A DNA stretch of 64,000 nucleotides from a virus. A model generated the notes under the pieces. It saw only the letters and a program-made list of their open reading frames with translations, had not been told where the DNA came from and ran no database searches. The position numbers and the translations under genes were made by a program. The stretch covers positions 1-64,000 of the IMG/VR virus record IMGVR_UViG_3300013094_000026; one strand, 5' to 3'. The first letter of the stretch is position 1, and every line of letters begins with the position of its first letter. Shown here in pieces: positions 1 through 64,000 of the stretch.

Positions 1-233
1 AAAATTTTGATGAAGTGTCAGGAATTTCTTTTCTACCAAAGTCTAACCATTCTTATGTTCAAGCTCCCTACCAAGAGATAACAAAAGAAGAATATGAAGA
101 AGCACACTCTAAAATGCCAAAAAATATTGATTGGTCAGCATTATCTTTATATGAATATGAAGACAATACAACAGGATCTCAAAATTATGCCTGTATTTCT
201 GGAGAATGCGATATTGTGGATATTGGTAAATAA
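1..233 (+). CDS. nrdJ: Class II (adenosylcobalamin-dependent) ribonucleotide reductase, C-terminal end only
   Basis: This reading frame is open at the window edge, so only the last 76 or so residues of a longer gene are present; the GTG at 15 is an internal valine codon, not a start. The piece has the pattern GISFLPKS..SYVQAPYQEITKEEYEE..IDWSAL, followed by ACISGEC near the end, which matches the C-terminus of monomeric B12-dependent ribonucleotide reductases. In that family the C-x4-C cysteine pair near the C-terminus passes electrons to the active site. The enzyme converts ribonucleotides to deoxyribonucleotides for phage DNA synthesis. An HNH gene follows directly, and the last codons are partly duplicated at its 3' end. 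Confidence 0.85.
   Translation, partial: NFDEVSGISFLPKSNHSYVQAPYQEITKEEYEEAHSKMPKNIDWSALSLYEYEDNTTGSQNYACISGECDIVDIGK
214..230 (+). repeat. 17-bp imperfect direct repeat, copy 1 (end of nrdJ)
   Basis: The sequence TTGTGGATATTGGTAAA here matches TTGTTGATATTGGTAAA at 842-858 at 16 of 17 positions. The two copies bracket the HNH unit, and both encode V-D-I-G-K at a C-terminus. Confidence 0.7.
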
Positions 234-255
234 TACTTCTGTATTCTGATAATTA

Positions 256-264
256 TGCTATAAT
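256..264 (+). promoter_or_regulatory. Extended -10 promoter of the first HNH gene (leaderless)
   Basis: TGCTATAAT lies here, a perfect extended -10. The ATG at 271 begins 6 nt after the hexamer, so the transcript should start at or next to the A of the start codon. No convincing -35 or ribosome binding site is seen. Confidence 0.6.
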
Positions 265-270
265 TGTTAT

Positions 271-864
271 ATGGTAATAAAAGCATATAAAGGTAACACT
301 AAGCCTATTTACAAAGGAATAGATTATACTGGTAAAAAAATTGCTGGCTGGTTAATTCTAGGTCCAATAGAATGTGTTAAATCAAAAACTGGTAAAACAT
401 ATCATACCAAATGGTTATGTCAGTGTGATTGCGGATCTAAGCCTAAAAAGATAATTAAGGAGAATCTTTTTAGGGGTATTACATCTGGTTGTACGGAATG
501 CACAGGTTCAAGGCATAAGGGAAATAAAAATAATAACTGGAAAGGCTTTGGAGAAGTTTCTGGTTCTATTTTTAATAGAATAAGGTCTGGTGCAAAGGTA
601 AGGAATTTAAATCTATTTGTAAGTCCTGAATTTTTAAATGAATTATGGATCAAATCAAATGGAATTTGTGCCCTATCTGGTATAAAATTAGATTTAAATA
701 GTACAGCAAGTCTTGACAGAATTGATAGTTCAATTGGCTATATTGAAGGAAATGTTCAATGGGTTCATAAAGATATTAATAAGATGAAAAATGATCTTGA
801 TGAACAGTATTTTAAGGATTTATGTAGATTAGTAGCTAATGTTGTTGATATTGGTAAAAATTGA
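271..864 (+). CDS. HNH homing-type endonuclease
   Basis: The 197-residue protein has an N-terminal segment with WLCQCDCG and SGCTEC, resembling the small DNA-recognition/zinc modules seen in phage HNH enzymes. A C-terminal HNH-like core follows: GICALSG, then SLDRIDSSIGYIEGNVQWVH and KDINKMKN. Enzymes of this type nick or cut DNA and spread their own gene. It has its own leaderless promoter. Its last residues (VVDIGKN) copy the C-terminus of the upstream reductase (IVDIGK), which suggests that the unit was inserted at the 3' end of nrdJ. Specific target unknown. Confidence 0.8.
   Translation: MVIKAYKGNTKPIYKGIDYTGKKIAGWLILGPIECVKSKTGKTYHTKWLCQCDCGSKPKKIIKENLFRGITSGCTECTGSRHKGNKNNNWKGFGEVSGSIFNRIRSGAKVRNLNLFVSPEFLNELWIKSNGICALSGIKLDLNSTASLDRIDSSIGYIEGNVQWVHKDINKMKNDLDEQYFKDLCRLVANVVDIGKN
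842..858 (+). repeat. 17-bp imperfect direct repeat, copy 2 (end of HNH gene)
   Basis: This is the partner of the repeat at 214-230, with one mismatch. It lies within the last codons of the HNH gene and just before the terminator that probably once served nrdJ. Confidence 0.7.
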
Positions 865-890
865 TATAATATAATTGCGAGAAAAACGCT

Positions 891-924
891 AGTAAACCCG
901 CCCTTCTCACGGGGCGGGTTTACT
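891..924 (+). terminator. Strong stem-loop terminator
   Basis: AGTAAACCCGCCC pairs without mismatch with GGGCGGGTTTACT around an 8-nt loop, giving a 13-bp stem. Downstream is T-rich but there is no clean U run. The hairpin separates the nrdJ/HNH transcript from the fibre block. Confidence 0.8.
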
Positions 925-937
925 ATGTCTATTTAAT

Positions 938-965
938 TTGTATTTTGCATATTAGATGATACAAT
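938..965 (+). promoter_or_regulatory. Putative promoter of the tail-fibre block
   Basis: TTGTAT at 938-943 and TACAAT at 960-965 are separated by 16 nt, just behind the terminator and 20 nt before the first fibre gene. Confidence 0.45.
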
Positions 966-985
966 TTACCTATAAGTAGGTGACT

Positions 986-1324
986 ATGAAAGAAGCAAAT
1001 TTAACAATTATTCAGGGCGATACACTCGTTCTTACTGTCTTTTATAAAGATAGTGCGGGAAATCCAATTAATATTACTGGATATACTGCAGAATTTCAGG
1101 TAAGAGATGTTCCAGGTGGAAAAGCTCTTTGTGCAACAGTTAATACAACAAATGGAATTGAAATTGATGGAGTAAATGGTAAAGTTACAGTAACTGTTTC
1201 ATCAGATTTAACTAAAAAGTTTATAGTTCCAAAATCTTCATATCAATTACAAGTAAATTCAGGAACCATTAAAACCACATTAGCAACAGGATGGTTTGAA
1301 GTTAGTAGAGGTACAATTCAATGA
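986..1324 (+). CDS. BppU-like small tail/baseplate protein
   Basis: The 112-residue protein begins with a beta-rich pattern ([17 protein letters not shown], then [15 protein letters not shown]) that resembles N-terminal domains of baseplate upper proteins and related tail-fibre anchors. I chose ATG 986; a GTG two codons earlier (980) is possible, and the AGGTG before 986 is close to the start. The stop overlaps the next start as ATGA. It is the first gene of the fibre block, consistent with a link between tail tip and fibres. The role is inferred from pattern and position. Confidence 0.6.
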
Positions 1325-1728
1325 GTGATAATATTATTGTTGAGCCTATTTATTATAATATTGAAGTTGTCAAGAATGACAATGAAGTTTATATTGCTTC
1401 ATCGGGTCCCCAAGGTCCAAAGGGTGATACAGGTCCACAAGGTCCACAAGGCGAACAAGGTCCACAGGGACCAAAAGGTGACAAGGGTGATCAAGGTGAT
1501 CAGGGCATACAAGGTCCACAAGGAAATGCAGCAATACAGGCATTTACATTTGAGCAACAAAGTTTTTCAACTTCTTGGAATATAGCACATAATTTAGGTT
1601 TTAGGCCTAATGTTACAATTCAAGATTATTTTCAAAATACAATAGAGGGAGATGTGCAACATATAGATGTTAACAATTTAACTATTAGTTTTATTGAACC
1701 AATATCTGGTTATGCATATCTTTCATAG
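1321..1728 (+). CDS. Collagen-like tail fibre protein
   Basis: The 135-residue protein has a 28-residue head, 13 uninterrupted G-X-Y triplets (residues 29-67, rich in GPQ, GPK and GDQ) and a C-terminal beta domain containing [13 protein letters not shown] and ending SGYAYLS. Collagen-like repeats form a trimeric rigid rod in phage fibres, and the C-terminal pattern is seen in phage tail proteins. It overlaps its upstream neighbour by 4 nt and is followed closely by the first long fibre gene. Probably a short trimeric spike or fibre shaft. Confidence 0.75.
1405..1521 (+). repeat. Collagen-like G-X-Y coding repeat
   Basis: Thirteen 9-nt units beginning GGT/GGC/GGA/GGG encode G-X-Y triplets, mainly GGTCCACAA (GPQ) and GGTGATCAA (GDQ). 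Confidence 0.85.
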
Positions 1729-1739
1729 GGAGATAAAAA

Positions 1740-4700
1740 ATGGCTAAAGTATATAGAGTAAATATTGATATGAAGAGTAACCAGATACTTTCTGGTTTAC
1801 TAACTTCTCCATTCTTACAGACAGGATCGGCAGATCCAACAGGTTCAAACCCAGTGGGTGGATATCAGTTCTACTATAACACCACAACGGGCAATATTAA
1901 GTTTTATAATGGATCAGCATGGGTTTCTTCAAAAGGAACTACAGTAAATGCATTAACAATTGGCTCTACTTTATCATTAAGCTCGGGAACAACATTTGAT
2001 GGTTCTTCTGCAGTAACACTTAATCTCCCGTCAGTAGTTACCGCTGGTTCAGTAGGTTCATCAAGTGCAATTCCAGTTATCACATATGATGCTTATGGTC
2101 GTATTACTGGAACATCAACTGCTTCAATCAGCTCAACTATCAACCTTGCTGGCTCAGCAACTACAGGATCTGTTTCAACAGGCGGAACACTTACTATCAC
2201 ACCTGGAAGTGGAATTACTTCTTCAGTTAGTGGCTCTACATTTACTATTGGAAACTCTGGTGTTCTTTCTGTTAATGGATCAACTGGTGCAGTTACTGGA
2301 ATTGCAACAACTGCAGGCAATTTGTCACAATTTGCTTCAACTACATCAGCACAGTTATCTGGAGTTCTTTCTGATGAGACAGGAACAGGTTATGTGGTAT
2401 TTTCTAATACACCAACACTTGTAACACCAGTATTAGGTGCTGCAACTGCAACATCTATTAACGGTTTAACATTAACTTCAAATGCAACTGGCTTTTCAAT
2501 TGCTGGTGGAACAACATCTAAGACATTAACAATTTCAAACACATTAACTTTGGCGGGAACAGATTCATCAACACTTAATATTGGTTCTGGTGGAACTTTG
2601 GGTTCTGCAGCATTTACTGCATCTACAGCATATTTAGCAGCAGGTGTGACAAGCTTACCATCAGTAACATCTGTAAATGGAACTACAATCCCTTCTTCTG
2701 CAACACTTTTGACTTCTACATCAACAGCATCTTCTCTTACTAGCGTAGGAACATTAACATCACTTACTGTTGGTTCTTCAGGAATAGCAATAAATGGTTC
2801 TACTTCAGGTTCTATTACACTAAAAGTACCATCCACTGCGGGAACAAACACAATTACATTCCCAGCAACAACAGGTAACGTAGTTACAACTGGAGACAGC
2901 GGTACTGTAACAGGCACAATGATTGGTTCAGGAACAATTACTGATTCAAATATAAGTTCTTCTGCTGCTATCCAAGTTTCAAAGTTAGCTGCCTCTACAA
3001 TTTCAGGTGTAACACTTGGAAATAACTTGAATGCATTAACAATTGGAACAGGTTTGTCAGGAACATCCTATAATGGTTCGGCGGGTGTTACAATTGCAAA
3101 TACTGGTGTTTTAAGTATCACTGGAACATCAAATCAAGTAATAGCATCAGGTTCAACTGGAGCTATTACCTTAAGTCTTCCACAGTCAATAGGTTTAACA
3201 TCAACACCAACATTTAGCCAAATTACAATTAATACAATACCTGTAAATGCTACAGATGTTGCAACAAAATCTTATGTTGATAGCTTAGCTGCTGGATACA
3301 ATCAACATGCAGCGGTTGAAATTGCAACTGTAGTAGATCTGGGAAGTATTGGAACAGGAACTGTAACATATACAGCAGGTGGAGGTACAACATCTTCAGT
3401 TACAGGAACATCTGGAACAAATACACTTACTGTAACATCTCCAGGATTTAACCTTGCCCCTAACCAGATAGTTACAGGAACAGGAGTTACAGGCACTGTA
3501 ACAGTTACTAACGTTTCAGGAACTGGTCCTTATACAGTAACACTATCTCAAAACCTTACATCTAATGCTTCAGGTTCCTATAGTTTCTTGGGTGCAGATG
3601 GTGGAACTGGTGTAGGTGCTACACTTTCTGCTGGCAGTAACGGTACATTTATAATTGATAACTATTCACCAGATACAAATGATCGTGTTTTAGTAAAGAA
3701 TCAAACTACACAAACACAAAACGGTGTTTATGTAGTAACAAACACTGGTTCTGGATCAACTAAATGGGTACTTACTCGTGCTACAGATTATGATAATCAC
3801 GTACTAGGTGAAGTTACAGCAGGAGATCTACTTTATGTTGCATCTTATTCATCAGAATATTCTGGTGGAACCCCAACAACTGTAAATACTTCATGGGTAA
3901 TGAATAATGATCAAGGTTCTGTAAGTAATCAATCAATTAAAATTGGAACAGACCCTGTAACATTCGTACAATTTTCAGGTGCTGGTTCTGTAACTGCAGG
4001 AACTGGAATTACTGTAACAGGTAACTCAGTAGCAATTACAGCTATTAATCCAACCTCTACAACTCAAACAACTGGAAATGGAATTGTTGCATCTGTAACT
4101 ACAAATACATCAGGACAAGTTACAGCACAAACAACTGCGACACTCGGAACTGAATTTACAAATACTTCAGGAACAATTTCTCTAACATCTGCGGGAATTG
4201 GAAACAGTAAACTTACTAACTCAAGTGTTACAATTGGTACTACATCAATATCACTTGGAAGTAGTTCTACAACACTTGCAGGATTAACATCTGTAACATC
4301 AACAGGATTTATAGGTGCTCTTACAGGTAATGCTTCTACTGCAACAACACTTGCAACTTCACGTAATATTAACGGTGTAGCATTTAATGGTTCAGCAGAT
4401 ATCACAGTAACTGCAGCAGCAGGAACTTTAACTGGAGCTACACTTAATTCAACAGTAACTGCTTCATCCCTTACAAGTGTGGGAACATTAGCAGGACTTA
4501 CTGTAACATCTGCAGGAATCGTTATAAATGGATCAACATCAGGAACAATTACATTAAAGGTTCCAGCAACTGCAGGAACAAACACAATTACATTCCCAGC
4601 AACAACAGGTAACGTAGTTACAACTGGAGACAGCGGTACTGTAACAGGCACAATGATTGCTGGAACAACAATAACTGATTCAAATATTAGTGCAACAGCA

Positions 4701-5174
4701 AATATAGCAATTGCAAAGCTTGCTGCATCAACAATATCTGGAGTTTCATTAGGTGGAACATTAAATGCTCTATCTTATGGAACTGGTTTAACAAATACTT
4801 CAGGTTCTTCAACTTATACAGGTGCAGCAACCTCTACAATTGGATTTGCTTCTGGAACAGTAGCATCAGGAGGAAGTGCTCCATCTGGTGCAGCATCATC
4901 ATATACATATGCTATACAGAAAGCTGTAGGAGCAATTAGTGGAAATGGTTCAGCAACATCATTTACGTTTAACACTCCATTCAGTACAACAGCACCTGCT
5001 TGTTATGACTATGTAGTAAGAGTTGTTCAAACATCGGCATCACCAGATGCCATAGGTACTGATATTGAAGTTGATATTACTAGAGCAGTTAACTCAACTT
5101 ATAATCAATGCACAGTAACATTTGCTTCCCCCCCACTCTCTGGAGCAACATATGATGTAATTATGGTTGGTTAA
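1740..5174 (+). CDS. Long repetitive tail fibre protein
   Basis: This 1144-residue protein is extremely rich in Thr, Ser, Gly and Ala. It opens with a module (ADPTGSNPVGG..FYYNTTTGNIKFYNGSAWVS) shared with the next gene. Its middle contains DVATKSYVD and NDRVLVKNQTTQTQNGVYVV, common in fibres of many phages, and it ends in a compact domain (FTFNTPF...SGATYDVIMVG). Two copies of a segment encoding NTITFPATTGNVVTTGDSG are identical in DNA. A GGGAG ribosome site lies before ATG 1740. It is probably part of a receptor-binding fibre; receptor unknown. Confidence 0.8.
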   Translation: MAKVYRVNIDMKSNQILSGLLTSPFLQTGSADPTGSNPVGGYQFYYNTTTGNIKFYNGSAWVSSKGTTVNALTIGSTLSLSSGTTFDGSSAVTLNLPSVVTAGSVGSSSAIPVITYDAYGRITGTSTASISSTINLAGSATTGSVSTGGTLTITPGSGITSSVSGSTFTIGNSGVLSVNGSTGAVTGIATTAGNLSQFASTTSAQLSGVLSDETGTGYVVFSNTPTLVTPVLGAATATSINGLTLTSNATGFSIAGGTTSKTLTISNTLTLAGTDSSTLNIGSGGTLGSAAFTASTAYLAAGVTSLPSVTSVNGTTIPSSATLLTSTSTASSLTSVGTLTSLTVGSSGIAINGSTSGSITLKVPSTAGTNTITFPATTGNVVTTGDSGTVTGTMIGSGTITDSNISSSAAIQVSKLAASTISGVTLGNNLNALTIGTGLSGTSYNGSAGVTIANTGVLSITGTSNQVIASGSTGAITLSLPQSIGLTSTPTFSQITINTIPVNATDVATKSYVDSLAAGYNQHAAVEIATVVDLGSIGTGTVTYTAGGGTTSSVTGTSGTNTLTVTSPGFNLAPNQIVTGTGVTGTVTVTNVSGTGPYTVTLSQNLTSNASGSYSFLGADGGTGVGATLSAGSNGTFIIDNYSPDTNDRVLVKNQTTQTQNGVYVVTNTGSGSTKWVLTRATDYDNHVLGEVTAGDLLYVASYSSEYSGGTPTTVNTSWVMNNDQGSVSNQSIKIGTDPVTFVQFSGAGSVTAGTGITVTGNSVAITAINPTSTTQTTGNGIVASVTTNTSGQVTAQTTATLGTEFTNTSGTISLTSAGIGNSKLTNSSVTIGTTSISLGSSSTTLAGLTSVTSTGFIGALTGNASTATTLATSRNINGVAFNGSADITVTAAAGTLTGATLNSTVTASSLTSVGTLAGLTVTSAGIVINGSTSGTITLKVPATAGTNTITFPATTGNVVTTGDSGTVTGTMIAGTTITDSNISATANIAIAKLAASTISGVSLGGTLNALSYGTGLTNTSGSSTYTGAATSTIGFASGTVASGGSAPSGAASSYTYAIQKAVGAISGNGSATSFTFNTPFSTTAPACYDYVVRVVQTSASPDAIGTDIEVDITRAVNSTYNQCTVTFASPPLSGATYDVIMVG
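2841..2925 (+). repeat. 85-bp perfect direct repeat in fibre gene, copy 1
   Basis: This 85-nt stretch is identical by eye to 4575-4659. The offset is 1734 nt, a multiple of three, so recombination between copies would remove 578 residues in frame. Confidence 0.9.
4575..4659 (+). repeat. 85-bp perfect direct repeat in fibre gene, copy 2
   Basis: Partner of 2841-2925. Flanking protein sequence is also similar (ASSLTSVGTL...SAGI.INGSTSG.ITLKVP), but the flanking DNA differs. Confidence 0.9.
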
Positions 5175-5197
5175 TTAATTATATAGCTTAAAATTTC

Positions 5198-5228
5198 GGG
5201 GGCTAGGGAAAACATCCCTAACCCCTTT
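5198..5228 (+). terminator. Stem-loop terminator between fibre genes
   Basis: GGGGCTAGGGA pairs with TCCCTAACCCC (one C/A mismatch) around AAACA-like loop sequence, followed by TTT. Confidence 0.7.
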
Positions 5229-5230
5229 AA

Positions 5231-5239
5231 TGATATAAT
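5231..5239 (+). promoter_or_regulatory. Extended -10 promoter before second fibre gene
   Basis: TGATATAAT is directly behind the terminator. The ATG at 5249 is 9 nt downstream with GGAG in between, so a transcript starting here would have at most a few leader bases. Confidence 0.45.
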
Positions 5240-5248
5240 AGGAGTAAT

Positions 5249-7276
5249 ATGACAAAGAGTTTTCAAGTACCCATAAAATTAGCCAATATATCAACAGATC
5301 CTACAGGGGTCAATGGTGCTCTATACTATAACACTACCTCAAATTCATTAAAATATTATAATGGGACATCATGGGTTTCATTAAGTGCTAGTAGTGGTGG
5401 CGGAACAACCACAAATGCATTAACTTTAGGAACAGGACTTACTGGCGGAAGTTTTAATGGATTTTCTGCAGTTACTGCTACTGTAGATTCATCAGTTATT
5501 CCATATTTAGCAAATGCTAATACATTTACTACAACTCAAACAATTACACAGCCTTCAGCAGGTACTAAACCATTAATTGTTCAAGCTGCAGCATCTGGAC
5601 TTACAGCAACTATTACGGCTGCTTCACAAAGTGCAGGAACAGTTACATATACTGCTTCAAATACATTTTCGGCGGGACAACAAGTAACAGTTACAGGTAT
5701 TACACCTACAACACTTAACGTAACCAATGCTAAAATTGTAAGTGCCAGCTCAAGTCAGTTTACAATAGTAAACCCCTCTGTTTTTGGAACATACTCATCA
5801 GGTGGAACTGCAACAGCATACTCAGATTTGCAGCAATGGCAAACAAATGCGGGAACTGTACAATTATCAGTTAACCAAGCAGGATATGTAACAACATCAA
5901 ACGTTGAACTTGTTTTAGAATCAACAGGAGATGGATACGGACCTACAAGATTAAGATTGCAAAATAGAAATGGTCAAAATGGACCTTTGTTTGATACGTC
6001 ATCAAGTACCGTAGACTTAGTTGACTTTGGATTTAAATCTATAACTTCTCAAGGAAACATTAGGTATGAAAATAGATATGGAAATGGTCAAGTAGGTATT
6101 TATGCAATTACCTCCACAAATGGACCTGAATTTCAAATAGGAAATACTGTAGGTTTTACTGTACAGTCATATGCTTCACAAGTTCAATTTCCTCTTATTG
6201 TAGGAAATAGCTTAAATGACCGACGTGTTCAAGTAAACTCAACAACTGGAAATACAGTGCCTTTAACAGTTAAAGCAAAACCTACTGTTACAGCAACAAT
6301 TACTGGTGCAACAGTAACTACTTTTGCTAATAAAACTGGAACAATAAGTGCTGCTCAAGCTGCAGCGATATATACATATAGAATTACTGGATTATCCTCA
6401 ACTACAGGACTTTTGCCAGGAATGATTTTGACATATGTTTCTGGTACAGGAACATTTGGAACTGGCGGTACAGGAGTTATTGTATCTGTTGATTCATCTA
6501 CTGCTATAACTGTTTATACAACAGGATCAACATCACCTGTTTCAGGATCAATTACATTTTCAATACAAAACTCTGTCACATATACTTCAACAAACACATT
6601 TAATCAAACAGATTCTGTAACCATCACTGGTATTACCCCATCAACCCTTAATGATACAAACGTAACTATAGGTGCTGTAGCAGGATCCAGCTTTACAACA
6701 ATTAATACAGTTGCTTCTGGAACTTATACTTCAGGCGGTACTGCGACAGTTACACAAAATGCTGGATTATTTAATCTAATTGGAAGTTCTGGCTCATCTG
6801 TAGCATCAATTGATGCTTCTGGTAATATTACGGCAGGAACACATAATGGAGTAACTATTTCTGGTACTGGAACTGTTCTTACATCAACATCAACAACATC
6901 AGCACTAACATCTTTTGGTTCATCTCCTACCATATCATCTCCAACATTAACTGGAACAATAACGGCATCTGGAAATTTAATTGAAAATGTTAACACAACT
7001 GCAAAAACTGCAGCATATACACTTGCAACAACTGATTATAATACATTAATACAAATGAATGGTGCTTTTGCATTTACTGTAGGAACTACTCTTTCTGCAG
7101 CACCAGTCGGAACCAAAATTAACCTGTTGGCATTAACTGCGGGAGTTTCAGTAACAGCTTCAGGAACAACAATATATGCGACACCAGGATTAAAATTAAG
7201 AGCACAATATTCTGCAGCGACACTAATTTGTTTAGCTTCAAATGTTTGGCTCCTAACTGGAGATTTGAGTGCATAA
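5249..7276 (+). CDS. Second long tail fibre protein
   Basis: The 675-residue protein starts with the same module as the preceding fibre (TDPTGVNGALYYNTTSNSLKYYNGTSWVS). Two tandem copies of a beta module follow: YTASNTFSAGQQVTVTGITP...FTIVN...GTYSSGG near residues 130-190, and YTSTNTFNQTDSVTITGITP...TYTSGG near 445-505. The C-terminus (YNTLIQMNGAFAFTVGT...SNVWLLTGDLSA) is of the type found at fibre ends. Its stop TAA overlaps the next ATG. Probable receptor-binding fibre paralogue of the first. Confidence 0.75.
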   Translation: MTKSFQVPIKLANISTDPTGVNGALYYNTTSNSLKYYNGTSWVSLSASSGGGTTTNALTLGTGLTGGSFNGFSAVTATVDSSVIPYLANANTFTTTQTITQPSAGTKPLIVQAAASGLTATITAASQSAGTVTYTASNTFSAGQQVTVTGITPTTLNVTNAKIVSASSSQFTIVNPSVFGTYSSGGTATAYSDLQQWQTNAGTVQLSVNQAGYVTTSNVELVLESTGDGYGPTRLRLQNRNGQNGPLFDTSSSTVDLVDFGFKSITSQGNIRYENRYGNGQVGIYAITSTNGPEFQIGNTVGFTVQSYASQVQFPLIVGNSLNDRRVQVNSTTGNTVPLTVKAKPTVTATITGATVTTFANKTGTISAAQAAAIYTYRITGLSSTTGLLPGMILTYVSGTGTFGTGGTGVIVSVDSSTAITVYTTGSTSPVSGSITFSIQNSVTYTSTNTFNQTDSVTITGITPSTLNDTNVTIGAVAGSSFTTINTVASGTYTSGGTATVTQNAGLFNLIGSSGSSVASIDASGNITAGTHNGVTISGTGTVLTSTSTTSALTSFGSSPTISSPTLTGTITASGNLIENVNTTAKTAAYTLATTDYNTLIQMNGAFAFTVGTTLSAAPVGTKINLLALTAGVSVTASGTTIYATPGLKLRAQYSAATLICLASNVWLLTGDLSA

Positions 7277-9342
7277 TGCCAATAGTTGGAATTGTTGCCT
7301 CATCTGATGGAAAATATCCAGGAACACCTACTATTACAAATGCTTTTGATGTAGGATCTGGTAGAACTTATAATGGGGGTATAAATTCAATAACATTTAC
7401 AGGAGTAAATACTGGTAAGTTCTCTCCAACATCTTATACAATTACTTCAACACCAGGATCTTTAACTTCAACAGTTTCAACAACATTATCCAGAACTAAT
7501 CTTGTAACAAACCCATCTTTTGAAACGAACCTTACAGGATGGTCTGCTGTAGGAACTATTGGAACACGTAGTACTGCACAGTCAAAAGTAGGAACAGCTT
7601 CTTGTCTTATAGCTTTTCCTGGAGGAACAAGTACTAATGGAGTCACATATAACTTATCAAATGGAGTTGCTGTAACTGCAGGAGATGTCCTTACATTTTC
7701 TTTTTACTTATTAAGATCTGCAGATATTGGTCAAGTAACATTTAACTTTATGTTTTATGCTTCAAATGGAACTACGCTTATAGCAGATAATGCACATGTT
7801 AACGTACCTGCATCACAATCAACAACTGGATGGTATAGAGCTTCACAAACAGTAATAGTCCCTTATGGAGCAGCATTTGCTCAGCCAAGAATTTATATTA
7901 CAAATGCTGAAGGTAGTGGTACTACAGCATTTAATGCATATATTGATGCAGTTTTAATTGAAAAAAGTTCTGTGCTTGGAGATTATTTTGATGGATCAAA
8001 TACTATATTAACTCATCAATACTCTGGAACTCCATCAGTAGCATGGACAGGAACTGCAAATGCTTCTACAAGTACTTTTTCTGGAGTAGATCTTTCAGGT
8101 CCATATAGTGGTCAAGTAACAGGTCTAACTTCGGGTACATCGTACACCTATACAGTTTCAGAAACAAATTCAATAACTACTGGATCAAACTCCTCTTCAT
8201 CTTCATCAGTTACAGCAACCACAGTTCCATCAGCTCCAGCATCAGCTTCTGCAGTTGCTGCCAGTACAACATCAGTAACTATAACTTATGGTGCAATCAG
8301 TACAGGAGGCTCAGCACTGACAGCTCTAGTGGGAAGTGGTACAAGTACTGGAGATATTGTAAGTTCACCAGCAATTAACCTAACATATTCTGGAACTTTA
8401 AATTCTGCAGGAGGAACTATAACTGTTACGGGAACATTTGCAGCTTCAACTGCATATACATTTAGTATTGTTGCAAGAAATGCAAATGGTATTAGCACTA
8501 CTACAACAACTAATTCGCTTGCACCTAATGGACCTAAAGTTACTTATACTAATGGAACACTATACTCTGATGCAACTTATTATTATGTCGCATATAAAAC
8601 TGCTGGAACATTTACAAATGACTTTGTAGTGGCAAACCAAACACTAACTGCTGATATATTAGCAGTAGCAGGAGGCGGTGGCGGTAACTATGGCGGTGGC
8701 GGTGCAGGAGGATATGTAAACTCTACTTCTCAAGCATTAACCGTAGGATCTTATACAGTAATTATGGGTGCTGGAGGAGCTACGGGAGCTAACGGAGGAA
8801 ACTCACAATTTGGATCACTTACTGCTGCAGTTGGTGGCGGTGGCGGTGGTACTTCTAGTGCAGCAGGACTTAATGGTGGTTCTGGTGGCGGTTCATCTTC
8901 TAGTTCTGCTGGAGGATTGTCAGGTGGAACAGGAGTTTCAGGACAAGGATTTGCAGGTGGTGTAGGAGCAGCTGGAACAACTTCTGGCGGTGGCGGTGGC
9001 GGTGGTGCTACTGCAGTTGGAGGCAATGGTACTGCTGGAGCTACAAGTCCAGGAGGAAATGGTGGGGCAGGAACTTCAGCATTTAGTGCTTGGGGTGCTG
9101 CAACAGGTACTGGACAAAATGTTTCTGGAACATATTATTATTGTGGTGGTGGTGGTGCTTCTGGATTTGTTGGTGGAACAGGCGGTAATGGTGGAGGAAG
9201 TAACGGAGGAGCTTTTGGAGCAGCAGGTGCTGGTCAAACTAACACAGGCGGTGGATCTGGTGGTGGAGGTCTTGGTACTAAATATGGCGGTGGTTCTGGT
9301 GTTGTTATTATTCGTTATACTCGTGCACAAGTTGGCGGATAA
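7276..9342 (+). CDS. Tail fibre/adhesin with carbohydrate-binding-like, Fn3-like and glycine-rich domains
   Basis: I start at ATG 7276, overlapping the previous stop (TAATG), rather than at an upstream TTG, giving 688 residues. Visible parts are: an N-terminal beta domain; a module from RTNLVTNPSFE to LGDYFDGSN resembling carbohydrate-binding jelly rolls; two fibronectin-III-like segments (GPYSGQVTGLTSGTSYTYTV and PSAPASASAVAASTTSVTITY); and a C-terminal glycine-rich domain (AVAGGGGGNYGGGGAGGY to GGGSGVVIIRYT). Glycine-rich C-termini form the receptor-recognition tips of some fibres. It probably contacts the cell surface. Confidence 0.75.
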   Translation: MPIVGIVASSDGKYPGTPTITNAFDVGSGRTYNGGINSITFTGVNTGKFSPTSYTITSTPGSLTSTVSTTLSRTNLVTNPSFETNLTGWSAVGTIGTRSTAQSKVGTASCLIAFPGGTSTNGVTYNLSNGVAVTAGDVLTFSFYLLRSADIGQVTFNFMFYASNGTTLIADNAHVNVPASQSTTGWYRASQTVIVPYGAAFAQPRIYITNAEGSGTTAFNAYIDAVLIEKSSVLGDYFDGSNTILTHQYSGTPSVAWTGTANASTSTFSGVDLSGPYSGQVTGLTSGTSYTYTVSETNSITTGSNSSSSSSVTATTVPSAPASASAVAASTTSVTITYGAISTGGSALTALVGSGTSTGDIVSSPAINLTYSGTLNSAGGTITVTGTFAASTAYTFSIVARNANGISTTTTTNSLAPNGPKVTYTNGTLYSDATYYYVAYKTAGTFTNDFVVANQTLTADILAVAGGGGGNYGGGGAGGYVNSTSQALTVGSYTVIMGAGGATGANGGNSQFGSLTAAVGGGGGGTSSAAGLNGGSGGGSSSSSAGGLSGGTGVSGQGFAGGVGAAGTTSGGGGGGGATAVGGNGTAGATSPGGNGGAGTSAFSAWGAATGTGQNVSGTYYYCGGGGASGFVGGTGGNGGGSNGGAFGAAGAGQTNTGGGSGGGGLGTKYGGGSGVVIIRYTRAQVGG

Positions 9343-9363
9343 ATATAAAACTTTTATTGTAAA

Positions 9364-9393
9364 TTGACATAAAATATTAACTTATGCTACTAT
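9364..9393 (+). promoter_or_regulatory. Promoter of the glycosidase-like/TPR pair
   Basis: TTGACA at 9364-9369 and TACTAT at 9388-9393 are separated by 18 nt, with TGC just before the -10 (extended -10). Confidence 0.7.
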
Positions 9394-9412
9394 TAATAAA
9401 ATAGAAAGTTAA

Positions 9413-10417
9413 ATGATGACAAATTTAGTTCAAAAAGCCGTATCACAAGGCGGTAAATTGGCCCCATTAGTTATTCCAAATGGATTAACATCTGGGACGG
9501 GTTTAATGAATCCTTCCATTTTTATAGACGATGATGGAGATATATTAGTTAATCTTAGACATGTAAATTACACACTTTATCATTCAGAAGGCAATCAAAT
9601 GTTTCCCTCTCGCTGGGGACCATTGTCATATTTGCATCCAGAAAAAGATATGAGGCTTGTAACAGAAAATTATATTTGCAGGTTAGATAAAGATCTTCAT
9701 ATGACAAATTTTGCACATGTTGAGATGTTAAATTTGCATAAACCAATTTGGGAATTTGTCGGACTAGAAGATTGCAGACTTATGCAATGGGATGGACAAT
9801 ATTATTTAGTTGGAGTAAGAAGAGATACTACGAATAATGGTGTAGGAAGAATGGAATATACCCACATATCAATAGATAAAGAAAATTGGGTTGTAAAAGA
9901 AACAAAAAGAGTTCGCATACCTACCCCGAATGACTCTGAGTCATATTGTGAAAAAAACTGGGTTCCAATTATTGATAAACCATATCACTTTGTTAAATGG
10001 ACTAATCCAGTAGAGATAGTAAAAGCAGATCCAGATGAACCTATGTGCGATCAAATTTCTGTCAGGCAAAATTTAATTCCACCAATGGATCAAAGAGGTA
10101 GTTCTCAAGTTATTAAGTGGAAAAATAATTTTATATCTATATCTCATGATGTTTTATTATTTAATAACTATTTAAAGCAAAAAGATGGTAACTACAGTCA
10201 TAGAGTTTTAGTATGGGATGAAGATATGAATTTGATTGGAATATCTGATCAGTTTAAATTTTTAGATGGATACATAGAGTTTTGTGTGGGTGCTGCAAAA
10301 TACGAGGATGACTTATTAATATCTTTTGGTTTTCAAGATAATGCTGCATTTGTTTTAAGAACACCTGGTACTATTATAGATGAGTTAGTTGAGGAGGCTC
10401 TTGCATATGCTAATTGA
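9413..10417 (+). CDS. Five-bladed beta-propeller, glycosidase-like protein
   Basis: The 334-residue protein has short repeated blades with MNPSIFIDDDGDILVNLRHVNY, VGLEDCRLMQWDGQYYLVGVRRD, EKNWVPI and YIEFCVGAA..EDDLLISFGFQDN. The ED-x-R and KNW-x-P patterns recall GH43/GH130-type propellers that act on or bind glycans. I cannot assign a catalytic triad, so binding without hydrolysis is possible. Start is ATG 9413 or 9416. It overlaps the following TPR gene by a few codons, suggesting that they work together, perhaps on a surface glycan or in virion decoration. Confidence 0.6.
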   Translation: MMTNLVQKAVSQGGKLAPLVIPNGLTSGTGLMNPSIFIDDDGDILVNLRHVNYTLYHSEGNQMFPSRWGPLSYLHPEKDMRLVTENYICRLDKDLHMTNFAHVEMLNLHKPIWEFVGLEDCRLMQWDGQYYLVGVRRDTTNNGVGRMEYTHISIDKENWVVKETKRVRIPTPNDSESYCEKNWVPIIDKPYHFVKWTNPVEIVKADPDEPMCDQISVRQNLIPPMDQRGSSQVIKWKNNFISISHDVLLFNNYLKQKDGNYSHRVLVWDEDMNLIGISDQFKFLDGYIEFCVGAAKYEDDLLISFGFQDNAAFVLRTPGTIIDELVEEALAYAN

Positions 10418-10970
10418 AGATTTAATTATAGAGTTATCTAATGATCCATTTAATCCTGAAAAAAATTTTGCTGCAGCTGTAGAGTATGAAAAGAACAATC
10501 AAACTGCTTCAGCAGTTTCATTTTATTTAAGATCAGCAGAATATGGTTTTGAAACTCACAGAGATATTGTTTATACATCATTATTAAAAATGGCAAAGTG
10601 TTTTAATGATCAAAAAGGGCGGGAACACAGTGTAACAAAATCTCTTTTGCAGGCTTTACAATATAATCCAGATAGACCAGAAGCATATTTTTTTATGTCA
10701 AATTATTATGAATCAATCGCTGAATGGCAAGAATGTTACACCTGGGCAGAATTAGGTTTAAACAAGATTAATAATTCTTTTGATGAGTTACCTGCTGATG
10801 TTGATTATTCTGGAGAATATTGTCTCATTTTTGAAAAAGCTGTAAGTGGTTGGTGGATCGGGCGGAAGGAAGAGTCAATAATTTTATTTAATAACTTACT
10901 AGATAACTATGATATGAAAGAAGATTATGTTCAAGCCTGCATTAATAATTTAAATAGTATATTAAATTGA
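10407..10970 (+). CDS. TPR-repeat protein
   Basis: I place the start at ATG 10407, preceded by GAGGAGG at 10391-10397; an upstream in-frame TTG overlaps that site and is unlikely. The 187 residues form helical repeats, for example AVEYEKNNQTASAVSFYLRSAEYG, SLLQALQYNPDRPEAYFFMSNYYE and EWQECYTWAELGL. Such TPR proteins mediate protein contacts and are often coupled to glycan enzymes. It overlaps the propeller gene by 11 nt. Exact role unknown. Confidence 0.6.
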   Translation: MLIEDLIIELSNDPFNPEKNFAAAVEYEKNNQTASAVSFYLRSAEYGFETHRDIVYTSLLKMAKCFNDQKGREHSVTKSLLQALQYNPDRPEAYFFMSNYYESIAEWQECYTWAELGLNKINNSFDELPADVDYSGEYCLIFEKAVSGWWIGRKEESIILFNNLLDNYDMKEDYVQACINNLNSILN

Positions 10971-11041
10971 GTGGTTTATATCATTATTTTTAATAAAAAT
11001 GGCAGTCATATGTTCATTTTTTAGGCTTTAGCACACTATAG

Positions 11042-11050
11042 TGGTATTAT
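11042..11050 (+). promoter_or_regulatory. Extended -10 promoter, leaderless, start of head module
   Basis: TGGTATTAT is followed after 6 nt by ATG 11057. It lies in the 86-bp gap behind the TPR gene and probably drives the small gene and portal. Confidence 0.55.
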
Positions 11051-11056
11051 GTCTAT

Positions 11057-11395
11057 ATGGGTAAAATGAAAATAACACCAATTGATGAAGTAAATTGGGG
11101 GCTATATGCCTGGCAGATGCCAGATGGATCTTTAGTTATGGATGAAGAGGGAGGATATTTAAGTATTTCCTCCTTAAAAGGTGACATTCGTCAAATTAAA
11201 AAATTAAAAGATGCTGCTAAACATTATGGTCTTGAAGGAGGAAAACCAATATTTTTTGCAGGACATCGTGCAGTTACAGACGAAGAATTAGCTGAACAAA
11301 AGCAGAGGCTTGAAATGGGGCTAGTACCAGATACTCAAGATATGCCTGCAATGATGGATTATGTTAAAGAGATGAGGGACATGAAAATTGGCTAA
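11057..11395 (+). CDS. Conserved-looking small protein preceding portal
   Basis: The 112-residue protein (PIDEVNWGLYAWQMPDGS, then DEEGGYLSISSLKGD, and a helical C-terminus) has no domain I recognise. Its position directly before the portal, overlapping it by 8 nt, is typical of small actinophage virion-assembly genes. Start is ATG 11057, with an alternative ATG at 11066. No membrane segment or signal is seen. Function unknown. Confidence 0.7.
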   Translation: MGKMKITPIDEVNWGLYAWQMPDGSLVMDEEGGYLSISSLKGDIRQIKKLKDAAKHYGLEGGKPIFFAGHRAVTDEELAEQKQRLEMGLVPDTQDMPAMMDYVKEMRDMKIG

Positions 11396-12962
11396 TTTAA
11401 ATATTGCTGATGAAGATGATTTTAATGAAGAAGGTATTGCTGTAAAAATTGGAACTCAGCATACTACTGAACAAGAGTTTGATGACCCATTTAATTCATC
11501 ATGGGAAGATATTAAAAAGGCTGATGGCTTAAGTCCTAATTTCCGTCGTCAAGTAAATAGAATGGAAAAATCATTTACTGGTATTGGTGATGCAAAATCA
11601 AAGAAACTTGATCCACTTGATCTTACAGGATATTCATTATTTCAGATTGTACAGCCACCATACAATGTATTGTATCTAGCACAACTTTACGACATTTCTC
11701 CATATCATCATTCAGCAGTAAATGCTAAAGCAGCTAACGTTGTTGGACTGGGGTATAAGTTTGAAGAGACTTGGGCAACAATTCAAAAAGTTGAAGCAAG
11801 CATGGATAACCCAAAAAGACTTGATAAGTTACGTTCAAATATTGAAAAAGCAAAAGTTGAATTACGTGAATTTCTTGAATCATTAAATTCAGATGATTCA
11901 TTTATTGAAAATATGAAAAAAGTTTTTATTGATCTAGAGTCAACAGGAAATGCTTATCTTGAAGTTGGTCGCACATCAACTGGCAAGATTGGTTACATTG
12001 GTCATATTCCTACAACAACTATGAGAATTCGCCGTCACCGTGATGGTTTTGTTCAAGTTGTATATAACCGCTATACATTTTTTAGAAACTTCGGTGATAC
12101 CGAGACCCCAGATCAGATAGGTACTGATCCCCAGCCGAACGAAGTAATTCACTTTAAAGTATTTACTCCGTCAAATACCTACTATGGAGTTCCAGATATT
12201 TTATCAGCAAAAAATGCCGTTGCTGGTGATGAATTTGCACAACGTTTCAATTTAGATTATTTTGAGAATAAAGCTGTTCCACGTTATATTATTACAGTAA
12301 AGGGTGCTAAACTTACTGCTGATTCAGAGCGTAAATTGCTTGAATTTTTTCAAACAGGTTTGCGTGGAAGAAACCATAGAACACTTTACATACCTTTGCC
12401 ATCAGATGGTGAGCAAGGACGTGTAGAGTTTGATATGAAGCCTGTTGAGGCGGGGGTTCAAGATTCTTCATTTAAGAATTATGCAGTAGAAAATAGAGAC
12501 CGTATTCTTATCTCTCATAGAGTACCTATTAGTAAAATTGGTATGCCACAAGGTGTTTCACTAGCAAATGCTAAAGATGCAGATAAAACATTTAAAGAGC
12601 AGGTATGTCGTCCAAGACAAGAGGAACTTGAAAACAAAATCAATAGAATTATTGCTGAATTTACTGATGCATTTGTTTTAAGATTCAATGAACTTGCACT
12701 TACAGATGAAGAGACACAATCAAGAATTGATGATCGTTATCTTAAAGATCAAGTTATTACTCCAAATGAAGTTCGTTCACGTAAAGGCCTTGCACCGTTG
12801 TCTGGAGGAGATCAAGTTCTTATCATTAATCCTAAAGCTGCACAAGATGCAGCATCAGATGCAAGTGGTAATAAAACTAGAAGTCAAGAACGCACACTAG
12901 GTGCAAACGATAAAATGGGACAAGCAAGAAATGCTAAAGGTGAAGGAAGATCACAGGCATAA
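11388..12962 (+). CDS. Portal protein
   Basis: The 524-residue protein has portal hallmarks: LYDISPYHHSAVNAKAANVVGLGY, GNAYLEVGRT.TGKIGYIGHIP, the block NEVIHFKVFTPSNTYYGVPDILSAKNA, and a helical C-terminus (VITPNEVRSRKGLAPL). It forms the dodecameric ring at the capsid vertex through which DNA is packaged and ejected. The start is TTG 11388 overlapping the upstream gene; GAGGG at 11374-11378 fits as its ribosome site and no ATG is available before conserved sequence. The nearest other packaging genes are the terminase genes at 57.5-59.9 kb. Confidence 0.9.
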   Translation: MANLNIADEDDFNEEGIAVKIGTQHTTEQEFDDPFNSSWEDIKKADGLSPNFRRQVNRMEKSFTGIGDAKSKKLDPLDLTGYSLFQIVQPPYNVLYLAQLYDISPYHHSAVNAKAANVVGLGYKFEETWATIQKVEASMDNPKRLDKLRSNIEKAKVELREFLESLNSDDSFIENMKKVFIDLESTGNAYLEVGRTSTGKIGYIGHIPTTTMRIRRHRDGFVQVVYNRYTFFRNFGDTETPDQIGTDPQPNEVIHFKVFTPSNTYYGVPDILSAKNAVAGDEFAQRFNLDYFENKAVPRYIITVKGAKLTADSERKLLEFFQTGLRGRNHRTLYIPLPSDGEQGRVEFDMKPVEAGVQDSSFKNYAVENRDRILISHRVPISKIGMPQGVSLANAKDADKTFKEQVCRPRQEELENKINRIIAEFTDAFVLRFNELALTDEETQSRIDDRYLKDQVITPNEVRSRKGLAPLSGGDQVLIINPKAAQDAASDASGNKTRSQERTLGANDKMGQARNAKGEGRSQA

Positions 12963-12965
12963 AAA

Positions 12966-13817
12966 ATGTTTTCAGCATTAGATGTTATAAATGTAGCTCG
13001 TAGTCAAATAGGTTTTTATGAAGGGCCTAATAATGAAAATCCATACGGAATTTGGTATAACGTGCCAAATGCTCCGTACTGTGCGATAGGAATTAGTTGG
13101 TGTTTCGGTCAACTTGGGTTATCACATTTAATTGCTGCACAAACTCCAAAAGGTTTTCATTATAATCCTACAGCTTTGCATTGGTTTCAAATGCAAGGAC
13201 TTATTGTAAATAAAATGCAAATGCAACCAGGCGACTTAGTTATGTTTGACTGGAATGGTGATGGTGTTGCAGATCATGTTGAGTTGTGTGAAGCAGCAAG
13301 CCCTGGAGGATTTACTACAATTGGTTTTAATACTGGAAATCCAAATGATCCAACTAGAGAAGGCTGTTGGAGAGTACATAGAAATTATCTATTTGTTATA
13401 GCAGTAATTAGACCTAGATATCCAGTTATTGTTAAACCAACAGTTGCAGTAAATAATACTAAAAAAGCAACAGCAGGAGTTGCAGCAACAGGAGCAGCAG
13501 TTGCGGGAGCAACAGGAGCAGTCCATACAGGAGTTAATACAACTACACCAGTAACAACTAAGCCAAGTACAGTATTTATTGCACCTCCATTTCCTGCAAG
13601 TCAATCTAAATTTAATATAGGTCAAAAAAATGATGCAGTTATGACTGTACAAAAAGCACTTGTTAAAAAAGGTTTGCTTGCTTCAAAATATGCAACAGGT
13701 ACAATGAATAAACAGACAAAGGCAGCATTAGTTAAATTTGATCAAAAGCTTGGAATTATAGTTCAAGGTGGAGCAGTTCCACAAATTGTTTACGATAATT
13801 TAAAGGGGGCATTATGA
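12966..13817 (+). CDS. Endolysin: CHAP-like cysteine amidase/peptidase with peptidoglycan-binding domain
   Basis: The 283-residue protein has an N-terminal CHAP-type domain with NAPYCAIGISWCF (likely nucleophile C39), DHVELCE (H104) and GFNTGN (N122). An Ala/Thr/Pro-rich linker covers roughly 160-205. The C-terminal domain (FNIGQKNDAVMTVQKAL...TMNKQTKAALVKF) fits the PG_binding_1 fold. It should cut peptidoglycan for host lysis. It overlaps the holin-like gene by 4 nt and sits between portal and protease, an unusual place, so a virion-associated role is also possible. Confidence 0.85.
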   Translation: MFSALDVINVARSQIGFYEGPNNENPYGIWYNVPNAPYCAIGISWCFGQLGLSHLIAAQTPKGFHYNPTALHWFQMQGLIVNKMQMQPGDLVMFDWNGDGVADHVELCEAASPGGFTTIGFNTGNPNDPTREGCWRVHRNYLFVIAVIRPRYPVIVKPTVAVNNTKKATAGVAATGAAVAGATGAVHTGVNTTTPVTTKPSTVFIAPPFPASQSKFNIGQKNDAVMTVQKALVKKGLLASKYATGTMNKQTKAALVKFDQKLGIIVQGGAVPQIVYDNLKGAL

Positions 13818-14155
13818 GTTTAAAACACCATTTTAAATTTAATATTTCAGATGCTAAGCAGCTTGGTATAGCTCTTATAAGCTCATATGGAATGTGGGCA
13901 GCGACGGGATTTCAAAAGAATATTACAGGCCTTCTATACCCCGTTATGGGCTTTATAACAGGGGGTCTAGCATCTCACAACTCAATGTCATCTCCAAATG
14001 TAATGCCAGATTCTCATATTCAAACACCCTATGTTAACAATATAGATGATGGAAATAAGGGTGTTCCAGAACCAATATCAGAAGTAAAAATTTATAAACC
14101 AGAAGGGACGGATGTAAAAAAAGTCATCCAAATTAATAGCAACATTATAAAATAG
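13814..14155 (+). CDS. Putative holin
   Basis: The 113-residue protein has two short hydrophobic stretches (about residues 16-33, LGIALISSYGMWAATGF, and 37-54, ITGLLYPVMGFITGGLAS) and a polar C-terminal tail with KKV near the end. It starts within the endolysin stop (ATGA). Small membrane proteins next to endolysins usually are holins, which permeabilise the inner membrane at lysis. The assignment rests on membrane segments and position only; a spanin or anchoring role cannot be excluded. Confidence 0.6.
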   Translation: MSLKHHFKFNISDAKQLGIALISSYGMWAATGFQKNITGLLYPVMGFITGGLASHNSMSSPNVMPDSHIQTPYVNNIDDGNKGVPEPISEVKIYKPEGTDVKKVIQINSNIIK

Positions 14156-14187
14156 TTTTTTCCAAATTATGCGTTATTTATAATAAA

Positions 14188-14196
14188 TGCTATTAT
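14188..14196 (+). promoter_or_regulatory. Extended -10 promoter of capsid genes
   Basis: TGCTATTAT lies in the 51-bp gap, with ATG 14207 ten bases downstream, so the leader would be at most about four bases. No clear ribosome site precedes the ATG. Confidence 0.5.
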
Positions 14197-14206
14197 TTAT
14201 TTACAT

Positions 14207-15634
14207 ATGGAACTACAAAAAACTTATTGGCAGAATAGCGAGTCATCTACGGCTCTTCATTTTCCTATTACTAAAGTTGATAAGGAAAAGAGACTAGTAT
14301 CTGGTTTCGCATCCTTAGACAATGTTGACCGTCATGGCGATATTGTTACCGCAGATGCAAACAAGAAAGCCTTTGAAAGATTCAGAGGAAACATTCGTGA
14401 GATGCATGGACCAACAGCAGTTGGCAAAATGGTTAAATTTAAACATGATAAATTTTTTGATCCAGAAACACAAAAGAGTTATAACGGAGTATATGTAACT
14501 GCATATATTTCAAAAGGTGCACAAGATGCATGGGAAAAGTGCTTAGATGGTACTTATTCAGGATTCTCCATTGGCGGAAATATTAATGATGCTAAGATGG
14601 AAAAAGTGGACGGGGATAATGAAACCCGCCGAGTTATTCATGACTATGATCTACATGAATTGTCATTAGTAGATTCACCAGCAAATCAGTTAGCTAATTT
14701 TTTCTCTATTGAAAAGAATACAGATGGAAGTACATTTGTAAAAGGTATGATTGAAGGAATTACATTGGAAAATGTATTCTGGTGCAAGAATGATGAAATT
14801 GCATCAACATCAGAAGCAACAACAAAAGATTGTGTTGTATGTGATGCACAAATGGAAAATATTGGTTGGGTTGAACAAGCAGATCTTGAAAAATTTGAAG
14901 CAATTGAAAAAGTGATTGATTCTTATTTTAAGAAAGATGATGCTCCAACATCAGCACATGAAGCAACGGAGACAGCAGCTCCAGGTTTGGCGGGGAATGT
15001 TATTGATAGCAATGCTTCAATTAATCTTTATCCTGATCAAAATACAAAACAAAAAGTTACGTTTGAAGACGGACTTAAAAAGAGCGATGAAATTTTGCTC
15101 ACAGAAGGAGGTAACAAAATGGCAGAAGATACAGATACAACAATTGAGAAGTCAATTGATGTAGAGACTCCAGCCGAAGAGGTTACAAGCACTGAATCAG
15201 TTTCAGATGTTGCAGTTGAAAAATCTGCAGAAGTTTCTGAAGTTGAAGATGTACTTGATTTTACAAAGATGGTCACTGACCTCAAGACCTTCTTTGGTGA
15301 GTCTATTGAAAAGAACTATTCTCTACAGTCAGCTACTATTGCAGATCTCAAGAAAGTTGTTGATGCAACTAATACTGAGCTTGCAAAAGTTAATTCTTCA
15401 TATGAGGATTTGAAGAAAGCACATACAGAGCTTGTAGAAAAGCATGATGCAATCATGAAGACAGTTGAAGATCTTGGTGGCAAGATTGAATATGTTGACC
15501 ATCAACTTAAGGGATTTGAATCCGCAACTGCAGTACAGAAGTCCGTTGGTGTTTCGGCTCCAATCGGAGTAACAAAAAATCAAAAAAGTATATGGCAAGG
15601 ACACTTCCTCGGTGTTAATACCCTAACTAACTAA
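14207..15634 (+). CDS. Prohead protease with C-terminal scaffold region
   Basis: The first 180 of 475 residues resemble HK97-type (XkdF-like) prohead proteases: VSGFASLDNVDRHGDIV, MHGPTAVG (H67 likely catalytic), YSGFSIGG (S121 likely nucleophile) and LHELSLVDSPANQLA. Residues from about 305 are acidic and then coiled coil (DLKTFFGESIEKNYSLQSA... HTELVEKHDAIMKTV), as in scaffold domains. The protease removes scaffold and matures the capsid. An internal in-frame ATG with a perfect ribosome site should make the scaffold part on its own. The major capsid gene follows. Confidence 0.85.
   Translation: MELQKTYWQNSESSTALHFPITKVDKEKRLVSGFASLDNVDRHGDIVTADANKKAFERFRGNIREMHGPTAVGKMVKFKHDKFFDPETQKSYNGVYVTAYISKGAQDAWEKCLDGTYSGFSIGGNINDAKMEKVDGDNETRRVIHDYDLHELSLVDSPANQLANFFSIEKNTDGSTFVKGMIEGITLENVFWCKNDEIASTSEATTKDCVVCDAQMENIGWVEQADLEKFEAIEKVIDSYFKKDDAPTSAHEATETAAPGLAGNVIDSNASINLYPDQNTKQKVTFEDGLKKSDEILLTEGGNKMAEDTDTTIEKSIDVETPAEEVTSTESVSDVAVEKSAEVSEVEDVLDFTKMVTDLKTFFGESIEKNYSLQSATIADLKKVVDATNTELAKVNSSYEDLKKAHTELVEKHDAIMKTVEDLGGKIEYVDHQLKGFESATAVQKSVGVSAPIGVTKNQKSIWQGHFLGVNTLTN
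15102..15111 (+). promoter_or_regulatory. Internal ribosome binding site for nested scaffold
   Basis: AGAAGGAGGT is an essentially full anti-SD match inside the protease gene, 7 nt before in-frame ATG 15119. No other coding interior I read in this window carries such a match at this spacing to an in-frame ATG. Confidence 0.75.
15119..15634 (+). CDS. Nested capsid scaffold protein (in-frame internal start)
   Basis: The same frame as the protease restarts at ATG 15119, giving 171 residues with an acidic head (MAEDTDTTIEKSIDVETP) and a long coiled-coil region ending near the C-terminus. Scaffold proteins guide capsid assembly and leave before DNA entry. The arrangement matches the lambda C/Nu3 nested genes, where the scaffold equals the C-terminal part of the protease. 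The ribosome site at 15102-15111 is the direct evidence; the translation product is inferred. Confidence 0.7.
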   Translation: MAEDTDTTIEKSIDVETPAEEVTSTESVSDVAVEKSAEVSEVEDVLDFTKMVTDLKTFFGESIEKNYSLQSATIADLKKVVDATNTELAKVNSSYEDLKKAHTELVEKHDAIMKTVEDLGGKIEYVDHQLKGFESATAVQKSVGVSAPIGVTKNQKSIWQGHFLGVNTLTN

Positions 15635-15641
15635 ACTAAAA

Positions 15642-15662
15642 AAAATAAGGTGGTGAAATAAA
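15642..15662 (+). promoter_or_regulatory. High-expression translation leader, copy 1 (capsid)
   Basis: A 21-nt stretch containing AATAAGGTGGTGAAATAAA is identical to 20036-20056. AAGGTGGTGA matches the anti-SD complement at 9 of 10 positions. The ATG is 3 nt beyond. Confidence 0.75.
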
Positions 15663-15665
15663 TAA

Positions 15666-16817
15666 ATGAGTAATGAACTTCTACAAAAAGTAATTGATAC
15701 TACGGACCTCGGTTCTTCAGCAGTTAATGCATCTGGAGACGCTTCTAACTTATCTGGTAATGGTTTACTATATCCAGATCAGGCTAATCGTTTCTTGGAT
15801 TACATGTGGGATGCAACAATCCTAGCTAAGGCAGCTCGTACAATCCGTATGCGTTCAAATACAACCGAAATTGATCGTGTTGCTATTGGACAACGTATCA
15901 TGACAGTTGCACAAGAGGACAACCCTCGTAATTTTGTTGCTAGTGGAGATAGCTATACAAACGCTAATTCAACAACTTTCTCAGCACAAAATGCAACATT
16001 CAATAAGGTTTCGCTTACAACACGTAAGCTTCGCCTTGACTGGGAACTTTCAGCAGAGTCTCTTGAAGACAATATTGAAGGTCCAGATCTAGAAGATCAC
16101 ATTGCAAGACTTATGGCTACCCAGGCTGGTAACGATATTGAGGATACCCTTATTAACGGTACAGGCACAGGATCTGGTCTTATGTCAGCATTCGCAGGTT
16201 TCCGCACATTGGCTCTTAACAACGCACACGTTGTTGATGCAGCAGGTGCAGGACTAGACAAAAACGTATTTAATAACGCAATCAAAGCATTGCCACGTAA
16301 GTACAAGCAACGTCGTAACCAACTCCGATTCTTCACTGGATCTAACTTGGTACAAGATTACCTATACAACCTCACAGCTATGACTTCAACGGGATTCAAT
16401 CCATTTGATATCGCTTCAGGCATCATTCGTGGTGACGTAGCAGCTAACGATGGTGGTCCAGGTTCTGTAACACCATACGCATTTGGTATCCCAGTTATCA
16501 ACGTTCCGTTGATGGTTGAGACACAAACAGGTGACTATAGTGGTGCAGCAGGTTTACATGGAGATGTACATCTTACATTCCCACAAAACTTCATCATTGG
16601 TATTAAGCGTGACGTAACAGTCTATCGTCTTTTCCAGCCAAAGAAAGACACAATTGAATACACACTATTCATTCGTGTTGGTTGCGTAATGGAAAACTAC
16701 GATGCACACGTTATCGTTAAGAATATCAAGGTTGCAGGAACAGCTGGCGGAACAGGATCTTTGGCAGTAACAAATGGTCCAAATGTAACTGGCGGTCAAA
16801 ACGGAAATACATACTAA
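15666..16817 (+). CDS. Major capsid protein (HK97 fold)
   Basis: The 383-residue protein has the N-arm/E-loop/P-domain pattern of HK97-type capsids: NRFLDYMWDATILAKAARTIRM, VSLTTRKLRLDWELSAESLEDNIEG, DHIARLMATQAGNDIE and a C-terminal TVYRLFQPKKDTIEYTLFIRVG. It builds the icosahedral shell. Codon use differs from its neighbours (CGT for Arg, AAC, TTC and ATC frequent), as expected for a very highly expressed gene. The leader is shared with the major tail gene, and a terminator follows. Confidence 0.9.
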   Translation: MSNELLQKVIDTTDLGSSAVNASGDASNLSGNGLLYPDQANRFLDYMWDATILAKAARTIRMRSNTTEIDRVAIGQRIMTVAQEDNPRNFVASGDSYTNANSTTFSAQNATFNKVSLTTRKLRLDWELSAESLEDNIEGPDLEDHIARLMATQAGNDIEDTLINGTGTGSGLMSAFAGFRTLALNNAHVVDAAGAGLDKNVFNNAIKALPRKYKQRRNQLRFFTGSNLVQDYLYNLTAMTSTGFNPFDIASGIIRGDVAANDGGPGSVTPYAFGIPVINVPLMVETQTGDYSGAAGLHGDVHLTFPQNFIIGIKRDVTVYRLFQPKKDTIEYTLFIRVGCVMENYDAHVIVKNIKVAGTAGGTGSLAVTNGPNVTGGQNGNTY

Positions 16818-16836
16818 TATTTATTAGTTGCAAGGC

Positions 16837-16861
16837 GGGGGATTACTTAGGTAGTCCCCTT
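16837..16861 (+). terminator. Terminator after major capsid gene
   Basis: GGGGATTAC pairs with GTAGTCCCC (one T-G pair) around a TTAG loop, followed by TT. Confidence 0.75.
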
Positions 16862-16871
16862 AGCCATTTAA

Positions 16872-16880
16872 TGGTATAAT
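16872..16880 (+). promoter_or_regulatory. Extended -10 promoter of connector genes
   Basis: TGGTATAAT lies between the capsid terminator and the connector genes. ATG 16903 is preceded by GAAAGGAT. Confidence 0.6.
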
Positions 16881-16902
16881 TAACAATGACGAAAGGATAT
16901 AA

Positions 16903-17301
16903 ATGTCATTCTCAGATTTAAAACTTACAGATTTAAGAAAAGTAGCAGACTCTTTTGGAGTTGATGCTGCACAATCTAAAACAAAACAAGAAGTCATTGC
17001 ACTTCTTGAAGAAGAAGGTATTACATACCAAATGTATGCTAAATTTACAGAATCAGAAAAAGAAGAGATTAAGATTACTGAATTTGAAAAAAAGGCAAGA
17101 GAAAAAAAGATTTTAAAGACAACTAATTCAGTTTTAGTAAAAATGGAAAGAAATAATCATTCTTTTCAAGTAGATGGATATACTTTTTCACAAGAGCATC
17201 CATTTGTAGCAATGCCAGAATCTGATGCTCAAAGAATTTTTGATACTCAGACTGGTTTCCGCCTTGCGACTCCACGAGAGGCTCAAGAGTACTACGCATA
17301 A
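16903..17301 (+). CDS. Small head protein with SAP/HeH-like N-terminal helix pair
   Basis: The 132-residue protein opens with LTDLRKVADSFGVDAAQSKTKQEVIALLEEEG, matching the SAP/HeH-type helix-extension-helix motif that often occurs in virion proteins next to the capsid gene. The C-terminal part (FQVDGYTFSQEHPFVAMPESDAQRIFD) resembles small proteins that follow the capsid gene in many actinophages. It is probably a minor head or decoration protein. The exact role is not known. Confidence 0.65.
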   Translation: MSFSDLKLTDLRKVADSFGVDAAQSKTKQEVIALLEEEGITYQMYAKFTESEKEEIKITEFEKKAREKKILKTTNSVLVKMERNNHSFQVDGYTFSQEHPFVAMPESDAQRIFDTQTGFRLATPREAQEYYA

Positions 17302-17315
17302 AGGGGGTGCTTTGA

Positions 17316-18266
17316 TTGCAAACAATCAACACCAATAGTCAGGAAAAAATAGAATTACAGGTTTATATTGAAGGGGTTTTATCTCAAGCTGATTCAACCC
17401 CAACATTATCAATTTATGATGCAGATAATGATGCTTCACCAATTTCTGGATTTGATAACATAACATCTTATGATGAAGATCCAGCAGGTATTTATTCTTT
17501 TCTCTTGACCCCATTAATTACTAATATTAATCGTGTTTTAGAAGTAAAGTGGAATTATACAGTAAATGGTGTTCCAGTAGTTCAGACAGATTTTTATCAA
17601 GTTGAAACTCCTTATGCTACAGTTTCAGAAACTGTAGATTTTCTACAATTTGGCTCGGAACCATTTGAACCAAATTTTGTTGATCCAAAAGCAATTGTAA
17701 GTGCTGAAAAAGTAGCAAGAACAATTATTGAAGGTTATACTGGTATTAATTTTTACACATACTACGGTTTTCAAGAAGTATATGGAATTGGTGCTAATAC
17801 TGTTCAACTAACAGAAAAAATGTTAAATGTTGACCAGATCTGGGAAAATCAAATTTTGGTTTATGATGGCACACAGGATCCTATCTATAATACTTTTGGC
17901 TATAATACAGAGCTAAGTCCTTCAGGATACCAACTCCGTATATGGTATCCAGCTTTTCCAGATGGTTGGAATAATGAAATGGATCCAGTTGTTTATGAAT
18001 CAGGTCGCTTTAGAGATCAGTACCTATATCGCTTTGTAGGACAAATTGGATACAAATATGTTCCAGAAGATATTAAATTAGCATCTATGCTATTAATCAA
18101 TGACATTCTATCAAATGACTATAACTGGAGGAACAAGTATTTGTCTCAAGTTGAACTTAGCGAAATTTCGTTTAAGATGGCTGGCGGGGCATTTAATGGT
18201 ACAGGTAATATTACAGTAGATAATATTCTTGATCAATACCGTAAGACAAATATTGTTATTATATAA
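17316..18266 (+). CDS. Head-tail adaptor (connector) protein
   Basis: The 316-residue protein starts at a TTG after GGGGGTG. The N-terminal third is a beta domain (IELQVYIEGVL...SFLLTPLIT). From about residue 128 it shows the connector pattern KAIVSAEKVARTIIEGYTGINF and a helical C-terminus (EDIKLASMLLINDILSNDYNWRNKYL). The latter fits HK97 gp6/SPP1 gp15-type adaptors that extend the portal ring. It overlaps the next ATG by one base. Confidence 0.7.
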   Translation: MQTINTNSQEKIELQVYIEGVLSQADSTPTLSIYDADNDASPISGFDNITSYDEDPAGIYSFLLTPLITNINRVLEVKWNYTVNGVPVVQTDFYQVETPYATVSETVDFLQFGSEPFEPNFVDPKAIVSAEKVARTIIEGYTGINFYTYYGFQEVYGIGANTVQLTEKMLNVDQIWENQILVYDGTQDPIYNTFGYNTELSPSGYQLRIWYPAFPDGWNNEMDPVVYESGRFRDQYLYRFVGQIGYKYVPEDIKLASMLLINDILSNDYNWRNKYLSQVELSEISFKMAGGAFNGTGNITVDNILDQYRKTNIVII

Positions 18267-18724
18267 TGTTTAATAAAAACTTAGCAAACTCATTTATAGG
18301 CTCAGTCATGAATATGTCTGCAGATATTTATACACAACAAAATATTCAAGATACTGATACGGGTGCTATTAAACGTGAATGGGTTTACACTAAAACCATT
18401 CAATGTAAAATAGAACCAGTTAAAATGAAAGGTGCTTCAACCAGAACAGATAACAAGTCTTTTGCAAAAACTTCTGACATGAATTACGATGAAAAAATGC
18501 AATTAAAGATGTATTGTTTTGAACTGATGAGTAAGCGTTGGCGTGTTGAAAATATAAGATCAAGTGATAATCAACAAATATTTATTGAAATTGATAAAAT
18601 TGATCATCCAGATACAAAATTTGAGGTTACTGCAGCACACGCAATACTAGACCCATTTGGAAAAGTTGCTTACTATGAGGCAGTTCTGTTAAGAACCGAG
18701 GTTCAAGATGACAGTCAAGCTTGA
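18266..18724 (+). CDS. Head closure (stopper)-like protein
   Basis: The 152-residue protein is mainly beta-stranded (MSADIYTQQNIQDTDTGAIKREW, then TKTIQCKIEPVK). Its position after the adaptor and its size suggest the SPP1 gp16-like stopper that seals the head after packaging. There is a 17-nt overlap with the next gene. Assignment is mostly from gene order. Confidence 0.6.
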   Translation: MFNKNLANSFIGSVMNMSADIYTQQNIQDTDTGAIKREWVYTKTIQCKIEPVKMKGASTRTDNKSFAKTSDMNYDEKMQLKMYCFELMSKRWRVENIRSSDNQQIFIEIDKIDHPDTKFEVTAAHAILDPFGKVAYYEAVLLRTEVQDDSQA

Positions 18725-19433
18725 AATTGATGGAGCACAAATAGGTTCAGAGCTCTCTGCTTGGATGGGCGGAATTGAAGAATTAACAAAGTCATCAGTA
18801 TTAACACAACTAGTTAGACCTGTGTTTACAATTACAGGAAAACGCTTTGTTATTGATGTTGATAATTATTCAAGAATGAATCCAAAAAAAATGCACCATG
18901 TTTATGAATGGGGTAAGATTGGTCAGTCAGATGGAAGACTTTTTGTAATTGAAAGAGGCCAAATATTAAGTGGAAACCTTGTAATTAATACAAAATTCTT
19001 GCCATCAAAAATGCCAGTTCCAATTAATCCAGAGTTACTGCAGCCAGGCAAAACAGGTAAATCTGTTTCAAAGCAAAGCATTTTTGCAAATAAAGCAGAA
19101 GTCATGGAGTCAGGTAGATCAGTTTCATTCTCTGCACAAAAAGTTTTAGCATTTATGGGTAGTAATGGAATTGTTTTTATAAAGCCTGGGACACAAGTAA
19201 ATATCTTGCATCCAGGTGGCATACAGACTAATAATTCTTTTGGGTCATATATGTTGGAATGGTATACTTCAAATGCAAATGCAGTTATGGATAGTTCTGG
19301 TTTTTATGATCAGATGGCTATTGATGTGGCTGCAGCAATGGAATCAAGTAATGGAAGAGCAAGTATTTCTGCAGTTAGATCAGCAATGTCAAAATTAGCA
19401 GATAGAGTAGATGCGGGGGAGATGATTGTATGA
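18708..19433 (+). CDS. Neck/tail completion protein (gp10-like)
   Basis: The 241-residue protein (VKLEIDGAQIGSELSAWMGG... FIKPGTQVNILHPGGIQTNNSFG... MESSNGRASISAVRSAMSKLADR) occupies the position of HK97 gp10-like tail completion proteins. No catalytic motif is visible. It overlaps the next gene by 4 nt. Role by position and size. Confidence 0.55.
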   Translation: MTVKLEIDGAQIGSELSAWMGGIEELTKSSVLTQLVRPVFTITGKRFVIDVDNYSRMNPKKMHHVYEWGKIGQSDGRLFVIERGQILSGNLVINTKFLPSKMPVPINPELLQPGKTGKSVSKQSIFANKAEVMESGRSVSFSAQKVLAFMGSNGIVFIKPGTQVNILHPGGIQTNNSFGSYMLEWYTSNANAVMDSSGFYDQMAIDVAAAMESSNGRASISAVRSAMSKLADRVDAGEMIV

Positions 19434-19957
19434 CAGTTGATTATTCAAGGATTGCAGCATACGATATAAGAAACTTTATATGGCAACAGCTACAGGACTC
19501 AGGTATTTTTAATCCATATGATTACGTGGCAGATGGATTCAATGCTCCTTTAACCCCAATAATTCCTTCACAGCAAATTCCAGAATTTAATAATTTGCTT
19601 CCAGGAAAATCATATATTACCTATGACATTATTCAGAAAAATTATGGAACTCAGTGGTGGATGTCTAATGAATCTATGGTATTACAGGTAGTTTCAAGAA
19701 GTAATGCTCAGATTGTAACTGTAATAAATTTCTTAACCGACCTATTTAGGAGATATGAGTTTTCAGCAGGAGACATCAATGTTTCAGCCAAAGCCTCTGG
19801 AAGTCCATTTAAATTCCTTTATTGTAGGCTAGAAAGTGCTAACCCAATTCAACCATTTATGGATGAGGGCGGGTTCATGAGCGGAGATTTTTCTATAAAT
19901 TATGTCTATACCAGAGAAGTGGATGAGTCAGCTTCAAATTCTGGAAGATATATCTAA
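19430..19957 (+). CDS. Tail terminator protein
   Basis: The 175-residue protein (AAYDIRNFIWQQLQDSGIFNPYDY... VVSRSNAQIVTVINFLTDLFRRYE... CRLESANPIQPFMDEGGFMSGDFSINYVY) matches the size, alpha/beta layout and position of tail terminators, which cap the tail tube and set the head junction. It is followed by about 100 bp of AT-rich sequence before the tube gene. Confidence 0.65.
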   Translation: MTVDYSRIAAYDIRNFIWQQLQDSGIFNPYDYVADGFNAPLTPIIPSQQIPEFNNLLPGKSYITYDIIQKNYGTQWWMSNESMVLQVVSRSNAQIVTVINFLTDLFRRYEFSAGDINVSAKASGSPFKFLYCRLESANPIQPFMDEGGFMSGDFSINYVYTREVDESASNSGRYI

Positions 19958-20035
19958 ATTTGAATTATTTTAATTTAATGCTATGCTTTTCTATGAGGAA
20001 GTAAATTGTCATCTTTATTTTTTTTAAATTTAAAT

Positions 20036-20056
20036 AAAATAAGGTGGTGAAATAAA
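20036..20056 (+). promoter_or_regulatory. High-expression translation leader, copy 2 (tail tube)
   Basis: Identical over 21 nt to 15642-15662 and located 4 nt before ATG 20061. The surrounding gap holds a T8 run and no other clear signal. Confidence 0.75.
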
Positions 20057-20060
20057 AAAT

Positions 20061-20870
20061 ATGGCTACAAGTACAAAAAACGTAATCGTCGGTGCAGCAT
20101 CATTGTTCACTAGTGTTGGTAACAGCTCTAATACATTTGGTCGTCCAGCAACAGATTCAACAACTCTTAATAGTCTTTTTTCTTCAGGTACTCCAGCACG
20201 TCAAAGCCTTCTTGCATCAGCAGGAGCAGCTAACGGCGGATATCGTGAAGTAGGATATACAAGCACAGGACTTGAGGTTTCATACGAGCCAGTATATGGT
20301 GAAGTTATGGTTGATCAACTTCTTGATGCAGCTCGTCTTTTCAAGCAAACACTTAAGGTTATGCTTAAGACAGAGCTTTCAGAGGCAACTCTTGAAAACC
20401 TACAGTTCTCATGGGGACAAATGGACTCATACTATGTTGCAAATAGTGCAAGCACAGTAACATCAGTACCTTCATTGATTCCAAATGATTCAACAATTAG
20501 CTCATCTGATTCTCCAGCAGCAACACTAAACATGGCTGCAGGTGCTCTTGGAGATGCTCCAGTAGAGCGTGTTCTAATTGCCGTTGGACAAGCTCCAGCA
20601 CAAATCGGATCATCTGTAACACTTGATGTACCAACAGGTGCAAGTGGTTCCACAGTTCTTAGCCCAAATGCAACAACATCAGCTTTGCGTAGCAAAGAGC
20701 GTGTTTATGTAGCACGTCGTGTTGTTTCAATTGATACAACAATGCATGCACTTAAGCGTGATGCAGCAACAGTATTCCCAGTGAATTTCCGTTGCTTACC
20801 AGATTCTGACTACAAGTATGCAGGTGCAGAATATGGCGTTGTTATTGACCGTGTATTCGGTACAAACTAA
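20061..20870 (+). CDS. Major tail tube protein
   Basis: The 269-residue protein (NVIVGAASLFTSVG... GYREVGYTSTGLEVSYEPVYGEVMVDQLLDAARLFKQ... FPVNFRCLPDSDYKYAGAEYGVVIDRVFG) fits a major tail subunit, with the start and end patterns usual for siphoviral tube proteins. Position after the terminator protein and before the tail chaperones agrees. Codon use is biased like that of the capsid gene (CGT, CTT). It polymerises into the hollow tail tube. A hairpin terminator follows. Confidence 0.85.
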   Translation: MATSTKNVIVGAASLFTSVGNSSNTFGRPATDSTTLNSLFSSGTPARQSLLASAGAANGGYREVGYTSTGLEVSYEPVYGEVMVDQLLDAARLFKQTLKVMLKTELSEATLENLQFSWGQMDSYYVANSASTVTSVPSLIPNDSTISSSDSPAATLNMAAGALGDAPVERVLIAVGQAPAQIGSSVTLDVPTGASGSTVLSPNATTSALRSKERVYVARRVVSIDTTMHALKRDAATVFPVNFRCLPDSDYKYAGAEYGVVIDRVFGTN

Positions 20871-20910
20871 TAACTAAATACAATTAAATAAAAATTTAAT
20901 ATAGATTCAA

Positions 20911-20932
20911 GCCCCGTCATAAATGGCGGGGC
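20911..20932 (+). terminator. Hairpin terminator after major tail gene
   Basis: GCCCCGTCA pairs with TGGCGGGGC (one T-G pair) around TAAA. No U run follows, so it may instead be an attenuating or mRNA-stabilising hairpin. Confidence 0.65.
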
Positions 20933-20940
20933 CTCTGAAT

Positions 20941-20968
20941 TTGTCTATATAGATATTCTTGGTATAAT
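20941..20968 (+). promoter_or_regulatory. Promoter of the tail module
   Basis: TTGTCT at 20941-20946 and TATAAT at 20963-20968 are 16 nt apart, with TGG directly before the -10. AAAGGAG follows ahead of TTG 20996. Confidence 0.65.
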
Positions 20969-20995
20969 TTAACTAACTAATAAAGGAGCAATAAA

Positions 20996-21331
20996 TTGGC
21001 AACAACAGTGTATGATATTTTAGATATTGAACTAAGTGATGGATCATCCATTACTCTAAAGCCATTGCCTATTAAGCAATTAAGAAAATTTATGGAAGTT
21101 ATTAATAGCATGCAAGAATCAGAAAATGAAGATCCAGATGCTGCAATGGATGTATTTATTAAAGCAGCAATGATCTGTCTTAAAAACATTAGACCAGATT
21201 TATCAGAAGATCAAGATAAATTTGAGGATATTGTTGAAGTGCCAACCATGATGAAAATTCTTGAAGTTGTAGGGGGTCTTAAGCTAACAGACCCAAACCT
21301 TCTGGGAGCGGCTCTAGTTGGGACGAACTAG
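20996..21331 (+). CDS. Tail assembly chaperone, short form (gpG-like)
   Basis: The 111-residue protein starts at TTG 20996 after AAAGGAG (sequence MATTVYDILDIELSDGSSITLKP). It is helical and acidic (EVINSMQESENEDPDAAMDVFIKAAMICLKN), with size and place before the tape measure typical of gpG-type chaperones, which coat the tape measure during tail assembly. A slippery heptamer lies 30 nt before the stop and fuses this frame to the next. Confidence 0.8.
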   Translation: MATTVYDILDIELSDGSSITLKPLPIKQLRKFMEVINSMQESENEDPDAAMDVFIKAAMICLKNIRPDLSEDQDKFEDIVEVPTMMKILEVVGGLKLTDPNLLGAALVGTN

Positions 21332-21615
21332 ATCTACGCTCCTTAGAGTCTGAAGTATTCTTACTCGGTCATTGGAAAAACTTTGATGAGTTGGAAGAAA
21401 ATCTTTCACTAGAAGAACTAACAGCGGTGTTAGAAGCTTCAAGAAAGAAAGATTATGAAGATAAAAAGTTTGCAGCATCTATTCAAGGTATAGATCTTGA
21501 TGAAGAGGTTGAGGAAAAAGAAGTGGAAGATATCTCTACTTTAAACTCAAGATATGTTGCACAAAAAGAAGGTTTTGGTCCAGGAGAAGGATTGGGATTT
21601 TTGACTTTAGAATAA
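20996..21615 (+). CDS. Tail assembly chaperone, -1 frameshift product (gpGT-like)
   Basis: After the slippery site at 21292-21298 a -1 shift continues in the frame open from 21283 to 21615. It adds about 105 residues beginning PSGSGSSWDELDLRSLESEVFLLGHW, for a total of about 206. The downstream part has no ATG start; its first TTG (21391) would lose the conserved-looking WDELDLRSLE segment. This is the well-known G/GT arrangement of siphoviruses, in which the ratio of the two forms matters for tail assembly. Confidence 0.8.
21292..21298 (+). promoter_or_regulatory. -1 programmed frameshift slippery site CCCAAAC
   Basis: In the chaperone frame the bases read C-CCA-AAC, a canonical X-XXY-YYZ heptamer. 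The only reading frame that stays open after it is the -1 frame. Confidence 0.8.
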
Positions 21616-21634
21616 AAAATGGGGGTGCAAATAA

Positions 21635-24600
21635 TTGGCTAATATTGAATTAAATATTGTTGCACTTGGAGACTTTAGTGCGGTAAACGCAGAAATAAAA
21701 AAGTTACAAGCCCAAGTTGCAGCATTAAATAATGGTCTTGGAATAAACCCAATTACCCCTCAATTATCTTCAAGTTTAAAAACTACTACAAATGATTTTA
21801 GTAATGCACTTCTTGCAAGTAATGGTTTTACAAAACAAACAGTTCAACTTACTTCTGAAACACAAAAATTTGGAAAAGCACTTGAAAGTGGAAAGTTAAG
21901 CCTAGGTCAATATTTTCAAATTATTAATAGTAGATCTGGTGCAGCAACAGATTCAGTTAAACAGCTAGCATTAGAGCAAACAAAACTTCAGAATTCTGTA
22001 ATTATGGCAGACCCTACAAAACAGGGTTTTTATTCTGTATTTACACCAACTACTATTGATGCTACTGCAAATGCTACAAAAATTGCTGCAAATGAAGCAA
22101 ATATCTATGCACTTGCAGTTCAAAAGGGTTCCCAGAAGTTAATTGATTTTGGTAAAAATACACAATGGGCTGGCCGTCAGTTAACTGTTGGTCTGGGTAT
22201 TCCAATATTATTATTTGGATCACAGGCTGTTAAATCATTTGATGATGTAAATAAAGCACTTACACAGTTACAAAAAGTATATGGTGAAGGATTAACTCCT
22301 CCAAGCCAAGACCAGGTTAATAAAATTTCTCAAGATGTTCTTAATTTAGGAAGAAATCTTGCTCAAACTACAGGTATATCTCAGCAATTTACTGTTCAGG
22401 TAGCAGCACAATTTGCTGCTATGGGTAAAATGGGAGATAACCTAACTAATGCTACAGAGCAAACTGTCAGGCTTGCCAAGCTTGGAAACCTTGATCAACA
22501 AACTGCAACAAATGCTGTTATTGCTTTGCAAAATGTTTATAAATTAAATACAACACAATTGGGTGATGCAGTAAATTATTTTGGAGCAATTCAGAAGCAA
22601 ACCTCGCTTTCCATGAACGACTTAGTTTCTGCAGAAAGTAAAGTTGGTCCAATTATTGATCAATTGGGCGGAAGCTATAAAGATACATCTATTATGCTTC
22701 TTGCTATGAAAGAAGCAGGTGTTCCAGCAGCACAAGCAGCAAACGCTCTTAAGTCAGCATTTGGATCTATCATTGCACCAACATCTGCAGCAGTAAAAGA
22801 GTTTAAGTCATTTGGAATAAATTTAGAGGCAATCAAGACAGCTGGTGGTCCAGTTCAGATGATACAGCAGCTTCAAGCTTCATTACAGAATTTGTCCCCA
22901 TTAGTAAAAGAACAGTTGATTGAAAAGCTTTTTGGCAAGTATCAATTTTCAAGAATGTCAGCACTTATTGACAACTTTGGAAAAGTAGGAAGTCAAACAG
23001 TAAATGCTATTAAAGTAGCTGGAGCATCATCATCTCAGTTGGCAGATCTTGCTAACCAAGAAATGAAACAAGCAACATCATCTCCATCTGCACAATGGCA
23101 GATTGCACTTAATACATTTAAAGCAGATTTGTACCCAGTTGGACAAATGATTATTAAAATTGGTACAGATGTTATGAAGTTTGCTAATGGTGTAGCAAAA
23201 GCATTTCAGGGACTACCTGGCCCAGTAAAATTAGTTTTAGGAATACTAGTTGGCTTCGTCGCTATATCTGGACCAGTTATTATGTTAACTGGTTTGCTTG
23301 CAAACTTTGCGGGTAACATTCTTAAGGGTGTCTTTAACTTAAAACAACTTGTTACTGGTGGTAAGACGTTAGGTCAATTACTAACACCAGAACTAATTGC
23401 AGCACAAAATGCATCTGACTTATTTAGCCAAGGTGTCTTAGGAGATGCCGATGCAATTAAAGTTCTCAATGAACAAATTGTTATTTTAACTAATAATTTA
23501 AATAATCTTGTAAACAATATGGGTCAAGGTGCGGGTCTTCCTGCAATTACTGATTCTTTAAAAACAGACGTGGGAGCATTAGTAACAAAAGAAGCAACTA
23601 TTGCAGAGCAACTAGTTTTACCAGGATTTGCGACTGGAGGATTTGTTCCAGGCTCGGGTAATTCAGATTCATTCCCAGCAATGCTAACCCCTGGAGAGGC
23701 AGTTATACCAAAGGGACCTGCAAAACAATATTCTTCATTTATTGGTGCAATGATTGGCGGTAATTTAAAGGGGTATGCTGAAGGTACTATAAGAGCTTAT
23801 CCTGAATATGCATTAAGATTACAAAATAGATCTGAAAATATGGCAAGAAGAGCTGGAACAACATCTGAAGAAAGCGTTATGGCTCCTCTTGCAATGAGAA
23901 TTGGTGAATCAAGAAATATTACTCCAAGTGCATCTCAAGTACAAAAAGGTTCATTTGACCCAATTGTTTCGCAATACAAAGATATTGTCAAGAATTTTAC
24001 ACAAAAATTAAATGAACATTTTAATACTACTTATAGTAACATTGTTGATAGTGATGAAAGATTTTCAAAAGCATGGACAGAAGCTGGAAAATCTGTTGAA
24101 TCAGAAGTTAATAAAATACAGAGTGATGTAGAAAAAGGGATAGTAAGAAAAACATTTGGTTTGGATGAAGATGTATATGGAACAATTCCTACTATGTCAA
24201 GAAGACCTGGCGGAAATGTTCCTGAAAGAGCAAGAAAAGCTATTCAATCAGTAAGAGCAACTGGCAGAAGATCTTATGTATCAATATCTGGCGGAGCTAA
24301 AGCTTTGTATGAAAAAATGACTGATTCTTCAGCATCAGAAATGCAGATGGGCCATGTATACGGTCCACAACAAATTGCTGTTGATGAATTAAAACAGCTT
24401 CCAAACCAAACAAAAGCATTGTCAAAAGCAATGGAAGTTATGGGGCAGAATGTCACAGAAGGATATTCAACTGGCATAAAAAATTCTTCCACTAAAGTTG
24501 AAAAGTCTGCAGAAGAACTCGCAAAAATTCCACTAGAAACTGTGCAAAAAGAATTAGATATAAATTCTCCATCAGGTTCATTTGCAGATAATGTTGGAAA

Positions 24601-26764
24601 ACCGATTGTTCAAGGTATTCAACAAGGATTCCAAGAAGCACTTCCAGGTTTTGAAAATATTGTTACCTCATCTATGAATGAAACTGCAGGTAAGTTGTCG
24701 TCAGGTGTCAACGGAGAACCTTGGTGGATGGCTGGAGAAAATTATGTAACGCAAACTGCTAAAGGAATTACTGAAAATTCTGCTGTAGTTGTAGATGCTG
24801 CAAATGAAGTTGCAGATAAAGCATCGGTTTCTATGGTGGAAAGAGTAAAGGGAACACTTTCTGGCAAAGTAGGTAAAACTGGTGGCATGGGTCTTGCAAT
24901 GGCACTACCTATGTTAAGTGGAATGTTGCCACAAAGTATAGGTGGTGTAAATATTTCTGGTGCTACAAGCATCGCATCATCTGGATTATCAGGCGGTTTA
25001 GCTGCAAGCATGATAGGTATGAATGCAGAAGAAGGAACTTTTGCTGCAAAAATAGGTAGTTTAGCACCAGCTATAGGTGGAGCTGTTGCAGCATTTTCAT
25101 TATTGAAAATGGCAATTGATAATACAACAGCTGCAAACCGTGAAGCTAAAAATGTAATGCAGGAAACTTATGGTAAGTCAAATGTAGCCACACAATATTT
25201 TGGTTTATCTGCAAGCAATATAAGCCAGTTTGATTTTTCAGGACTGATCTCTGGGGTTAAATCTTCAACAACATCTTTACAAGAAAATAAGGCTGCTATT
25301 GATGCACTTACTGCAGCATATCAAAATGCAACAGATCAACAAACAAAAGATTATTTGAAGCAAGTAGGTGCTGCAAGTGGTTCTGCATTAACAGATCTTA
25401 TGAAAGCAAGATACAATACTGATCTTGCACAAGGGGCAACTGCAAAACAAGCTCTACAGGATATAACATCTATAATGAAAGCATCTGGGCAAGGAACACT
25501 TGCAAGACAATATGCTTTAAATAATATTGGTGCTAAATCAACTGATAATGCTGCCAAAGGATTTCAAGATGCTTTAAGGACAGCTCTTGCTCCATATGAA
25601 GAATATGCAACAAAAGCCAAAAAAGAAAAATTTGCATTACAAGGTAGAGGTGCTCCAACTGATGCAGAAAGAGCACAAAATGTTAAAGCAGAAGATATAG
25701 CTGCTGTAGCAACAGAGCTTTTAAATGTCGCACAAACTACCCCTAAGAACTTAAAAACAATTATTGATGGACTTACAGGTGCATCAGGTAAGGCAGCTAA
25801 AGATTTAGTTAATACAGAAGGTGTATTTAAAAGTTTACAAGATACTGTTTCCAAAGTAAATCCAGATATGGCTACATGGATGCAAAAACAAAGAGATCTT
25901 TATGATGCAGGTAAGAAAAATGCATTAACTACTGTTGATATGGCAAAAGCAGTATCACTACTAAATTCAAATTTAATTCAATCTCCATCTGACTTACAAA
26001 AAATGGCAGATGCTGCTAAAAGAACCATTGCTGAAGAAATAGACTTTTTATTTAATTCTGCAAAAGCACAAAGTACAAAACCTGGCGGAGGTTCAAGCAC
26101 TACTACACCTCCTCCTTTACCACCAATAGTAGATACATCAATACCTAAGCCATTTACTGGAACTGCACAAGAAAAAGCATTAGAAAAAGCATTACAGGGT
26201 AATTTAACCGCCCAAAATGCACAATTAAAAATTGCAAAAGATGAATTAACTGTTCAAAATAAAATTGCTCAAGAAGCAAAAGCACAACTTCAATATCAGC
26301 AACAGATTACTTCCTTGCAAAATGATATGAAAACTGCTATGATAAGTGGTAATTACTTACAGGCAGCAAGTTTGAAACAACAAATTTCTGGTGCAGCAGT
26401 AGATTTTAATGCAACCAGTGTACAAACAAAAATGCAGGATCAGGTTGATACTTTGCAAAATAATGCTGATCAAATTAATCAAGCATTATCAGATTTAAAG
26501 GATGCTATAGCAAATGGAGCAACTAAAATTGATGCAAGTATATTGGCAGCTAAAAAGATTAAACCAATTGATGCTAAATCAATTGTATCGGGGGTTGCGG
26601 GGAATGGTGTTACTGTAGAGGTTAATATTACTTCAACTGGAGAAGTAACACATACTTCAACAACATCAAGTCATCCAAAAACTAAAACAACAGTTTCGCA
26701 TAAGAATCCAAAAGTAGTTCCAAGTGGTAGTAAGATAAATAATGTAAGAGGAAGTGTAAGATAA
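21635..26764 (+). CDS. Tail tape measure protein
   Basis: At 1709 residues this is the largest protein. It starts at TTG 21635 after GGGGGTG. It has the tape-measure core (GRQLTVGLGIPILLFGSQAVKSFDDVNKALTQLQKVYGEGL), hydrophobic segments (VKLVLGILVGFVAISGPVIMLTGLLANFAG), the common motif ATGGFVPGSGNSDSFPAMLTPGEAV, a proline-rich linker near residue 1490 and a C-terminal coiled coil. It sets tail length and enters the cell at ejection. At about 1.5 angstrom per residue the tail would be roughly 250 nm. I see no clear lysozyme or peptidase motif in it. Confidence 0.9.
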   Translation: MANIELNIVALGDFSAVNAEIKKLQAQVAALNNGLGINPITPQLSSSLKTTTNDFSNALLASNGFTKQTVQLTSETQKFGKALESGKLSLGQYFQIINSRSGAATDSVKQLALEQTKLQNSVIMADPTKQGFYSVFTPTTIDATANATKIAANEANIYALAVQKGSQKLIDFGKNTQWAGRQLTVGLGIPILLFGSQAVKSFDDVNKALTQLQKVYGEGLTPPSQDQVNKISQDVLNLGRNLAQTTGISQQFTVQVAAQFAAMGKMGDNLTNATEQTVRLAKLGNLDQQTATNAVIALQNVYKLNTTQLGDAVNYFGAIQKQTSLSMNDLVSAESKVGPIIDQLGGSYKDTSIMLLAMKEAGVPAAQAANALKSAFGSIIAPTSAAVKEFKSFGINLEAIKTAGGPVQMIQQLQASLQNLSPLVKEQLIEKLFGKYQFSRMSALIDNFGKVGSQTVNAIKVAGASSSQLADLANQEMKQATSSPSAQWQIALNTFKADLYPVGQMIIKIGTDVMKFANGVAKAFQGLPGPVKLVLGILVGFVAISGPVIMLTGLLANFAGNILKGVFNLKQLVTGGKTLGQLLTPELIAAQNASDLFSQGVLGDADAIKVLNEQIVILTNNLNNLVNNMGQGAGLPAITDSLKTDVGALVTKEATIAEQLVLPGFATGGFVPGSGNSDSFPAMLTPGEAVIPKGPAKQYSSFIGAMIGGNLKGYAEGTIRAYPEYALRLQNRSENMARRAGTTSEESVMAPLAMRIGESRNITPSASQVQKGSFDPIVSQYKDIVKNFTQKLNEHFNTTYSNIVDSDERFSKAWTEAGKSVESEVNKIQSDVEKGIVRKTFGLDEDVYGTIPTMSRRPGGNVPERARKAIQSVRATGRRSYVSISGGAKALYEKMTDSSASEMQMGHVYGPQQIAVDELKQLPNQTKALSKAMEVMGQNVTEGYSTGIKNSSTKVEKSAEELAKIPLETVQKELDINSPSGSFADNVGKPIVQGIQQGFQEALPGFENIVTSSMNETAGKLSSGVNGEPWWMAGENYVTQTAKGITENSAVVVDAANEVADKASVSMVERVKGTLSGKVGKTGGMGLAMALPMLSGMLPQSIGGVNISGATSIASSGLSGGLAASMIGMNAEEGTFAAKIGSLAPAIGGAVAAFSLLKMAIDNTTAANREAKNVMQETYGKSNVATQYFGLSASNISQFDFSGLISGVKSSTTSLQENKAAIDALTAAYQNATDQQTKDYLKQVGAASGSALTDLMKARYNTDLAQGATAKQALQDITSIMKASGQGTLARQYALNNIGAKSTDNAAKGFQDALRTALAPYEEYATKAKKEKFALQGRGAPTDAERAQNVKAEDIAAVATELLNVAQTTPKNLKTIIDGLTGASGKAAKDLVNTEGVFKSLQDTVSKVNPDMATWMQKQRDLYDAGKKNALTTVDMAKAVSLLNSNLIQSPSDLQKMADAAKRTIAEEIDFLFNSAKAQSTKPGGGSSTTTPPPLPPIVDTSIPKPFTGTAQEKALEKALQGNLTAQNAQLKIAKDELTVQNKIAQEAKAQLQYQQQITSLQNDMKTAMISGNYLQAASLKQQISGAAVDFNATSVQTKMQDQVDTLQNNADQINQALSDLKDAIANGATKIDASILAAKKIKPIDAKSIVSGVAGNGVTVEVNITSTGEVTHTSTTSSHPKTKTTVSHKNPKVVPSGSKINNVRGSVR

Positions 26765-27307
26765 ATGACATATTCAATTGCTCAGGGAGTACAAGTATCT
26801 TTAGATAATTCTACTTGGTATCCCCTTACAGATCATAACCGTCAACCTATTGATATTACATATACCCTTGTAGAGCAAGCAGATAGAATGGCAAATGGCA
26901 CTATGCGTAAATATGTAATTGCCAGAAAATTTGTTCATAAAATTACATGGAAAGATGTTCCCACATATGATCCATATTTAGTTGATTATAATGGAGCTGG
27001 GGGAACTTCCTGTGGTCCTGCCTGGATCAAAGCTTTTTATGAAGGTAATTATAATGCTCCAGTGTTTGTAAAGTTTCAGTTTGCACAAGATACTCCAGTT
27101 ATTAATGGAATTCCAAATGCTTCAACATATACTTCTTCCCGACAAAATCCGACGGGTACAAACCCAGAAGGTTTACCTTGGAATGTTTATGAAGCTTTTA
27201 TGACAACATTTGATTATCATATTACAAAAAGAACTGTAGGAAATAATTCTACAAGAGGAATTGGTTACGACCAAGTTGATCTGACACTAGAATTTACGGA
27301 GGTATAA
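26765..27307 (+). CDS. Distal tail-like minor tail protein
   Basis: The 180-residue protein (YSIAQGVQVSLDNSTWYPLTDHNRQPIDITY... RKFVHKITWKDVPTYDPYLVDYNG... YDQVDLTLEFTEV) directly follows the tape measure and overlaps the tail-tip gene by one base. Position, size and beta content suggest the distal tail protein that joins the tube to the tip. No diagnostic motif is visible. Confidence 0.6.
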   Translation: MTYSIAQGVQVSLDNSTWYPLTDHNRQPIDITYTLVEQADRMANGTMRKYVIARKFVHKITWKDVPTYDPYLVDYNGAGGTSCGPAWIKAFYEGNYNAPVFVKFQFAQDTPVINGIPNASTYTSSRQNPTGTNPEGLPWNVYEAFMTTFDYHITKRTVGNNSTRGIGYDQVDLTLEFTEV

Positions 27308-30300
27308 TGATAACTTCACCAAATGTTATTAGTGGTAATGTTACTACTAGCACTTTTCAAAATTCAAATTCTATTGAAATGGTTCCAATTGTTTCAGCAG
27401 AATGGAACATGAATTTATTTAATCAACCTTATATAACTGTTGCTGGGACGGGAAGTCCAGAAACTATTACATTAAGTAATGGATCTTTAAGCAGTGCAAG
27501 TAGTAACGATGCAATGCAAAATGTTACAACATATACATTTGCAATGTCAGGAAATCAAAAACAAATTGGTTATACAGTTAATACACAGTCTCCATATTCA
27601 CAAGCGTATAAAATTGTAACTTATATGAAAACTGATTCTGACTTGCCTATTATGGTAAATGCATATGCACAAGGCGGGTTACCTGGAGAGTATGGTTCAA
27701 CTACTGTTGACATTAATGCATTTGGTTATACTAAGATAGTCACATATTTAGGATCTAGTGCAACTCTTGGTGCTATATCCTATTTTACATATACAATTAA
27801 TTTGTCTAGTTATGGAGCAGATAATTTAACTGGAGTCAATGTTTTCTTAACACAACCAGAGGTTTATGCAACAACATTTTTTGATTATCAAAATAATTCA
27901 TTGTGGCCCACAGATAGTGTATTTAATTACTTTAGACCTGGAGAGTCGTATGTTACCAGTGGAAATTCTTATTGTGCACTTAAATCAAATAGAATAATTA
28001 ACACAAGTTTAACAAATAATCCAATTAACAATTCGTCAGTCACAAGAACAAATTTAATTACAAACCCTTCATTTGAAGACGGAACTACAAATGGTTATTC
28101 TTCAGCAAATTCATTGACAACCAGCACTAACTATTCTTATGTAGGGGTTTATTCTTCTTTGTCTACAGCTGTTTCATCAAATGATACAAATATGATTTAT
28201 CAAGCAACAACAATACCTACATCAGGAACTTATACTGCATCTGCTTATTTTTATGTTCCAGCAGGATCAAATTTAGCAGGACAACAAGTAGTTCTAAGCC
28301 CTGAATCAGGTCAAACATCAATAGTTGAGCATCCAACAACTTTAATTGCGGGGCAGTGGGTAAGAACGTATACAACTTTTAATTCTGATGCAGGTTCTGT
28401 ACCTGTAGTAGCGAGAATAAACGTTAACATACTTCAGCATAATGGAGATCAATTATACTCTGATGCATGGCTTCTTGAGTCAGGTTCAACTTTAGGTAGT
28501 TATTTTGAAGGAACTTCAACCTCACCTTTAGCAGGATCATACTATCCTCCAGCTACATCAATTATACAAAACCCGCAGTTTTTAATGGTTAATCCACCTG
28601 TACCAATGTATAAAAATGTTGCAGCAAGTGATATGGCTCCATACAAATATTTTGTTTCAGACACTTCAGCAAATATAGGCTACCCAAGCATTTCAGCGGT
28701 GTATCATACAGGATGTAGTGCAAATAAAATTGTATTAAAGTTTAATACAATTGTAACTAATCCGAACATAAGTGTTTCTCTTGATAACAACACTATTTGG
28801 GCAGGATCTGTAAATGATTCAACTGAATCAGGTGTTTTAACTTTGTATTATGACGGATCTTCTTGGTCAACAAATAGTTGGACAACAATGCCATCATTTA
28901 TTGAAACTAAAGGCTCTACTACAGGCAATATATCAATCTATCAAACATTTAATCAAATTACTGTTACGCAAACAGATGCAGCAATTAATTCTACATTTTC
29001 ATCATATTCAAATTCATACTTATCTGATGATGCAACAAGAATGCATTTGATTGAAATATCTCCCAGAATAGAGATAGATATATCTAAGTATGTTATGGAA
29101 TTAGATATTAATAAACAGCTTGATTCAAAAAATAATTATATTCCAATTTCATCAATTAACCCAAATGATGCCGAATTAACTCTTTCTTCAATACCAATTG
29201 CTGGAGTAAATAATGCTCCAATTCCTATATTTTCAAGTCAAAATAATTTATCATCAAATATTTTGTATAACATGATGAGAAAAAATATTAAGTTTTATTT
29301 TAGTTGGAAATTAATTAGTTATTCAAGTATTACAGGAACTACTTTTGTTAATTATTCAGACAATAACCCTACTAATCAAACTTATATACCCGCTGGAGTT
29401 TATTGGTCAAACTCATGGGATGAAACTGACATTCAAACAGTCAAAGTTGCATGTTATGATGTTGTAAATTATTTACAAATGGTTCCAGTTCCAGATTATG
29501 TTGCAAGCAATAAACCTATATTTGAAATTATAACCGATATCATGGATTTGGCGGGCTATACAGACTATGACGTTGATTCATTATTTAAAGTTTGTAATGA
29601 TACCTCTAAGCCAATGGATATGTATTATTATTTCTGTAATTCACAAAGTGGTACAGTTTATGATGCTTTATCAGAACTTTTCTTAGCACATCAAATTGGT
29701 GCATATATTGATGAATTTGGTGTTATGCGTTTCTTGAGTCTTGCAGATATTATGAGAAATCAAACTTCAGTTGCAACATTTGATGATTCTTCAATTATTC
29801 AAGGTGGTTATTCAATTACAAATAAAGCTAAGCCAGGAATGATTACTGTAAGTTACCAAGAACCTAAAGTACTTCAATCATTAGCATTGCAAAATGCAAC
29901 AAGTGTTGGCATTGAAAACTCACCATCATTTATATACACTACATCAAATGATGTTGTTTGGAGTCAGAAAAATGCAGATTCTGTAGGATATAATTATTTA
30001 TCTACAAGTATGTTGCAAAATGATAATTTCTTTACTATGAATAAAAATGATCTGCTTGATATATTCCATACATATTTATTAAATAATGATGGATATGCAG
30101 TTATTGAAGGTGAAATTGTTTCTTTCTTGTATAAAGAATATACTTTAACTCAAACATCTAATCCTTCAAATACTGTTACTGTTTATCCTAAAACAGACAT
30201 TGAATTAGCTGCATATATTGATTCTTTTGTAAAACAAAATAATGTAGGGTTTTTAAATAATAGTGCAACATTAACTGGAGCATCTATAACTACATCAACA

Positions 30301-32385
30301 AAAACTGTAAATATTGCAAATAATGATGGCGGTAGTTCAACTACAGAAACTATAAATTATGTTTCAGGTATTACGTATACGGCATCAAGTGCTTTTACGG
30401 CGGGTCAATTTCAAGTAGGACAAAGAGTATCCGTTGTTGGATTTGTTCCCGATCAATACAACATATCTGGAGTAATTACTGCAAGTGATTCCACAACATT
30501 TACTCTAGCAGCCAATATTAATTTGGGCACTTCATCATTCCCATCTGTTTCAGATGCAACAAATGCATTTGCAATCTTTACAAGCGATAATAGTTTTGAT
30601 GTAACAATAACTCCAACAGGAAAAATAGCTAATGTTCAGAGAGGTATGTTTGGAACTGTTGCTAATGACCATTTAATAATTAGTGGCTCAACAGTTAATG
30701 GATCAAATAAAAACTTAGCTGAATTATCTCTTGATTTATCAAGCTATAATCTATCTACTACGACAACTACTACAATAGCAAATGATCATCTAGCAAGTCC
30801 AGATAACCCCACAATTGAGTTTATAAATGTGCAGCCATCATCAAATTCTCAAACATTAATTCTAAATGTAGGTATTGTAGGTCTTAATTACTGTACATAT
30901 TCTGCAAGATTTAGTTTAAATGCTAATGACGTTTGTTCAGGCGGAGTTTTCTTTGGGTTAGATCCCGCCACATCAACTAGTGAAGGAATGTATTTTGTTG
31001 AATTAATAAAATTGCATGATTATACATTAAGTGGTACTACCGTAACATTCTCAAGTAAAAACAACTATAATTATTATCTTGTCTTTTATCAGATTGTCAG
31101 TGGTACACCAAATATAATTTCATGGACAGATGTTACAGGCACAGTAGGATATATTCAAAGTAATTTTGAAAAAGTTTTGTATAAGAGTTCTGGTAAAGGA
31201 ACTTCAAACTATCAATATTCTTATGCAACTGATCAGAATTATAATTTAAGGGTTGCAATCTCTACTTCAAATGGAACTGACGGGGAAACAGCTGGTCAGC
31301 TTTTAAATGTATTTTTAAATAATATTGAAATAACAGGATGGCAAATCCCCATAGTTGCATCTTCAGTTGATACAGATAATACATCTATAATGTATTGGAC
31401 ATCTGGAGGATCAACTTATACTTGGAGTTCAACACCAATAAATAAAATGACTGGTTTAAGGCAGAAAGTTCCATTTAGCCTTGATCCAACAAATTTGTTA
31501 TACTCAACATACTCTGGTTATTCTTCTTCACTATCCCCAGTTTTTCCATATGGCATGTTTCCTTCAGGAACTCAAGTAGCGGGTGCAGCGGGAACTGCAA
31601 GCTACGTTAGAGAAGTTCATTGTTGTGAAAAACCATTGATTGAAAGAAGTGTAAATTACTATTATCAAGATAGAGAATTTTTGAATGGCATGGTACAAAA
31701 TAGAAATGTTTATAATCAATATCAATCATGTATTGTTCAGACAAATCCAGATGTAGTTGGAATTAATTACTATGATGTTCAATATCAGACACCTGCAGCA
31801 ACCAGTGTAGATGTATTGCCAATTGAATATTTGTGGTATTATTTCCCAGGAACTCAACCTATTGATCAACAATTTTATCAACAACAAGTTGTTGATGAGT
31901 ATTCGCTATCATATTCAACCCCAATTAATACTGGATTTAGAGCACGTATGGCTATTGTTAATAACTGTGGTCACATGGTTTATTTAAATAAACAGTCAGA
32001 TAGTTTAAATGCTTTTACAGTTGTACTTAATCTTTGGACACATGAAGTTATTGCTCCATCAGATCCAGAAGTAATACAAAAAATTCTTGATCCTGCCAAC
32101 ATATCTGAAGTAATTCAAGTAGACAGTCCTTGGATTCAATCAAAAGCATCTGCAAATAAGCTTATTGATGTTATTAAAATTGGAAATGACGGGTTTTCAA
32201 AAGATACAGCAGTTCAAATATTTGGTAATCCTATGGTACAAGTTGGAGATGTAATTACAATTAATTACAGTTTGGCGGGAATTACTGGAGAAAAGTATCT
32301 AGTTCATGAAGTAGCCCATGTATTTAATAAAGGTCTAAAGACTACATTAACTCTAAATTCACTTAGACCTGGCATAGGTTACTAA
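27307..32385 (+). CDS. Large tail-tip/minor tail protein with carbohydrate-binding-like module
   Basis: The 1692-residue protein follows the distal tail gene. Visible modules are: an N-terminal beta region; RTNLITNPSFEDGTTNGY to LGSYFEGTS near residues 250-405, a carbohydrate-binding-like module also present in the fibre at 7276; a hub-like middle (EIITDIMDLAGYTDYDVDS... YDALSELFLAHQIGAYIDEFGVMRFL); an insert YTASSAFTAGQFQVGQRVSVVGFVP resembling fibre repeats; and a C-terminal IQVGDVITINYSLAG-like segment ending LTLNSLRPGIGY. It likely forms the baseplate hub and part of host recognition. Confidence 0.7.
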   Translation: MITSPNVISGNVTTSTFQNSNSIEMVPIVSAEWNMNLFNQPYITVAGTGSPETITLSNGSLSSASSNDAMQNVTTYTFAMSGNQKQIGYTVNTQSPYSQAYKIVTYMKTDSDLPIMVNAYAQGGLPGEYGSTTVDINAFGYTKIVTYLGSSATLGAISYFTYTINLSSYGADNLTGVNVFLTQPEVYATTFFDYQNNSLWPTDSVFNYFRPGESYVTSGNSYCALKSNRIINTSLTNNPINNSSVTRTNLITNPSFEDGTTNGYSSANSLTTSTNYSYVGVYSSLSTAVSSNDTNMIYQATTIPTSGTYTASAYFYVPAGSNLAGQQVVLSPESGQTSIVEHPTTLIAGQWVRTYTTFNSDAGSVPVVARINVNILQHNGDQLYSDAWLLESGSTLGSYFEGTSTSPLAGSYYPPATSIIQNPQFLMVNPPVPMYKNVAASDMAPYKYFVSDTSANIGYPSISAVYHTGCSANKIVLKFNTIVTNPNISVSLDNNTIWAGSVNDSTESGVLTLYYDGSSWSTNSWTTMPSFIETKGSTTGNISIYQTFNQITVTQTDAAINSTFSSYSNSYLSDDATRMHLIEISPRIEIDISKYVMELDINKQLDSKNNYIPISSINPNDAELTLSSIPIAGVNNAPIPIFSSQNNLSSNILYNMMRKNIKFYFSWKLISYSSITGTTFVNYSDNNPTNQTYIPAGVYWSNSWDETDIQTVKVACYDVVNYLQMVPVPDYVASNKPIFEIITDIMDLAGYTDYDVDSLFKVCNDTSKPMDMYYYFCNSQSGTVYDALSELFLAHQIGAYIDEFGVMRFLSLADIMRNQTSVATFDDSSIIQGGYSITNKAKPGMITVSYQEPKVLQSLALQNATSVGIENSPSFIYTTSNDVVWSQKNADSVGYNYLSTSMLQNDNFFTMNKNDLLDIFHTYLLNNDGYAVIEGEIVSFLYKEYTLTQTSNPSNTVTVYPKTDIELAAYIDSFVKQNNVGFLNNSATLTGASITTSTKTVNIANNDGGSSTTETINYVSGITYTASSAFTAGQFQVGQRVSVVGFVPDQYNISGVITASDSTTFTLAANINLGTSSFPSVSDATNAFAIFTSDNSFDVTITPTGKIANVQRGMFGTVANDHLIISGSTVNGSNKNLAELSLDLSSYNLSTTTTTTIANDHLASPDNPTIEFINVQPSSNSQTLILNVGIVGLNYCTYSARFSLNANDVCSGGVFFGLDPATSTSEGMYFVELIKLHDYTLSGTTVTFSSKNNYNYYLVFYQIVSGTPNIISWTDVTGTVGYIQSNFEKVLYKSSGKGTSNYQYSYATDQNYNLRVAISTSNGTDGETAGQLLNVFLNNIEITGWQIPIVASSVDTDNTSIMYWTSGGSTYTWSSTPINKMTGLRQKVPFSLDPTNLLYSTYSGYSSSLSPVFPYGMFPSGTQVAGAAGTASYVREVHCCEKPLIERSVNYYYQDREFLNGMVQNRNVYNQYQSCIVQTNPDVVGINYYDVQYQTPAATSVDVLPIEYLWYYFPGTQPIDQQFYQQQVVDEYSLSYSTPINTGFRARMAIVNNCGHMVYLNKQSDSLNAFTVVLNLWTHEVIAPSDPEVIQKILDPANISEVIQVDSPWIQSKASANKLIDVIKIGNDGFSKDTAVQIFGNPMVQVGDVITINYSLAGITGEKYLVHEVAHVFNKGLKTTLTLNSLRPGIGY

Positions 32386-32407
32386 AATATCAAAAAACTG
32401 GTATAAT
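32379..32407 (+). promoter_or_regulatory. Promoter within the minor tail block
   Basis: TGGTATAAT (32399-32407) is preceded by a weak -35 TTACTA 17 nt upstream of the hexamer. AAGGAG precedes ATG 32435. Confidence 0.55.
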
Positions 32408-32434
32408 TATTACTAGCACCTATAAGGAGACAAA

Positions 32435-32998
32435 ATGGCGTATGTAAAGATATCTGACCCAAATATTATAGATATATCTGCTTGGCAACAATTAATTAAT
32501 GTTGTAAATCAACATAGTGATAGTATTACTGCTTTGAGCAATAATTTTAATGGGGTAGGTTCTTCTCAGGTAGACTGGTCTTCAGCTACATGGTCACACG
32601 TATGGGATCCAGGCTCTCAGGCACTAGTTTATGGAAAAATTCAAGTTGTTACATCAAGTGCAACATATGTAAATAAAAGTGCTTCAGGTTCAGGCACACA
32701 AGGTATACAAGGAACAAATTCATCTACAAGTAAAGTTTTCTATGGTACAGCTTCATTTTCAGACCCAACAGTTTCATCTATTTTTCAATTTAGTTCTATA
32801 CCAATTGTAACTGCTACACTGTATAGCGGTCATAATTCTTCAGGTCCAGTAAGTGTAGTTAATTCAAGTTGCATAGTAACTATTTATAATATCACTACTT
32901 CAGGATTTAACTGGAGAATATCAAGTGCATCAGGTAGTTCAGCAGATACACCTACAGGTACTTTTTACATAATGTGGACAGCAGCAGGTCCAAGATAA
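32435..32998 (+). CDS. Minor tail protein
   Basis: The 187-residue protein has an N-terminal helical segment (NIIDISAWQQLINVVNQHSDSITALSNNF) and a beta C-terminus (FYGTASFSDPTVSSIFQFSSIPIVTATLYSG... FYIMWTAAGPR) of the kind seen in small fibre tips. A short STQ/TQG-rich stretch links them. It lies between two very large tail proteins. Probably a structural tail component. Confidence 0.6.
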   Translation: MAYVKISDPNIIDISAWQQLINVVNQHSDSITALSNNFNGVGSSQVDWSSATWSHVWDPGSQALVYGKIQVVTSSATYVNKSASGSGTQGIQGTNSSTSKVFYGTASFSDPTVSSIFQFSSIPIVTATLYSGHNSSGPVSVVNSSCIVTIYNITTSGFNWRISSASGSSADTPTGTFYIMWTAAGPR

Positions 32999-33010
32999 AC
33001 AGGGGGTATT

Positions 33011-36000
33011 GTGGTACAAGGACAAGAACCACCAAAGTATAAATCGCCAACGTCGGTAGGAAAAAGACAAACAATTCCTGTTGACGTAAATGATCGTCGT
33101 GCCAAAAAAAATAACCCAAATAACCCAAGAGGCCGTAGTGGTGCAGAATTTGAGATTATTGATTTAACTGGCAGTGCTTCTTTAATAGAAGGTGGTGACG
33201 GAAGCGGTACTGCAGTTGCAAATGGCGGTTCAGGTAATAATGGTGGAACTCCAGATGTAATTATCCCTGGAAGTGGGGGTAATCCTCCAGTATATTATCC
33301 AGGAGGCAGTGGTCCTTATGTAATTGGTTTAACAGATCCTTCAGATATATCTGCAGTGTGGAATGGTGATGAACTAGATATAACATTTACTTGGGATATT
33401 GGTAATGCTGCAAATGGAACTGCATCTCAATTTGTTGTTGATTTAACATCTGATGGAATAACTCAGTCAACACCATTTGATACATTTTCTCCAATATCTG
33501 CTTATAGTGTTGGCACTAATCAATTTATGCTTCCAATAAGTAAGCAATTGAATGAACAAATGTTTGGTATTTTTACAACAAACATTACTAAGGTTTGTAT
33601 CGAAGTTGCAGATCCACTTGCCAACACAAATGTTAGTGGTGCAGTATGCACTACAAATGTTGGTTCTCATATATTTGATGTAAATCCTCCAACAATACTT
33701 GTAACTTCAATTAATAATGGTTATAATGTTTCTTACGGTGAAAGTGCGGGAACTCCAAAAGGCTCCACTGTATATAAGGCTGGAACATCTTTAGGGGTAA
33801 CACCAGTTGGTATTGATTCAATTGATGTTTGGGAAATAGAGAGCAATTCTTCAGTTGCACCAACTATCACTCTAGACAGTTCAAATAACCCTACAGGATG
33901 GTCAAGAACTTACCTTGGATTGTTTAATCCAGTAAATGTAATTTCTCCAGATTTAAATTCTAGATGGGTGGCAGCTAGATTTAATTCAAGTAGTGCTGAG
34001 CATACAGACTTTTGTGCACCACAATTTGTAACACCTACAGCACCAGTATCTATTAATACTACAAAACCTACAGATCCCACAGTTACAGCAGCCTGGTCAG
34101 GCAATGATATTGTTTTAAGTTATACACTTCCGTCATCTAATGCTGGATCTTCTTTTATTGTTAGACTTACTGCACCAAATAATCAAGTTGGTTTTTTTTA
34201 CTTCACTCTGACGGGTACAGTAACTACAGGTACTTTTACAATAACATCAACTGATTTATTGAATCAGTTTGGATTACCAGTACCTTCAACTTTTGACATT
34301 TTCTTCCAAAGCGTTTCTGGTGTAGGAATAAAAAGTGATGGAATAACTGTAAATTGGACAGGATCTTCAACAAGAACTACTGGTCTATCTACACAAATTC
34401 CATCGCCAACATTTACAGCAATAATAGATGGTGTTGTAGGAACATTTGATTTTTCACAGTATAATGCTTCATATGGCGAAGTTTATATGTCTTATGAAGA
34501 CTGTTGGACTCCACTGTCAACATCAACCTCAACACATTATTCATTTGATATAATAGATTATTTTAATGCACAATATGTTTCTGGTGGAGCAGTTGGAACA
34601 AACACAATTACTTTAAATAATTTTATTAATGAAGATGGTGTGTTTACAGATCCTACCGTCTACCTAGGAGTTCCGTTTCATGGAACGGGAGTACCAGATT
34701 ATACATTTATTTCAGCAATATCTTTAGTTAGCACAGGAACTTATCAATTAACATTAAGTACATATAATTTAACAACAAACTCTAATGTTGCATCTAACTT
34801 TACTACACAAGCATCAGGTCAATATACAATGCAGATGCTTGCATATAGTGGTTCTTCTCCAGCAACAATCTATAATACACTATATGCACCACTATACTTT
34901 ACGGTTAGATATGTAGATCAATTTGGAACAGAATCATATTTTTGTCCAACAAAAAGTAAAACACCGTTAAATATAACAACATCACTTATTAATACTGCAA
35001 TTTCAGTTACAAAAGGTGCGGGTGCTATATATCTAGGAGATACAGCAACTTCACTTCCAAACGTAATTATTGGAACAAGTAATAATGAGTCTGGAATATT
35101 TGTTTGGGGTCCAAATTCAGTTCAAGGAACACAGGGAACTCAGTATACAACATTAAATACACAGCCAACAACATCAATTATTGGTGATACAGCATCACCG
35201 TACACATTCATTACCACTGATGCAAAAATTGCAGACTGGTCAATAACTGCACAGCATATTCAAAATGATTTGACAGGTGGATCATATTCAACAGGATATG
35301 TAGGTCTTTCTGGATCAAATTCAAATTATTCATTTTGGGCTGGAGCAAGTGCATCAGACAATTCTGCACAAGATGCTAAATTTAGTGTAACCCCAGCAGG
35401 TTTAGTCACTGCTAAAAATATACAAATAGTTGGCGGTAATTTAGATATTGGTGCTTCTTCATACAAATATTCAGCACAAGGAACAACATCTTCTTCTACC
35501 TTAACAGTAAATACTACAAATCTTTCATCTGGAATGTATGTAGTTGGTACAGGTATCCCAGATGGCACTATTATTAATAGTGTTGGTTCAGGTTCTATTG
35601 TATTAAGTAATAATCCAACTTCAAACATAACAAATGGACTTATAACTTTTATTTCTCCAAATGGTGCACATATAACAACAGCAGGTCAATTATTTGCAAC
35701 AGATGCATATATAAATGGAAATATCACTGCAACAGGTGGTAAATTTACTGGAAATGTACAATTAGTTGGAGGTTCATTGTATGCACTAGGTGCTCAAGGA
35801 ACTACAAACTCGGGTATAAGAACAATATTTAATGCACAAGGAATTGCTGCTTATAATGCTGGCGGAGGTTACGCAGAGCTTCTTACAACCCCACTAGCAG
35901 ATGGTTCAGTGTTTGCTACAACAGCAGCTAATATTGGTGGATGGTCAGTAAGCACACAACAAATTTATAAAACCAGTCGTTCAGGAAAAGGCAATATAGT

Positions 36001-37762
36001 CCTTGATTCTCAAAATGGATATATTTATGTTTCTGATACAAATGTATCTCAATTTACAGCAGGAATAAATAGTGTAATTGATACAAATGGTGTGGCGTTT
36101 TGGGCGGGAACAGCATCATTAGCTGTTCAAAGTACACAAAGTACACAAGGTTTACAAACTTCACTTCCTGTTATTGCAGACCCAGCATTACAAAGTCCTT
36201 CATATAGTTCATATTTGCAAAGTCATAATGGATCATTACCGCAAGATGCATTTGGCAATTTAATTATGAGTCCATATTCAAATCCGTTTATAGTAAGAAA
36301 TGATGGAACTCTATTTGCAAGAGGCGGTAATTTCTTTGGAAATGTAATGTCAAGTGGTTCTTTAGGAACTATTACTATGGACAGCAGAAATGATATGTTA
36401 GTATTTGACACAAATCCAGTAGCATCTCAAGAAGTTAATGGATATGATGCTACACAAAGAGTTTATTCATTTTTAGTTCCCAGAAACAACAATATATATT
36501 TAATTAGTCCTGGACCTGAACTGCCTTGGGGTAGTGCACATGTTAATCCCAAAGAGGGTTACGTGGGAACTCAAAACACACATGGTGTGATAACTGGACC
36601 ACCTACAAGCAAACCATATTTTTCGGCTGGATCAAGTTTTTATAATTCATGGGGATTTCAAGCAGATGGAATCGGCATGTATACGGGTGAATGGGATTAT
36701 TTCAATAATGCTCAACATACAAGTAAGCCATTTATAACTGTCACAAGTGGCTTATTAGACCCTACTTCACAATCAAGTGGTGGAATTTCTGGAACTAATT
36801 TTGAGAATAGTCAGCTTGATGGAAGCGGAGTTCAAATATCTGGAAGTCCAGATCTTGGAATGTTGTTTGAATCAACTCAGCATTGGACAGGAGACTTTAA
36901 TTCAATTCCAAGAGGTGGAATTCTTATATATACTTCACAAGAAGATCCAACTCAGTCAGATTCAATACATCCATCTTATTCTCCTTCAACTAAATATGGT
37001 CCATATGTTGAGATTTTAAGAGATATGGATCCAAACTCCCCAACTATCCCTGTTAGTACAGGATTATTAGTAGGTGCAGGAGTTTATAATCCAGGAGATG
37101 TTGTGACATCGGCAAGAATACAAATAGGTGTTGGAAGTGCTCAGGATGTGAATAATACTTCAACACAGGGTATTTATTCACCTCCATATATTGAATTGAT
37201 TAAAGATATAAATTATTCTTCATTAGGATATCAAAGTAATACAGGTAAAATAACTCTTTTTGCAGCTACTAATGCATATATGCAAATTGCTGATGGAAAT
37301 AGTACTCTGTACGGACAAGGCGGGGACAGGCCCTTAGCCTATCAAGGAGGATCTAGAATTGATCTCTATGCAGAAAATAATGGAGTTAATATATATGGAT
37401 TGCCAATTCAAAAAGATGTAGATATAAGAGCTTGGCCATCCGATGGTTCATCAATTGTTCCATTACAGTATACTACTTATTTTGAAACAGCACAGCATAA
37501 TGCAACTATTGAGTATGCAACACCTACTTCATTAGTGTATCCTGATTTGAGTATAGATAATAAAGCACACTATAGGAATGCATACCCACTAGGAAATTAT
37601 GCAAGACAAAGATTGTTGGTTGAAGACCCAGTAACTGGTATGGCAATGTTGGGAATGGCGGTATACTATAGAGATACTTCAGACCCAATAGTTATTGCAG
37701 AAGGAATAGATACACCTTCTACCAGCAGTGGCTATGTTGGTGATTTATGGATAGATTATTAA
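33011..37762 (+). CDS. Very large minor tail/fibre protein with Fn3-like repeats
   Basis: The 1583-residue protein starts at GTG 33011 after AGGGGGT. A basic, disordered N-terminus (GKRQTIPVDVNDRRAKKNNPNNPRG) and a Gly-rich stretch precede Fn3-like units (LTDPSDISAVWNGDELDITFTWD, then TDPTVTAAWSGNDIVLSYTLP). Repeats with IADWSITAQHI and IGGWSVSTQQI, and many 'ATGGKFTGNVQ / ARGGNFFGNVM' turns, suggest a long beta-helical shaft. It ends SGYVGDLWIDY. Likely a central fibre. Confidence 0.65.
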   Translation: MVQGQEPPKYKSPTSVGKRQTIPVDVNDRRAKKNNPNNPRGRSGAEFEIIDLTGSASLIEGGDGSGTAVANGGSGNNGGTPDVIIPGSGGNPPVYYPGGSGPYVIGLTDPSDISAVWNGDELDITFTWDIGNAANGTASQFVVDLTSDGITQSTPFDTFSPISAYSVGTNQFMLPISKQLNEQMFGIFTTNITKVCIEVADPLANTNVSGAVCTTNVGSHIFDVNPPTILVTSINNGYNVSYGESAGTPKGSTVYKAGTSLGVTPVGIDSIDVWEIESNSSVAPTITLDSSNNPTGWSRTYLGLFNPVNVISPDLNSRWVAARFNSSSAEHTDFCAPQFVTPTAPVSINTTKPTDPTVTAAWSGNDIVLSYTLPSSNAGSSFIVRLTAPNNQVGFFYFTLTGTVTTGTFTITSTDLLNQFGLPVPSTFDIFFQSVSGVGIKSDGITVNWTGSSTRTTGLSTQIPSPTFTAIIDGVVGTFDFSQYNASYGEVYMSYEDCWTPLSTSTSTHYSFDIIDYFNAQYVSGGAVGTNTITLNNFINEDGVFTDPTVYLGVPFHGTGVPDYTFISAISLVSTGTYQLTLSTYNLTTNSNVASNFTTQASGQYTMQMLAYSGSSPATIYNTLYAPLYFTVRYVDQFGTESYFCPTKSKTPLNITTSLINTAISVTKGAGAIYLGDTATSLPNVIIGTSNNESGIFVWGPNSVQGTQGTQYTTLNTQPTTSIIGDTASPYTFITTDAKIADWSITAQHIQNDLTGGSYSTGYVGLSGSNSNYSFWAGASASDNSAQDAKFSVTPAGLVTAKNIQIVGGNLDIGASSYKYSAQGTTSSSTLTVNTTNLSSGMYVVGTGIPDGTIINSVGSGSIVLSNNPTSNITNGLITFISPNGAHITTAGQLFATDAYINGNITATGGKFTGNVQLVGGSLYALGAQGTTNSGIRTIFNAQGIAAYNAGGGYAELLTTPLADGSVFATTAANIGGWSVSTQQIYKTSRSGKGNIVLDSQNGYIYVSDTNVSQFTAGINSVIDTNGVAFWAGTASLAVQSTQSTQGLQTSLPVIADPALQSPSYSSYLQSHNGSLPQDAFGNLIMSPYSNPFIVRNDGTLFARGGNFFGNVMSSGSLGTITMDSRNDMLVFDTNPVASQEVNGYDATQRVYSFLVPRNNNIYLISPGPELPWGSAHVNPKEGYVGTQNTHGVITGPPTSKPYFSAGSSFYNSWGFQADGIGMYTGEWDYFNNAQHTSKPFITVTSGLLDPTSQSSGGISGTNFENSQLDGSGVQISGSPDLGMLFESTQHWTGDFNSIPRGGILIYTSQEDPTQSDSIHPSYSPSTKYGPYVEILRDMDPNSPTIPVSTGLLVGAGVYNPGDVVTSARIQIGVGSAQDVNNTSTQGIYSPPYIELIKDINYSSLGYQSNTGKITLFAATNAYMQIADGNSTLYGQGGDRPLAYQGGSRIDLYAENNGVNIYGLPIQKDVDIRAWPSDGSSIVPLQYTTYFETAQHNATIEYATPTSLVYPDLSIDNKAHYRNAYPLGNYARQRLLVEDPVTGMAMLGMAVYYRDTSDPIVIAEGIDTPSTSSGYVGDLWIDY

Positions 37763-37769
37763 ATATAAA

Positions 37770-37798
37770 TTGACAAAATTTTATAGTTAATATATAAT
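37770..37798 (+). promoter_or_regulatory. Perfect consensus sigma-A-type promoter
   Basis: TTGACA (37770-37775), 17-nt spacer and TATAAT (37793-37798) match the consensus exactly. It drives a 56-residue gene and probably the fibre after it. Confidence 0.85.
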
Positions 37799-37823
37799 AA
37801 AAATATAGAGAAAAAGGTTTAAG

Positions 37824-37994
37824 ATGGATAATTTAGAGTTAATTGTAACAGCATTGCAGCAAAGAATTGGTGAGATTGTTTCACAATATGAAGGTCAGGT
37901 TGCTTATTTAAGAGCACAAATTACTCAGCTTACAAATCAGCAAAATAATATAACTAATGCTCCAACGGGCATAAAGAGCAATTCAAAAGAATAA
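37824..37994 (+). CDS. Small coiled-coil protein
   Basis: This 56-residue gene follows a perfect promoter and an AAAAAGG site. The protein (MDNLELIVTALQQRIGEIVS, then YLRAQITQLTNQQNN) is one amphipathic coiled coil with a polar tail. A similar N-terminal layout occurs in the 84-residue protein at 39413. It may be a tail or fibre chaperone, since it sits just before a fibre gene; that is inference. Confidence 0.65.
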   Translation: MDNLELIVTALQQRIGEIVSQYEGQVAYLRAQITQLTNQQNNITNAPTGIKSNSKE

Positions 37995-38011
37995 ATTATA
38001 GGTAATAATAC

Positions 38012-39361
38012 ATGACTTCAAGTACCCCAAATTTTTGGTTAAAAGGTGGTGATGCCACATGGAAAAATCCTGCAGATTTTTGGGTAAAAGCTGCAGATGG
38101 TACTTGGAAAGAAGTAAAAGCTGCATGGGTAAAAGGCTCAGATAAAACTTGGAAACAATTTTGGCCATCAGGAGGAAAAATTATTGTAGTTATAAGTAAT
38201 AATAGTGTGCCATTCGAAACTGGTACTGGAGCACTTTCTCAAGAGACTGTAACTTCAGGATTATCTTTAGGTGACGGAGAACATTCTTTTGGACAATTAG
38301 TGGGTATTAATAATATACCAACAGGTACATATACATTTGATGGTTCAAGTGGTGATATTCAATATTCATATTCATCTGACATTATGTTTAGAGATCTCTC
38401 TAGTATGCATACTTTACCATATGACGACGATCATGCATGGGCAGTAACTTTGCCATTTGCTGTATCAGTAGGCACTTATACTGGAAATATAATTAATATT
38501 ACTACTAATGGTGGAGTAATATTTGGAAATTATTTTGGTTATATAGGGTCAAGTAATCAAGAAAGAAATGGCATAAATGGTAATACAACATGGATACCAG
38601 AAAATTTAAATTTATTGAATGCACCATCAATTTGGGGCTTATGGTATGATATTGATACTTATTATGGTGGAAATATATACTATGGTGTTAAAACTGATGA
38701 TAATGGAAAAGAATTTTTTCAAGTATCATGGGTAGATGTCGGTTACTATGCAACTTACGATTCTTCACATTTTACTTCATTTGATATATATATATATCCA
38801 GGAGCCTTAAACAAAGTTGCTTTTTCAAATAGTTATTATTATGATTTTGAAGGAAGTTTTTTTCAATCTAGTGGACCAGATACTACTTGGTTGAGTTATC
38901 CTTGGGGATTATTTTCATTTAATAATTCTCCTGCTTTATCATCTTTTTCTATTTCCACTGATCATGCACATACTGGTAGTAAATCTTTAAAAATAAATTG
39001 GACTACAGGCGATCAAGCTGGGGCTTATTTGATATTAGGGCCGATTAATAATTTTTCCTATGTGCCGTCATCAATAACTTTTTCTGCTTATGTTTATGTA
39101 CCTTCGGGAAGTCCAGATGTATATTTAACCATTAGCAGTGGTCAGTATTATTATCTATCTGGAGAATCTGCTTCTCCATTTACTTTTACTTCAATTAAAG
39201 ATACATGGACACTATTAACACTTACTGTACCATTTTCTGATTTTTACTATTATGCTACCTCAAATGGTGTTATTGATGATTTACAAATTCAACAAGATGC
39301 TAATAATTTATCTGGAGGTACGGTGTATATAGACACAGTAACAATTTCAGTTAATCAGTAA
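38012..39361 (+). CDS. Tail fibre/receptor-binding-like protein with tryptophan repeats
   Basis: The 449-residue protein begins with short repeats built around W-x(2-5)-D/G-x-T-W-K (NFWLKGGDATWKNPADFWVKA, DGTWKEVKAAWVKGSDKTWKQFW), a type of N-terminal attachment seen in actinophage tail proteins. The middle contains a beta domain with FAVSVGTYTGNIINITTNG and WGLWYDID. The C-terminal 150 residues (YDFEGSFFQSSGPDTTW... HAHTGSKSLKINW... TVYIDTVTISV) look like a carbohydrate-binding jelly roll. Probable host-surface binding. Confidence 0.6.
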   Translation: MTSSTPNFWLKGGDATWKNPADFWVKAADGTWKEVKAAWVKGSDKTWKQFWPSGGKIIVVISNNSVPFETGTGALSQETVTSGLSLGDGEHSFGQLVGINNIPTGTYTFDGSSGDIQYSYSSDIMFRDLSSMHTLPYDDDHAWAVTLPFAVSVGTYTGNIINITTNGGVIFGNYFGYIGSSNQERNGINGNTTWIPENLNLLNAPSIWGLWYDIDTYYGGNIYYGVKTDDNGKEFFQVSWVDVGYYATYDSSHFTSFDIYIYPGALNKVAFSNSYYYDFEGSFFQSSGPDTTWLSYPWGLFSFNNSPALSSFSISTDHAHTGSKSLKINWTTGDQAGAYLILGPINNFSYVPSSITFSAYVYVPSGSPDVYLTISSGQYYYLSGESASPFTFTSIKDTWTLLTLTVPFSDFYYYATSNGVIDDLQIQQDANNLSGGTVYIDTVTISVNQ

Positions 39362-39366
39362 TTTTA

Positions 39367-39375
39367 TGTTATAAT
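39367..39375 (+). promoter_or_regulatory. Extended -10 promoter
   Basis: TGTTATAAT, 38 nt before ATG 39413. No good -35 is visible. Confidence 0.5.
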
Positions 39376-39412
39376 TAATAAAAACAATAAAATATAAATA
39401 GATGGGAAAAAA

Positions 39413-39667
39413 ATGTTAACAGATCAAGATAAAATTAATTATTTATATCAACAAATTTCAAGTTTATCATTAATATTATATAATGATGAATTAACACAAA
39501 AAATGAATTTAAATTCATTACCTGCAAATGCAGTTACAAATGCACTAAATGCAAATATTGCTCCAAATTCAAATATTTCTAAAAGAATTGAGTTTTTGCA
39601 ACAAGAGTATGATGCTCTTGTTAAAGCAACGGGGCTATCACCAATTATTACTGCACCTAAATCATGA
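39413..39667 (+). CDS. Small helical protein of unknown function
   Basis: The 84-residue protein (DQDKINYLYQQISSLSLILYNDELTQKMNL... RIEFLQQEYDALVKATGL) is helical with coiled-coil character and a basic end. It follows an extended -10 promoter and overlaps the next gene by 4 nt. The resemblance in layout to the 56-residue protein at 37824 suggests a related structural accessory role, not proven. Confidence 0.6.
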   Translation: MLTDQDKINYLYQQISSLSLILYNDELTQKMNLNSLPANAVTNALNANIAPNSNISKRIEFLQQEYDALVKATGLSPIITAPKS

Positions 39668-40068
39668 ATTTATTGAAATCTTTTAATAAAAAATCTAAAG
39701 TAGAAAATATTACTTTTACACCAGTAATCCCAAGTGGATTAATTGGTCATACTGAAAAAGGGTATTTTTATGTTAAAGGTAAAAAAAGATTTAGATTTGT
39801 TTCTGAAAGAGCAATGAAAACTTGGAATCTTCCCGTCATAAAAACTACAGAAGAAAAAATGACGGGACTACCAATAGTGGGCGTATTAGGTCTTAGAGAT
39901 GGAACAGTAGCTAAAGATATCTCAGATGGTAAGATCTATTTAATTAGTGATTCAAAAAGAAGACATATTATTAATCCAGATGTGCTTCTTTGGATAAATT
40001 CTAGTATAATAGAGGTATCTCAAAAAGATATTCTTTGTCACGATGAAGGATATGTATTAGATGAATAA
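39664..40068 (+). CDS. Small phage protein with 'GKIYLISDSKRRHI' motif
   Basis: The 134-residue protein has two related segments, GYFYVKGKKRFRFVSERAMKTW and GKIYLISDSKRRHIINPDVL. Each has a short beta hairpin followed by a basic turn, a motif repeated in some bacterial and phage surface proteins. A GLRDGTVAKDISD segment lies between. It is probably virion-linked because of its place at the end of the tail block. Function unknown. Confidence 0.55.
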   Translation: MNLLKSFNKKSKVENITFTPVIPSGLIGHTEKGYFYVKGKKRFRFVSERAMKTWNLPVIKTTEEKMTGLPIVGVLGLRDGTVAKDISDGKIYLISDSKRRHIINPDVLLWINSSIIEVSQKDILCHDEGYVLDE

Positions 40069-40088
40069 AGTTGGAATGAAAATCTAAA

Positions 40089-40349
40089 ATGTACAATCCT
40101 ATCAAAGTTTGGACAAAACGAGATAGAAGAGTTAGTCGGGAAGGCTATGTACTGATTAAAGTACCTGAGCATCCCAAAAATTTTAAAGGCTGGTATTACG
40201 AACACCGCCTAATAATTGAAAAACAATTAAATAGAATCATTGAAGATTGGGAAACTGTTCATCATATCAATGAAGATAAAACTGATAATAGATTAATTAA
40301 TCTATTTATATGTTCAAGATTAGAACATAATAAAGCACACGCTGCTTGA
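40089..40349 (+). CDS. Small HNH endonuclease
   Basis: The 86-residue protein contains an HNH_3-type core: YYEHRLIIEKQL, then VHHINEDKTDNRLINLFICSRLEHNKAH, with the H-H, N and H positions present. No -10 box or clear ribosome site is seen before it. It ends just inside the next promoter. A free-standing homing-type nuclease or a nicking enzyme is likely. Confidence 0.75.
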   Translation: MYNPIKVWTKRDRRVSREGYVLIKVPEHPKNFKGWYYEHRLIIEKQLNRIIEDWETVHHINEDKTDNRLINLFICSRLEHNKAHAA

Positions 40350-40375
40350 CAAAATAAAACAAGATACGCTACAAT
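40346..40375 (+). promoter_or_regulatory. Promoter of metallophosphoesterase
   Basis: TTGACA (40346-40351) and TACAAT (40370-40375) with an 18-nt spacer. The -35 overlaps the HNH stop codon. Confidence 0.75.
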
Positions 40376-40401
40376 TAACTAAACTCACAGAAAGAGATTA
40401 G

Positions 40402-41205
40402 ATGACTAATGATTTAAAATGGATGCTATCATCTGATCAGCAATTTCCATATCAAGATGATAAAGCCATTGAACTTTGGTTTAAAGTTATGAAGTGGTTT
40501 AAGCCAGATGTAGTTGACTATTTGGGGGATACTGATGATCAAGCTTGCTATAGCAAATATACAGAAGGAAGATCAGCTGAATTCTTACAGCTTCATAAAA
40601 ATGATAGTAAAGATCTAATTGTTCCGATGATGCGACATGAAGCAAAAGGTGCAAGAGATTTTTATGCTAAAACAAGAGAAATGTTGTCAAATGCACAATT
40701 ATTTTCAGCATTAGGAAATCATGACATCAGAATCTTTGATTATCTTGATAAGAAAATGCCAGAATATCTATCTGATATTACGCCAGAATCTTTGTGGGGA
40801 CTTGATAGCCTAGGGTATGACTATATTTATTATAATGAATTGCCTAGACATCGCTTTGGAGATATCCATGTCCATCATGGACTTTCAATTGCAGACACGG
40901 GGGCTGTCAGAAAAGATATTGATGATTTACAAATTTCTTTGATTAGAGGACATTCACATAGAATTGCCTCCCATTTTCAGACATATGAATTACCATTAGC
41001 AACTAATGGAAGAACAATTCGTGGATATGAAATTGGGCATATGTGTGATGAGAAAAGTGATGGTATGAAATATACGCAAAATCACAACTGGCAAAAAGGT
41101 TTCGCAATTGCACATATTGAAAATGGTAATCATCCTCATGTGCAAATTGTGGAGATTTCACCAACTTACACTTGTGTAGTTGATGGAAAATTGTTTTCTG
41201 TCTAA
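40402..41205 (+). CDS. Calcineurin-like metallophosphoesterase
   Basis: The 267-residue protein has the metallophosphoesterase motifs in order: SSDQQ (D12; the usual D-x-H is D-x-Q here), YLGDTDD (D43), LGNHD (105-108), HVHHG (156-160) and RGHSH (183-186). These bind two metal ions and hydrolyse phosphoesters. The substrate could be nucleic-acid ends or a nucleotide; the sequence does not say. It has its own promoter and lies between two HNH genes. Confidence 0.85.
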   Translation: MTNDLKWMLSSDQQFPYQDDKAIELWFKVMKWFKPDVVDYLGDTDDQACYSKYTEGRSAEFLQLHKNDSKDLIVPMMRHEAKGARDFYAKTREMLSNAQLFSALGNHDIRIFDYLDKKMPEYLSDITPESLWGLDSLGYDYIYYNELPRHRFGDIHVHHGLSIADTGAVRKDIDDLQISLIRGHSHRIASHFQTYELPLATNGRTIRGYEIGHMCDEKSDGMKYTQNHNWQKGFAIAHIENGNHPHVQIVEISPTYTCVVDGKLFSV

Positions 41206-41214
41206 TTTTATATA

Positions 41215-41223
41215 TGGTATAAT
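41215..41223 (+). promoter_or_regulatory. Extended -10 promoter, leaderless HNH gene
   Basis: TGGTATAAT with ATG 41230 exactly 6 nt after the hexamer. Confidence 0.65.
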
Positions 41224-41229
41224 ATATGT

Positions 41230-41739
41230 ATGTTATGTGAAATAGAAAATTGTGACAGGAATAAGGTGGAAGGCGGAAAATATTGTAGAAGTCATTATAG
41301 GCGTAAACAATATATAAGCGATAAACCTATAAGGATAAATAAATACCCAGATGGAAAATTTTGTAAAATAGAGGGTTGCAAATCCCGCTCTAGAGTACTT
41401 GAGATGTGTATAAAACATTATCAAAGAGTTAAAAAATGGGCAGACCCAGAAAAAACTGCTAGGGCAACATCTGGCTCAGGATATATAGATTCAAATGGTT
41501 ATAGATTAATAACTATTGATGGAAAAAGAGTTCTTGAGCATAGGTATGTAATGTCAAAATATTTAGGTAGGGATTTATTAGCAAATGAAAATGTACATCA
41601 CAAAAATGGTGACAGATCAGATAATAGATTAGAAAACCTAGAGCTATGGTCTAAGTCCCAGCCATCTGGACAACGGGTGGAAGACAAATTAAAATGGGCA
41701 TATGAAATAATAAGTCTTTACAAAGACTATAACCTATAG
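41230..41739 (+). CDS. HNH endonuclease with N-terminal zinc-finger-like segments
   Basis: The 169-residue protein has two Cys/His clusters (CEIENC...YCRSHYRR and CKIEGC...MCIKHYQR) ahead of an HNH_3 core: [48 protein letters not shown]. Paired zinc motifs plus HNH are common in actinophage nucleases of the homing type. It has its own leaderless promoter, so it looks like an independent insertion between the phosphoesterase and the small membrane protein. Confidence 0.8.
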
Positions 41740-41748
41740 GAGAAAAAA

Positions 41749-42039
41749 ATGAAAGTTACACAATCAGAAAAGGCTCTAGTAGAGCATTATGTTTATGCAA
41801 CTGCTGCATCAGCTGTGGCAATTTGGCAGACAGGAAATCACTCAATTAAGCATGTTCTTTGGTCTGCTGTAATTGGTGTAGTTGGTCCAGTTCTTGCTAA
41901 GTTTAACCCAAAGGGTGTTATAGGAGAGCTTTCTAAGAAAGAGCATCTTGATGCAGTAACTACTGCAGCACTAACATCTGTAGCAACAACAGTTGTAGCA
42001 GATGCTAATAAAGCAATCGCAGCAGACACTAAGAAGTAA
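41749..42039 (+). CDS. Small membrane protein, second holin candidate
   Basis: The 96-residue protein has one or two membrane-prone stretches (YVYATAASAVAIWQTG and VLWSAVIGVVGPVLAKF), then an Ala/Thr-rich tail ending AIAADTKK. ATG 41749 follows AGGAG. Size and layout fit a holin or antiholin; the other candidate is next to the endolysin at 13814. Two small membrane proteins of this sort often act together at lysis, but that is inference. Confidence 0.55.
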   Translation: MKVTQSEKALVEHYVYATAASAVAIWQTGNHSIKHVLWSAVIGVVGPVLAKFNPKGVIGELSKKEHLDAVTTAALTSVATTVVADANKAIAADTKK

Positions 42040-42060
42040 AAATATAGAAAAAATTTAATA

Positions 42061-42246
42061 ATGTTATTTTGTAAAAAATGTACAGGACGTGTTTTTGTAG
42101 ACCGAGTTTACTCCCAGAACTTACGTCTTGAATTGTACTGTATCATGTGTGGGAAAAGATGGATGATCAAAAGAGATAATAGGTTTGGTGCATGGATAGC
42201 AAAAATAGAAGAAGAGCTTCAGTCCAATTACGGTACTTCTATCTAA
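42061..42246 (+). CDS. Small zinc-ribbon protein
   Basis: The 61-residue protein has two C-x2-C pairs (CKKC and CIMC) 25 or so residues apart, and a basic patch (GKRWMIKRDNR). It is a likely zinc ribbon that binds nucleic acid or protein. Its 3' part overlaps the next gene by 55 nt in another frame; both frames look genuine. Confidence 0.65.
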   Translation: MLFCKKCTGRVFVDRVYSQNLRLELYCIMCGKRWMIKRDNRFGAWIAKIEEELQSNYGTSI

Positions 42247-42707
42247 ATAAAAAACTTCACAAAGTTTTAAGAAGATCACGTGCAGAAAACTTATTAATTG
42301 CTTGGGATTACCAATTGGGAAAGCGTGTTGCTTATAATTTGGCGGATGTCAATAAGAATAAACAACACGCTTATTCCATCAAAGAAGTTGTAAAATTAAT
42401 TGGTAAACATGAAGATACGATTAAATTACATTTATATAGAGGGGATTTAAAATTTCCACAAAGAGTGTATTCTCTTAATGGCAATAAAACTCCAGGAAAA
42501 TATTTTTGGAGTGAAGATGATATTAGAGAAATGCATGATTTTTTTAAAACAGTCCATAGGGGCAGACCAAGAATTGATGGCGGGATTACCCCAGGTGATA
42601 TGCCATCCAGAGCAGAATTAGAGGCTATGATGAAACAAGAAAATATTTTGTATGTCAAGAATGATGACGGAGAATTTGTTCCAGTTTGGAAACAACCAGA
42701 ATGGTAA
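42192..42707 (+). CDS. Conserved actinophage helix-turn-helix DNA-binding protein
   Basis: The 171-residue protein begins NRRRASVQLRYFYLNKKLHKVL and contains a MerR/excise-like helix-turn-helix (YSIKEVVKLIGKHEDTIKLHLYRGDLKFPQRVY). It ends with GRPRIDGGITPGDMPSRAELEAMM. This combination is widespread in actinobacteriophages, usually near replication genes, and its role is probably transcriptional or replication-linked. It overlaps the zinc-ribbon gene by 55 nt and the next gene by 7. Confidence 0.75.
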   Translation: MDSKNRRRASVQLRYFYLNKKLHKVLRRSRAENLLIAWDYQLGKRVAYNLADVNKNKQHAYSIKEVVKLIGKHEDTIKLHLYRGDLKFPQRVYSLNGNKTPGKYFWSEDDIREMHDFFKTVHRGRPRIDGGITPGDMPSRAELEAMMKQENILYVKNDDGEFVPVWKQPEW

Positions 42708-42934
42708 ATGAAAAATTAAATAAAGAGTCAAAACATGTACTTCATCAGGCACTGAAAGTGTTAGAATTCACAATGGAGCTGGCTGTACAAAAAGAGGATA
42801 TTGATGCTATGATAGGTATAGCAGATCGCCTTATGATGTTGTATCAGCATTTATCAGAAGGCACACCAAAAAAGTTTAAGCCAGGGTTTACTTTGGCTGA
42901 TAAAGAGGAGCCACAGAATGACAGAGATGAATAA
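42701..42934 (+). CDS. Small helical protein
   Basis: I use ATG 42701, which overlaps the previous stop, not an upstream TTG. The 77-residue protein (SKHVLHQALKVLEFTMELAVQKEDIDAMIGIADRLMMLYQHL) is helical and similar in style to small conserved actinophage genes before the helicase. Function unknown. Confidence 0.65.
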   Translation: MVNEKLNKESKHVLHQALKVLEFTMELAVQKEDIDAMIGIADRLMMLYQHLSEGTPKKFKPGFTLADKEEPQNDRDE

Positions 42935-43145
42935 TTCAACTGTTGTAAAAGTTGATTTACACTTTACTAAAAATTTGGGTAATTATGAAAGTTTGAGAAT
43001 TGGTATTGGCGTAGAAGATTTTAAAAGATCTGGCGAGACAACTGATGAAGCAACTGATCGTGTTTATAAGTTTGTTGAAGATAAGTTAATGGAAAAAGTT
43101 CGTGAGATTGAAGAAGAATTGGGTAAGGGTAAAGGTAAGAAATGA
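42918..43145 (+). CDS. Small conserved-looking protein
   Basis: The 75-residue protein (VVKVDLHFTKNLGNYESLRIGIGVEDF... ATDRVYKFVEDKLMEKVREIEEEL) has a beta hairpin followed by a helix and a Lys/Gly tail. It overlaps both neighbours and belongs to the replication operon. The fold resembles small single-strand-binding or accessory proteins in outline, but I cannot assign it. Confidence 0.65.
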   Translation: MTEMNNSTVVKVDLHFTKNLGNYESLRIGIGVEDFKRSGETTDEATDRVYKFVEDKLMEKVREIEEELGKGKGKK

Positions 43146-43474
43146 CAAAAGATGAAGCAAAACTAGCTTATAGTCTAGTTTCACTTTATTGTTCTTTATA
43201 CAAAGAGTCTTACAAAAAACCTGCAGTGGTAAATAAGTATCGTGAAAAGTGGGCTATGCAAGATGTTATAGATAGTGTAGGCTATGATAGAGCAAAAGTA
43301 TTACTTGAATATTACTTTAAGTCCATGAATAATGGAAATCCAATATCTTGGTTTTTTTATAATTTTGAAAAGCTTGATTTGTCATTGCAACAATCAGAGC
43401 AAGATAAAACAAGAAGAGAATTAATTAGAGCTAAAACAAAGTCTATGGTTGAAGAAAGAGATAATGAACACTGA
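43142..43474 (+). CDS. Putative helicase-associated protein
   Basis: The 110-residue protein (AKLAYSLVSLYCSLYKESYKKPAVVNKYREKWAM... YYFKSMNNGNPISWFFYNFEKLD) is helical and lies immediately before the DnaB-like helicase, overlapping it by 11 nt. Helicase loaders and partners are often found here. No ATPase motif is present, so a classical DnaC loader is excluded. Confidence 0.55.
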   Translation: MTKDEAKLAYSLVSLYCSLYKESYKKPAVVNKYREKWAMQDVIDSVGYDRAKVLLEYYFKSMNNGNPISWFFYNFEKLDLSLQQSEQDKTRRELIRAKTKSMVEERDNEH

Positions 43475-44687
43475 ATCAGCAGTCATTACATCAGTTTGCA
43501 ATAACAAGGACATATCTGTAGTTCTTGCTGATAATATTGATGAAGTATTTACTTCTCACAGAGATGTTTGGGAAGGTCTAAAATCTTATTATCTTAAATT
43601 TAAATCTGTTCCAGATATCACAGTACTTACTGAAAAATTTAAAGATTTTGAACCTGCAAAGGTTAAAGGTGAGACAGCATATTATTTGGATCAATTAAAG
43701 AATGAGTATCTTGCTGCAAGATTACGCAACCTATTACTTACATCAGGTGCGAGTCTAAAAACAGAAGCTTCCGCAAGAGTATTGTCGCAGATGCAAGCAG
43801 AGCTTAATGGTCTTGGCAGATTGACAGGAAATGTTAGAGATGTTGACCTAACTGATTATAAAGCAGCAGAAAAGCATTTTGAGGCTGTTCGTACACGTTC
43901 TGATGCTATGGGCGGTAGTCCAGGGATTAAGACAGGTTTTAAAGCTATTGACTACGCATACCCTACTGGTATGGCTCCAGGACACCTTATAGTAATGATT
44001 GGTTGGCCAGGCAAGGGTAAGACTTGGTTTTCCTCTTATTTAGCCTGTAAAGCTTGGGAACAGGGTTTTAAACCTATGATCATATCTCTTGAAATGACAC
44101 CAGAGAATATGCGTGATCGTATCTACACAATGTTAGGTTCTGGATTATTTAAATCTTCAGATTTTTCTAGAGGCAGTATTGATTTAACACAATTTGATGA
44201 TTGGGGTAAAAAGAAGTTCTTAGATAAAAATGGATTTATTCTTGTATCAAATGAAGGCTCGGGTCAAGTGACTCCTACTACAGTTCAAGGTAAGATTGAT
44301 CAACATAAACCAGATTTAGTAATTTTAGATTATCATCAATTGTTTGCTGATTCAAATAATTCAAAAGCACCTACAGAACGCAATATGAATATTTCTCGTG
44401 AGTTTAAAATGCTTGCTATGAGAAATAATATTCCTATTATTGATATTACTGCAGCAACTGCAGAAGAAACAGCAGATCATGATTCACCACCAATGTTAAA
44501 TCAAGTTGCTTGGTCAAAGGCAATTGAATACGATGCTGATATGGCTATTGCAGTGCACAAGAATCCCGATTCTAACATAATGGAAATTGTAAGTCGTAAA
44601 AATAGACATGGCACTGAATTTGGGATGTATTTAGATTGGGATTTAAATCGTGGTATTGTTAAAGAATTATATGATGTACCTATGTAA
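43464..44687 (+). CDS. DnaB-like replicative helicase
   Basis: I use ATG 43464 (preceded by GAAAGAG) rather than an upstream TTG, giving 407 residues. An N-terminal helical domain precedes the RecA-like core: Walker A GWPGKGKTW (180-188), MIISLEMTPENMRDRI, Walker B VILDYHQLF (D289), and a C-terminal SRKNRHG region. It unwinds DNA at the fork and would work with the primase and polymerase encoded next. Confidence 0.85.
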   Translation: MNTESAVITSVCNNKDISVVLADNIDEVFTSHRDVWEGLKSYYLKFKSVPDITVLTEKFKDFEPAKVKGETAYYLDQLKNEYLAARLRNLLLTSGASLKTEASARVLSQMQAELNGLGRLTGNVRDVDLTDYKAAEKHFEAVRTRSDAMGGSPGIKTGFKAIDYAYPTGMAPGHLIVMIGWPGKGKTWFSSYLACKAWEQGFKPMIISLEMTPENMRDRIYTMLGSGLFKSSDFSRGSIDLTQFDDWGKKKFLDKNGFILVSNEGSGQVTPTTVQGKIDQHKPDLVILDYHQLFADSNNSKAPTERNMNISREFKMLAMRNNIPIIDITAATAEETADHDSPPMLNQVAWSKAIEYDADMAIAVHKNPDSNIMEIVSRKNRHGTEFGMYLDWDLNRGIVKELYDVPM

Positions 44688-44710
44688 TTTTATGTAATCA
44701 AAGTCTATCT

Positions 44711-44719
44711 TGGTATAAT
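44711..44719 (+). promoter_or_regulatory. Extended -10 promoter before primase operon
   Basis: TGGTATAAT, 22 nt before ATG 44741, which is preceded by AAGAAAG. Confidence 0.6.
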
Positions 44720-44740
44720 TATCAAGAAAGATTGGTGATC

Positions 44741-45022
44741 ATGTACCCACGAAAAATACATGACTTTTGGATGAACGGTATTATTAAAGATGATGCTAAA
44801 TTCCAAAGCTCAAGGGAGAATTATGAAAGACTTTTGGTTCAGCAAATGCGGGACAAAGGTTATATTCCTGTCCTTGACATGCAGCCACAATTTAATGTAA
44901 AATATAATGAAGAGAAAGATCACTACACATTCAATCTTGTAATGTATGGGATATATTTGGGTAAAACCAAAGCTCTTAAATATGAAGGTTTCTCTGGCCA
45001 GAGCTTAGTACCTAAAGGATAA
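44741..45022 (+). CDS. Small protein upstream of primase
   Basis: I use ATG 44741; TTG and GTG codons upstream are unlikely. The 93-residue protein (KIHDFWMNGIIKDDAKFQSSRENYERLLVQQMRDKGYIPVLDMQPQ... FNLVMYGIYLGKTKALKYEG) has an alpha-beta layout without recognised motif. It lies 3 nt before the primase gene and is probably co-translated with it. Confidence 0.65.
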   Translation: MYPRKIHDFWMNGIIKDDAKFQSSRENYERLLVQQMRDKGYIPVLDMQPQFNVKYNEEKDHYTFNLVMYGIYLGKTKALKYEGFSGQSLVPKG

Positions 45023-45025
45023 AAA

Positions 45026-45979
45026 ATGAAAGATGCATATACTAAATCGGATCTCCGATCTATTTTGCAATCTTGTGGTGTTGAAATAGTTTCTCAAACT
45101 GGAACAGATTTTCTTTGTTTATGCCCATTTCATCATAATACAGACTCTCCAGCATTTGCAGTAAGTTATTCAAAAGGTTTGTATGTTTGCTATAATCAAA
45201 ACTGCAATTCGGCGGGAACTGTACTAGATTTAGTTAAAAAGTTAACGCATAGAAATGACTTTGAAGCTATGAGATTTATATCTTCAAATAAGATGACAGA
45301 AGCAGATATGCTTGAAGAAGAATTAAAAGAATTACTTGATGATAAACCAGAATTTGAAGAATTTTCAAGTGATATATTAAAATCATTACATGAAGGATTA
45401 ACTCAGGAAGCGAGAGATTATTATGGTAATAGGCACATTAATGCTGATGCTATTGATTACTTTAATTTGGGATATTCACAGAAACAAGGAATGGTAACTG
45501 TTCCCCTCCACTCACCAGATGGAATACCTGTTGGAGTCATAGGTAGATCAATTACTGGGAAATCATTTAAGAATAGTCCCAATCTTCCACGCAATAAAAC
45601 TATGTTTAACTTGCATAGAGCAAAGCGTGAGGGTGGAACTATAATTGTAGTTGAATCTAGTTTTGATGTTATTCGTTTATGGCAGGCGGGGTATCCAAAT
45701 GCTGTAGCAACTTTAGGCGGTAGCATATCAGATACCAACATTAATCATTTGAATAAATATGCATCTACAGTTATTATTATGACTGATAATGATAAAGCTG
45801 GGCGGTCTTTAGGCATGACAATAGCTGGTAAATTAAAAAATAAAAGTGTGTTATGGGCTATGTATAGTTATGATGCTATTTATCCACATAATGCAAAAGA
45901 TGTGGGTGATATGTCCGATTTAGAAATAAAGCAATGTATAAACAATGCAATTCCACACTTTGAATTTGCTAATTTGTAG
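45026..45979 (+). CDS. DNA primase (CHC2 zinc finger and Toprim)
   Basis: The 317-residue protein has an N-terminal zinc motif CPFH (C33, H36) with C55 and C60, spaced C-x4-C rather than C-x2-C, a variant met in phage primases. A Toprim domain follows with GGTIIVVESSFDVIRLW (catalytic Glu) and IIMTDNDKAGR (D-x-D). It is shorter than bacterial DnaG and lacks the helicase-binding C-terminal domain. It makes RNA primers alongside the helicase at 43464. Confidence 0.85.
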   Translation: MKDAYTKSDLRSILQSCGVEIVSQTGTDFLCLCPFHHNTDSPAFAVSYSKGLYVCYNQNCNSAGTVLDLVKKLTHRNDFEAMRFISSNKMTEADMLEEELKELLDDKPEFEEFSSDILKSLHEGLTQEARDYYGNRHINADAIDYFNLGYSQKQGMVTVPLHSPDGIPVGVIGRSITGKSFKNSPNLPRNKTMFNLHRAKREGGTIIVVESSFDVIRLWQAGYPNAVATLGGSISDTNINHLNKYASTVIIMTDNDKAGRSLGMTIAGKLKNKSVLWAMYSYDAIYPHNAKDVGDMSDLEIKQCINNAIPHFEFANL

Positions 45980-46008
45980 TAGACAAAGCATATCTAAAGT
46001 GCTATAAT
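45980..46008 (+). promoter_or_regulatory. Promoter of ssDNA-binding protein gene
   Basis: TAGACA (45980-45985), 17-nt spacer, TATAAT (46003-46008) with TGC before the hexamer. A 40-nt leader with AAGGAG follows. Confidence 0.8.
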
Positions 46009-46055
46009 AAAGACACAGGACAACATAAAGTCCATTATACTAAGGAGAATATATT

Positions 46056-46736
46056 ATGGGAATCATCAAAGGTCTAAATGCATTAAATCAACAAATGGAT
46101 AAGCCAGACTTTTCCAGTGAAGGTCAAAAAGGAACTTGGTTAAAGATTAATGACGGTCAATCAGTAAAAATTCGTTTTATGCAAGAGATTGATCCAGACT
46201 CAGCCAATTATAATGAAAAAGCAGGTGCTGCTTTTATTGCAGTAGAACATACAAATCCAGAGCATTATCAACGTAAGGCACTTTGTTCAATTGAAGATCA
46301 GGGTCGTTGCTTTGGATGCGAAATGCATCGTCGTGACCCTAAGTCTAAATGGGGCGGTAAGAAGCGTTTTTATGCTAATGTGATTGTAGATGATGGCGTT
46401 AAAGAGCCATATGTAGCAATTTTATCACAAGGTCTTGGTCCAAAGGCTGTTACAGAAACTGTAATTGCATGGGCGGGAGAGACAGGCAGTATTACAAACA
46501 CTATTTGGAAAGTAAAGCGTACAGGTAAGGGTGCAACTGATACAAGTTATTCAGCAATTCCTTTGCCAACAGCAACAACTGAGCCAATTGATTTTAATAA
46601 GTTTGAGCTATTTGATCTTGAAAAGACAGCAGTTCGTGATGTACCTTATGCAGAGCAAGAAGCATTTTATTTTGGTACAACATCAGATTCATCAAGTGAA
46701 AAAGAAGTTTCAACTTCATCCGCCGTTGAGTGGTAA
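46056..46736 (+). CDS. Single-stranded DNA-binding protein (phage type)
   Basis: The 226-residue protein (GTWLKINDGQSVKIRFMQEIDPDS... RCFGCEMHRRDPKSKWGGKKRFYANVIVDDG) has a beta-barrel core with a Cys pair, and a C-terminal Ser/Glu-rich acidic tail ending EW, as in phage ssDNA-binding proteins. It protects fork DNA and recruits partners through the tail. It has its own strong promoter, as expected for a protein needed in bulk. It is not of the bacterial SSB family by sequence. Confidence 0.75.
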   Translation: MGIIKGLNALNQQMDKPDFSSEGQKGTWLKINDGQSVKIRFMQEIDPDSANYNEKAGAAFIAVEHTNPEHYQRKALCSIEDQGRCFGCEMHRRDPKSKWGGKKRFYANVIVDDGVKEPYVAILSQGLGPKAVTETVIAWAGETGSITNTIWKVKRTGKGATDTSYSAIPLPTATTEPIDFNKFELFDLEKTAVRDVPYAEQEAFYFGTTSDSSSEKEVSTSSAVEW

Positions 46737-46762
46737 TTAATAACTGATGTATGTATACTGAT

Positions 46763-46791
46763 TTGACAACATGGCACATTATTGCTACAAT
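46763..46791 (+). promoter_or_regulatory. Strong promoter of the two-domain HNH gene (leaderless)
   Basis: TTGACA (46763-46768), 17-nt spacer, TACAAT (46786-46791) with TGC in front. ATG 46798 is exactly 6 nt after the hexamer. Confidence 0.8.
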
Positions 46792-46797
46792 AAAAAC

Positions 46798-47511
46798 ATG
46801 GCAAATCAGTATACATTAATCTTTCCAGAATCCTTTTGGAAGAAAGTTCAAAAGACCAGCTCATGCTGGCTATGGATTGGAGCAAAGGATTCTTGCGGAT
46901 ATGGAATTCATAATAAAAAATTTGATACTACAAGAGCACATAGGATCTCCTATATATTAAAGTATGGTGAATTTGATAAGAATCTAAAGGTTTTGCATAA
47001 ATGTGATAACCCAGCATGCGTAAATCCAAAACATTTATTTTTGGGGACACAGCAAGAAAATATAAAAAATATGGTTAAGAAATTTAGACATGGAAAACAA
47101 AACAGGAAAGTGCAAAGTTATTCTTCATGGCTAAAGGAGCATCCTAAAAAAACAGTATCTGATTTATGTCATTCAAAAAAACATAAGTTTAGTGATTCAA
47201 ACACTAGAATTAAGAAAATTAAGGATAGGTATACCAGAGTATGTCGTCAATGTGAATTTGATACAAATTATAAAGATATTGTTGTTTATAAAGTAAAGAA
47301 CTTTGTTAGAAAAGTTGAAAATCGTGGAGAAATAATAGATGGTTTAGTTAAAAAGATTAAAAAGATGGATTCTAAATGTTATTATTGCGATGGAAAATTT
47401 GAGCATTTGCACCACAAAATTCCAAAATCTAATGGCGGAGAAATTAGTATAAAGAATATAGTTCCAGTCTGTGAGAAATGTAATTTGACGAAAGGTAATA
47501 AAGTTGAATAA
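46798..47511 (+). CDS. HNH endonuclease with two HNH-type domains
   Basis: I choose ATG 46798, 6 nt behind the -10; an upstream ATG (46771) overlaps the promoter. The 237 residues hold an N-terminal HNH_3-like domain (CWLWIGAKDSCGYGI... AHRISYILKYG... VLHKCDNPACVNPKHLFLGTQQEN) and a C-terminal classical HNH (CYYCDGKFEHLHHKI... IVPVCEKCNLTKGNK). Two nuclease-type domains in one chain is unusual. It separates the ssDNA-binding protein from the polymerase, and its last codons overlap the polymerase start. Confidence 0.8.
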   Translation: MANQYTLIFPESFWKKVQKTSSCWLWIGAKDSCGYGIHNKKFDTTRAHRISYILKYGEFDKNLKVLHKCDNPACVNPKHLFLGTQQENIKNMVKKFRHGKQNRKVQSYSSWLKEHPKKTVSDLCHSKKHKFSDSNTRIKKIKDRYTRVCRQCEFDTNYKDIVVYKVKNFVRKVENRGEIIDGLVKKIKKMDSKCYYCDGKFEHLHHKIPKSNGGEISIKNIVPVCEKCNLTKGNKVE

Positions 47512-50500
47512 TAATTTTGTTCATCTTCATGTACATGATATGTATAGTGTTATGGATGGCTTAAATAAGCCTGAAGAAATGGTTATTGCTGCCAAAGAGC
47601 AAGGCCAGTTTGCAATAGCACAAACAAATCACGGGACATTGGCTGGGATGCGTGATATGCAAATTGCATGTAAAAAACATGGTATGAAACCAATTTTAGG
47701 GCTGGAAGCATATATCTCAGAAACAGATAGATTTGATAAAAGAGCAGTGGCAAAAAGAGATGATAATACCTCCCTTTATTCACATATAATTCTCCTAGCA
47801 AAGAATGATATTGGATTAAAAAATTTACAAAAACTTTCACAAATTGCTTGGACAGAGGGTTTTTATAGTAAACCTCGTATTGATATTGAAGTCCTTTTTG
47901 AATATAGTGAAGGTATAATTGTTCTATCTGGGTGTATGGGCGGTCTTATTTCAAAAGCTATTGAACGTGGTGATATGGAAGTTGCAAGAAATTTGACTAA
48001 GCAATTTAAAGAGCGTTTTGGCGAAGATTTTTACATTGAAGTTCAAGCACATAATCCTGAGACATTAAATACAAGTCTGCTTAATTTGGCAGATGAATTT
48101 AGTGTAAAGCCAGTTGCTACAGGAGATTGTCACTTTGCTAAAAAAGAAGAGCGGGATCTTGAGGAGTTACTCCTTATTATCTCTACTAAGCCAAATCAAA
48201 ACAAAGAAGCAGACTATGCAAGTGGTCGTACACACTCTAATATTATTGATCGCTTTGATCATATTTATCCCGACCGCCCTATTTCTTTCGCTGACATTAA
48301 CGTTTATATTCAATCCTATGCTGAAATTAAATCAGACTTTGAAAAAGCGGGGATTGTCAGAGAAGACATATACAAGTCTTCGCTAGAGATTTCAGATAAG
48401 ATTGAGATATATGATTTTCATGAAAACCTTGATTTACTTCCAGTACCAAAAAAGAATGCATTAAAAACACTCACAGAAATGTGTGAGCAATCCTTATTAG
48501 ATATGGGTATCAATGATCAAATATATAAAGAAAGACTTAAAGAAGAGCTTCAAGTCATCAAAGATAAAAATTTTGCTAGTTATTTTCTCGTTGTTAGTGA
48601 TATGGTTAATTGGGCGAAACAGAATGAGATACTTGTTGGACCTGGACGTGGATCTGCAGCAGGATCTTTAATATGTTATTTGCTGGGCATTACAACTGTA
48701 GACCCAGTTAAATATGATTTATTGTTCTTCCGATTTATTAATCAAGAAAGAGCAGACTGGCCCGATATTGACTGTGACTTTCAAGACACTCGTCGTGGAG
48801 AAGTTAAAGAATATTTAAAGAAAAAATTTAAGCATGTTGCATCTATTTCAACCTATCAGTATTTTAAAGATAAGGGTGTTATTCGTGACGTTGCTAGATC
48901 ATTCCTTGTTCCACTTGGAGAAGTAGATAAAGCACTTAAAGGTGTTGAAACATTTGATGAGTATGAGTCATCTCCAAGCACTGAAGAATTTAGAAAGAAG
49001 TATCCTGAAGTCACTAAATATGCTTCAATGCTTCGTGGAAAAATTCGTGGAAATGGAATGCATGCTTCAGGTGTTGTTGTTGCTAAGGACGACATTAGCA
49101 AGTATGTTCCAATTGAGACTCGTAAAGATCCAAGTGAATCAGTGTCTGGTCGCATACCAGTTGTTGCGTATGATATGGAACAAACAGCAGATTTGGGATT
49201 AATTAAACTTGACGTACTTGGATTGAAAACACTTTCAGTTATTGATGATACTTTAAAAACAATTAAAAGTATTAAAAAAGAAAATATAGACCTTAAAAAT
49301 GTTGCACTTGATGATCCAAAAGTTTTTAGCATGCTATCAAATGGATTTACAAAAGGTGTATTTCAGGCAGAAGCAACGCCATATACAAACCTATTGATGA
49401 AAATGGGTGTAAGTACGTTTGAGGATTTAGCAGCATCAAATGCTTTGGTACGTCCAGGTGCTATGAACACCGTTGGTGGGGCTTATATTCGTCGTAAAAA
49501 AGGTGAAGAGATGGTTACTTATGCTCATCCTATTATGCATCAATTTACAGAGCGTACATATGGTGTAATTATTTATCAGGAACAAGTTATGCAGGCTTGT
49601 GTATATTTGGGCGGGATGTCATGGGCAGATGCTGATAAGGTAAGAAAAATTATTGGTAAGAAAAAAGATGCAAGTGAATTTGATCAGTATAGAGAAAAAT
49701 TTATTACAGGAGCTTGTAAGCACATTACAAAAGAAGATGCTGAAAAGCTATGGCATGATTTTGAAGCACACGCTGGGTACTCTTTTAACCGTTCTCACGC
49801 TATTGCTTATTCTATGCTCAGTTATTATACTGCTTGGCTAAAGTTCTATTATCCACTTGAATTTATGTTTGCTATTCTTAAAAATGAAAAAGATAAGGAT
49901 GCTAGAACAGATTACTTGCTAGAAGCTAAGCGTTTAGGAATTAAGGTTTTGTTGCCACATGTGAATGAATCTGATATTGATTTTAGTATTCAGGGTAATT
50001 CAATTAGATTTGGACTATCTAATATTAAGTTTATTTCAGATAAACTTGGCTCAAAGATTATTAATAATAGACCATTTAAAAGCTATGAAGATTTTGTTGA
50101 AAAAACAAAGTCAAAGGGTAGCAAAGGTGATAAAATTTTGGGTATTAATAAGAGAACAACTGATGCACTCAATATGATTGGTGCAGCAGCATTTTCAGAT
50201 AACGCCAGAAAAGGAAATGAAAATGAAAACTTGTATGAGTATTTAGGTATACCTAAATTTGATACAGGTAAACTTAGTCCTAAGATCAAAGCTCAAGTTA
50301 ATCCATTGCAGGATTTTCTTGAAGAAGGATGTTTTGTTTTATTGGCTATGGTTAAATCTATTAAAAAGGGACCTACTTGGTCAAGAGTAGAGCTTGTAGA
50401 TGATACAGGCTCAGTAGGTATTTTTCATTCTGTTAATACAGAAATTGAAGCGGGAATGATGTATTTCTTTTTGGTAGGAGATAATCGTATTCATAAGTAT

Positions 50501-50800
50501 GTAACAATTAATGATGTAGTTGACAAAATAGATGATCCTTTTGTACAATGGTTATATAGAGATAAATTAAAAATTGATAGCGGAAAAAGACTTGTTTTAG
50601 ATTTTACACACTATAAGACTAAAGCAAATAAAATGATGGCTCATATTATTTTATCTGATGCAGATAAAAAATTAGAGCGAGTTATAGTTTTCCCAAAGTT
50701 ATATACAAAAGCTTTGGGTAAAATGCAGGCTGGAAAGATTTGCGACCCAGCAATTGCAGAAATGGAAGACGGAACAACATACGTAAAGGAGATTAGTTAA
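47504..50800 (+). CDS. dnaE: DNA polymerase III alpha subunit (DnaE-like)
   Basis: The 1098-residue protein has an N-terminal PHP domain (FVHLHVHDMYSVMDGL, TNHGTLAGM), the palm with GPGRGSAAGSLICYLLGIT and the catalytic PDIDCDF (D421, D423), then YGVIIYQEQVMQ and FNRSHAIAYSMLSYYTAWLK, and a C-terminal OB-like region. It is the replicative polymerase of the phage. The start is TTG 47504, inside the end of the HNH gene; an in-frame stop at 47486 rules out longer starts, and no ATG precedes the PHP motif. Confidence 0.92.
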   Translation: MNNNFVHLHVHDMYSVMDGLNKPEEMVIAAKEQGQFAIAQTNHGTLAGMRDMQIACKKHGMKPILGLEAYISETDRFDKRAVAKRDDNTSLYSHIILLAKNDIGLKNLQKLSQIAWTEGFYSKPRIDIEVLFEYSEGIIVLSGCMGGLISKAIERGDMEVARNLTKQFKERFGEDFYIEVQAHNPETLNTSLLNLADEFSVKPVATGDCHFAKKEERDLEELLLIISTKPNQNKEADYASGRTHSNIIDRFDHIYPDRPISFADINVYIQSYAEIKSDFEKAGIVREDIYKSSLEISDKIEIYDFHENLDLLPVPKKNALKTLTEMCEQSLLDMGINDQIYKERLKEELQVIKDKNFASYFLVVSDMVNWAKQNEILVGPGRGSAAGSLICYLLGITTVDPVKYDLLFFRFINQERADWPDIDCDFQDTRRGEVKEYLKKKFKHVASISTYQYFKDKGVIRDVARSFLVPLGEVDKALKGVETFDEYESSPSTEEFRKKYPEVTKYASMLRGKIRGNGMHASGVVVAKDDISKYVPIETRKDPSESVSGRIPVVAYDMEQTADLGLIKLDVLGLKTLSVIDDTLKTIKSIKKENIDLKNVALDDPKVFSMLSNGFTKGVFQAEATPYTNLLMKMGVSTFEDLAASNALVRPGAMNTVGGAYIRRKKGEEMVTYAHPIMHQFTERTYGVIIYQEQVMQACVYLGGMSWADADKVRKIIGKKKDASEFDQYREKFITGACKHITKEDAEKLWHDFEAHAGYSFNRSHAIAYSMLSYYTAWLKFYYPLEFMFAILKNEKDKDARTDYLLEAKRLGIKVLLPHVNESDIDFSIQGNSIRFGLSNIKFISDKLGSKIINNRPFKSYEDFVEKTKSKGSKGDKILGINKRTTDALNMIGAAAFSDNARKGNENENLYEYLGIPKFDTGKLSPKIKAQVNPLQDFLEEGCFVLLAMVKSIKKGPTWSRVELVDDTGSVGIFHSVNTEIEAGMMYFFLVGDNRIHKYVTINDVVDKIDDPFVQWLYRDKLKIDSGKRLVLDFTHYKTKANKMMAHIILSDADKKLERVIVFPKLYTKALGKMQAGKICDPAIAEMEDGTTYVKEIS

Positions 50801-51075
50801 TGACTAATGAAGAAGTAACAGAAACAACAGATCAACCATCAAACCAAGATGTTCAAATTTCAATTGAACAAATTTGTGCAGCAATTTTAAATACGATTGG
50901 TTCAGTAGAGGTATCTCTTGAATCACTAATGACAGACTATTCTTCAAAGAATATTTCTGTAAATCAAGATCCAGAAACAAAGGCACTAACATTTGCTTTG
51001 GCTGACCAGCCAGCAGTAGTTGATGCACCTGTTGATACAGATTCTGATGAGGAAACTAATACAGAATCAGAGTAA
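50800..51075 (+). CDS. Small acidic protein
   Basis: The 91-residue protein (VQISIEQICAAILNTIGSVEVSLESLMTDYS... DTDSDEETNTESE) has one helix-rich segment and a very acidic tail. It overlaps the polymerase stop (TAATG) after AAAGGAG, so it is translationally coupled. An accessory role in replication is inferred only from place. Confidence 0.6.
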   Translation: MTNEEVTETTDQPSNQDVQISIEQICAAILNTIGSVEVSLESLMTDYSSKNISVNQDPETKALTFALADQPAVVDAPVDTDSDEETNTESE

Positions 51076-51081
51076 ATGCTG

Positions 51082-51087
51082 TATAAT
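51082..51087 (+). promoter_or_regulatory. Putative -10 before small gene and recA
   Basis: TATAAT with ATG 51096 eight nt downstream, so nearly or fully leaderless. Confidence 0.45.
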
Positions 51088-51095
51088 ATAAATAT

Positions 51096-51350
51096 ATGGC
51101 TCAATCTTATGTGCTCAAAGGTACGGAAAACGAATTTCTGTTAGTGATTAGAGCAGAAGATGAAAAAGCAATCTATAGCATTATAGATTTTTTAGCAACC
51201 AGTCGTAATGAACAAATTAAAGAACTGGCAATTGAATTAGAGAAGAGTATGCATGATAACGGAAGAGATTCTAGCAAAGCTGGATCCAAAAACAAGGTCA
51301 AGACTACAACTGGCAACAACAGTAAACGTAGAAAAACAAAAGACACCTAG
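51096..51350 (+). CDS. Small protein overlapping recA
   Basis: The 84-residue protein (SYVLKGTENEFLLVIRAEDEKAIYSIIDFLATSRNEQIKELAIELEKSMH, then a Lys/Ser/Asn tail) has a small alpha-beta core. Its last 98 nt overlap recA in another frame; the tail there is low complexity, suggesting that it was created by the overlap. Function unknown. Confidence 0.55.
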   Translation: MAQSYVLKGTENEFLLVIRAEDEKAIYSIIDFLATSRNEQIKELAIELEKSMHDNGRDSSKAGSKNKVKTTTGNNSKRRKTKDT

Positions 51351-52251
51351 TATTGGTTTAACAATGGCATTAAAGGGCGGTCTGGGTTTTGGTCGTCAAG
51401 TTTTAATTTGGGGAAATAAATCTGCTGGTAAATCTTCTTTTTGTTTACAGATGATTGGCGAAGCACAAAAAGCTGGAAAAACATGTGCTTGGATTGATGC
51501 AGAAGCATCTTATGATCCTGCATGGGCTGCCAGATTGGGTGTAGATTCAGAATCTCTTATTTATTCACCTGCTAAATCTATTAATGATATGGTTGATGTG
51601 GCACAACAATTAATGGAAGCGGGAGTAGATATTATCGTTGTAGATTCTATCTCAGCACTACTCCCCGCAATCTATTTTGAAAAAGATAGTTCAGATTTAA
51701 AGAAGTTAGAAGACACTAAGCAAATTGGTGCAGAAGCAAAGGATATGACACATGCAGTCAAAATGCTTAATTATGCAAACAAAAGTACGCTACTCGTTCT
51801 TATTTCTCAACAGAGAAATCAATTTGGGTCTATGCATGCTTCCCATATCCCAACAGGAGGAATGGCGGTTAAATTTTTCTCCAGTACCGTTATCAAACTC
51901 TGGGCTTCAGAGGCTGATGCGAATGCGATTAAGTCTGGAATCCAAGTTGGTGACAAAATTATTGAACAAAAAGTTGGAAGGCCAGTTAATTGGATCATTG
52001 ATTACAATAAAACGGGACCAATGGGTTTATCAGGCAGTTATGACTTCTATTTCCAAGGGGAACAAGTGGGAGTTGATTCCGTTGGAGAAATCTTAGATGT
52101 TGCTGAAATGATGGGTATTGTACAAAAGGGTGGGGCTTGGTATACAATTAAAGAAGAAAGATTCCAAGGACGTAATAAAGCTTTAGAGTATTTAAGGGAT
52201 AACCCAGGGTTGGCAAAAGAGATTATAGAGGAAATTTATGACAAGTCTTGA
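51253..52251 (+). CDS. recA: RecA-like recombinase
   Basis: The 332-residue protein has a RecA core: GGLGFGRQVLIWGNKSAGKSS with Walker A (54-61), CAWIDAEASYDPAWAARLGVD, Walker B DIIVVDSISALLP, VLISQQRNQFG and a C-terminal WYTIKEERFQGRNKALEYLRDN similar to bacterial RecA. It forms filaments on ssDNA for strand exchange in recombination-dependent replication and repair. ATG 51253 follows GAGAAGAG. Overlaps both neighbours. Confidence 0.9.
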   Translation: MITEEILAKLDPKTRSRLQLATTVNVEKQKTPSIGLTMALKGGLGFGRQVLIWGNKSAGKSSFCLQMIGEAQKAGKTCAWIDAEASYDPAWAARLGVDSESLIYSPAKSINDMVDVAQQLMEAGVDIIVVDSISALLPAIYFEKDSSDLKKLEDTKQIGAEAKDMTHAVKMLNYANKSTLLVLISQQRNQFGSMHASHIPTGGMAVKFFSSTVIKLWASEADANAIKSGIQVGDKIIEQKVGRPVNWIIDYNKTGPMGLSGSYDFYFQGEQVGVDSVGEILDVAEMMGIVQKGGAWYTIKEERFQGRNKALEYLRDNPGLAKEIIEEIYDKS

Positions 52252-52441
52252 AAAATTCTTAAACAAAGTTAAAGATAGCACTGATAAAAAAACAATTAAT
52301 ATCTCAGAGCCAGCAAGTGGTTCATTTAGATGTCAAAATTTAGAATGTAATGAAATTGTATATGAAGGTTATGTTGATAGAGTTAATAGCAGGATACATT
52401 GGGTATGCAGCCAAGGTCATGATTCTAGCGTGGTAATATGA
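52238..52441 (+). CDS. Small zinc-binding-like protein
   Basis: The 67-residue protein has a C-terminal Cys/His cluster (CQNLECNEIVYEGYVDRVNSRIHWVCSQGH), which fits a zinc ribbon. It overlaps recA by 14 nt and the resolvase-like gene by 4 nt. Role unknown. Confidence 0.6.
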   Translation: MTSLEKFLNKVKDSTDKKTINISEPASGSFRCQNLECNEIVYEGYVDRVNSRIHWVCSQGHDSSVVI

Positions 52442-52749
52442 GTGAACGTGGAGAAGTTAAGCGTGACGGTGCAAAAGCTCAAAAGAACTCTGGTCGGGGC
52501 GATTACCAAAAAGGTGATGCGGTTTGGCATGATTTTGTCGTTGATTATAAAGAGTACTCAAAGTCAATATCCATTAGTAAAGAAATTTGGGCAAAAATAT
52601 GTACTGATACTTTTAAGGTCTCACGTGAAAAGTATCCAGTCCTTAAACTTATCCTTGGTGGAGAAGGCACGAAAACAAGGTTGGCTGTAATTGAATGGGT
52701 TTTATTTGAGCAGATGGTAGAGTGTTGGAAGAAAAGTAATGATCAATGA
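52438..52749 (+). CDS. PD-(D/E)XK resolvase-like protein
   Basis: The 103-residue protein (RGEVKRDGAKAQKNSGRGDYQKGDAVWHDFVVDYKEYSKSISISKEIWAKI) has the GRG...KGDA...VDYKE pattern of small actinophage proteins usually annotated as Holliday-junction resolvases. The likely active residues are the Asp of KGDA and the D-x-K of VDYKE. It would cut branched DNA during recombination and before packaging. A second, RuvC-like resolvase lies at 54301. Confidence 0.6.
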   Translation: MSERGEVKRDGAKAQKNSGRGDYQKGDAVWHDFVVDYKEYSKSISISKEIWAKICTDTFKVSREKYPVLKLILGGEGTKTRLAVIEWVLFEQMVECWKKSNDQ

Positions 52750-52921
52750 AGAAGATCAAAATGAATTTTTAATTTGGTTTAATAATGGTGTTGAGCGTGG
52801 TTGGATTAGTGATATGTTTTGCAACACACATGATGGGCCACCAATTATTAGTGAAGAAGAAGATAAAGAATGGAATGAAGGTGGAGACCCTTGTCAATTT
52901 TGCGTTAGGATTTTAGAATGA
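52739..52921 (+). CDS. Small conserved-looking protein
   Basis: The 60-residue protein (DQNEFLIWFNNGVERGWISDMFCNTHDGPPISEEE-like, ending PCQFCVRILE) has Cys residues at WISDMFC and CQFC, and is acidic. Proteins with 'GWIS..FCxTHDG' occur widely among actinophages. Function unknown. Overlaps both neighbours. Confidence 0.65.
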   Translation: MINEEDQNEFLIWFNNGVERGWISDMFCNTHDGPPIISEEEDKEWNEGGDPCQFCVRILE

Positions 52922-53244
52922 CAGATAAACCAATTATTGATCTTATAAGTGAACTTACAGAATTCAATGACATGAAATCATACATGAATGATGCAGATCT
53001 TGATTATGCTCTTGATTTAATTATTAAATTAATTGCCAAGCCTGATGTGCCATCTACAAAAGCTCCTGATCTTATTGTTAAGATGCAGGCTTTGTCTGCT
53101 AAATTTGCAATAATGTCACGCTACTACACCACCTTTGAAAAAGGTGGGGAAAATGCAAAAAAGAAAAATGTATATTACACAGCAGAAGAAGCAATTAATA
53201 GATTAGTTGATGCCCTAAAGTATTCAGCTAGATATGGGGCATAA
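52918..53244 (+). CDS. Small helical protein before Cas4-like nuclease
   Basis: The 108-residue protein (DLISELTEFNDMKSYMNDADLDYALDLIIKLIAKPDVPSTKAPDLIVKMQALSAKFA) is helical and ends directly before the nuclease start codon. It may be a partner of the nuclease or helicase. No known motif seen. Confidence 0.6.
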   Translation: MTDKPIIDLISELTEFNDMKSYMNDADLDYALDLIIKLIAKPDVPSTKAPDLIVKMQALSAKFAIMSRYYTTFEKGGENAKKKNVYYTAEEAINRLVDALKYSARYGA

Positions 53245-54030
53245 ATGGGTAGAGATTTAATAGCAAATTTAAAATTTCAAAAAATGTCAAATCCATCTGG
53301 GTTTGACCCAAATGCATTTGCCAAAATGTATGAAGAAGCAGTTTTAACTGGAAAGAGACCAAATGAATTTACTCAAAAGAAAACTTTTGCTCCTAGCAGT
53401 GTTGGTTACGGTAATGGTAACTGTCCTAGATATTGGTTCATTGCTTTTACTGGGGCTGAGTTTGAAAATGAAACCGATGCTATGGGTGTCGTTAACATGG
53501 ATAATGGTACGTATGTGCATGATAGAATTCAGAAAAATTTCGCTAAAACGCCAGTATTCAAAGCAAATGAAGTTGAAATTACCCACGATGATCCACCAAT
53601 TAGAGGTTTTGCAGATACTATTATTGAATGGGATGGAAAAGAAGTAATTGGTGAAGTAAAGTCTGCTAAACAAGAGATTTTTGATATTAGACAAGCAGAA
53701 ATGCAAGGTTTGCCATATCATAAAATTCAACTTTTACATTATATGAAAATTCGTGGAGCTGAACAAGGATTTTTCTTTTATGAGAATAAGAATGATAACA
53801 GTTTTCTAGTTATTCCTATTAATATGGATGAAAGAAACAAAGAGTTGATTGATGGTGTTTGGAATTGGATGCGTAAAGTTTATGCTGCATATGAAGCAGG
53901 AACTCTTCCAGAGCGTACATTTACAAAATCACAATGGGCTTGTAAGGGTTGCCCCGTAAAGAAAGTTTGCTGGGAAGACAAGAAGGATCTCGGAGAAGTC
54001 TACATAGAACCGCTGGTACTTGAAAAATGA
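53245..54030 (+). CDS. Cas4/RecB-like Fe-S exonuclease
   Basis: The 261-residue protein has the PD-(D/E)XK nuclease residues H92, D124 (GFADTI), E137-V-K139 (GEVKSAK) and Q162 (QLLHYM). C60 plus a C-terminal cluster C233-x2-C236-x5-C242 are positioned as the four ligands of a 4Fe-4S cluster, as in Cas4 and AddB-type nucleases. It likely resects dsDNA ends to give ssDNA for the RecA encoded nearby. There is no CRISPR array in the window, so a CRISPR role is not supported. Confidence 0.85.
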   Translation: MGRDLIANLKFQKMSNPSGFDPNAFAKMYEEAVLTGKRPNEFTQKKTFAPSSVGYGNGNCPRYWFIAFTGAEFENETDAMGVVNMDNGTYVHDRIQKNFAKTPVFKANEVEITHDDPPIRGFADTIIEWDGKEVIGEVKSAKQEIFDIRQAEMQGLPYHKIQLLHYMKIRGAEQGFFFYENKNDNSFLVIPINMDERNKELIDGVWNWMRKVYAAYEAGTLPERTFTKSQWACKGCPVKKVCWEDKKDLGEVYIEPLVLEK

Positions 54031-54314
54031 AATGTGCTTACGAAGAATGTAATAATGAATTTGAACCAAAAACCCACAATCAAAAATATTGTTCAGATGA
54101 GTGTTGCAGGATTGCAACAAATCAAAAGCTTAAAAAAGCTTATTATGATAAAAAAGACAGGTTGGCTGGCAAAAAAAGGATCTGTAAAACTAAAGGTTGT
54201 AATGTAATTTTAAGTAGATATCAAGATGAAGATATATGTAATAAATGTATTGGTTCTGAAAAAGAAAAAGAACGTAAAGCATTATTGGAAATGGTGAGAC
54301 GTGTCTCTGGCTAA
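54027..54314 (+). CDS. Zinc-finger protein with two Cys clusters
   Basis: The 95-residue protein has CAYEECNNEFEPKTHNQKYCSDEC (typical small zinc finger) and a second cluster CKTKGC...ICNKCIG, joined by a basic stretch. It overlaps the nuclease stop by 4 nt and the RuvC-like gene by 14 nt. Probably binds DNA or RNA. Confidence 0.65.
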   Translation: MKCAYEECNNEFEPKTHNQKYCSDECCRIATNQKLKKAYYDKKDRLAGKKRICKTKGCNVILSRYQDEDICNKCIGSEKEKERKALLEMVRRVSG

Positions 54315-54858
54315 ACTTGCAAAACCTCGTGCAAATAAAGTTCTTGGTATAGATGCTAGTACAAATAGTATAGCTTTTTGCCTAATGGATGATAAAACTC
54401 CAATAAAATGGGGAGAAATTGTGTTTGACGGATCAGATGTTTATGAGAGAATTCTTGATGCAAAGAAAAAAGTAAAATCATTTAAACAGTCATTAGACTA
54501 TGATTTTGTTGTAATAGAGGCAGCAATTTCAGTTAGATCTGTACATACAGGGATGAAGATGGCATACGTTTTTGGTGCTATAATGGGAGAGTTACTAAGT
54601 GATAATGTAGAAGTAGTTGAAGTTCATCCTATTACATGGCAATCATATCTTGGTAATAAAAATTTTACTAAGGCAGAAAAACAGGCGGTTAAAGATGAAT
54701 TTCCAGGAAAATCTGAAAATTGGTACAAAGGAAAAATCAGAGAAATTAGAAAATCTAGGACAATTAACTTTGTTTCAACACTTGGAATTAACACTGAAAA
54801 TGATAACGTCGCTGATTCGGCGGGGATAGCGTGGTATGCAGTAAATGAAATTGTGTGA
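54301..54858 (+). CDS. ruvC: RuvC-like Holliday junction resolvase
   Basis: The 185-residue protein (GTG start) has the RuvC/RNase H-fold acidic residues: GIDAST (D18), VIEAA (E73) and NDNVADSAG (D168, D172). It cuts four-way junctions, so it should act on recombination or replication intermediates before packaging. A GGAGG site after it serves the next gene. Confidence 0.75.
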   Translation: MSLAKLAKPRANKVLGIDASTNSIAFCLMDDKTPIKWGEIVFDGSDVYERILDAKKKVKSFKQSLDYDFVVIEAAISVRSVHTGMKMAYVFGAIMGELLSDNVEVVEVHPITWQSYLGNKNFTKAEKQAVKDEFPGKSENWYKGKIREIRKSRTINFVSTLGINTENDNVADSAGIAWYAVNEIV

Positions 54859-54867
54859 GGAGGTATA

Positions 54868-55041
54868 ATGGCTAAAAGTACAAAGCTTTGGGAAAGTAAA
54901 GACTGGATGTATAAAAGATATGTAGTTGAGAAGAAAACTGTTCTTCAAATGGCTATGGAAGCTAGATGCACTCATATGACAATTCAAAGAGCATTAGAAA
55001 AGTTTGATTTAATTAAAAAACCTAGAAAGTGGACTAAGTAA
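54868..55041 (+). CDS. Small helix-turn-helix protein
   Basis: This 57-residue gene is preceded by GAGGAGGT at 54857-54864. The protein (LWESKDWMYKRYVVEKKTVLQMAMEARCTHMTIQRALEKFDLI) fits a helix-turn-helix of the resolvase/Hin type and ends with a basic KKPRKWTK. It may be a regulator of the operon. Its stop overlaps the next ATG. Confidence 0.7.
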   Translation: MAKSTKLWESKDWMYKRYVVEKKTVLQMAMEARCTHMTIQRALEKFDLIKKPRKWTK

Positions 55042-55568
55042 TGCCTTATTCAGATCCAGATAATAAACCTTGGACTACAGAAAAAATAAAAGAAATTAAT
55101 CCAAAAACAGTGCTTGACGTAGGTGCAGGTGCTGGAGTGTATCTAGATATTATAAAAAATAATTTGGAAAATGATGTTTCTGTAGAAGCAGTAGAAATTT
55201 GGGAACCTTATATAAAAGAGTTTAATCTTGAATCAAAATACAATATTGTATGGAACAAAGATGTTAGATTATTTAAAGAATTTTCTTATGATCTTGTTAT
55301 TTTTGGAGATATCATGGAGCATATGACCAAAGAAGATGCTGTCAAATTATGGGATAATGTTTCAAAAACTGCGGGATCAGCTATTATATCAATTCCAATT
55401 GTTCATTATCCACAAGGACATGAGCATGGTAATCCATATGAAGAACATGTTAAAGACGATTGGACAACTCAAGAGGTTCTTGATACATTTAGCAATATAA
55501 CTGAATACAAAGAATTTGATGTGACAGGCGTTTTTATAGCGAGGTTTAATAATGATATTAAGTCATAA
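55041..55568 (+). CDS. SAM-dependent methyltransferase (class I)
   Basis: The 175-residue protein has motif I VLDVGAGAGVYL (24-35), an acidic motif near VEAVEIWEP and a motif IV-like DLVIFGDIMEHM. Class I enzymes of this short type often act on small molecules or glycans; no DNA-methylase DPPY or PC motif is present. It overlaps the glycosyltransferase gene that follows, suggesting methylation of a glycan. Confidence 0.75.
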   Translation: MPYSDPDNKPWTTEKIKEINPKTVLDVGAGAGVYLDIIKNNLENDVSVEAVEIWEPYIKEFNLESKYNIVWNKDVRLFKEFSYDLVIFGDIMEHMTKEDAVKLWDNVSKTAGSAIISIPIVHYPQGHEHGNPYEEHVKDDWTTQEVLDTFSNITEYKEFDVTGVFIARFNNDIKS

Positions 55569-56247
55569 GATATTTCATTTAAAAGATGCTGTAGAGCGTG
55601 AAGAATATTTTAATAATATAAATAGCTATTTAAATAATTACTCACAGGAATTAAATTCAAAATCTATCAAAATCTCAAATGATGAAGAGCTTAATGAATT
55701 TGTTAAAAATAATCCCGATTTTAATCTTAATTTAAATGGTTATAATCTTGATAATATACAGGGATGGCGTTATGGTGAAATTGGAGTATGGGCTAGTAAC
55801 TTTTTAGCATGGAAAAAGTTCTTGACAACACAATCTGATTATGCTATTCTTATGGAAGATGATATTTTGTTTGAAGAAAACTTTATACCATTATTGAAAG
55901 AATATATGGAAGAGTTACCCCCAAACTGGGATGCTTTCTTTTTTGCAGTACCTTCAGGACAATTTCATAAATACGGCAGTCATTTAGAAATAGGTAAAAA
56001 AAATATTTGTAAAGTATATCAAGATCATTGGATGTTATGCTATGTTTTAAGCAGACAAGGTGCTGAAAAAGCATTAAATATCGTTTCTAATGGTGTAAAT
56101 TTGCCTCTAGATTGGTTCTTTTTTAGACAAAAACATATATTTAACTCTTATTCAATTAAACCAGAAGTAAAAAGTGCAGTTTCAGGATCTCCAACTGAGA
56201 CAACTTTTCAAAACCAAGAAAGAAAGATAATGAAAATTGATTCCTAA
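55552..56247 (+). CDS. GT25-like glycosyltransferase
   Basis: The 231-residue protein has the GT25-type features GEIGVWASNFLAWKKFL, AILMEDDILF (E102-D103-D104) and WMLCYVLSRQGAEKAL. Such enzymes move a sugar from a nucleotide-sugar to a glycan or protein. A second GT25-like gene is at 61038 and a GT32-like gene follows, so the phage may modify a surface glycan or its own virion or DNA. Confidence 0.75.
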   Translation: MILSHKIFHLKDAVEREEYFNNINSYLNNYSQELNSKSIKISNDEELNEFVKNNPDFNLNLNGYNLDNIQGWRYGEIGVWASNFLAWKKFLTTQSDYAILMEDDILFEENFIPLLKEYMEELPPNWDAFFFAVPSGQFHKYGSHLEIGKKNICKVYQDHWMLCYVLSRQGAEKALNIVSNGVNLPLDWFFFRQKHIFNSYSIKPEVKSAVSGSPTETTFQNQERKIMKIDS

Positions 56248-56995
56248 AATTATTTGGCAAACTTATAAGGATCCACGTTTGTCTCTTGAGTCATACATGT
56301 ATGAAGCATCAGAAACATGGAAAGCTAAAAATCCAGATTATGAGTATAGATATATGGATGATGATGAAGCTGCAAAATTTGTTAAGGATGAATATGGTGA
56401 TGAAATGCATCAATTATTTATCAATGTGCCTGTAGGTGTGATGCGTGGAGATATGTGGCGTTATCTTGTTGTGTATAAGTATGGCGGGATTTATGCAGAT
56501 CTTGACACACTATGCCTTAAGCCAATTGATACTTGGATTAAAGAAGGTAAAGATTTTATAGTATGTCCAGAGCATCAAGATCATTTTTGTCAATGGACAT
56601 TTGCTGCAAGTGCAGGACATCCAATATTAAAAACAGTAATTGATCTGATGGTTGAAAGATTAAAAAATGCTGATTACACAATGCCACATTTTGTACATTA
56701 TTTGACAGGTCCAGGAATGTGGACTTCGGCTATATGTAATCATCTTGAAATTCCAAATAATGATCCTTACGGTAGAGCACAGATACAAGATAATACACAA
56801 GGATTAGTTCTTGATATGTCTGATTTTAATTTAAGTTATTCAGCAGTAATTAATAAATTTTATTGTTATGCTGGAAGTGAATGGAGAATATTCCATTATG
56901 AAGCAGTTAAACATCTATATGGTAGTCAAAATTGGAACACAGGTTATGTAAAATGGATTGAAGATCCCTTAACAAAAGGTAGTAGAAATGCTTAG
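56237..56995 (+). CDS. GT32-like glycosyltransferase
   Basis: The 252-residue protein begins MIPKIIWQTYKDP (TTG start, inside the previous gene) and carries MRGDMWRYLVVYKYGGIYADLDTLCL with the D88-x-D90 metal-binding pair, which is the GT32/mannosyltransferase OCH1 signature. FFAASAGHP-like and HYLTGPGMWT segments also fit the family. It would transfer a hexose; acceptor unknown. Confidence 0.85.
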   Translation: MIPKIIWQTYKDPRLSLESYMYEASETWKAKNPDYEYRYMDDDEAAKFVKDEYGDEMHQLFINVPVGVMRGDMWRYLVVYKYGGIYADLDTLCLKPIDTWIKEGKDFIVCPEHQDHFCQWTFAASAGHPILKTVIDLMVERLKNADYTMPHFVHYLTGPGMWTSAICNHLEIPNNDPYGRAQIQDNTQGLVLDMSDFNLSYSAVINKFYCYAGSEWRIFHYEAVKHLYGSQNWNTGYVKWIEDPLTKGSRNA

Positions 56996-57329
56996 ACCAG
57001 TATATAAAGATACAGATCATTTTGATTGTACAGATTTATTGATGCATTCAATTGGAGCACCATCTGGTAAAAAAATTTGGGATGCATGCCATGAGATTGC
57101 ACATCTATTAATAGATAAAAATATATCCTATGGAGATTCAGCTTTATCTCCAAATAGAATATTTGCACAATCTGATAATATTGAACAGTTAAAAGTAAGA
57201 ATTGATGATAAGTTAAATAGAGTAAAAAATAACCAAGGATATGCGGGAGACAATGATGTTGATGATTTGATTGGTTATTTAATCTTACTTAAAATTGCAA
57301 TTGACAATGATAAAGAGAAAGAGGTATAA
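56988..57329 (+). CDS. DUF1599-like nucleotide-modification-associated protein
   Basis: The 113-residue helical protein (HEIAHLLIDKNISYGDSALSPNRIF... LKVRIDDKLNRVKN... DNDVDDLIGYLILLKIA) matches the pattern of DUF1599 ('nucleotide modification associated domain 1'), which has an all-helical MazG-like fold and often occurs in phages. It may handle modified or non-canonical nucleotides. Overlaps the GT32 gene by 8 nt. Confidence 0.65.
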   Translation: MLRPVYKDTDHFDCTDLLMHSIGAPSGKKIWDACHEIAHLLIDKNISYGDSALSPNRIFAQSDNIEQLKVRIDDKLNRVKNNQGYAGDNDVDDLIGYLILLKIAIDNDKEKEV

Positions 57330-57335
57330 TTAAGT

Positions 57336-57512
57336 ATGCCAACTTACGGATATGCTTGTATAGAATGTGATGAATCAGTAGAGGTTAATAGAGGAATTAC
57401 TGAAAAAGAATTAATTCCCCCCTGCCCTAAATGTGGATATGCTATGTCAAAAGTTTTTGGCACTCCAGCTATACAATTTAAAGGCGGAGGATACTACAGT
57501 ACAGGTGGCTAA
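57336..57512 (+). CDS. FmdB-like zinc ribbon protein
   Basis: This 58-residue gene lies between the DUF1599-like gene and the small terminase. The protein (MPTYGYACIECDE... PPCPKCG... IQFKGGGYYSTGG) has C8-x2-C11 and C30-x2-C33, and the FKG-G-Y-Y-T ending of the FmdB/CxxC-CxxC-SSSS family. Family members are small regulatory proteins of poorly known role. TATAAT at 57325-57330 lies 5 nt before the ATG. Confidence 0.8.
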   Translation: MPTYGYACIECDESVEVNRGITEKELIPPCPKCGYAMSKVFGTPAIQFKGGGYYSTGG

Positions 57513-57513
57513 C

Positions 57514-58038
57514 ATGGGCGAAGTAGAAGTTGCTGGTCAATTTGACCAGATGAATAAAGTTATTGAAGAGCTACTTAAAGGTAGTACTCCTTCACAGATT
57601 GCCCGTTCTCTTGAGTTAACTCGTGTTCAAGTTGATAACCATATTAAAACTTGGAAAGAATTTGTTCAAGATAATAGTGCTATTAAGGCACGTGCAAAAG
57701 AAGCACTGGCAGGAGCAGATGAGCATTATAGCATGTTGATAAAAGAAGCTTGGCGTACAGTAGAGCAAGCAGATGTTCAAGATGCACTTAATGTTAAAGC
57801 ACAATCTCTTAAGTTAATTGCTGATATTGAAGCTAAACGTATTGATATGTTGAACAAGGCGGGAGTCTTGGAAAATAATGATATGGCAGATCAAATATTA
57901 GAATCAGAAAGAAAACAAGAAGTTCTTGTATCTATTCTTAGAGATGTAACATCATCATGTGATCATTGTAAATGGGAAGTAGCAAAAAGACTTCAAGAAG
58001 TAACTGGACAAGTTGAGGCTGTTGTAATAGATGAATGA
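57514..58038 (+). CDS. terS: Terminase small subunit
   Basis: I use ATG 57514, one base beyond the FmdB-like stop, rather than an upstream in-frame ATG inside that gene. The 174-residue protein has an N-terminal helix-turn-helix (STPSQIARSLELTRVQVDNHIKTWKEF) and a helical oligomerisation region. Position before the large subunit (8-nt overlap) supports the assignment. It should recognise phage DNA for packaging. Confidence 0.75.
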   Translation: MGEVEVAGQFDQMNKVIEELLKGSTPSQIARSLELTRVQVDNHIKTWKEFVQDNSAIKARAKEALAGADEHYSMLIKEAWRTVEQADVQDALNVKAQSLKLIADIEAKRIDMLNKAGVLENNDMADQILESERKQEVLVSILRDVTSSCDHCKWEVAKRLQEVTGQVEAVVIDE

Positions 58039-59872
58039 TTTTAATGTATTTTTAGATGCATTAAGCGGGGATGAGTTTGATGAAACTCCAGCCTCTTTAG
58101 AAGATTTTGTTACAAAGAAAGAGTATCTTGGCTTACCACCATTATCTGAATTACAGTATACAATGATTAAAGCATCAACTCAAATCTATAAACGTGAAAC
58201 ATTACTTAAAATTTATGGTGAAGTTGAAGGCGAAAAAATATTTAAACAAACATGTAATGAAGTTATTCTTCAACTTGGCAAAGGTTCTGGAAAAGACTAT
58301 ACATCTACTATTGCTTGTTCTTATATGGTACATATGCTTCTATGCTTGAAAGATCCAGCAAAGTATTATGGTAAACCACCAGGAGATGCTATTGATATTA
58401 TTAACATTGCTATCAACGCTGTTCAGGCAAACCGAGTTTTCTTTAAAGGCTTTAACCAGCGTATTGAAAAGTCACCTTGGTTCCAAGGTAGATATATTGC
58501 TAAAGCAAATATGGTTGAGTTTGATAAAGGCGTAACAGTTCACTCAGGTCACTCAGAGTCAGAGGCGTGGGAAGGTTATAACGTTATTGCTGTTATTCTT
58601 GATGAAATTTCTGGCTTTGAATTGGAATCAACATCAGGCCATCAAAATGCAAAGACTGCATCATCTATTTATAAAATGTATAAGGGATCTATTACATCTC
58701 GTTTTCCAGATTTTGGAAAACTTGTTTTACTTTCATTCCCACGTTTTAAAAATGACTATATTCAGCAAAGATATAATGAATCAATTGCAGAAAAAGAAGT
58801 TGTATTAAGACATCATAAGTTTAAAGTAGATCCAGATTTGCCTGATGGAACGACTGGTAATGAATTTGAAGTTGAGTGGGAAGAAGATCATATTGTCTCA
58901 TATAAGATGCCAAAAATATTTGCATTAAAAAGACCAACGTGGGAAGTTAATCCCACAAGAAGAATTGAAGATTTTACAGAAGCATTTTATACAGATCCTA
59001 CAGATGCATTAATGCGTTTTGCATGTATGCCACCAGATGCTACAGATGCTTTCTTTAAAAATCGTGCTGTAATTGAAAAAGCATTTAGTAATCATAAATT
59101 AAATGTAGATGAATATGGAAGATTTGATGATACATTTAAACCTGATCCAGATAAAACATATTTTATGCATGTGGACTTGGCTCAAAAGCATGACCATTGT
59201 GCAGTAGCTTTAGCACATGTTGATGGCTGGGTGACAATGAAAATTGGTGAAAATTATAAACAAGCAGCACCTAGAGTTATAGTAGATGCAGTAAGATATT
59301 GGACTCCAACTGCATCAAAATCAGTTGACTTTACAGAAGTAAAAGAATATATTTTATCTATTCGTGAAAGAAATTTCAATCTTAAATTGGTTACATTTGA
59401 CCGTTGGAATTCACATGATATGATGCAACAACTTGGTGTTAATGGTATTAAGACAGAAATTTTGTCTGTTGCTAAAAAACACTATGAGGATATGTCTCTT
59501 ACTTTAACTGAAGAAAGATTACATGGTCCAAAAATTCAATTATTGATTGATGAATTACTTCAATTGCGTATTATTAAAGATAAGGTAGATCATCCAAGAA
59601 AAGGTTCTAAAGACTTATCTGATGCGGTTTGCGGGGCAGTATATAATTCCATAGCATTAACTCCACCAGATAGAGATAGAGAAGTAGAAGTGTATAGTTA
59701 TTCTGGGGTATTTGCAGATGAACTTGCACAATTAAAAAAAGAATCAGATTCAAGAATGAAAAATACTATTAAGTTACCAGAAAAGCGGGTAATGCCCACA
59801 GATTTAAGAGATTTCTTTGATGATGATGATAGTGAATACAAAGATATAGTTGACAATTTCAGACTACTCTAG
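58031..59872 (+). CDS. terL: Terminase large subunit
   Basis: The 613-residue protein has a Walker A LGKGSGKD (82-89; Asp replaces the usual Ser/Thr, a variant seen in actinophage-type terminases), Walker B VILDEISG (D191-E192), and a nuclease domain with MHVDLAQKHD (D382), LVTFDRWNSHDM and GSKDLSDAVCGAVYN. It is the packaging motor and DNA-cutting nuclease. It is far from the portal gene (46 kb). A promoter overlaps its 3' end. Confidence 0.9.
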   Translation: MNDFNVFLDALSGDEFDETPASLEDFVTKKEYLGLPPLSELQYTMIKASTQIYKRETLLKIYGEVEGEKIFKQTCNEVILQLGKGSGKDYTSTIACSYMVHMLLCLKDPAKYYGKPPGDAIDIINIAINAVQANRVFFKGFNQRIEKSPWFQGRYIAKANMVEFDKGVTVHSGHSESEAWEGYNVIAVILDEISGFELESTSGHQNAKTASSIYKMYKGSITSRFPDFGKLVLLSFPRFKNDYIQQRYNESIAEKEVVLRHHKFKVDPDLPDGTTGNEFEVEWEEDHIVSYKMPKIFALKRPTWEVNPTRRIEDFTEAFYTDPTDALMRFACMPPDATDAFFKNRAVIEKAFSNHKLNVDEYGRFDDTFKPDPDKTYFMHVDLAQKHDHCAVALAHVDGWVTMKIGENYKQAAPRVIVDAVRYWTPTASKSVDFTEVKEYILSIRERNFNLKLVTFDRWNSHDMMQQLGVNGIKTEILSVAKKHYEDMSLTLTEERLHGPKIQLLIDELLQLRIIKDKVDHPRKGSKDLSDAVCGAVYNSIALTPPDRDREVEVYSYSGVFADELAQLKKESDSRMKNTIKLPEKRVMPTDLRDFFDDDDSEYKDIVDNFRLL

Positions 59873-59878
59873 TAGAAT
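59850..59878 (+). promoter_or_regulatory. Promoter downstream of terminase
   Basis: TTGACA (59850-59855), 17-nt spacer and TAGAAT (59873-59878) overlap the end of terL. It probably drives the small gene and the tRNA block. Confidence 0.75.
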
Positions 59879-59906
59879 GTCAATTACAACAAACAAAGGA
59901 TAATAA

Positions 59907-60194
59907 ATGTTAGCAGATGGCACACTATCTACAATTGAAAATGAAGATGATATTTATATTAGTTTAACGCAACTTTGTGAATATTTCACAACTGCATCAA
60001 TTAATATTAAAAGAGAAATTAATAATGTGCATCCATCAGACAGAAAATATGCAGCAGGTATGCAGGATATGATGTTTACAATTGCACAAGAATTACTTGA
60101 ATTAGGTAAATTTGAAGCACAACGCAGAATGATTGATAGTCCAGAAGATTTATTGAAAATGATTGACAAAAGTAAAGGCAATAGTGTAGAATAA
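59907..60194 (+). CDS. Small protein of unknown function
   Basis: The 95-residue helical protein (DIYISLTQLCEYFTTASINIKREI... AAGMQDMMFTIAQELLELGKFEAQRRMID) follows AAAGGAT and is upstream of the tRNAs. No recognised domain. Confidence 0.65.
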   Translation: MLADGTLSTIENEDDIYISLTQLCEYFTTASINIKREINNVHPSDRKYAAGMQDMMFTIAQELLELGKFEAQRRMIDSPEDLLKMIDKSKGNSVE

Positions 60195-60202
60195 TGAAGT
60201 AG

Positions 60203-60273
60203 TCCCCGATAGTTTATTGGCAAAACCTACGACTGTTAATCGTAAGAGCTTGGATCGTTACCAGGTCGGGGAG
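60203..60273 (+). tRNA. tRNA-Asn (GTT)
   Basis: A 71-nt cloverleaf: acceptor TCCCCGA/TCGGGGA, D stem GTTT/AAAC, anticodon stem TACGA/TCGTA with GTT at 60235-60237, and T stem CTTGG/CCAGG. No CCA is encoded. The T loop reads ATCGTTA instead of the usual TTCRANN, so the T-loop consensus is lost although the stems are intact. Confidence 0.75.
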
Positions 60274-60310
60274 CTAGAAATTATTAACCAACTAACAGAA
60301 AGAGTATAAT

Positions 60311-60556
60311 ATGAATATGACAGCAGAAGAATCAGTTGAAGTTGTTAAAAAAGAATATGTACTTGGTCCAATTAATCGTTGTGACTCATGTTCTGCAGAA
60401 GCACTTGTTTGGTTAAAAGGTGTTTCAGGAGAACTAATGTTCTGCGGTCATCACTATGCTAAGCATGAAGAAGCATTAAAAGATTTTGCTTATGAGATTG
60501 TTGATGAAAGAAGCAAATTAATTCAGGATAGAATCAAAGACGAAGATTACGTCTAA
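60311..60556 (+). CDS. DUF7455-like small zinc protein
   Basis: The 81-residue protein (RCDSCSAEALVWLKGVSGELMFCGHHYAKHEEAL) has the C-x2-C...C-x2-H-H cluster of a family common in actinobacteria and their phages. It likely binds zinc; function unknown. It sits between tRNA-Asn and tRNA-Met. Confidence 0.8.
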   Translation: MNMTAEESVEVVKKEYVLGPINRCDSCSAEALVWLKGVSGELMFCGHHYAKHEEALKDFAYEIVDERSKLIQDRIKDEDYV

Positions 60557-60563
60557 TAACAAT

Positions 60564-60640
60564 GGAGCAATAGCTCAGTTGGTTAGAGCCCCCGACTCAT
60601 AATCGGGTCGTCGTAGGTTCAAGTCCTACTTGCTCCACCA
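60564..60640 (+). tRNA. tRNA-Met/Ile2 (CAT)
   Basis: GGAGCAA/TTGCTCC acceptor, D stem GCTC/GAGC, anticodon stem CCCGA/TCGGG with CAT at 60598-60600, and T arm GTAGG-TTCAAGT-CCTAC. CCA is encoded. The first pair is G-C, so it is not an initiator tRNA. It could be elongator Met or lysidine-modified Ile. Confidence 0.9.
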
Positions 60641-60641
60641 A

Positions 60642-60715
60642 GGTTCCATAGATCAATTGGTTAGATCACTGCCCTGTCACGGCAGAGGTTACGGGTTCAA
60701 GTCCCGTTGGAATCG
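60642..60715 (+). tRNA. tRNA-Asp (GTC)
   Basis: Acceptor GGTTCCA/TGGAATC (one G-T pair), anticodon stem CTGCC/GGCAG with GTC at 60676-60678, and T arm ACGGG-TTCAAGT-CCCGT. No CCA is encoded. Confidence 0.9.
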
Positions 60716-60718
60716 CAA

Positions 60719-60831
60719 GGGTTACACACCACATCTTAGGATGATTATAGTTACATATATACCCTGTGTGTGTTCACGTTGATGTAGAGATAGGGCAGAC
60801 CATTCTCGCAGGCGGGAATTGTGTGTAACCC
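60719..60831 (+). ncRNA. 113-nt structured RNA of unknown class in the tRNA array
   Basis: GGGTTACACAC (60719-60729) and GTGTGTAACCC (60821-60831) pair perfectly over 11 bp. Inside are three possible hairpins: CATC/GATG (60732-60743), CCCTGT/ATAGGG (60762-60795) and ATTCTCG/CGGGAAT (60802-60819). The shape recalls an expanded cloverleaf, but no anticodon arm or T loop fits a tRNA. It lies 3 nt after tRNA-Asp and 7 nt before tRNA-Ser, so it is probably processed from the same transcript. No ORF is present. Phage T4 also has stable non-tRNA RNAs in its tRNA cluster (species C and D), the nearest known analogy. Confidence 0.6.
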
Positions 60832-60838
60832 CCTTATT

Positions 60839-60931
60839 GGAAAAATGGCAGAGTGGTCTATTGCAGGGGATTGCTAATCCCCCGTAGAAATTATGTTTCT
60901 ACCGTAGGTTCAAATCCTACTTTTTCCGCCA
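60839..60931 (+). tRNA. tRNA-Ser (GCT)
   Basis: Acceptor GGAAAAA/TTTTTCC, anticodon stem GGGGA/TCCCC with GCT at 60873-60875, long variable arm (GTAGAAA...TTTCTAC) and T arm GTAGG-TTCAAAT-CCTAC. CCA is encoded. Class II tRNA. Confidence 0.92.
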
Positions 60932-60932
60932 A

Positions 60933-61013
60933 GCTGTATAGGTCCCAAGGTGGGGCAGGGGACTGTAAATCCTCCGTTTTATAACATGCTTGGTTCAATT
61001 CCAAGATACAGCA
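60933..61013 (+). tRNA. tRNA-Tyr (GTA)
   Basis: Acceptor GCTGTAT/ATACAGC with A73, anticodon GTA at 60965-60967 in CTGTAAA loop, medium-long variable arm and T arm CTTGG-TTCAATT-CCAAG. No CCA is encoded. Confidence 0.9.
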
Positions 61014-61037
61014 CAAATAATATATAATTAATCTATA

Positions 61038-61721
61038 ATGAATAAATTAGATAATTTACCACCTATTTATATAATTAATTTACAAAGAAGATCAGATCGT
61101 CGTTCTCATATTTTGGATAATCTTTTAAAATATGGAATTCAAAGGTATGTTTTTATAAATGCTATTGATTATCAAAAAGATAATCTTGAAAATATGGTTA
61201 ATAATAAAATTTTAATAAAAAATAGTGAACTTGCTTGCACACTTTCACATTTTAAAGCTATAGAGCACTGGCTTAAAACTAGTGATTTTGAATATGCAAT
61301 AATAGCTGAAGACGATTTATGTTTTGATACTGTTGATTATTGGAATTTAACTTGGGAACAATATATAAAAAAAATAGATTTTGACTTTGATATCCTTCAG
61401 TTGGTTATATACAATATGGATAATGATTTTAAAGTGGATCTTCATAAAAGACAAAAAAATGATCAATCAACAGCAGCTTATTTAATTAAAAGAGATCATG
61501 CTGAAAAAATGTTAAATAAATTTATTATAAATAATAAATATAGTTTTCCTGATTATTGTGTTGCAGATCATTTTTTATATAATGAAGGTGAAGTTTATGC
61601 TGCGGGACTTTTTGTAATTGATGAAAGATCAATTAAATCAGATATAAATCCAGAATATGAAGAAAGACAACTTGTTATGAGGAATAAAGTGCTTGACTAT
61701 TGGAAACAAAGTGCTAAATAA
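61038..61721 (+). CDS. GT25-like glycosyltransferase (second copy)
   Basis: The 227-residue protein has the family N-terminus IYIINLQRRSDRRSHI, ELACTLSHFKAIEHWL and AIIAEDDLCF (E91-D92-D93). TATAAT at 61023-61028 precedes ATG 61038 by 9 nt. It is related in type but not closely to the copy at 55552. Likely modifies the same glycan system. Confidence 0.8.
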   Translation: MNKLDNLPPIYIINLQRRSDRRSHILDNLLKYGIQRYVFINAIDYQKDNLENMVNNKILIKNSELACTLSHFKAIEHWLKTSDFEYAIIAEDDLCFDTVDYWNLTWEQYIKKIDFDFDILQLVIYNMDNDFKVDLHKRQKNDQSTAAYLIKRDHAEKMLNKFIINNKYSFPDYCVADHFLYNEGEVYAAGLFVIDERSIKSDINPEYEERQLVMRNKVLDYWKQSAK

Positions 61722-61749
61722 ATTAATTTTAAGGTATAATTAAACTATT

Positions 61750-62271
61750 ATGACAGATGCCCATGATGTAAATATGACTTTTTCAATTCTGGCACATATT
61801 CCAGAACATGATCCACGAGAAAAAGATCCAAATTATAAATATTTCATCGCAGCTAAAAAGAAAATTAAAAAGCTGGGACTTTGGAAATGTGCTATTAGTG
61901 ATGATCTATGTGGTGGACAAATGGAATTACATCACACACATGTTGAATTTAGTCAATTGCCAAATGCTGATAAAACTAAAGTAGAACAATATTTTGGCTT
62001 ACATTTTACAGATGATGATGAATTTCAACAATGGTTGGAAAGTCCAGGAAATCTAGAAGTATTATGCACAAATCATCATAGAACACATTATGGAATTCAT
62101 ACATTGCCACATGCTCTTTGGGAGTCCCTCCGATTTAGAAAAACGGGTACTTTACCAGCAGCAGAGGTAGTCTCAAATAAACCTAAGAATATTAAGATTA
62201 GTGATATAATTAATACAGGCAATAAACAAGGAGAAAATAATGGCAATAGCACATCAAATAGTGGCTCTTAA
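61750..62271 (+). CDS. HNH endonuclease (phage packaging-neighbourhood type)
   Basis: The 173-residue protein has CAISDDLCGGQMELHHTHVEF and NLEVLCTNHHRTHYGIH, the pattern of an HNH family common in actinophages. TATAAT at 61735-61740 lies 9 nt before the ATG. Its last 32 nt overlap the next gene, and its C-terminus is encoded over that gene's promoter and ribosome site, suggesting that the tail is not conserved. It lies within about 2 kb of the terminase genes and may aid DNA processing or be a homing-type nuclease. Confidence 0.75.
   Translation: MTDAHDVNMTFSILAHIPEHDPREKDPNYKYFIAAKKKIKKLGLWKCAISDDLCGGQMELHHTHVEFSQLPNADKTKVEQYFGLHFTDDDEFQQWLESPGNLEVLCTNHHRTHYGIHTLPHALWESLRFRKTGTLPAAEVVSNKPKNIKISDIINTGNKQGENNGNSTSNSGS
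62202..62210 (+). promoter_or_regulatory. Extended -10 promoter of the last virion block
   Basis: TGATATAAT inside the HNH coding end, 29 nt before ATG 62240, which has AAGGAG at 62228-62233. Confidence 0.55.
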
Positions 62272-62527
62272 TGCTACTACACCAACATTAGTAAGTATTC
62301 CGTTAGCAAATGAAGTTGCGTATGAAAGCAAAGCTTCAATTTCTGTACAAAATTTAGACCCAGCAATTATTGTATATTTAGGGTCATCTTCAGTTACTAC
62401 ATCATCTTACGGCTTTGCTCTTTTAGCAGGTCAAACATATACAATAGATTTACTTGCTTCCGATCAACTTTACGCAATTGCAGCATCTGGAACTCCAAAC
62501 GTCGCAGTATTAGCGGCAGAGGTTTAA
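62240..62527 (+). CDS. Small virion-like protein
   Basis: The 95-residue protein (VSIPLANEVAYESKASISVQNLDPAIIVYLGSSSVTTSSYGFALLAGQTYTIDLLASDQLYAIAASGTPNVAVLAAEV) is all beta, hydrophobic and Cys-free. The pattern (NLDPAIIVYLG...TSSYGFALLAG) recurs in small structural proteins encoded near phage heads. Probably a decoration or minor tail component. Confidence 0.65.
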   Translation: MAIAHQIVALNATTPTLVSIPLANEVAYESKASISVQNLDPAIIVYLGSSSVTTSSYGFALLAGQTYTIDLLASDQLYAIAASGTPNVAVLAAEV

Positions 62528-62528
62528 T

Positions 62529-63026
62529 ATGAGCATTAAAGTTTCAACAGTTCCCGCTCAAATTCTTTATTACGGAAACTTTGCACTTTCAACAAGTATG
62601 CCATCTGGTGGTACAACATCAGATAACGTTATAACTTGGGACACAACAAATCTTTCAAAAGGTATGTCAATTAGCGGTACTGATGCCACAAAAATTACTT
62701 TTCAAGTTCCAGGGACATACAACCTTAACTTTTTAGGTCAATTTAACTTTACTGGTGGAGCATCTAATTACAATATTACAACTTGGTTTTCTAAAAATGG
62801 TGTACAGGTCCCATCATCTTCTTTTACATTTACAACTACAAGTGCTCAAGGTTCACAGGTATTGGCAAATATTGAATCACCAATTATTGTTAATGCAGGA
62901 GATTATATTCAATTTCATTGGTGGTCAGGTGCAGCGGGAATGTCATTATTGGCTACAGCAGCAGGAACAAATCCAACAAGACCAGCATCACCAAGTGCGA
63001 ATCTAACAATTTATAACGTAGGATAG
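62529..63026 (+). CDS. C1q/TNF-like jelly-roll virion protein
   Basis: The 165-residue protein (ILYYGNFALSTSMPSGGT... ITFQVPGTYNLNFLGQFNFTGGA... IVNAGDYIQFHWWSGAAGMSLLATAAG) has the strand pattern of C1q/TNF-type trimeric jelly rolls found in phage fibre tips and head fibres. It follows the previous gene by one base. Likely a surface-binding or decoration protein. Confidence 0.65.
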   Translation: MSIKVSTVPAQILYYGNFALSTSMPSGGTTSDNVITWDTTNLSKGMSISGTDATKITFQVPGTYNLNFLGQFNFTGGASNYNITTWFSKNGVQVPSSSFTFTTTSAQGSQVLANIESPIIVNAGDYIQFHWWSGAAGMSLLATAAGTNPTRPASPSANLTIYNVG

Positions 63027-63033
63027 GGAAAAT

Positions 63034-64000
63034 ATGCCATATCATATTGAACGTGAAGGTAATAAATTTAAAGTTGTTGTAGATGCAACAGGACGGGTTG
63101 TGGGAACACACCCGTCCAAAGCACAAGCACAAGCACAACTTGGAGCACTGTATGCAAATGTTCCAGATGCTAGTATTAAAAAAGAGCGTGGAACAATTGC
63201 AGGAGATTCATCAGTTAATTCTGGTCGCATAAGCGGTGGAGTTGGTTGGAAAATTGAATTCAATACACCAGATTGCCAACATGGTTGGTCAGTGATTAAA
63301 GTAGGATCAGGACAATCAATAGGTTGTTTCTTTAAAGAAGAAGATGCAAAAGCAGCATTGGAGGCATTAGCAGTGACAGAACCAGTTGTAAAAGCAGAAG
63401 GTGGATATAAGCCAACTTCAGGAATGAAATCAGCAGCAGCAAAAGCTATTAAATGGAAAGAAGAAGGTAAGGCAAATGGAGCAGGAACCAACGTAGGTTG
63501 GACTCGTGCACATCAAATTGTAAATGGTGAGTCATTATCTCTTGATACTGTTAAGCGTATGTATTCTTTCTTTTCCCGCCATGAAGTTGATAAGCAGGGT
63601 AAAGAATGGGATAAGCCATCACATGGTAAGGTAATGTGGTATGCATGGGGCGGGGATGCAGGATATTCTTGGTCTCGTGATATTGTAGAAAGAGCAAATA
63701 AAGTAGAAAAAGGTGAAGCATCATGGGATGGTGTATTTGCCCCTGTAAAATTAGAAAAGAATTATGTCCGTAAATGCATGACATGTGGATGTGATGATTT
63801 AGGTAATGATCATCATTATATCTCAGATACAGAAAAATGTATGTATTGCATGAGCAAAGGTCAAGGACCATGTTGGGACGGTTATGCATATGCTGGAACA
63901 AAAGAAGATGAAAATGGCAAGACAGTTCCTAATTGCATTCCAGTAAAAAAAGATGATGCATCTGGACAAGTTAATCAGAATAAACAAGAAGGCATTGGAG
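63034..64000 (+). CDS. Large protein with phage 'RMYSFFSRHE/WGGDAG' domain, cut by window end
   Basis: The frame from ATG 63034 stays open to the window end, at least 322 residues. It starts with a small unit (YHIEREGNKFKVVVDATGRVVG... QAQLGALYAN) and has a domain with GTNVGWTRAHQIVNGESLSLDTVKRMYSFFSRHE and MWYAWGGDAGYSWSRDIVE. That pattern is familiar from phage head morphogenesis proteins, where it is often fused to proteases or portals. A Cys cluster (CMTCGC...HH...CMYC) follows. It lies after two virion-like genes, so a virion-assembly role is likely. The C-terminus is not in the window. Confidence 0.7.
   Translation, partial: MPYHIEREGNKFKVVVDATGRVVGTHPSKAQAQAQLGALYANVPDASIKKERGTIAGDSSVNSGRISGGVGWKIEFNTPDCQHGWSVIKVGSGQSIGCFFKEEDAKAALEALAVTEPVVKAEGGYKPTSGMKSAAAKAIKWKEEGKANGAGTNVGWTRAHQIVNGESLSLDTVKRMYSFFSRHEVDKQGKEWDKPSHGKVMWYAWGGDAGYSWSRDIVERANKVEKGEASWDGVFAPVKLEKNYVRKCMTCGCDDLGNDHHYISDTEKCMYCMSKGQGPCWDGYAYAGTKEDENGKTVPNCIPVKKDDASGQVNQNKQEGIG
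63091..63117 (+). other. GC-rich hairpin inside coding sequence
   Basis: GGACGGGT (63091-63098) pairs perfectly with ACCCGTCC (63110-63117), with an inner GTG/CAC. There is no U run, so it is not a standard terminator. It lies 57 nt into the last gene. Confidence 0.5.

What the first reader, a model, noticed from the sequence alone, without database searches (positions are those of the whole stretch)
60719..60831. Unclassified structured RNA embedded in the tRNA array
The 11-bp perfect closing stem and three inner hairpins cannot be explained by coding or by any tRNA. It is packed 3 and 7 nt from flanking tRNA genes, so RNase processing of the flanks would release it. T4 encodes stable RNAs of unknown function in the same setting. 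GOLLD and ROOL RNAs near phage tRNAs are much larger and do not fit.
Basis: partly seen in the sequence, partly recalled or inferred. Interest (0 to 1): 0.7.

Follow-up and report, generated by a model that had tools for sequence, protein, structure and literature searches.

The report
New structured phage small RNA family
The stretch between two tRNA genes is one member of a previously uncatalogued family of small, folded RNAs carried in single copy by many uncultured bacterial viruses, made either from its own promoter or as part of a tRNA transcript; what it does in infection is not yet known.

Summary
60719-60831 is a discrete structured RNA. Over 130 distinct relatives were found in IMG/VR. 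All share a closing stem P1 (11-20 bp) whose sequence differs between relatives but stays paired: on 64 aligned members, 12/12 pairs show changes on both sides and 99.6% of cells pair. They also share a core CUUAG(G)-RUG...UAGUUAC. A covariance model built without the window member finds it at 52 bits, E~1e-10, as its only hit. Its 5' end is fixed: where no tRNA precedes P1, 69/77 members have a -10 box, mostly 6-7 nt before P1; where a tRNA precedes it, 0/59 do. Records carry one copy (22/22). Some phages carry circularly permuted forms, two with promoter and terminator. No Rfam family matches in the window or 19 relative loci; no match was found in cultured phages or bacterial genomes with the probes used. 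The phages are relatives of Streptomyces Stanwilliamsviridae. Best mechanism: a trans-acting RNA whose rigid junction binds a protein early in infection. RNA and ends are strongly supported; the partner is inferred.

The parts
60719..60831 (+). Whole structured RNA (about 113 nt) between tRNA-Asp and tRNA-Ser
   Evidence: CM R1, built without it, hits 60720-60830 at 52.3 bits, E 1.2e-10, single hit in the window and in the 96-kb record
60719..60729 (+). P1, 5' strand GGGTTACACAC
   Evidence: sequence; 12/12 P1 pairs with both-side changes over 64 members
60821..60831 (+). P1, 3' strand GTGTGTAACCC
   Evidence: as above
60735..60743 (+). Invariant core 1, CUUAGGAUG
   Evidence: conserved in nearly all members
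60746..60759 (+). P2 hairpin UAUA-GUUACA-UAUA holding invariant core 2, UAGUUAC (60748-60754)
   Evidence: stem changes in step in relatives: UGUA/UACA (L054), AAUA/UAUU (L140, L161), others; double changes counted
60762..60795 (+). Variable P3 region (CCCT ... AGGG); pairing uncertain in this member
   Evidence: position matches P3 of the main subgroup; weak in the window itself
60802..60819 (+). P4 hairpin AUUCUCG-CAGG-CGGGAAU, counterpart of the GUGCU/GUGCA loop hairpin of relatives
   Evidence: sequence; AUUC/GAAU helix with both-side changes in relatives
60642..60716 (+). Upstream tRNA-Asp(GTC), whose 3' end leads into P1
   Evidence: ARAGORN
60839..60931 (+). Downstream tRNA-Ser(GCT)
   Evidence: ARAGORN

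Best explanation
It is a stand-alone small RNA of a new family, carried once per phage genome. It is made in one of two interchangeable ways: cut out of a tRNA transcript by the enzymes that trim the neighbouring tRNAs (as in the window), or transcribed from its own sigma70-type promoter whose start lies at the first base of P1. P1 ties the two ends together and should protect them. The conserved business end is the junction formed by CUUAGGRUGG, UAGUUAC and, in most members, the GUGC-loop hairpin. Most likely (my estimate 0.45) it acts in trans by binding a host or phage protein early in infection, as a decoy or as the RNA part of a small RNP. Shown: the family, the fold, the promoter/tRNA swap, one copy per record, circular permutation. 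Inferred: expression, processing by tRNA enzymes, stability, the protein partner. The confidence given is for the discrete-RNA part.
For: P1 kept by compensatory change: A3, 64 members, 12/12 pairs with double changes, covariation 0.566 vs 0.198 shuffled and at most 0.093 when slid; separate subgroup A4, 43 members, 11/11 pairs; G-U pairs occur, which speaks for RNA rather than a DNA site. CM made without the window member finds it. Promoter/tRNA swap: 69/77 vs 0/59, null 11%. One copy per record, 22/22. Permuted genes L192, L196, L198, L223, L286, L291 have an outer stem with 78/78 cells paired; L219 and L234 have a TATAAT box and an intrinsic terminator hairpin, i.e. a separate transcription unit. 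The invariant nucleotides sit in the junction and its loops and survive permutation, as expected for a folded binding surface and not for an antisense seed.
Against: No transcript data exist. No conserved neighbour gene names a partner. Relatives were fetched by the core motif or by terminase, so core conservation is partly by selection (P1, P2 and the promoters were not part of those queries). The GTCCCC subgroup model does not detect the window member; that link rests on the shared core, P1, the start position and weak cross-hits.
Confidence: 0.87

Rival explanations
1. It is a base-pairing regulatory sRNA that silences or activates host or phage mRNAs.
For: Own promoter, size and, in some members, a U-run after P1 (32/77 of the promoter group) resemble bacterial sRNAs.
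Against: Both ends are locked in P1; the conserved letters are in a junction and tight loops; there is no common open seed; permutation moves the ends while keeping the core.
Confidence: 0.15
2. It is a self-cleaving ribozyme or ribozyme relic that separates tRNAs.
For: Conserved junction core, several helices and circular permutation are also seen in ribozymes; it lies next to tRNAs in about half of the members.
Against: No Rfam ribozyme matches; many members start at their own promoter at P1 and are followed by a terminator or the next promoter, leaving nothing to cut.
Confidence: 0.1
3. It is a DNA-packaging RNA (pRNA-like) or a packaging site tied to the terminase.
For: It lies downstream of, and on the strand of, the terminase gene, down to 15-30 nt away in several lineages; size and paired ends recall phi29 pRNA.
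Against: Distance grows to 9 kb in relatives and more in the GTCCCC group; terminase cousins L063-L083 and three Streptomyces phages show no copy; no Rfam pRNA match.
Confidence: 0.07
4. It is a cis-acting leader (antiterminator such as put, or riboswitch) for the genes after it.
For: In the promoter group it starts the transcript; in some loci a gene with a Shine-Dalgarno site follows within 80 nt (15/77).
Against: Downstream genes differ widely; 49/77 have a new -10-like box right after it; L219 and L234 have a terminator directly after it; in tRNA arrays it sits in the middle or at the end.
Confidence: 0.08
5. It is a Y RNA of a Ro-type RNP.
For: Paired ends and a tRNA-array setting; Ro/TROVE genes lie in the tRNA arrays of the related phages Gilson and Comrade.
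Against: No TROVE gene in the window's record or in 24 other relative records searched, most of them known to carry the RNA; Rfam YrlA does not match the RNA.
Confidence: 0.03

Closest known systems
Stable RNAs of unknown function in the phage T4 tRNA cluster (from memory)
   Same: small structured RNA encoded among phage tRNA genes
   Different: no shared sequence is known to me and no alignment was made here; the T4 RNAs are not known to me from many phage lineages with swapped promoters or permuted genes
GOLLD / ROOL ornate RNAs (PMC12286853; phage/tRNA setting from memory)
   Same: structured RNAs of unknown function, some near phage tRNAs
   Different: several hundred nt long, forming large RNA-only complexes; no Rfam match here; this one is 76-143 nt
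phi29 packaging RNA (pRNA)
   Same: about 120 nt, ends paired, often near packaging genes
   Different: no Rfam match; not fixed beside the terminase; not seen in some terminase cousins
Bacterial/phage Y RNA (YrlA) with Ro protein
   Same: paired ends, tRNA-array setting, Ro genes in cousin phages
   Different: no model match; no Ro gene in the records searched
Hatchet and other small self-cleaving ribozymes (PMC4604424)
   Same: conserved junction letters, helical core
   Different: no Rfam match; own start site at P1 leaves no 5' substrate

Membership tests
tRNA / tmRNA | fits ARAGORN or the Rfam models | tested here: not met
   flanking tRNAs found, nothing at 60719-60831
Any Rfam 15 family | match at gathering score, or even E<=10 | tested here: not met
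   window and 19 relative loci incl. permuted forms; only tRNA-type and chance matches
YrlA / Ro Y RNA | YrlA model match at the RNA | tested here: not met
   weak YrlA hits fall on tRNA genes
YrlA / Ro Y RNA | TROVE-domain (Ro) gene in the same genome | tested here: not met
   0 of 25 IMG/VR records (some partial); 2 of 3 Streptomyces phages
phi29-type pRNA | obligatory, packaging-linked | tested here: inconclusive
   near terminase in some lineages, 9 kb or more away in others; not found in terminase cousins held as partial records
GOLLD / ROOL | several hundred nt, Rfam model match | tested here: not met
   members 76-143 nt; no model match
Self-cleaving ribozymes | match to a known class | tested here: not met
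Self-cleaving ribozymes | cleaves itself | not testable with these tools
   needs in vitro transcription
T4 tRNA-cluster stable RNAs | shared sequence or structure | not tested
   no alignment or sequence set of them was used

The most novel reading that the evidence does not exclude
A new class of phage RNA, found across a wide group of uncultured relatives of Stanwilliamsviridae, with natural circular permutation, that works as an RNA inhibitor or decoy of a host protein (for example a tRNA-targeting defence nuclease), expressed with or in place of the tRNA array.
Probability: 0.3. Interest if true: 0.92.

Novelty: categorically new. Interest (0 to 1): 0.8.

Why it matters
New conserved structured RNA families with natural circular permutation are rare, and phage small RNAs of known action are few. 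This one is single-copy, compact, widespread in uncultured phages, has a defined 5' end and an almost invariant 17-20 nt core, so its fold and partner can be tested directly. It also shows tRNA arrays and stand-alone promoters being exchanged as means of making the same RNA. The setting (structured RNA among phage tRNAs) is known; the RNA class is not in Rfam and I found no paper on it in the library searched.

Tried and rejected
Rfam scans at gathering and permissive levels: empty at the RNA. BLAST against cultured phages with five members: only short chance matches at the RNA. Core pattern in 257 Gb of bacterial/archaeal genomes: two chance hits without P1. Exact-stem pattern: only the window's own phage, because the stem sequence varies. 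Ro/Y-RNA idea: rejected. Streptomyces BE phages for a copy: none. Fixed terminase partnership: not held. Conserved AUG-NNN-UAG minimal ORF in the core: frame broken in the window and several subgroups, rejected as an ORF. Apparent second copy in G040 is a tRNA cluster; L045 5205 and L055 183 lie in coding sequence. Literature searches gave no description of this RNA. A search for further pairs by column covariation found nothing convincing beyond P1-P4.

Full report
What was checked. The segment 60719-60831 lies between tRNA-Asp and tRNA-Ser in a five-tRNA cluster downstream of the terminase gene (58031-59872) of a 96,479-base virus record. The 11-bp stem is real. From the one sequence alone the case is modest: folding z -1.94, and three comparable inverted repeats occur in the window. 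No ORF, tRNA or Rfam family accounts for it.

Relatives. A terminase search in IMG/VR gave 80 loci; many carry a related RNA after the terminase or within the tRNA array. Scans with the conserved core raised this to 136 distinct type I sequences. Neither the core pattern nor the terminase query contains P1, so P1 is an independent confirmation. (For the 136-member list, hits of the second scan below score 28 were left out.)

Structure. On the covariance alignment A3 (64 members) P1 has 12 of 12 pairs with changes on both sides and 99.6% of cells paired; the covariation score is 0.566 against 0.198 for shuffles and at most 0.093 for slid pairings. P2, P3 and P4 have fewer but real double changes. 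In a separate subgroup (A4, 43 members) P1 has 11 of 11 and P2 one pair with eight double changes. G-U pairs occur throughout P1, which argues for RNA. The alignments were fitted to the structure, but the raw stems are plain by eye. The model R1 was built from 29 relatives without the window's member and finds it at 52.3 bits, E about 1e-10, as the only hit in the window and in the whole record.

Discrete RNA. Of 136 type I members, 59 follow a tRNA within 8 nt (usually 0-2 nt): none of them has a -10 box in register. Of the 77 others 69 have a hexamer matching TATAAT in at least 5 of 6 positions, 48 of them 6-7 nt before P1; random positions give 11%. Several have full TTGACA-17/18-TATAAT promoters. 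So P1 begins either at a tRNA end or at a transcription start. After the RNA there is often a tRNA, a U-run or a new promoter. Each of 22 RNA-bearing records has exactly one R1 hit, and the eight GTCCCC-type records have one real copy each (the extra hit is a tRNA cluster).

Circular permutation. L192, L196, L198, L223, L286, L291 (and L311-L313) carry the same core in another order: outer stem, GUGCAG, CUUAGGAUGG, UAGUUACC, outer stem, just upstream of a tRNA in most. The outer stem is fully paired in all six aligned (78/78 cells) with double changes in five pairs. L219 and L234 have another permuted form with a TATAAT box and an intrinsic terminator hairpin. That the core survives with the ends in a different helix points to a folded junction as the working part. 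R1 does not detect these, so this link rests on the shared core and is an inference.

Host and distribution. The terminase is 64% identical to Streptomyces phages of Stanwilliamsviridae, with the same order DnaE, RecA, terminase, tRNAs, HNH. Members occur in relatives with terminase identity down to about 53-56%. Streptomyces isolates searched do not carry it; the L063-L083 lineage shows no copy but is known only from partial records. No match was found in bacterial genomes with the first core pattern or in INPHARED by BLAST.

Mechanism. Shown: family, fold, ends, copy number, promoter/tRNA swap, permutation. Inferred: it is expressed early by host RNA polymerase or with the tRNAs, trimmed by tRNA enzymes, stable, and acts in trans through its junction on a protein (estimate 0.45). 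Rivals with estimates are listed. Terminase linkage looks like inherited gene order, since distances run from 15 nt to 9 kb and more. The Ro/Y-RNA idea was attractive because Gilson and Comrade carry Ro in the tRNA array, but none of 25 relative records does.

Limits. IMG/VR contigs are often partial and some contigs appear as more than one locus; host is inferred from phage kinship; no expression data; E-values of R1 and R2 are rough; the GTCCCC group and the window group are joined by the core, P1, start position and weak cross-hits (E 0.002-0.09 at the right sites), not by one strong model.

Noticed in passing
L192, L196, L198, L223, L286, L291, L311, L312, L313, L219, L234, L237: Circularly permuted versions of the same RNA core; two of them (L219, L234) with TATAAT box and intrinsic terminator.
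   Followed up: partly
L184 18375-19991, L185 17643-19259 (Streptomyces phages Gilson, Comrade): Ro/TROVE-domain protein gene inside the tRNA array of cultured cousins; absent from the freshwater records searched.
   Followed up: yes
window 61750-62271: HNH endonuclease gene after the tRNA cluster; in many relatives it follows the RNA by 26-120 nt.
   Followed up: partly
window 61038-61721: Glycosyltransferase-like ORF between tRNA-Tyr and the HNH gene, not seen there in relatives whose HNH gene directly follows the RNA.
   Followed up: no
core of most GTCCCC-, GTACGG-type and permuted members (e.g. L289, L135, L223): Core reads AUG/GUG-NNN-UAG, a one-codon ORF, but the frame is broken in the window, L020 and L061 types.
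   Followed up: partly
L223 811-1036 (-): tmRNA-like match just under the Rfam cut-off (45.4 vs 47 bits).
   Followed up: no
L063-L083: Terminase cousins (65%) with tRNA-Met after a TTGAC-type promoter and no copy of the RNA found.
   Followed up: partly
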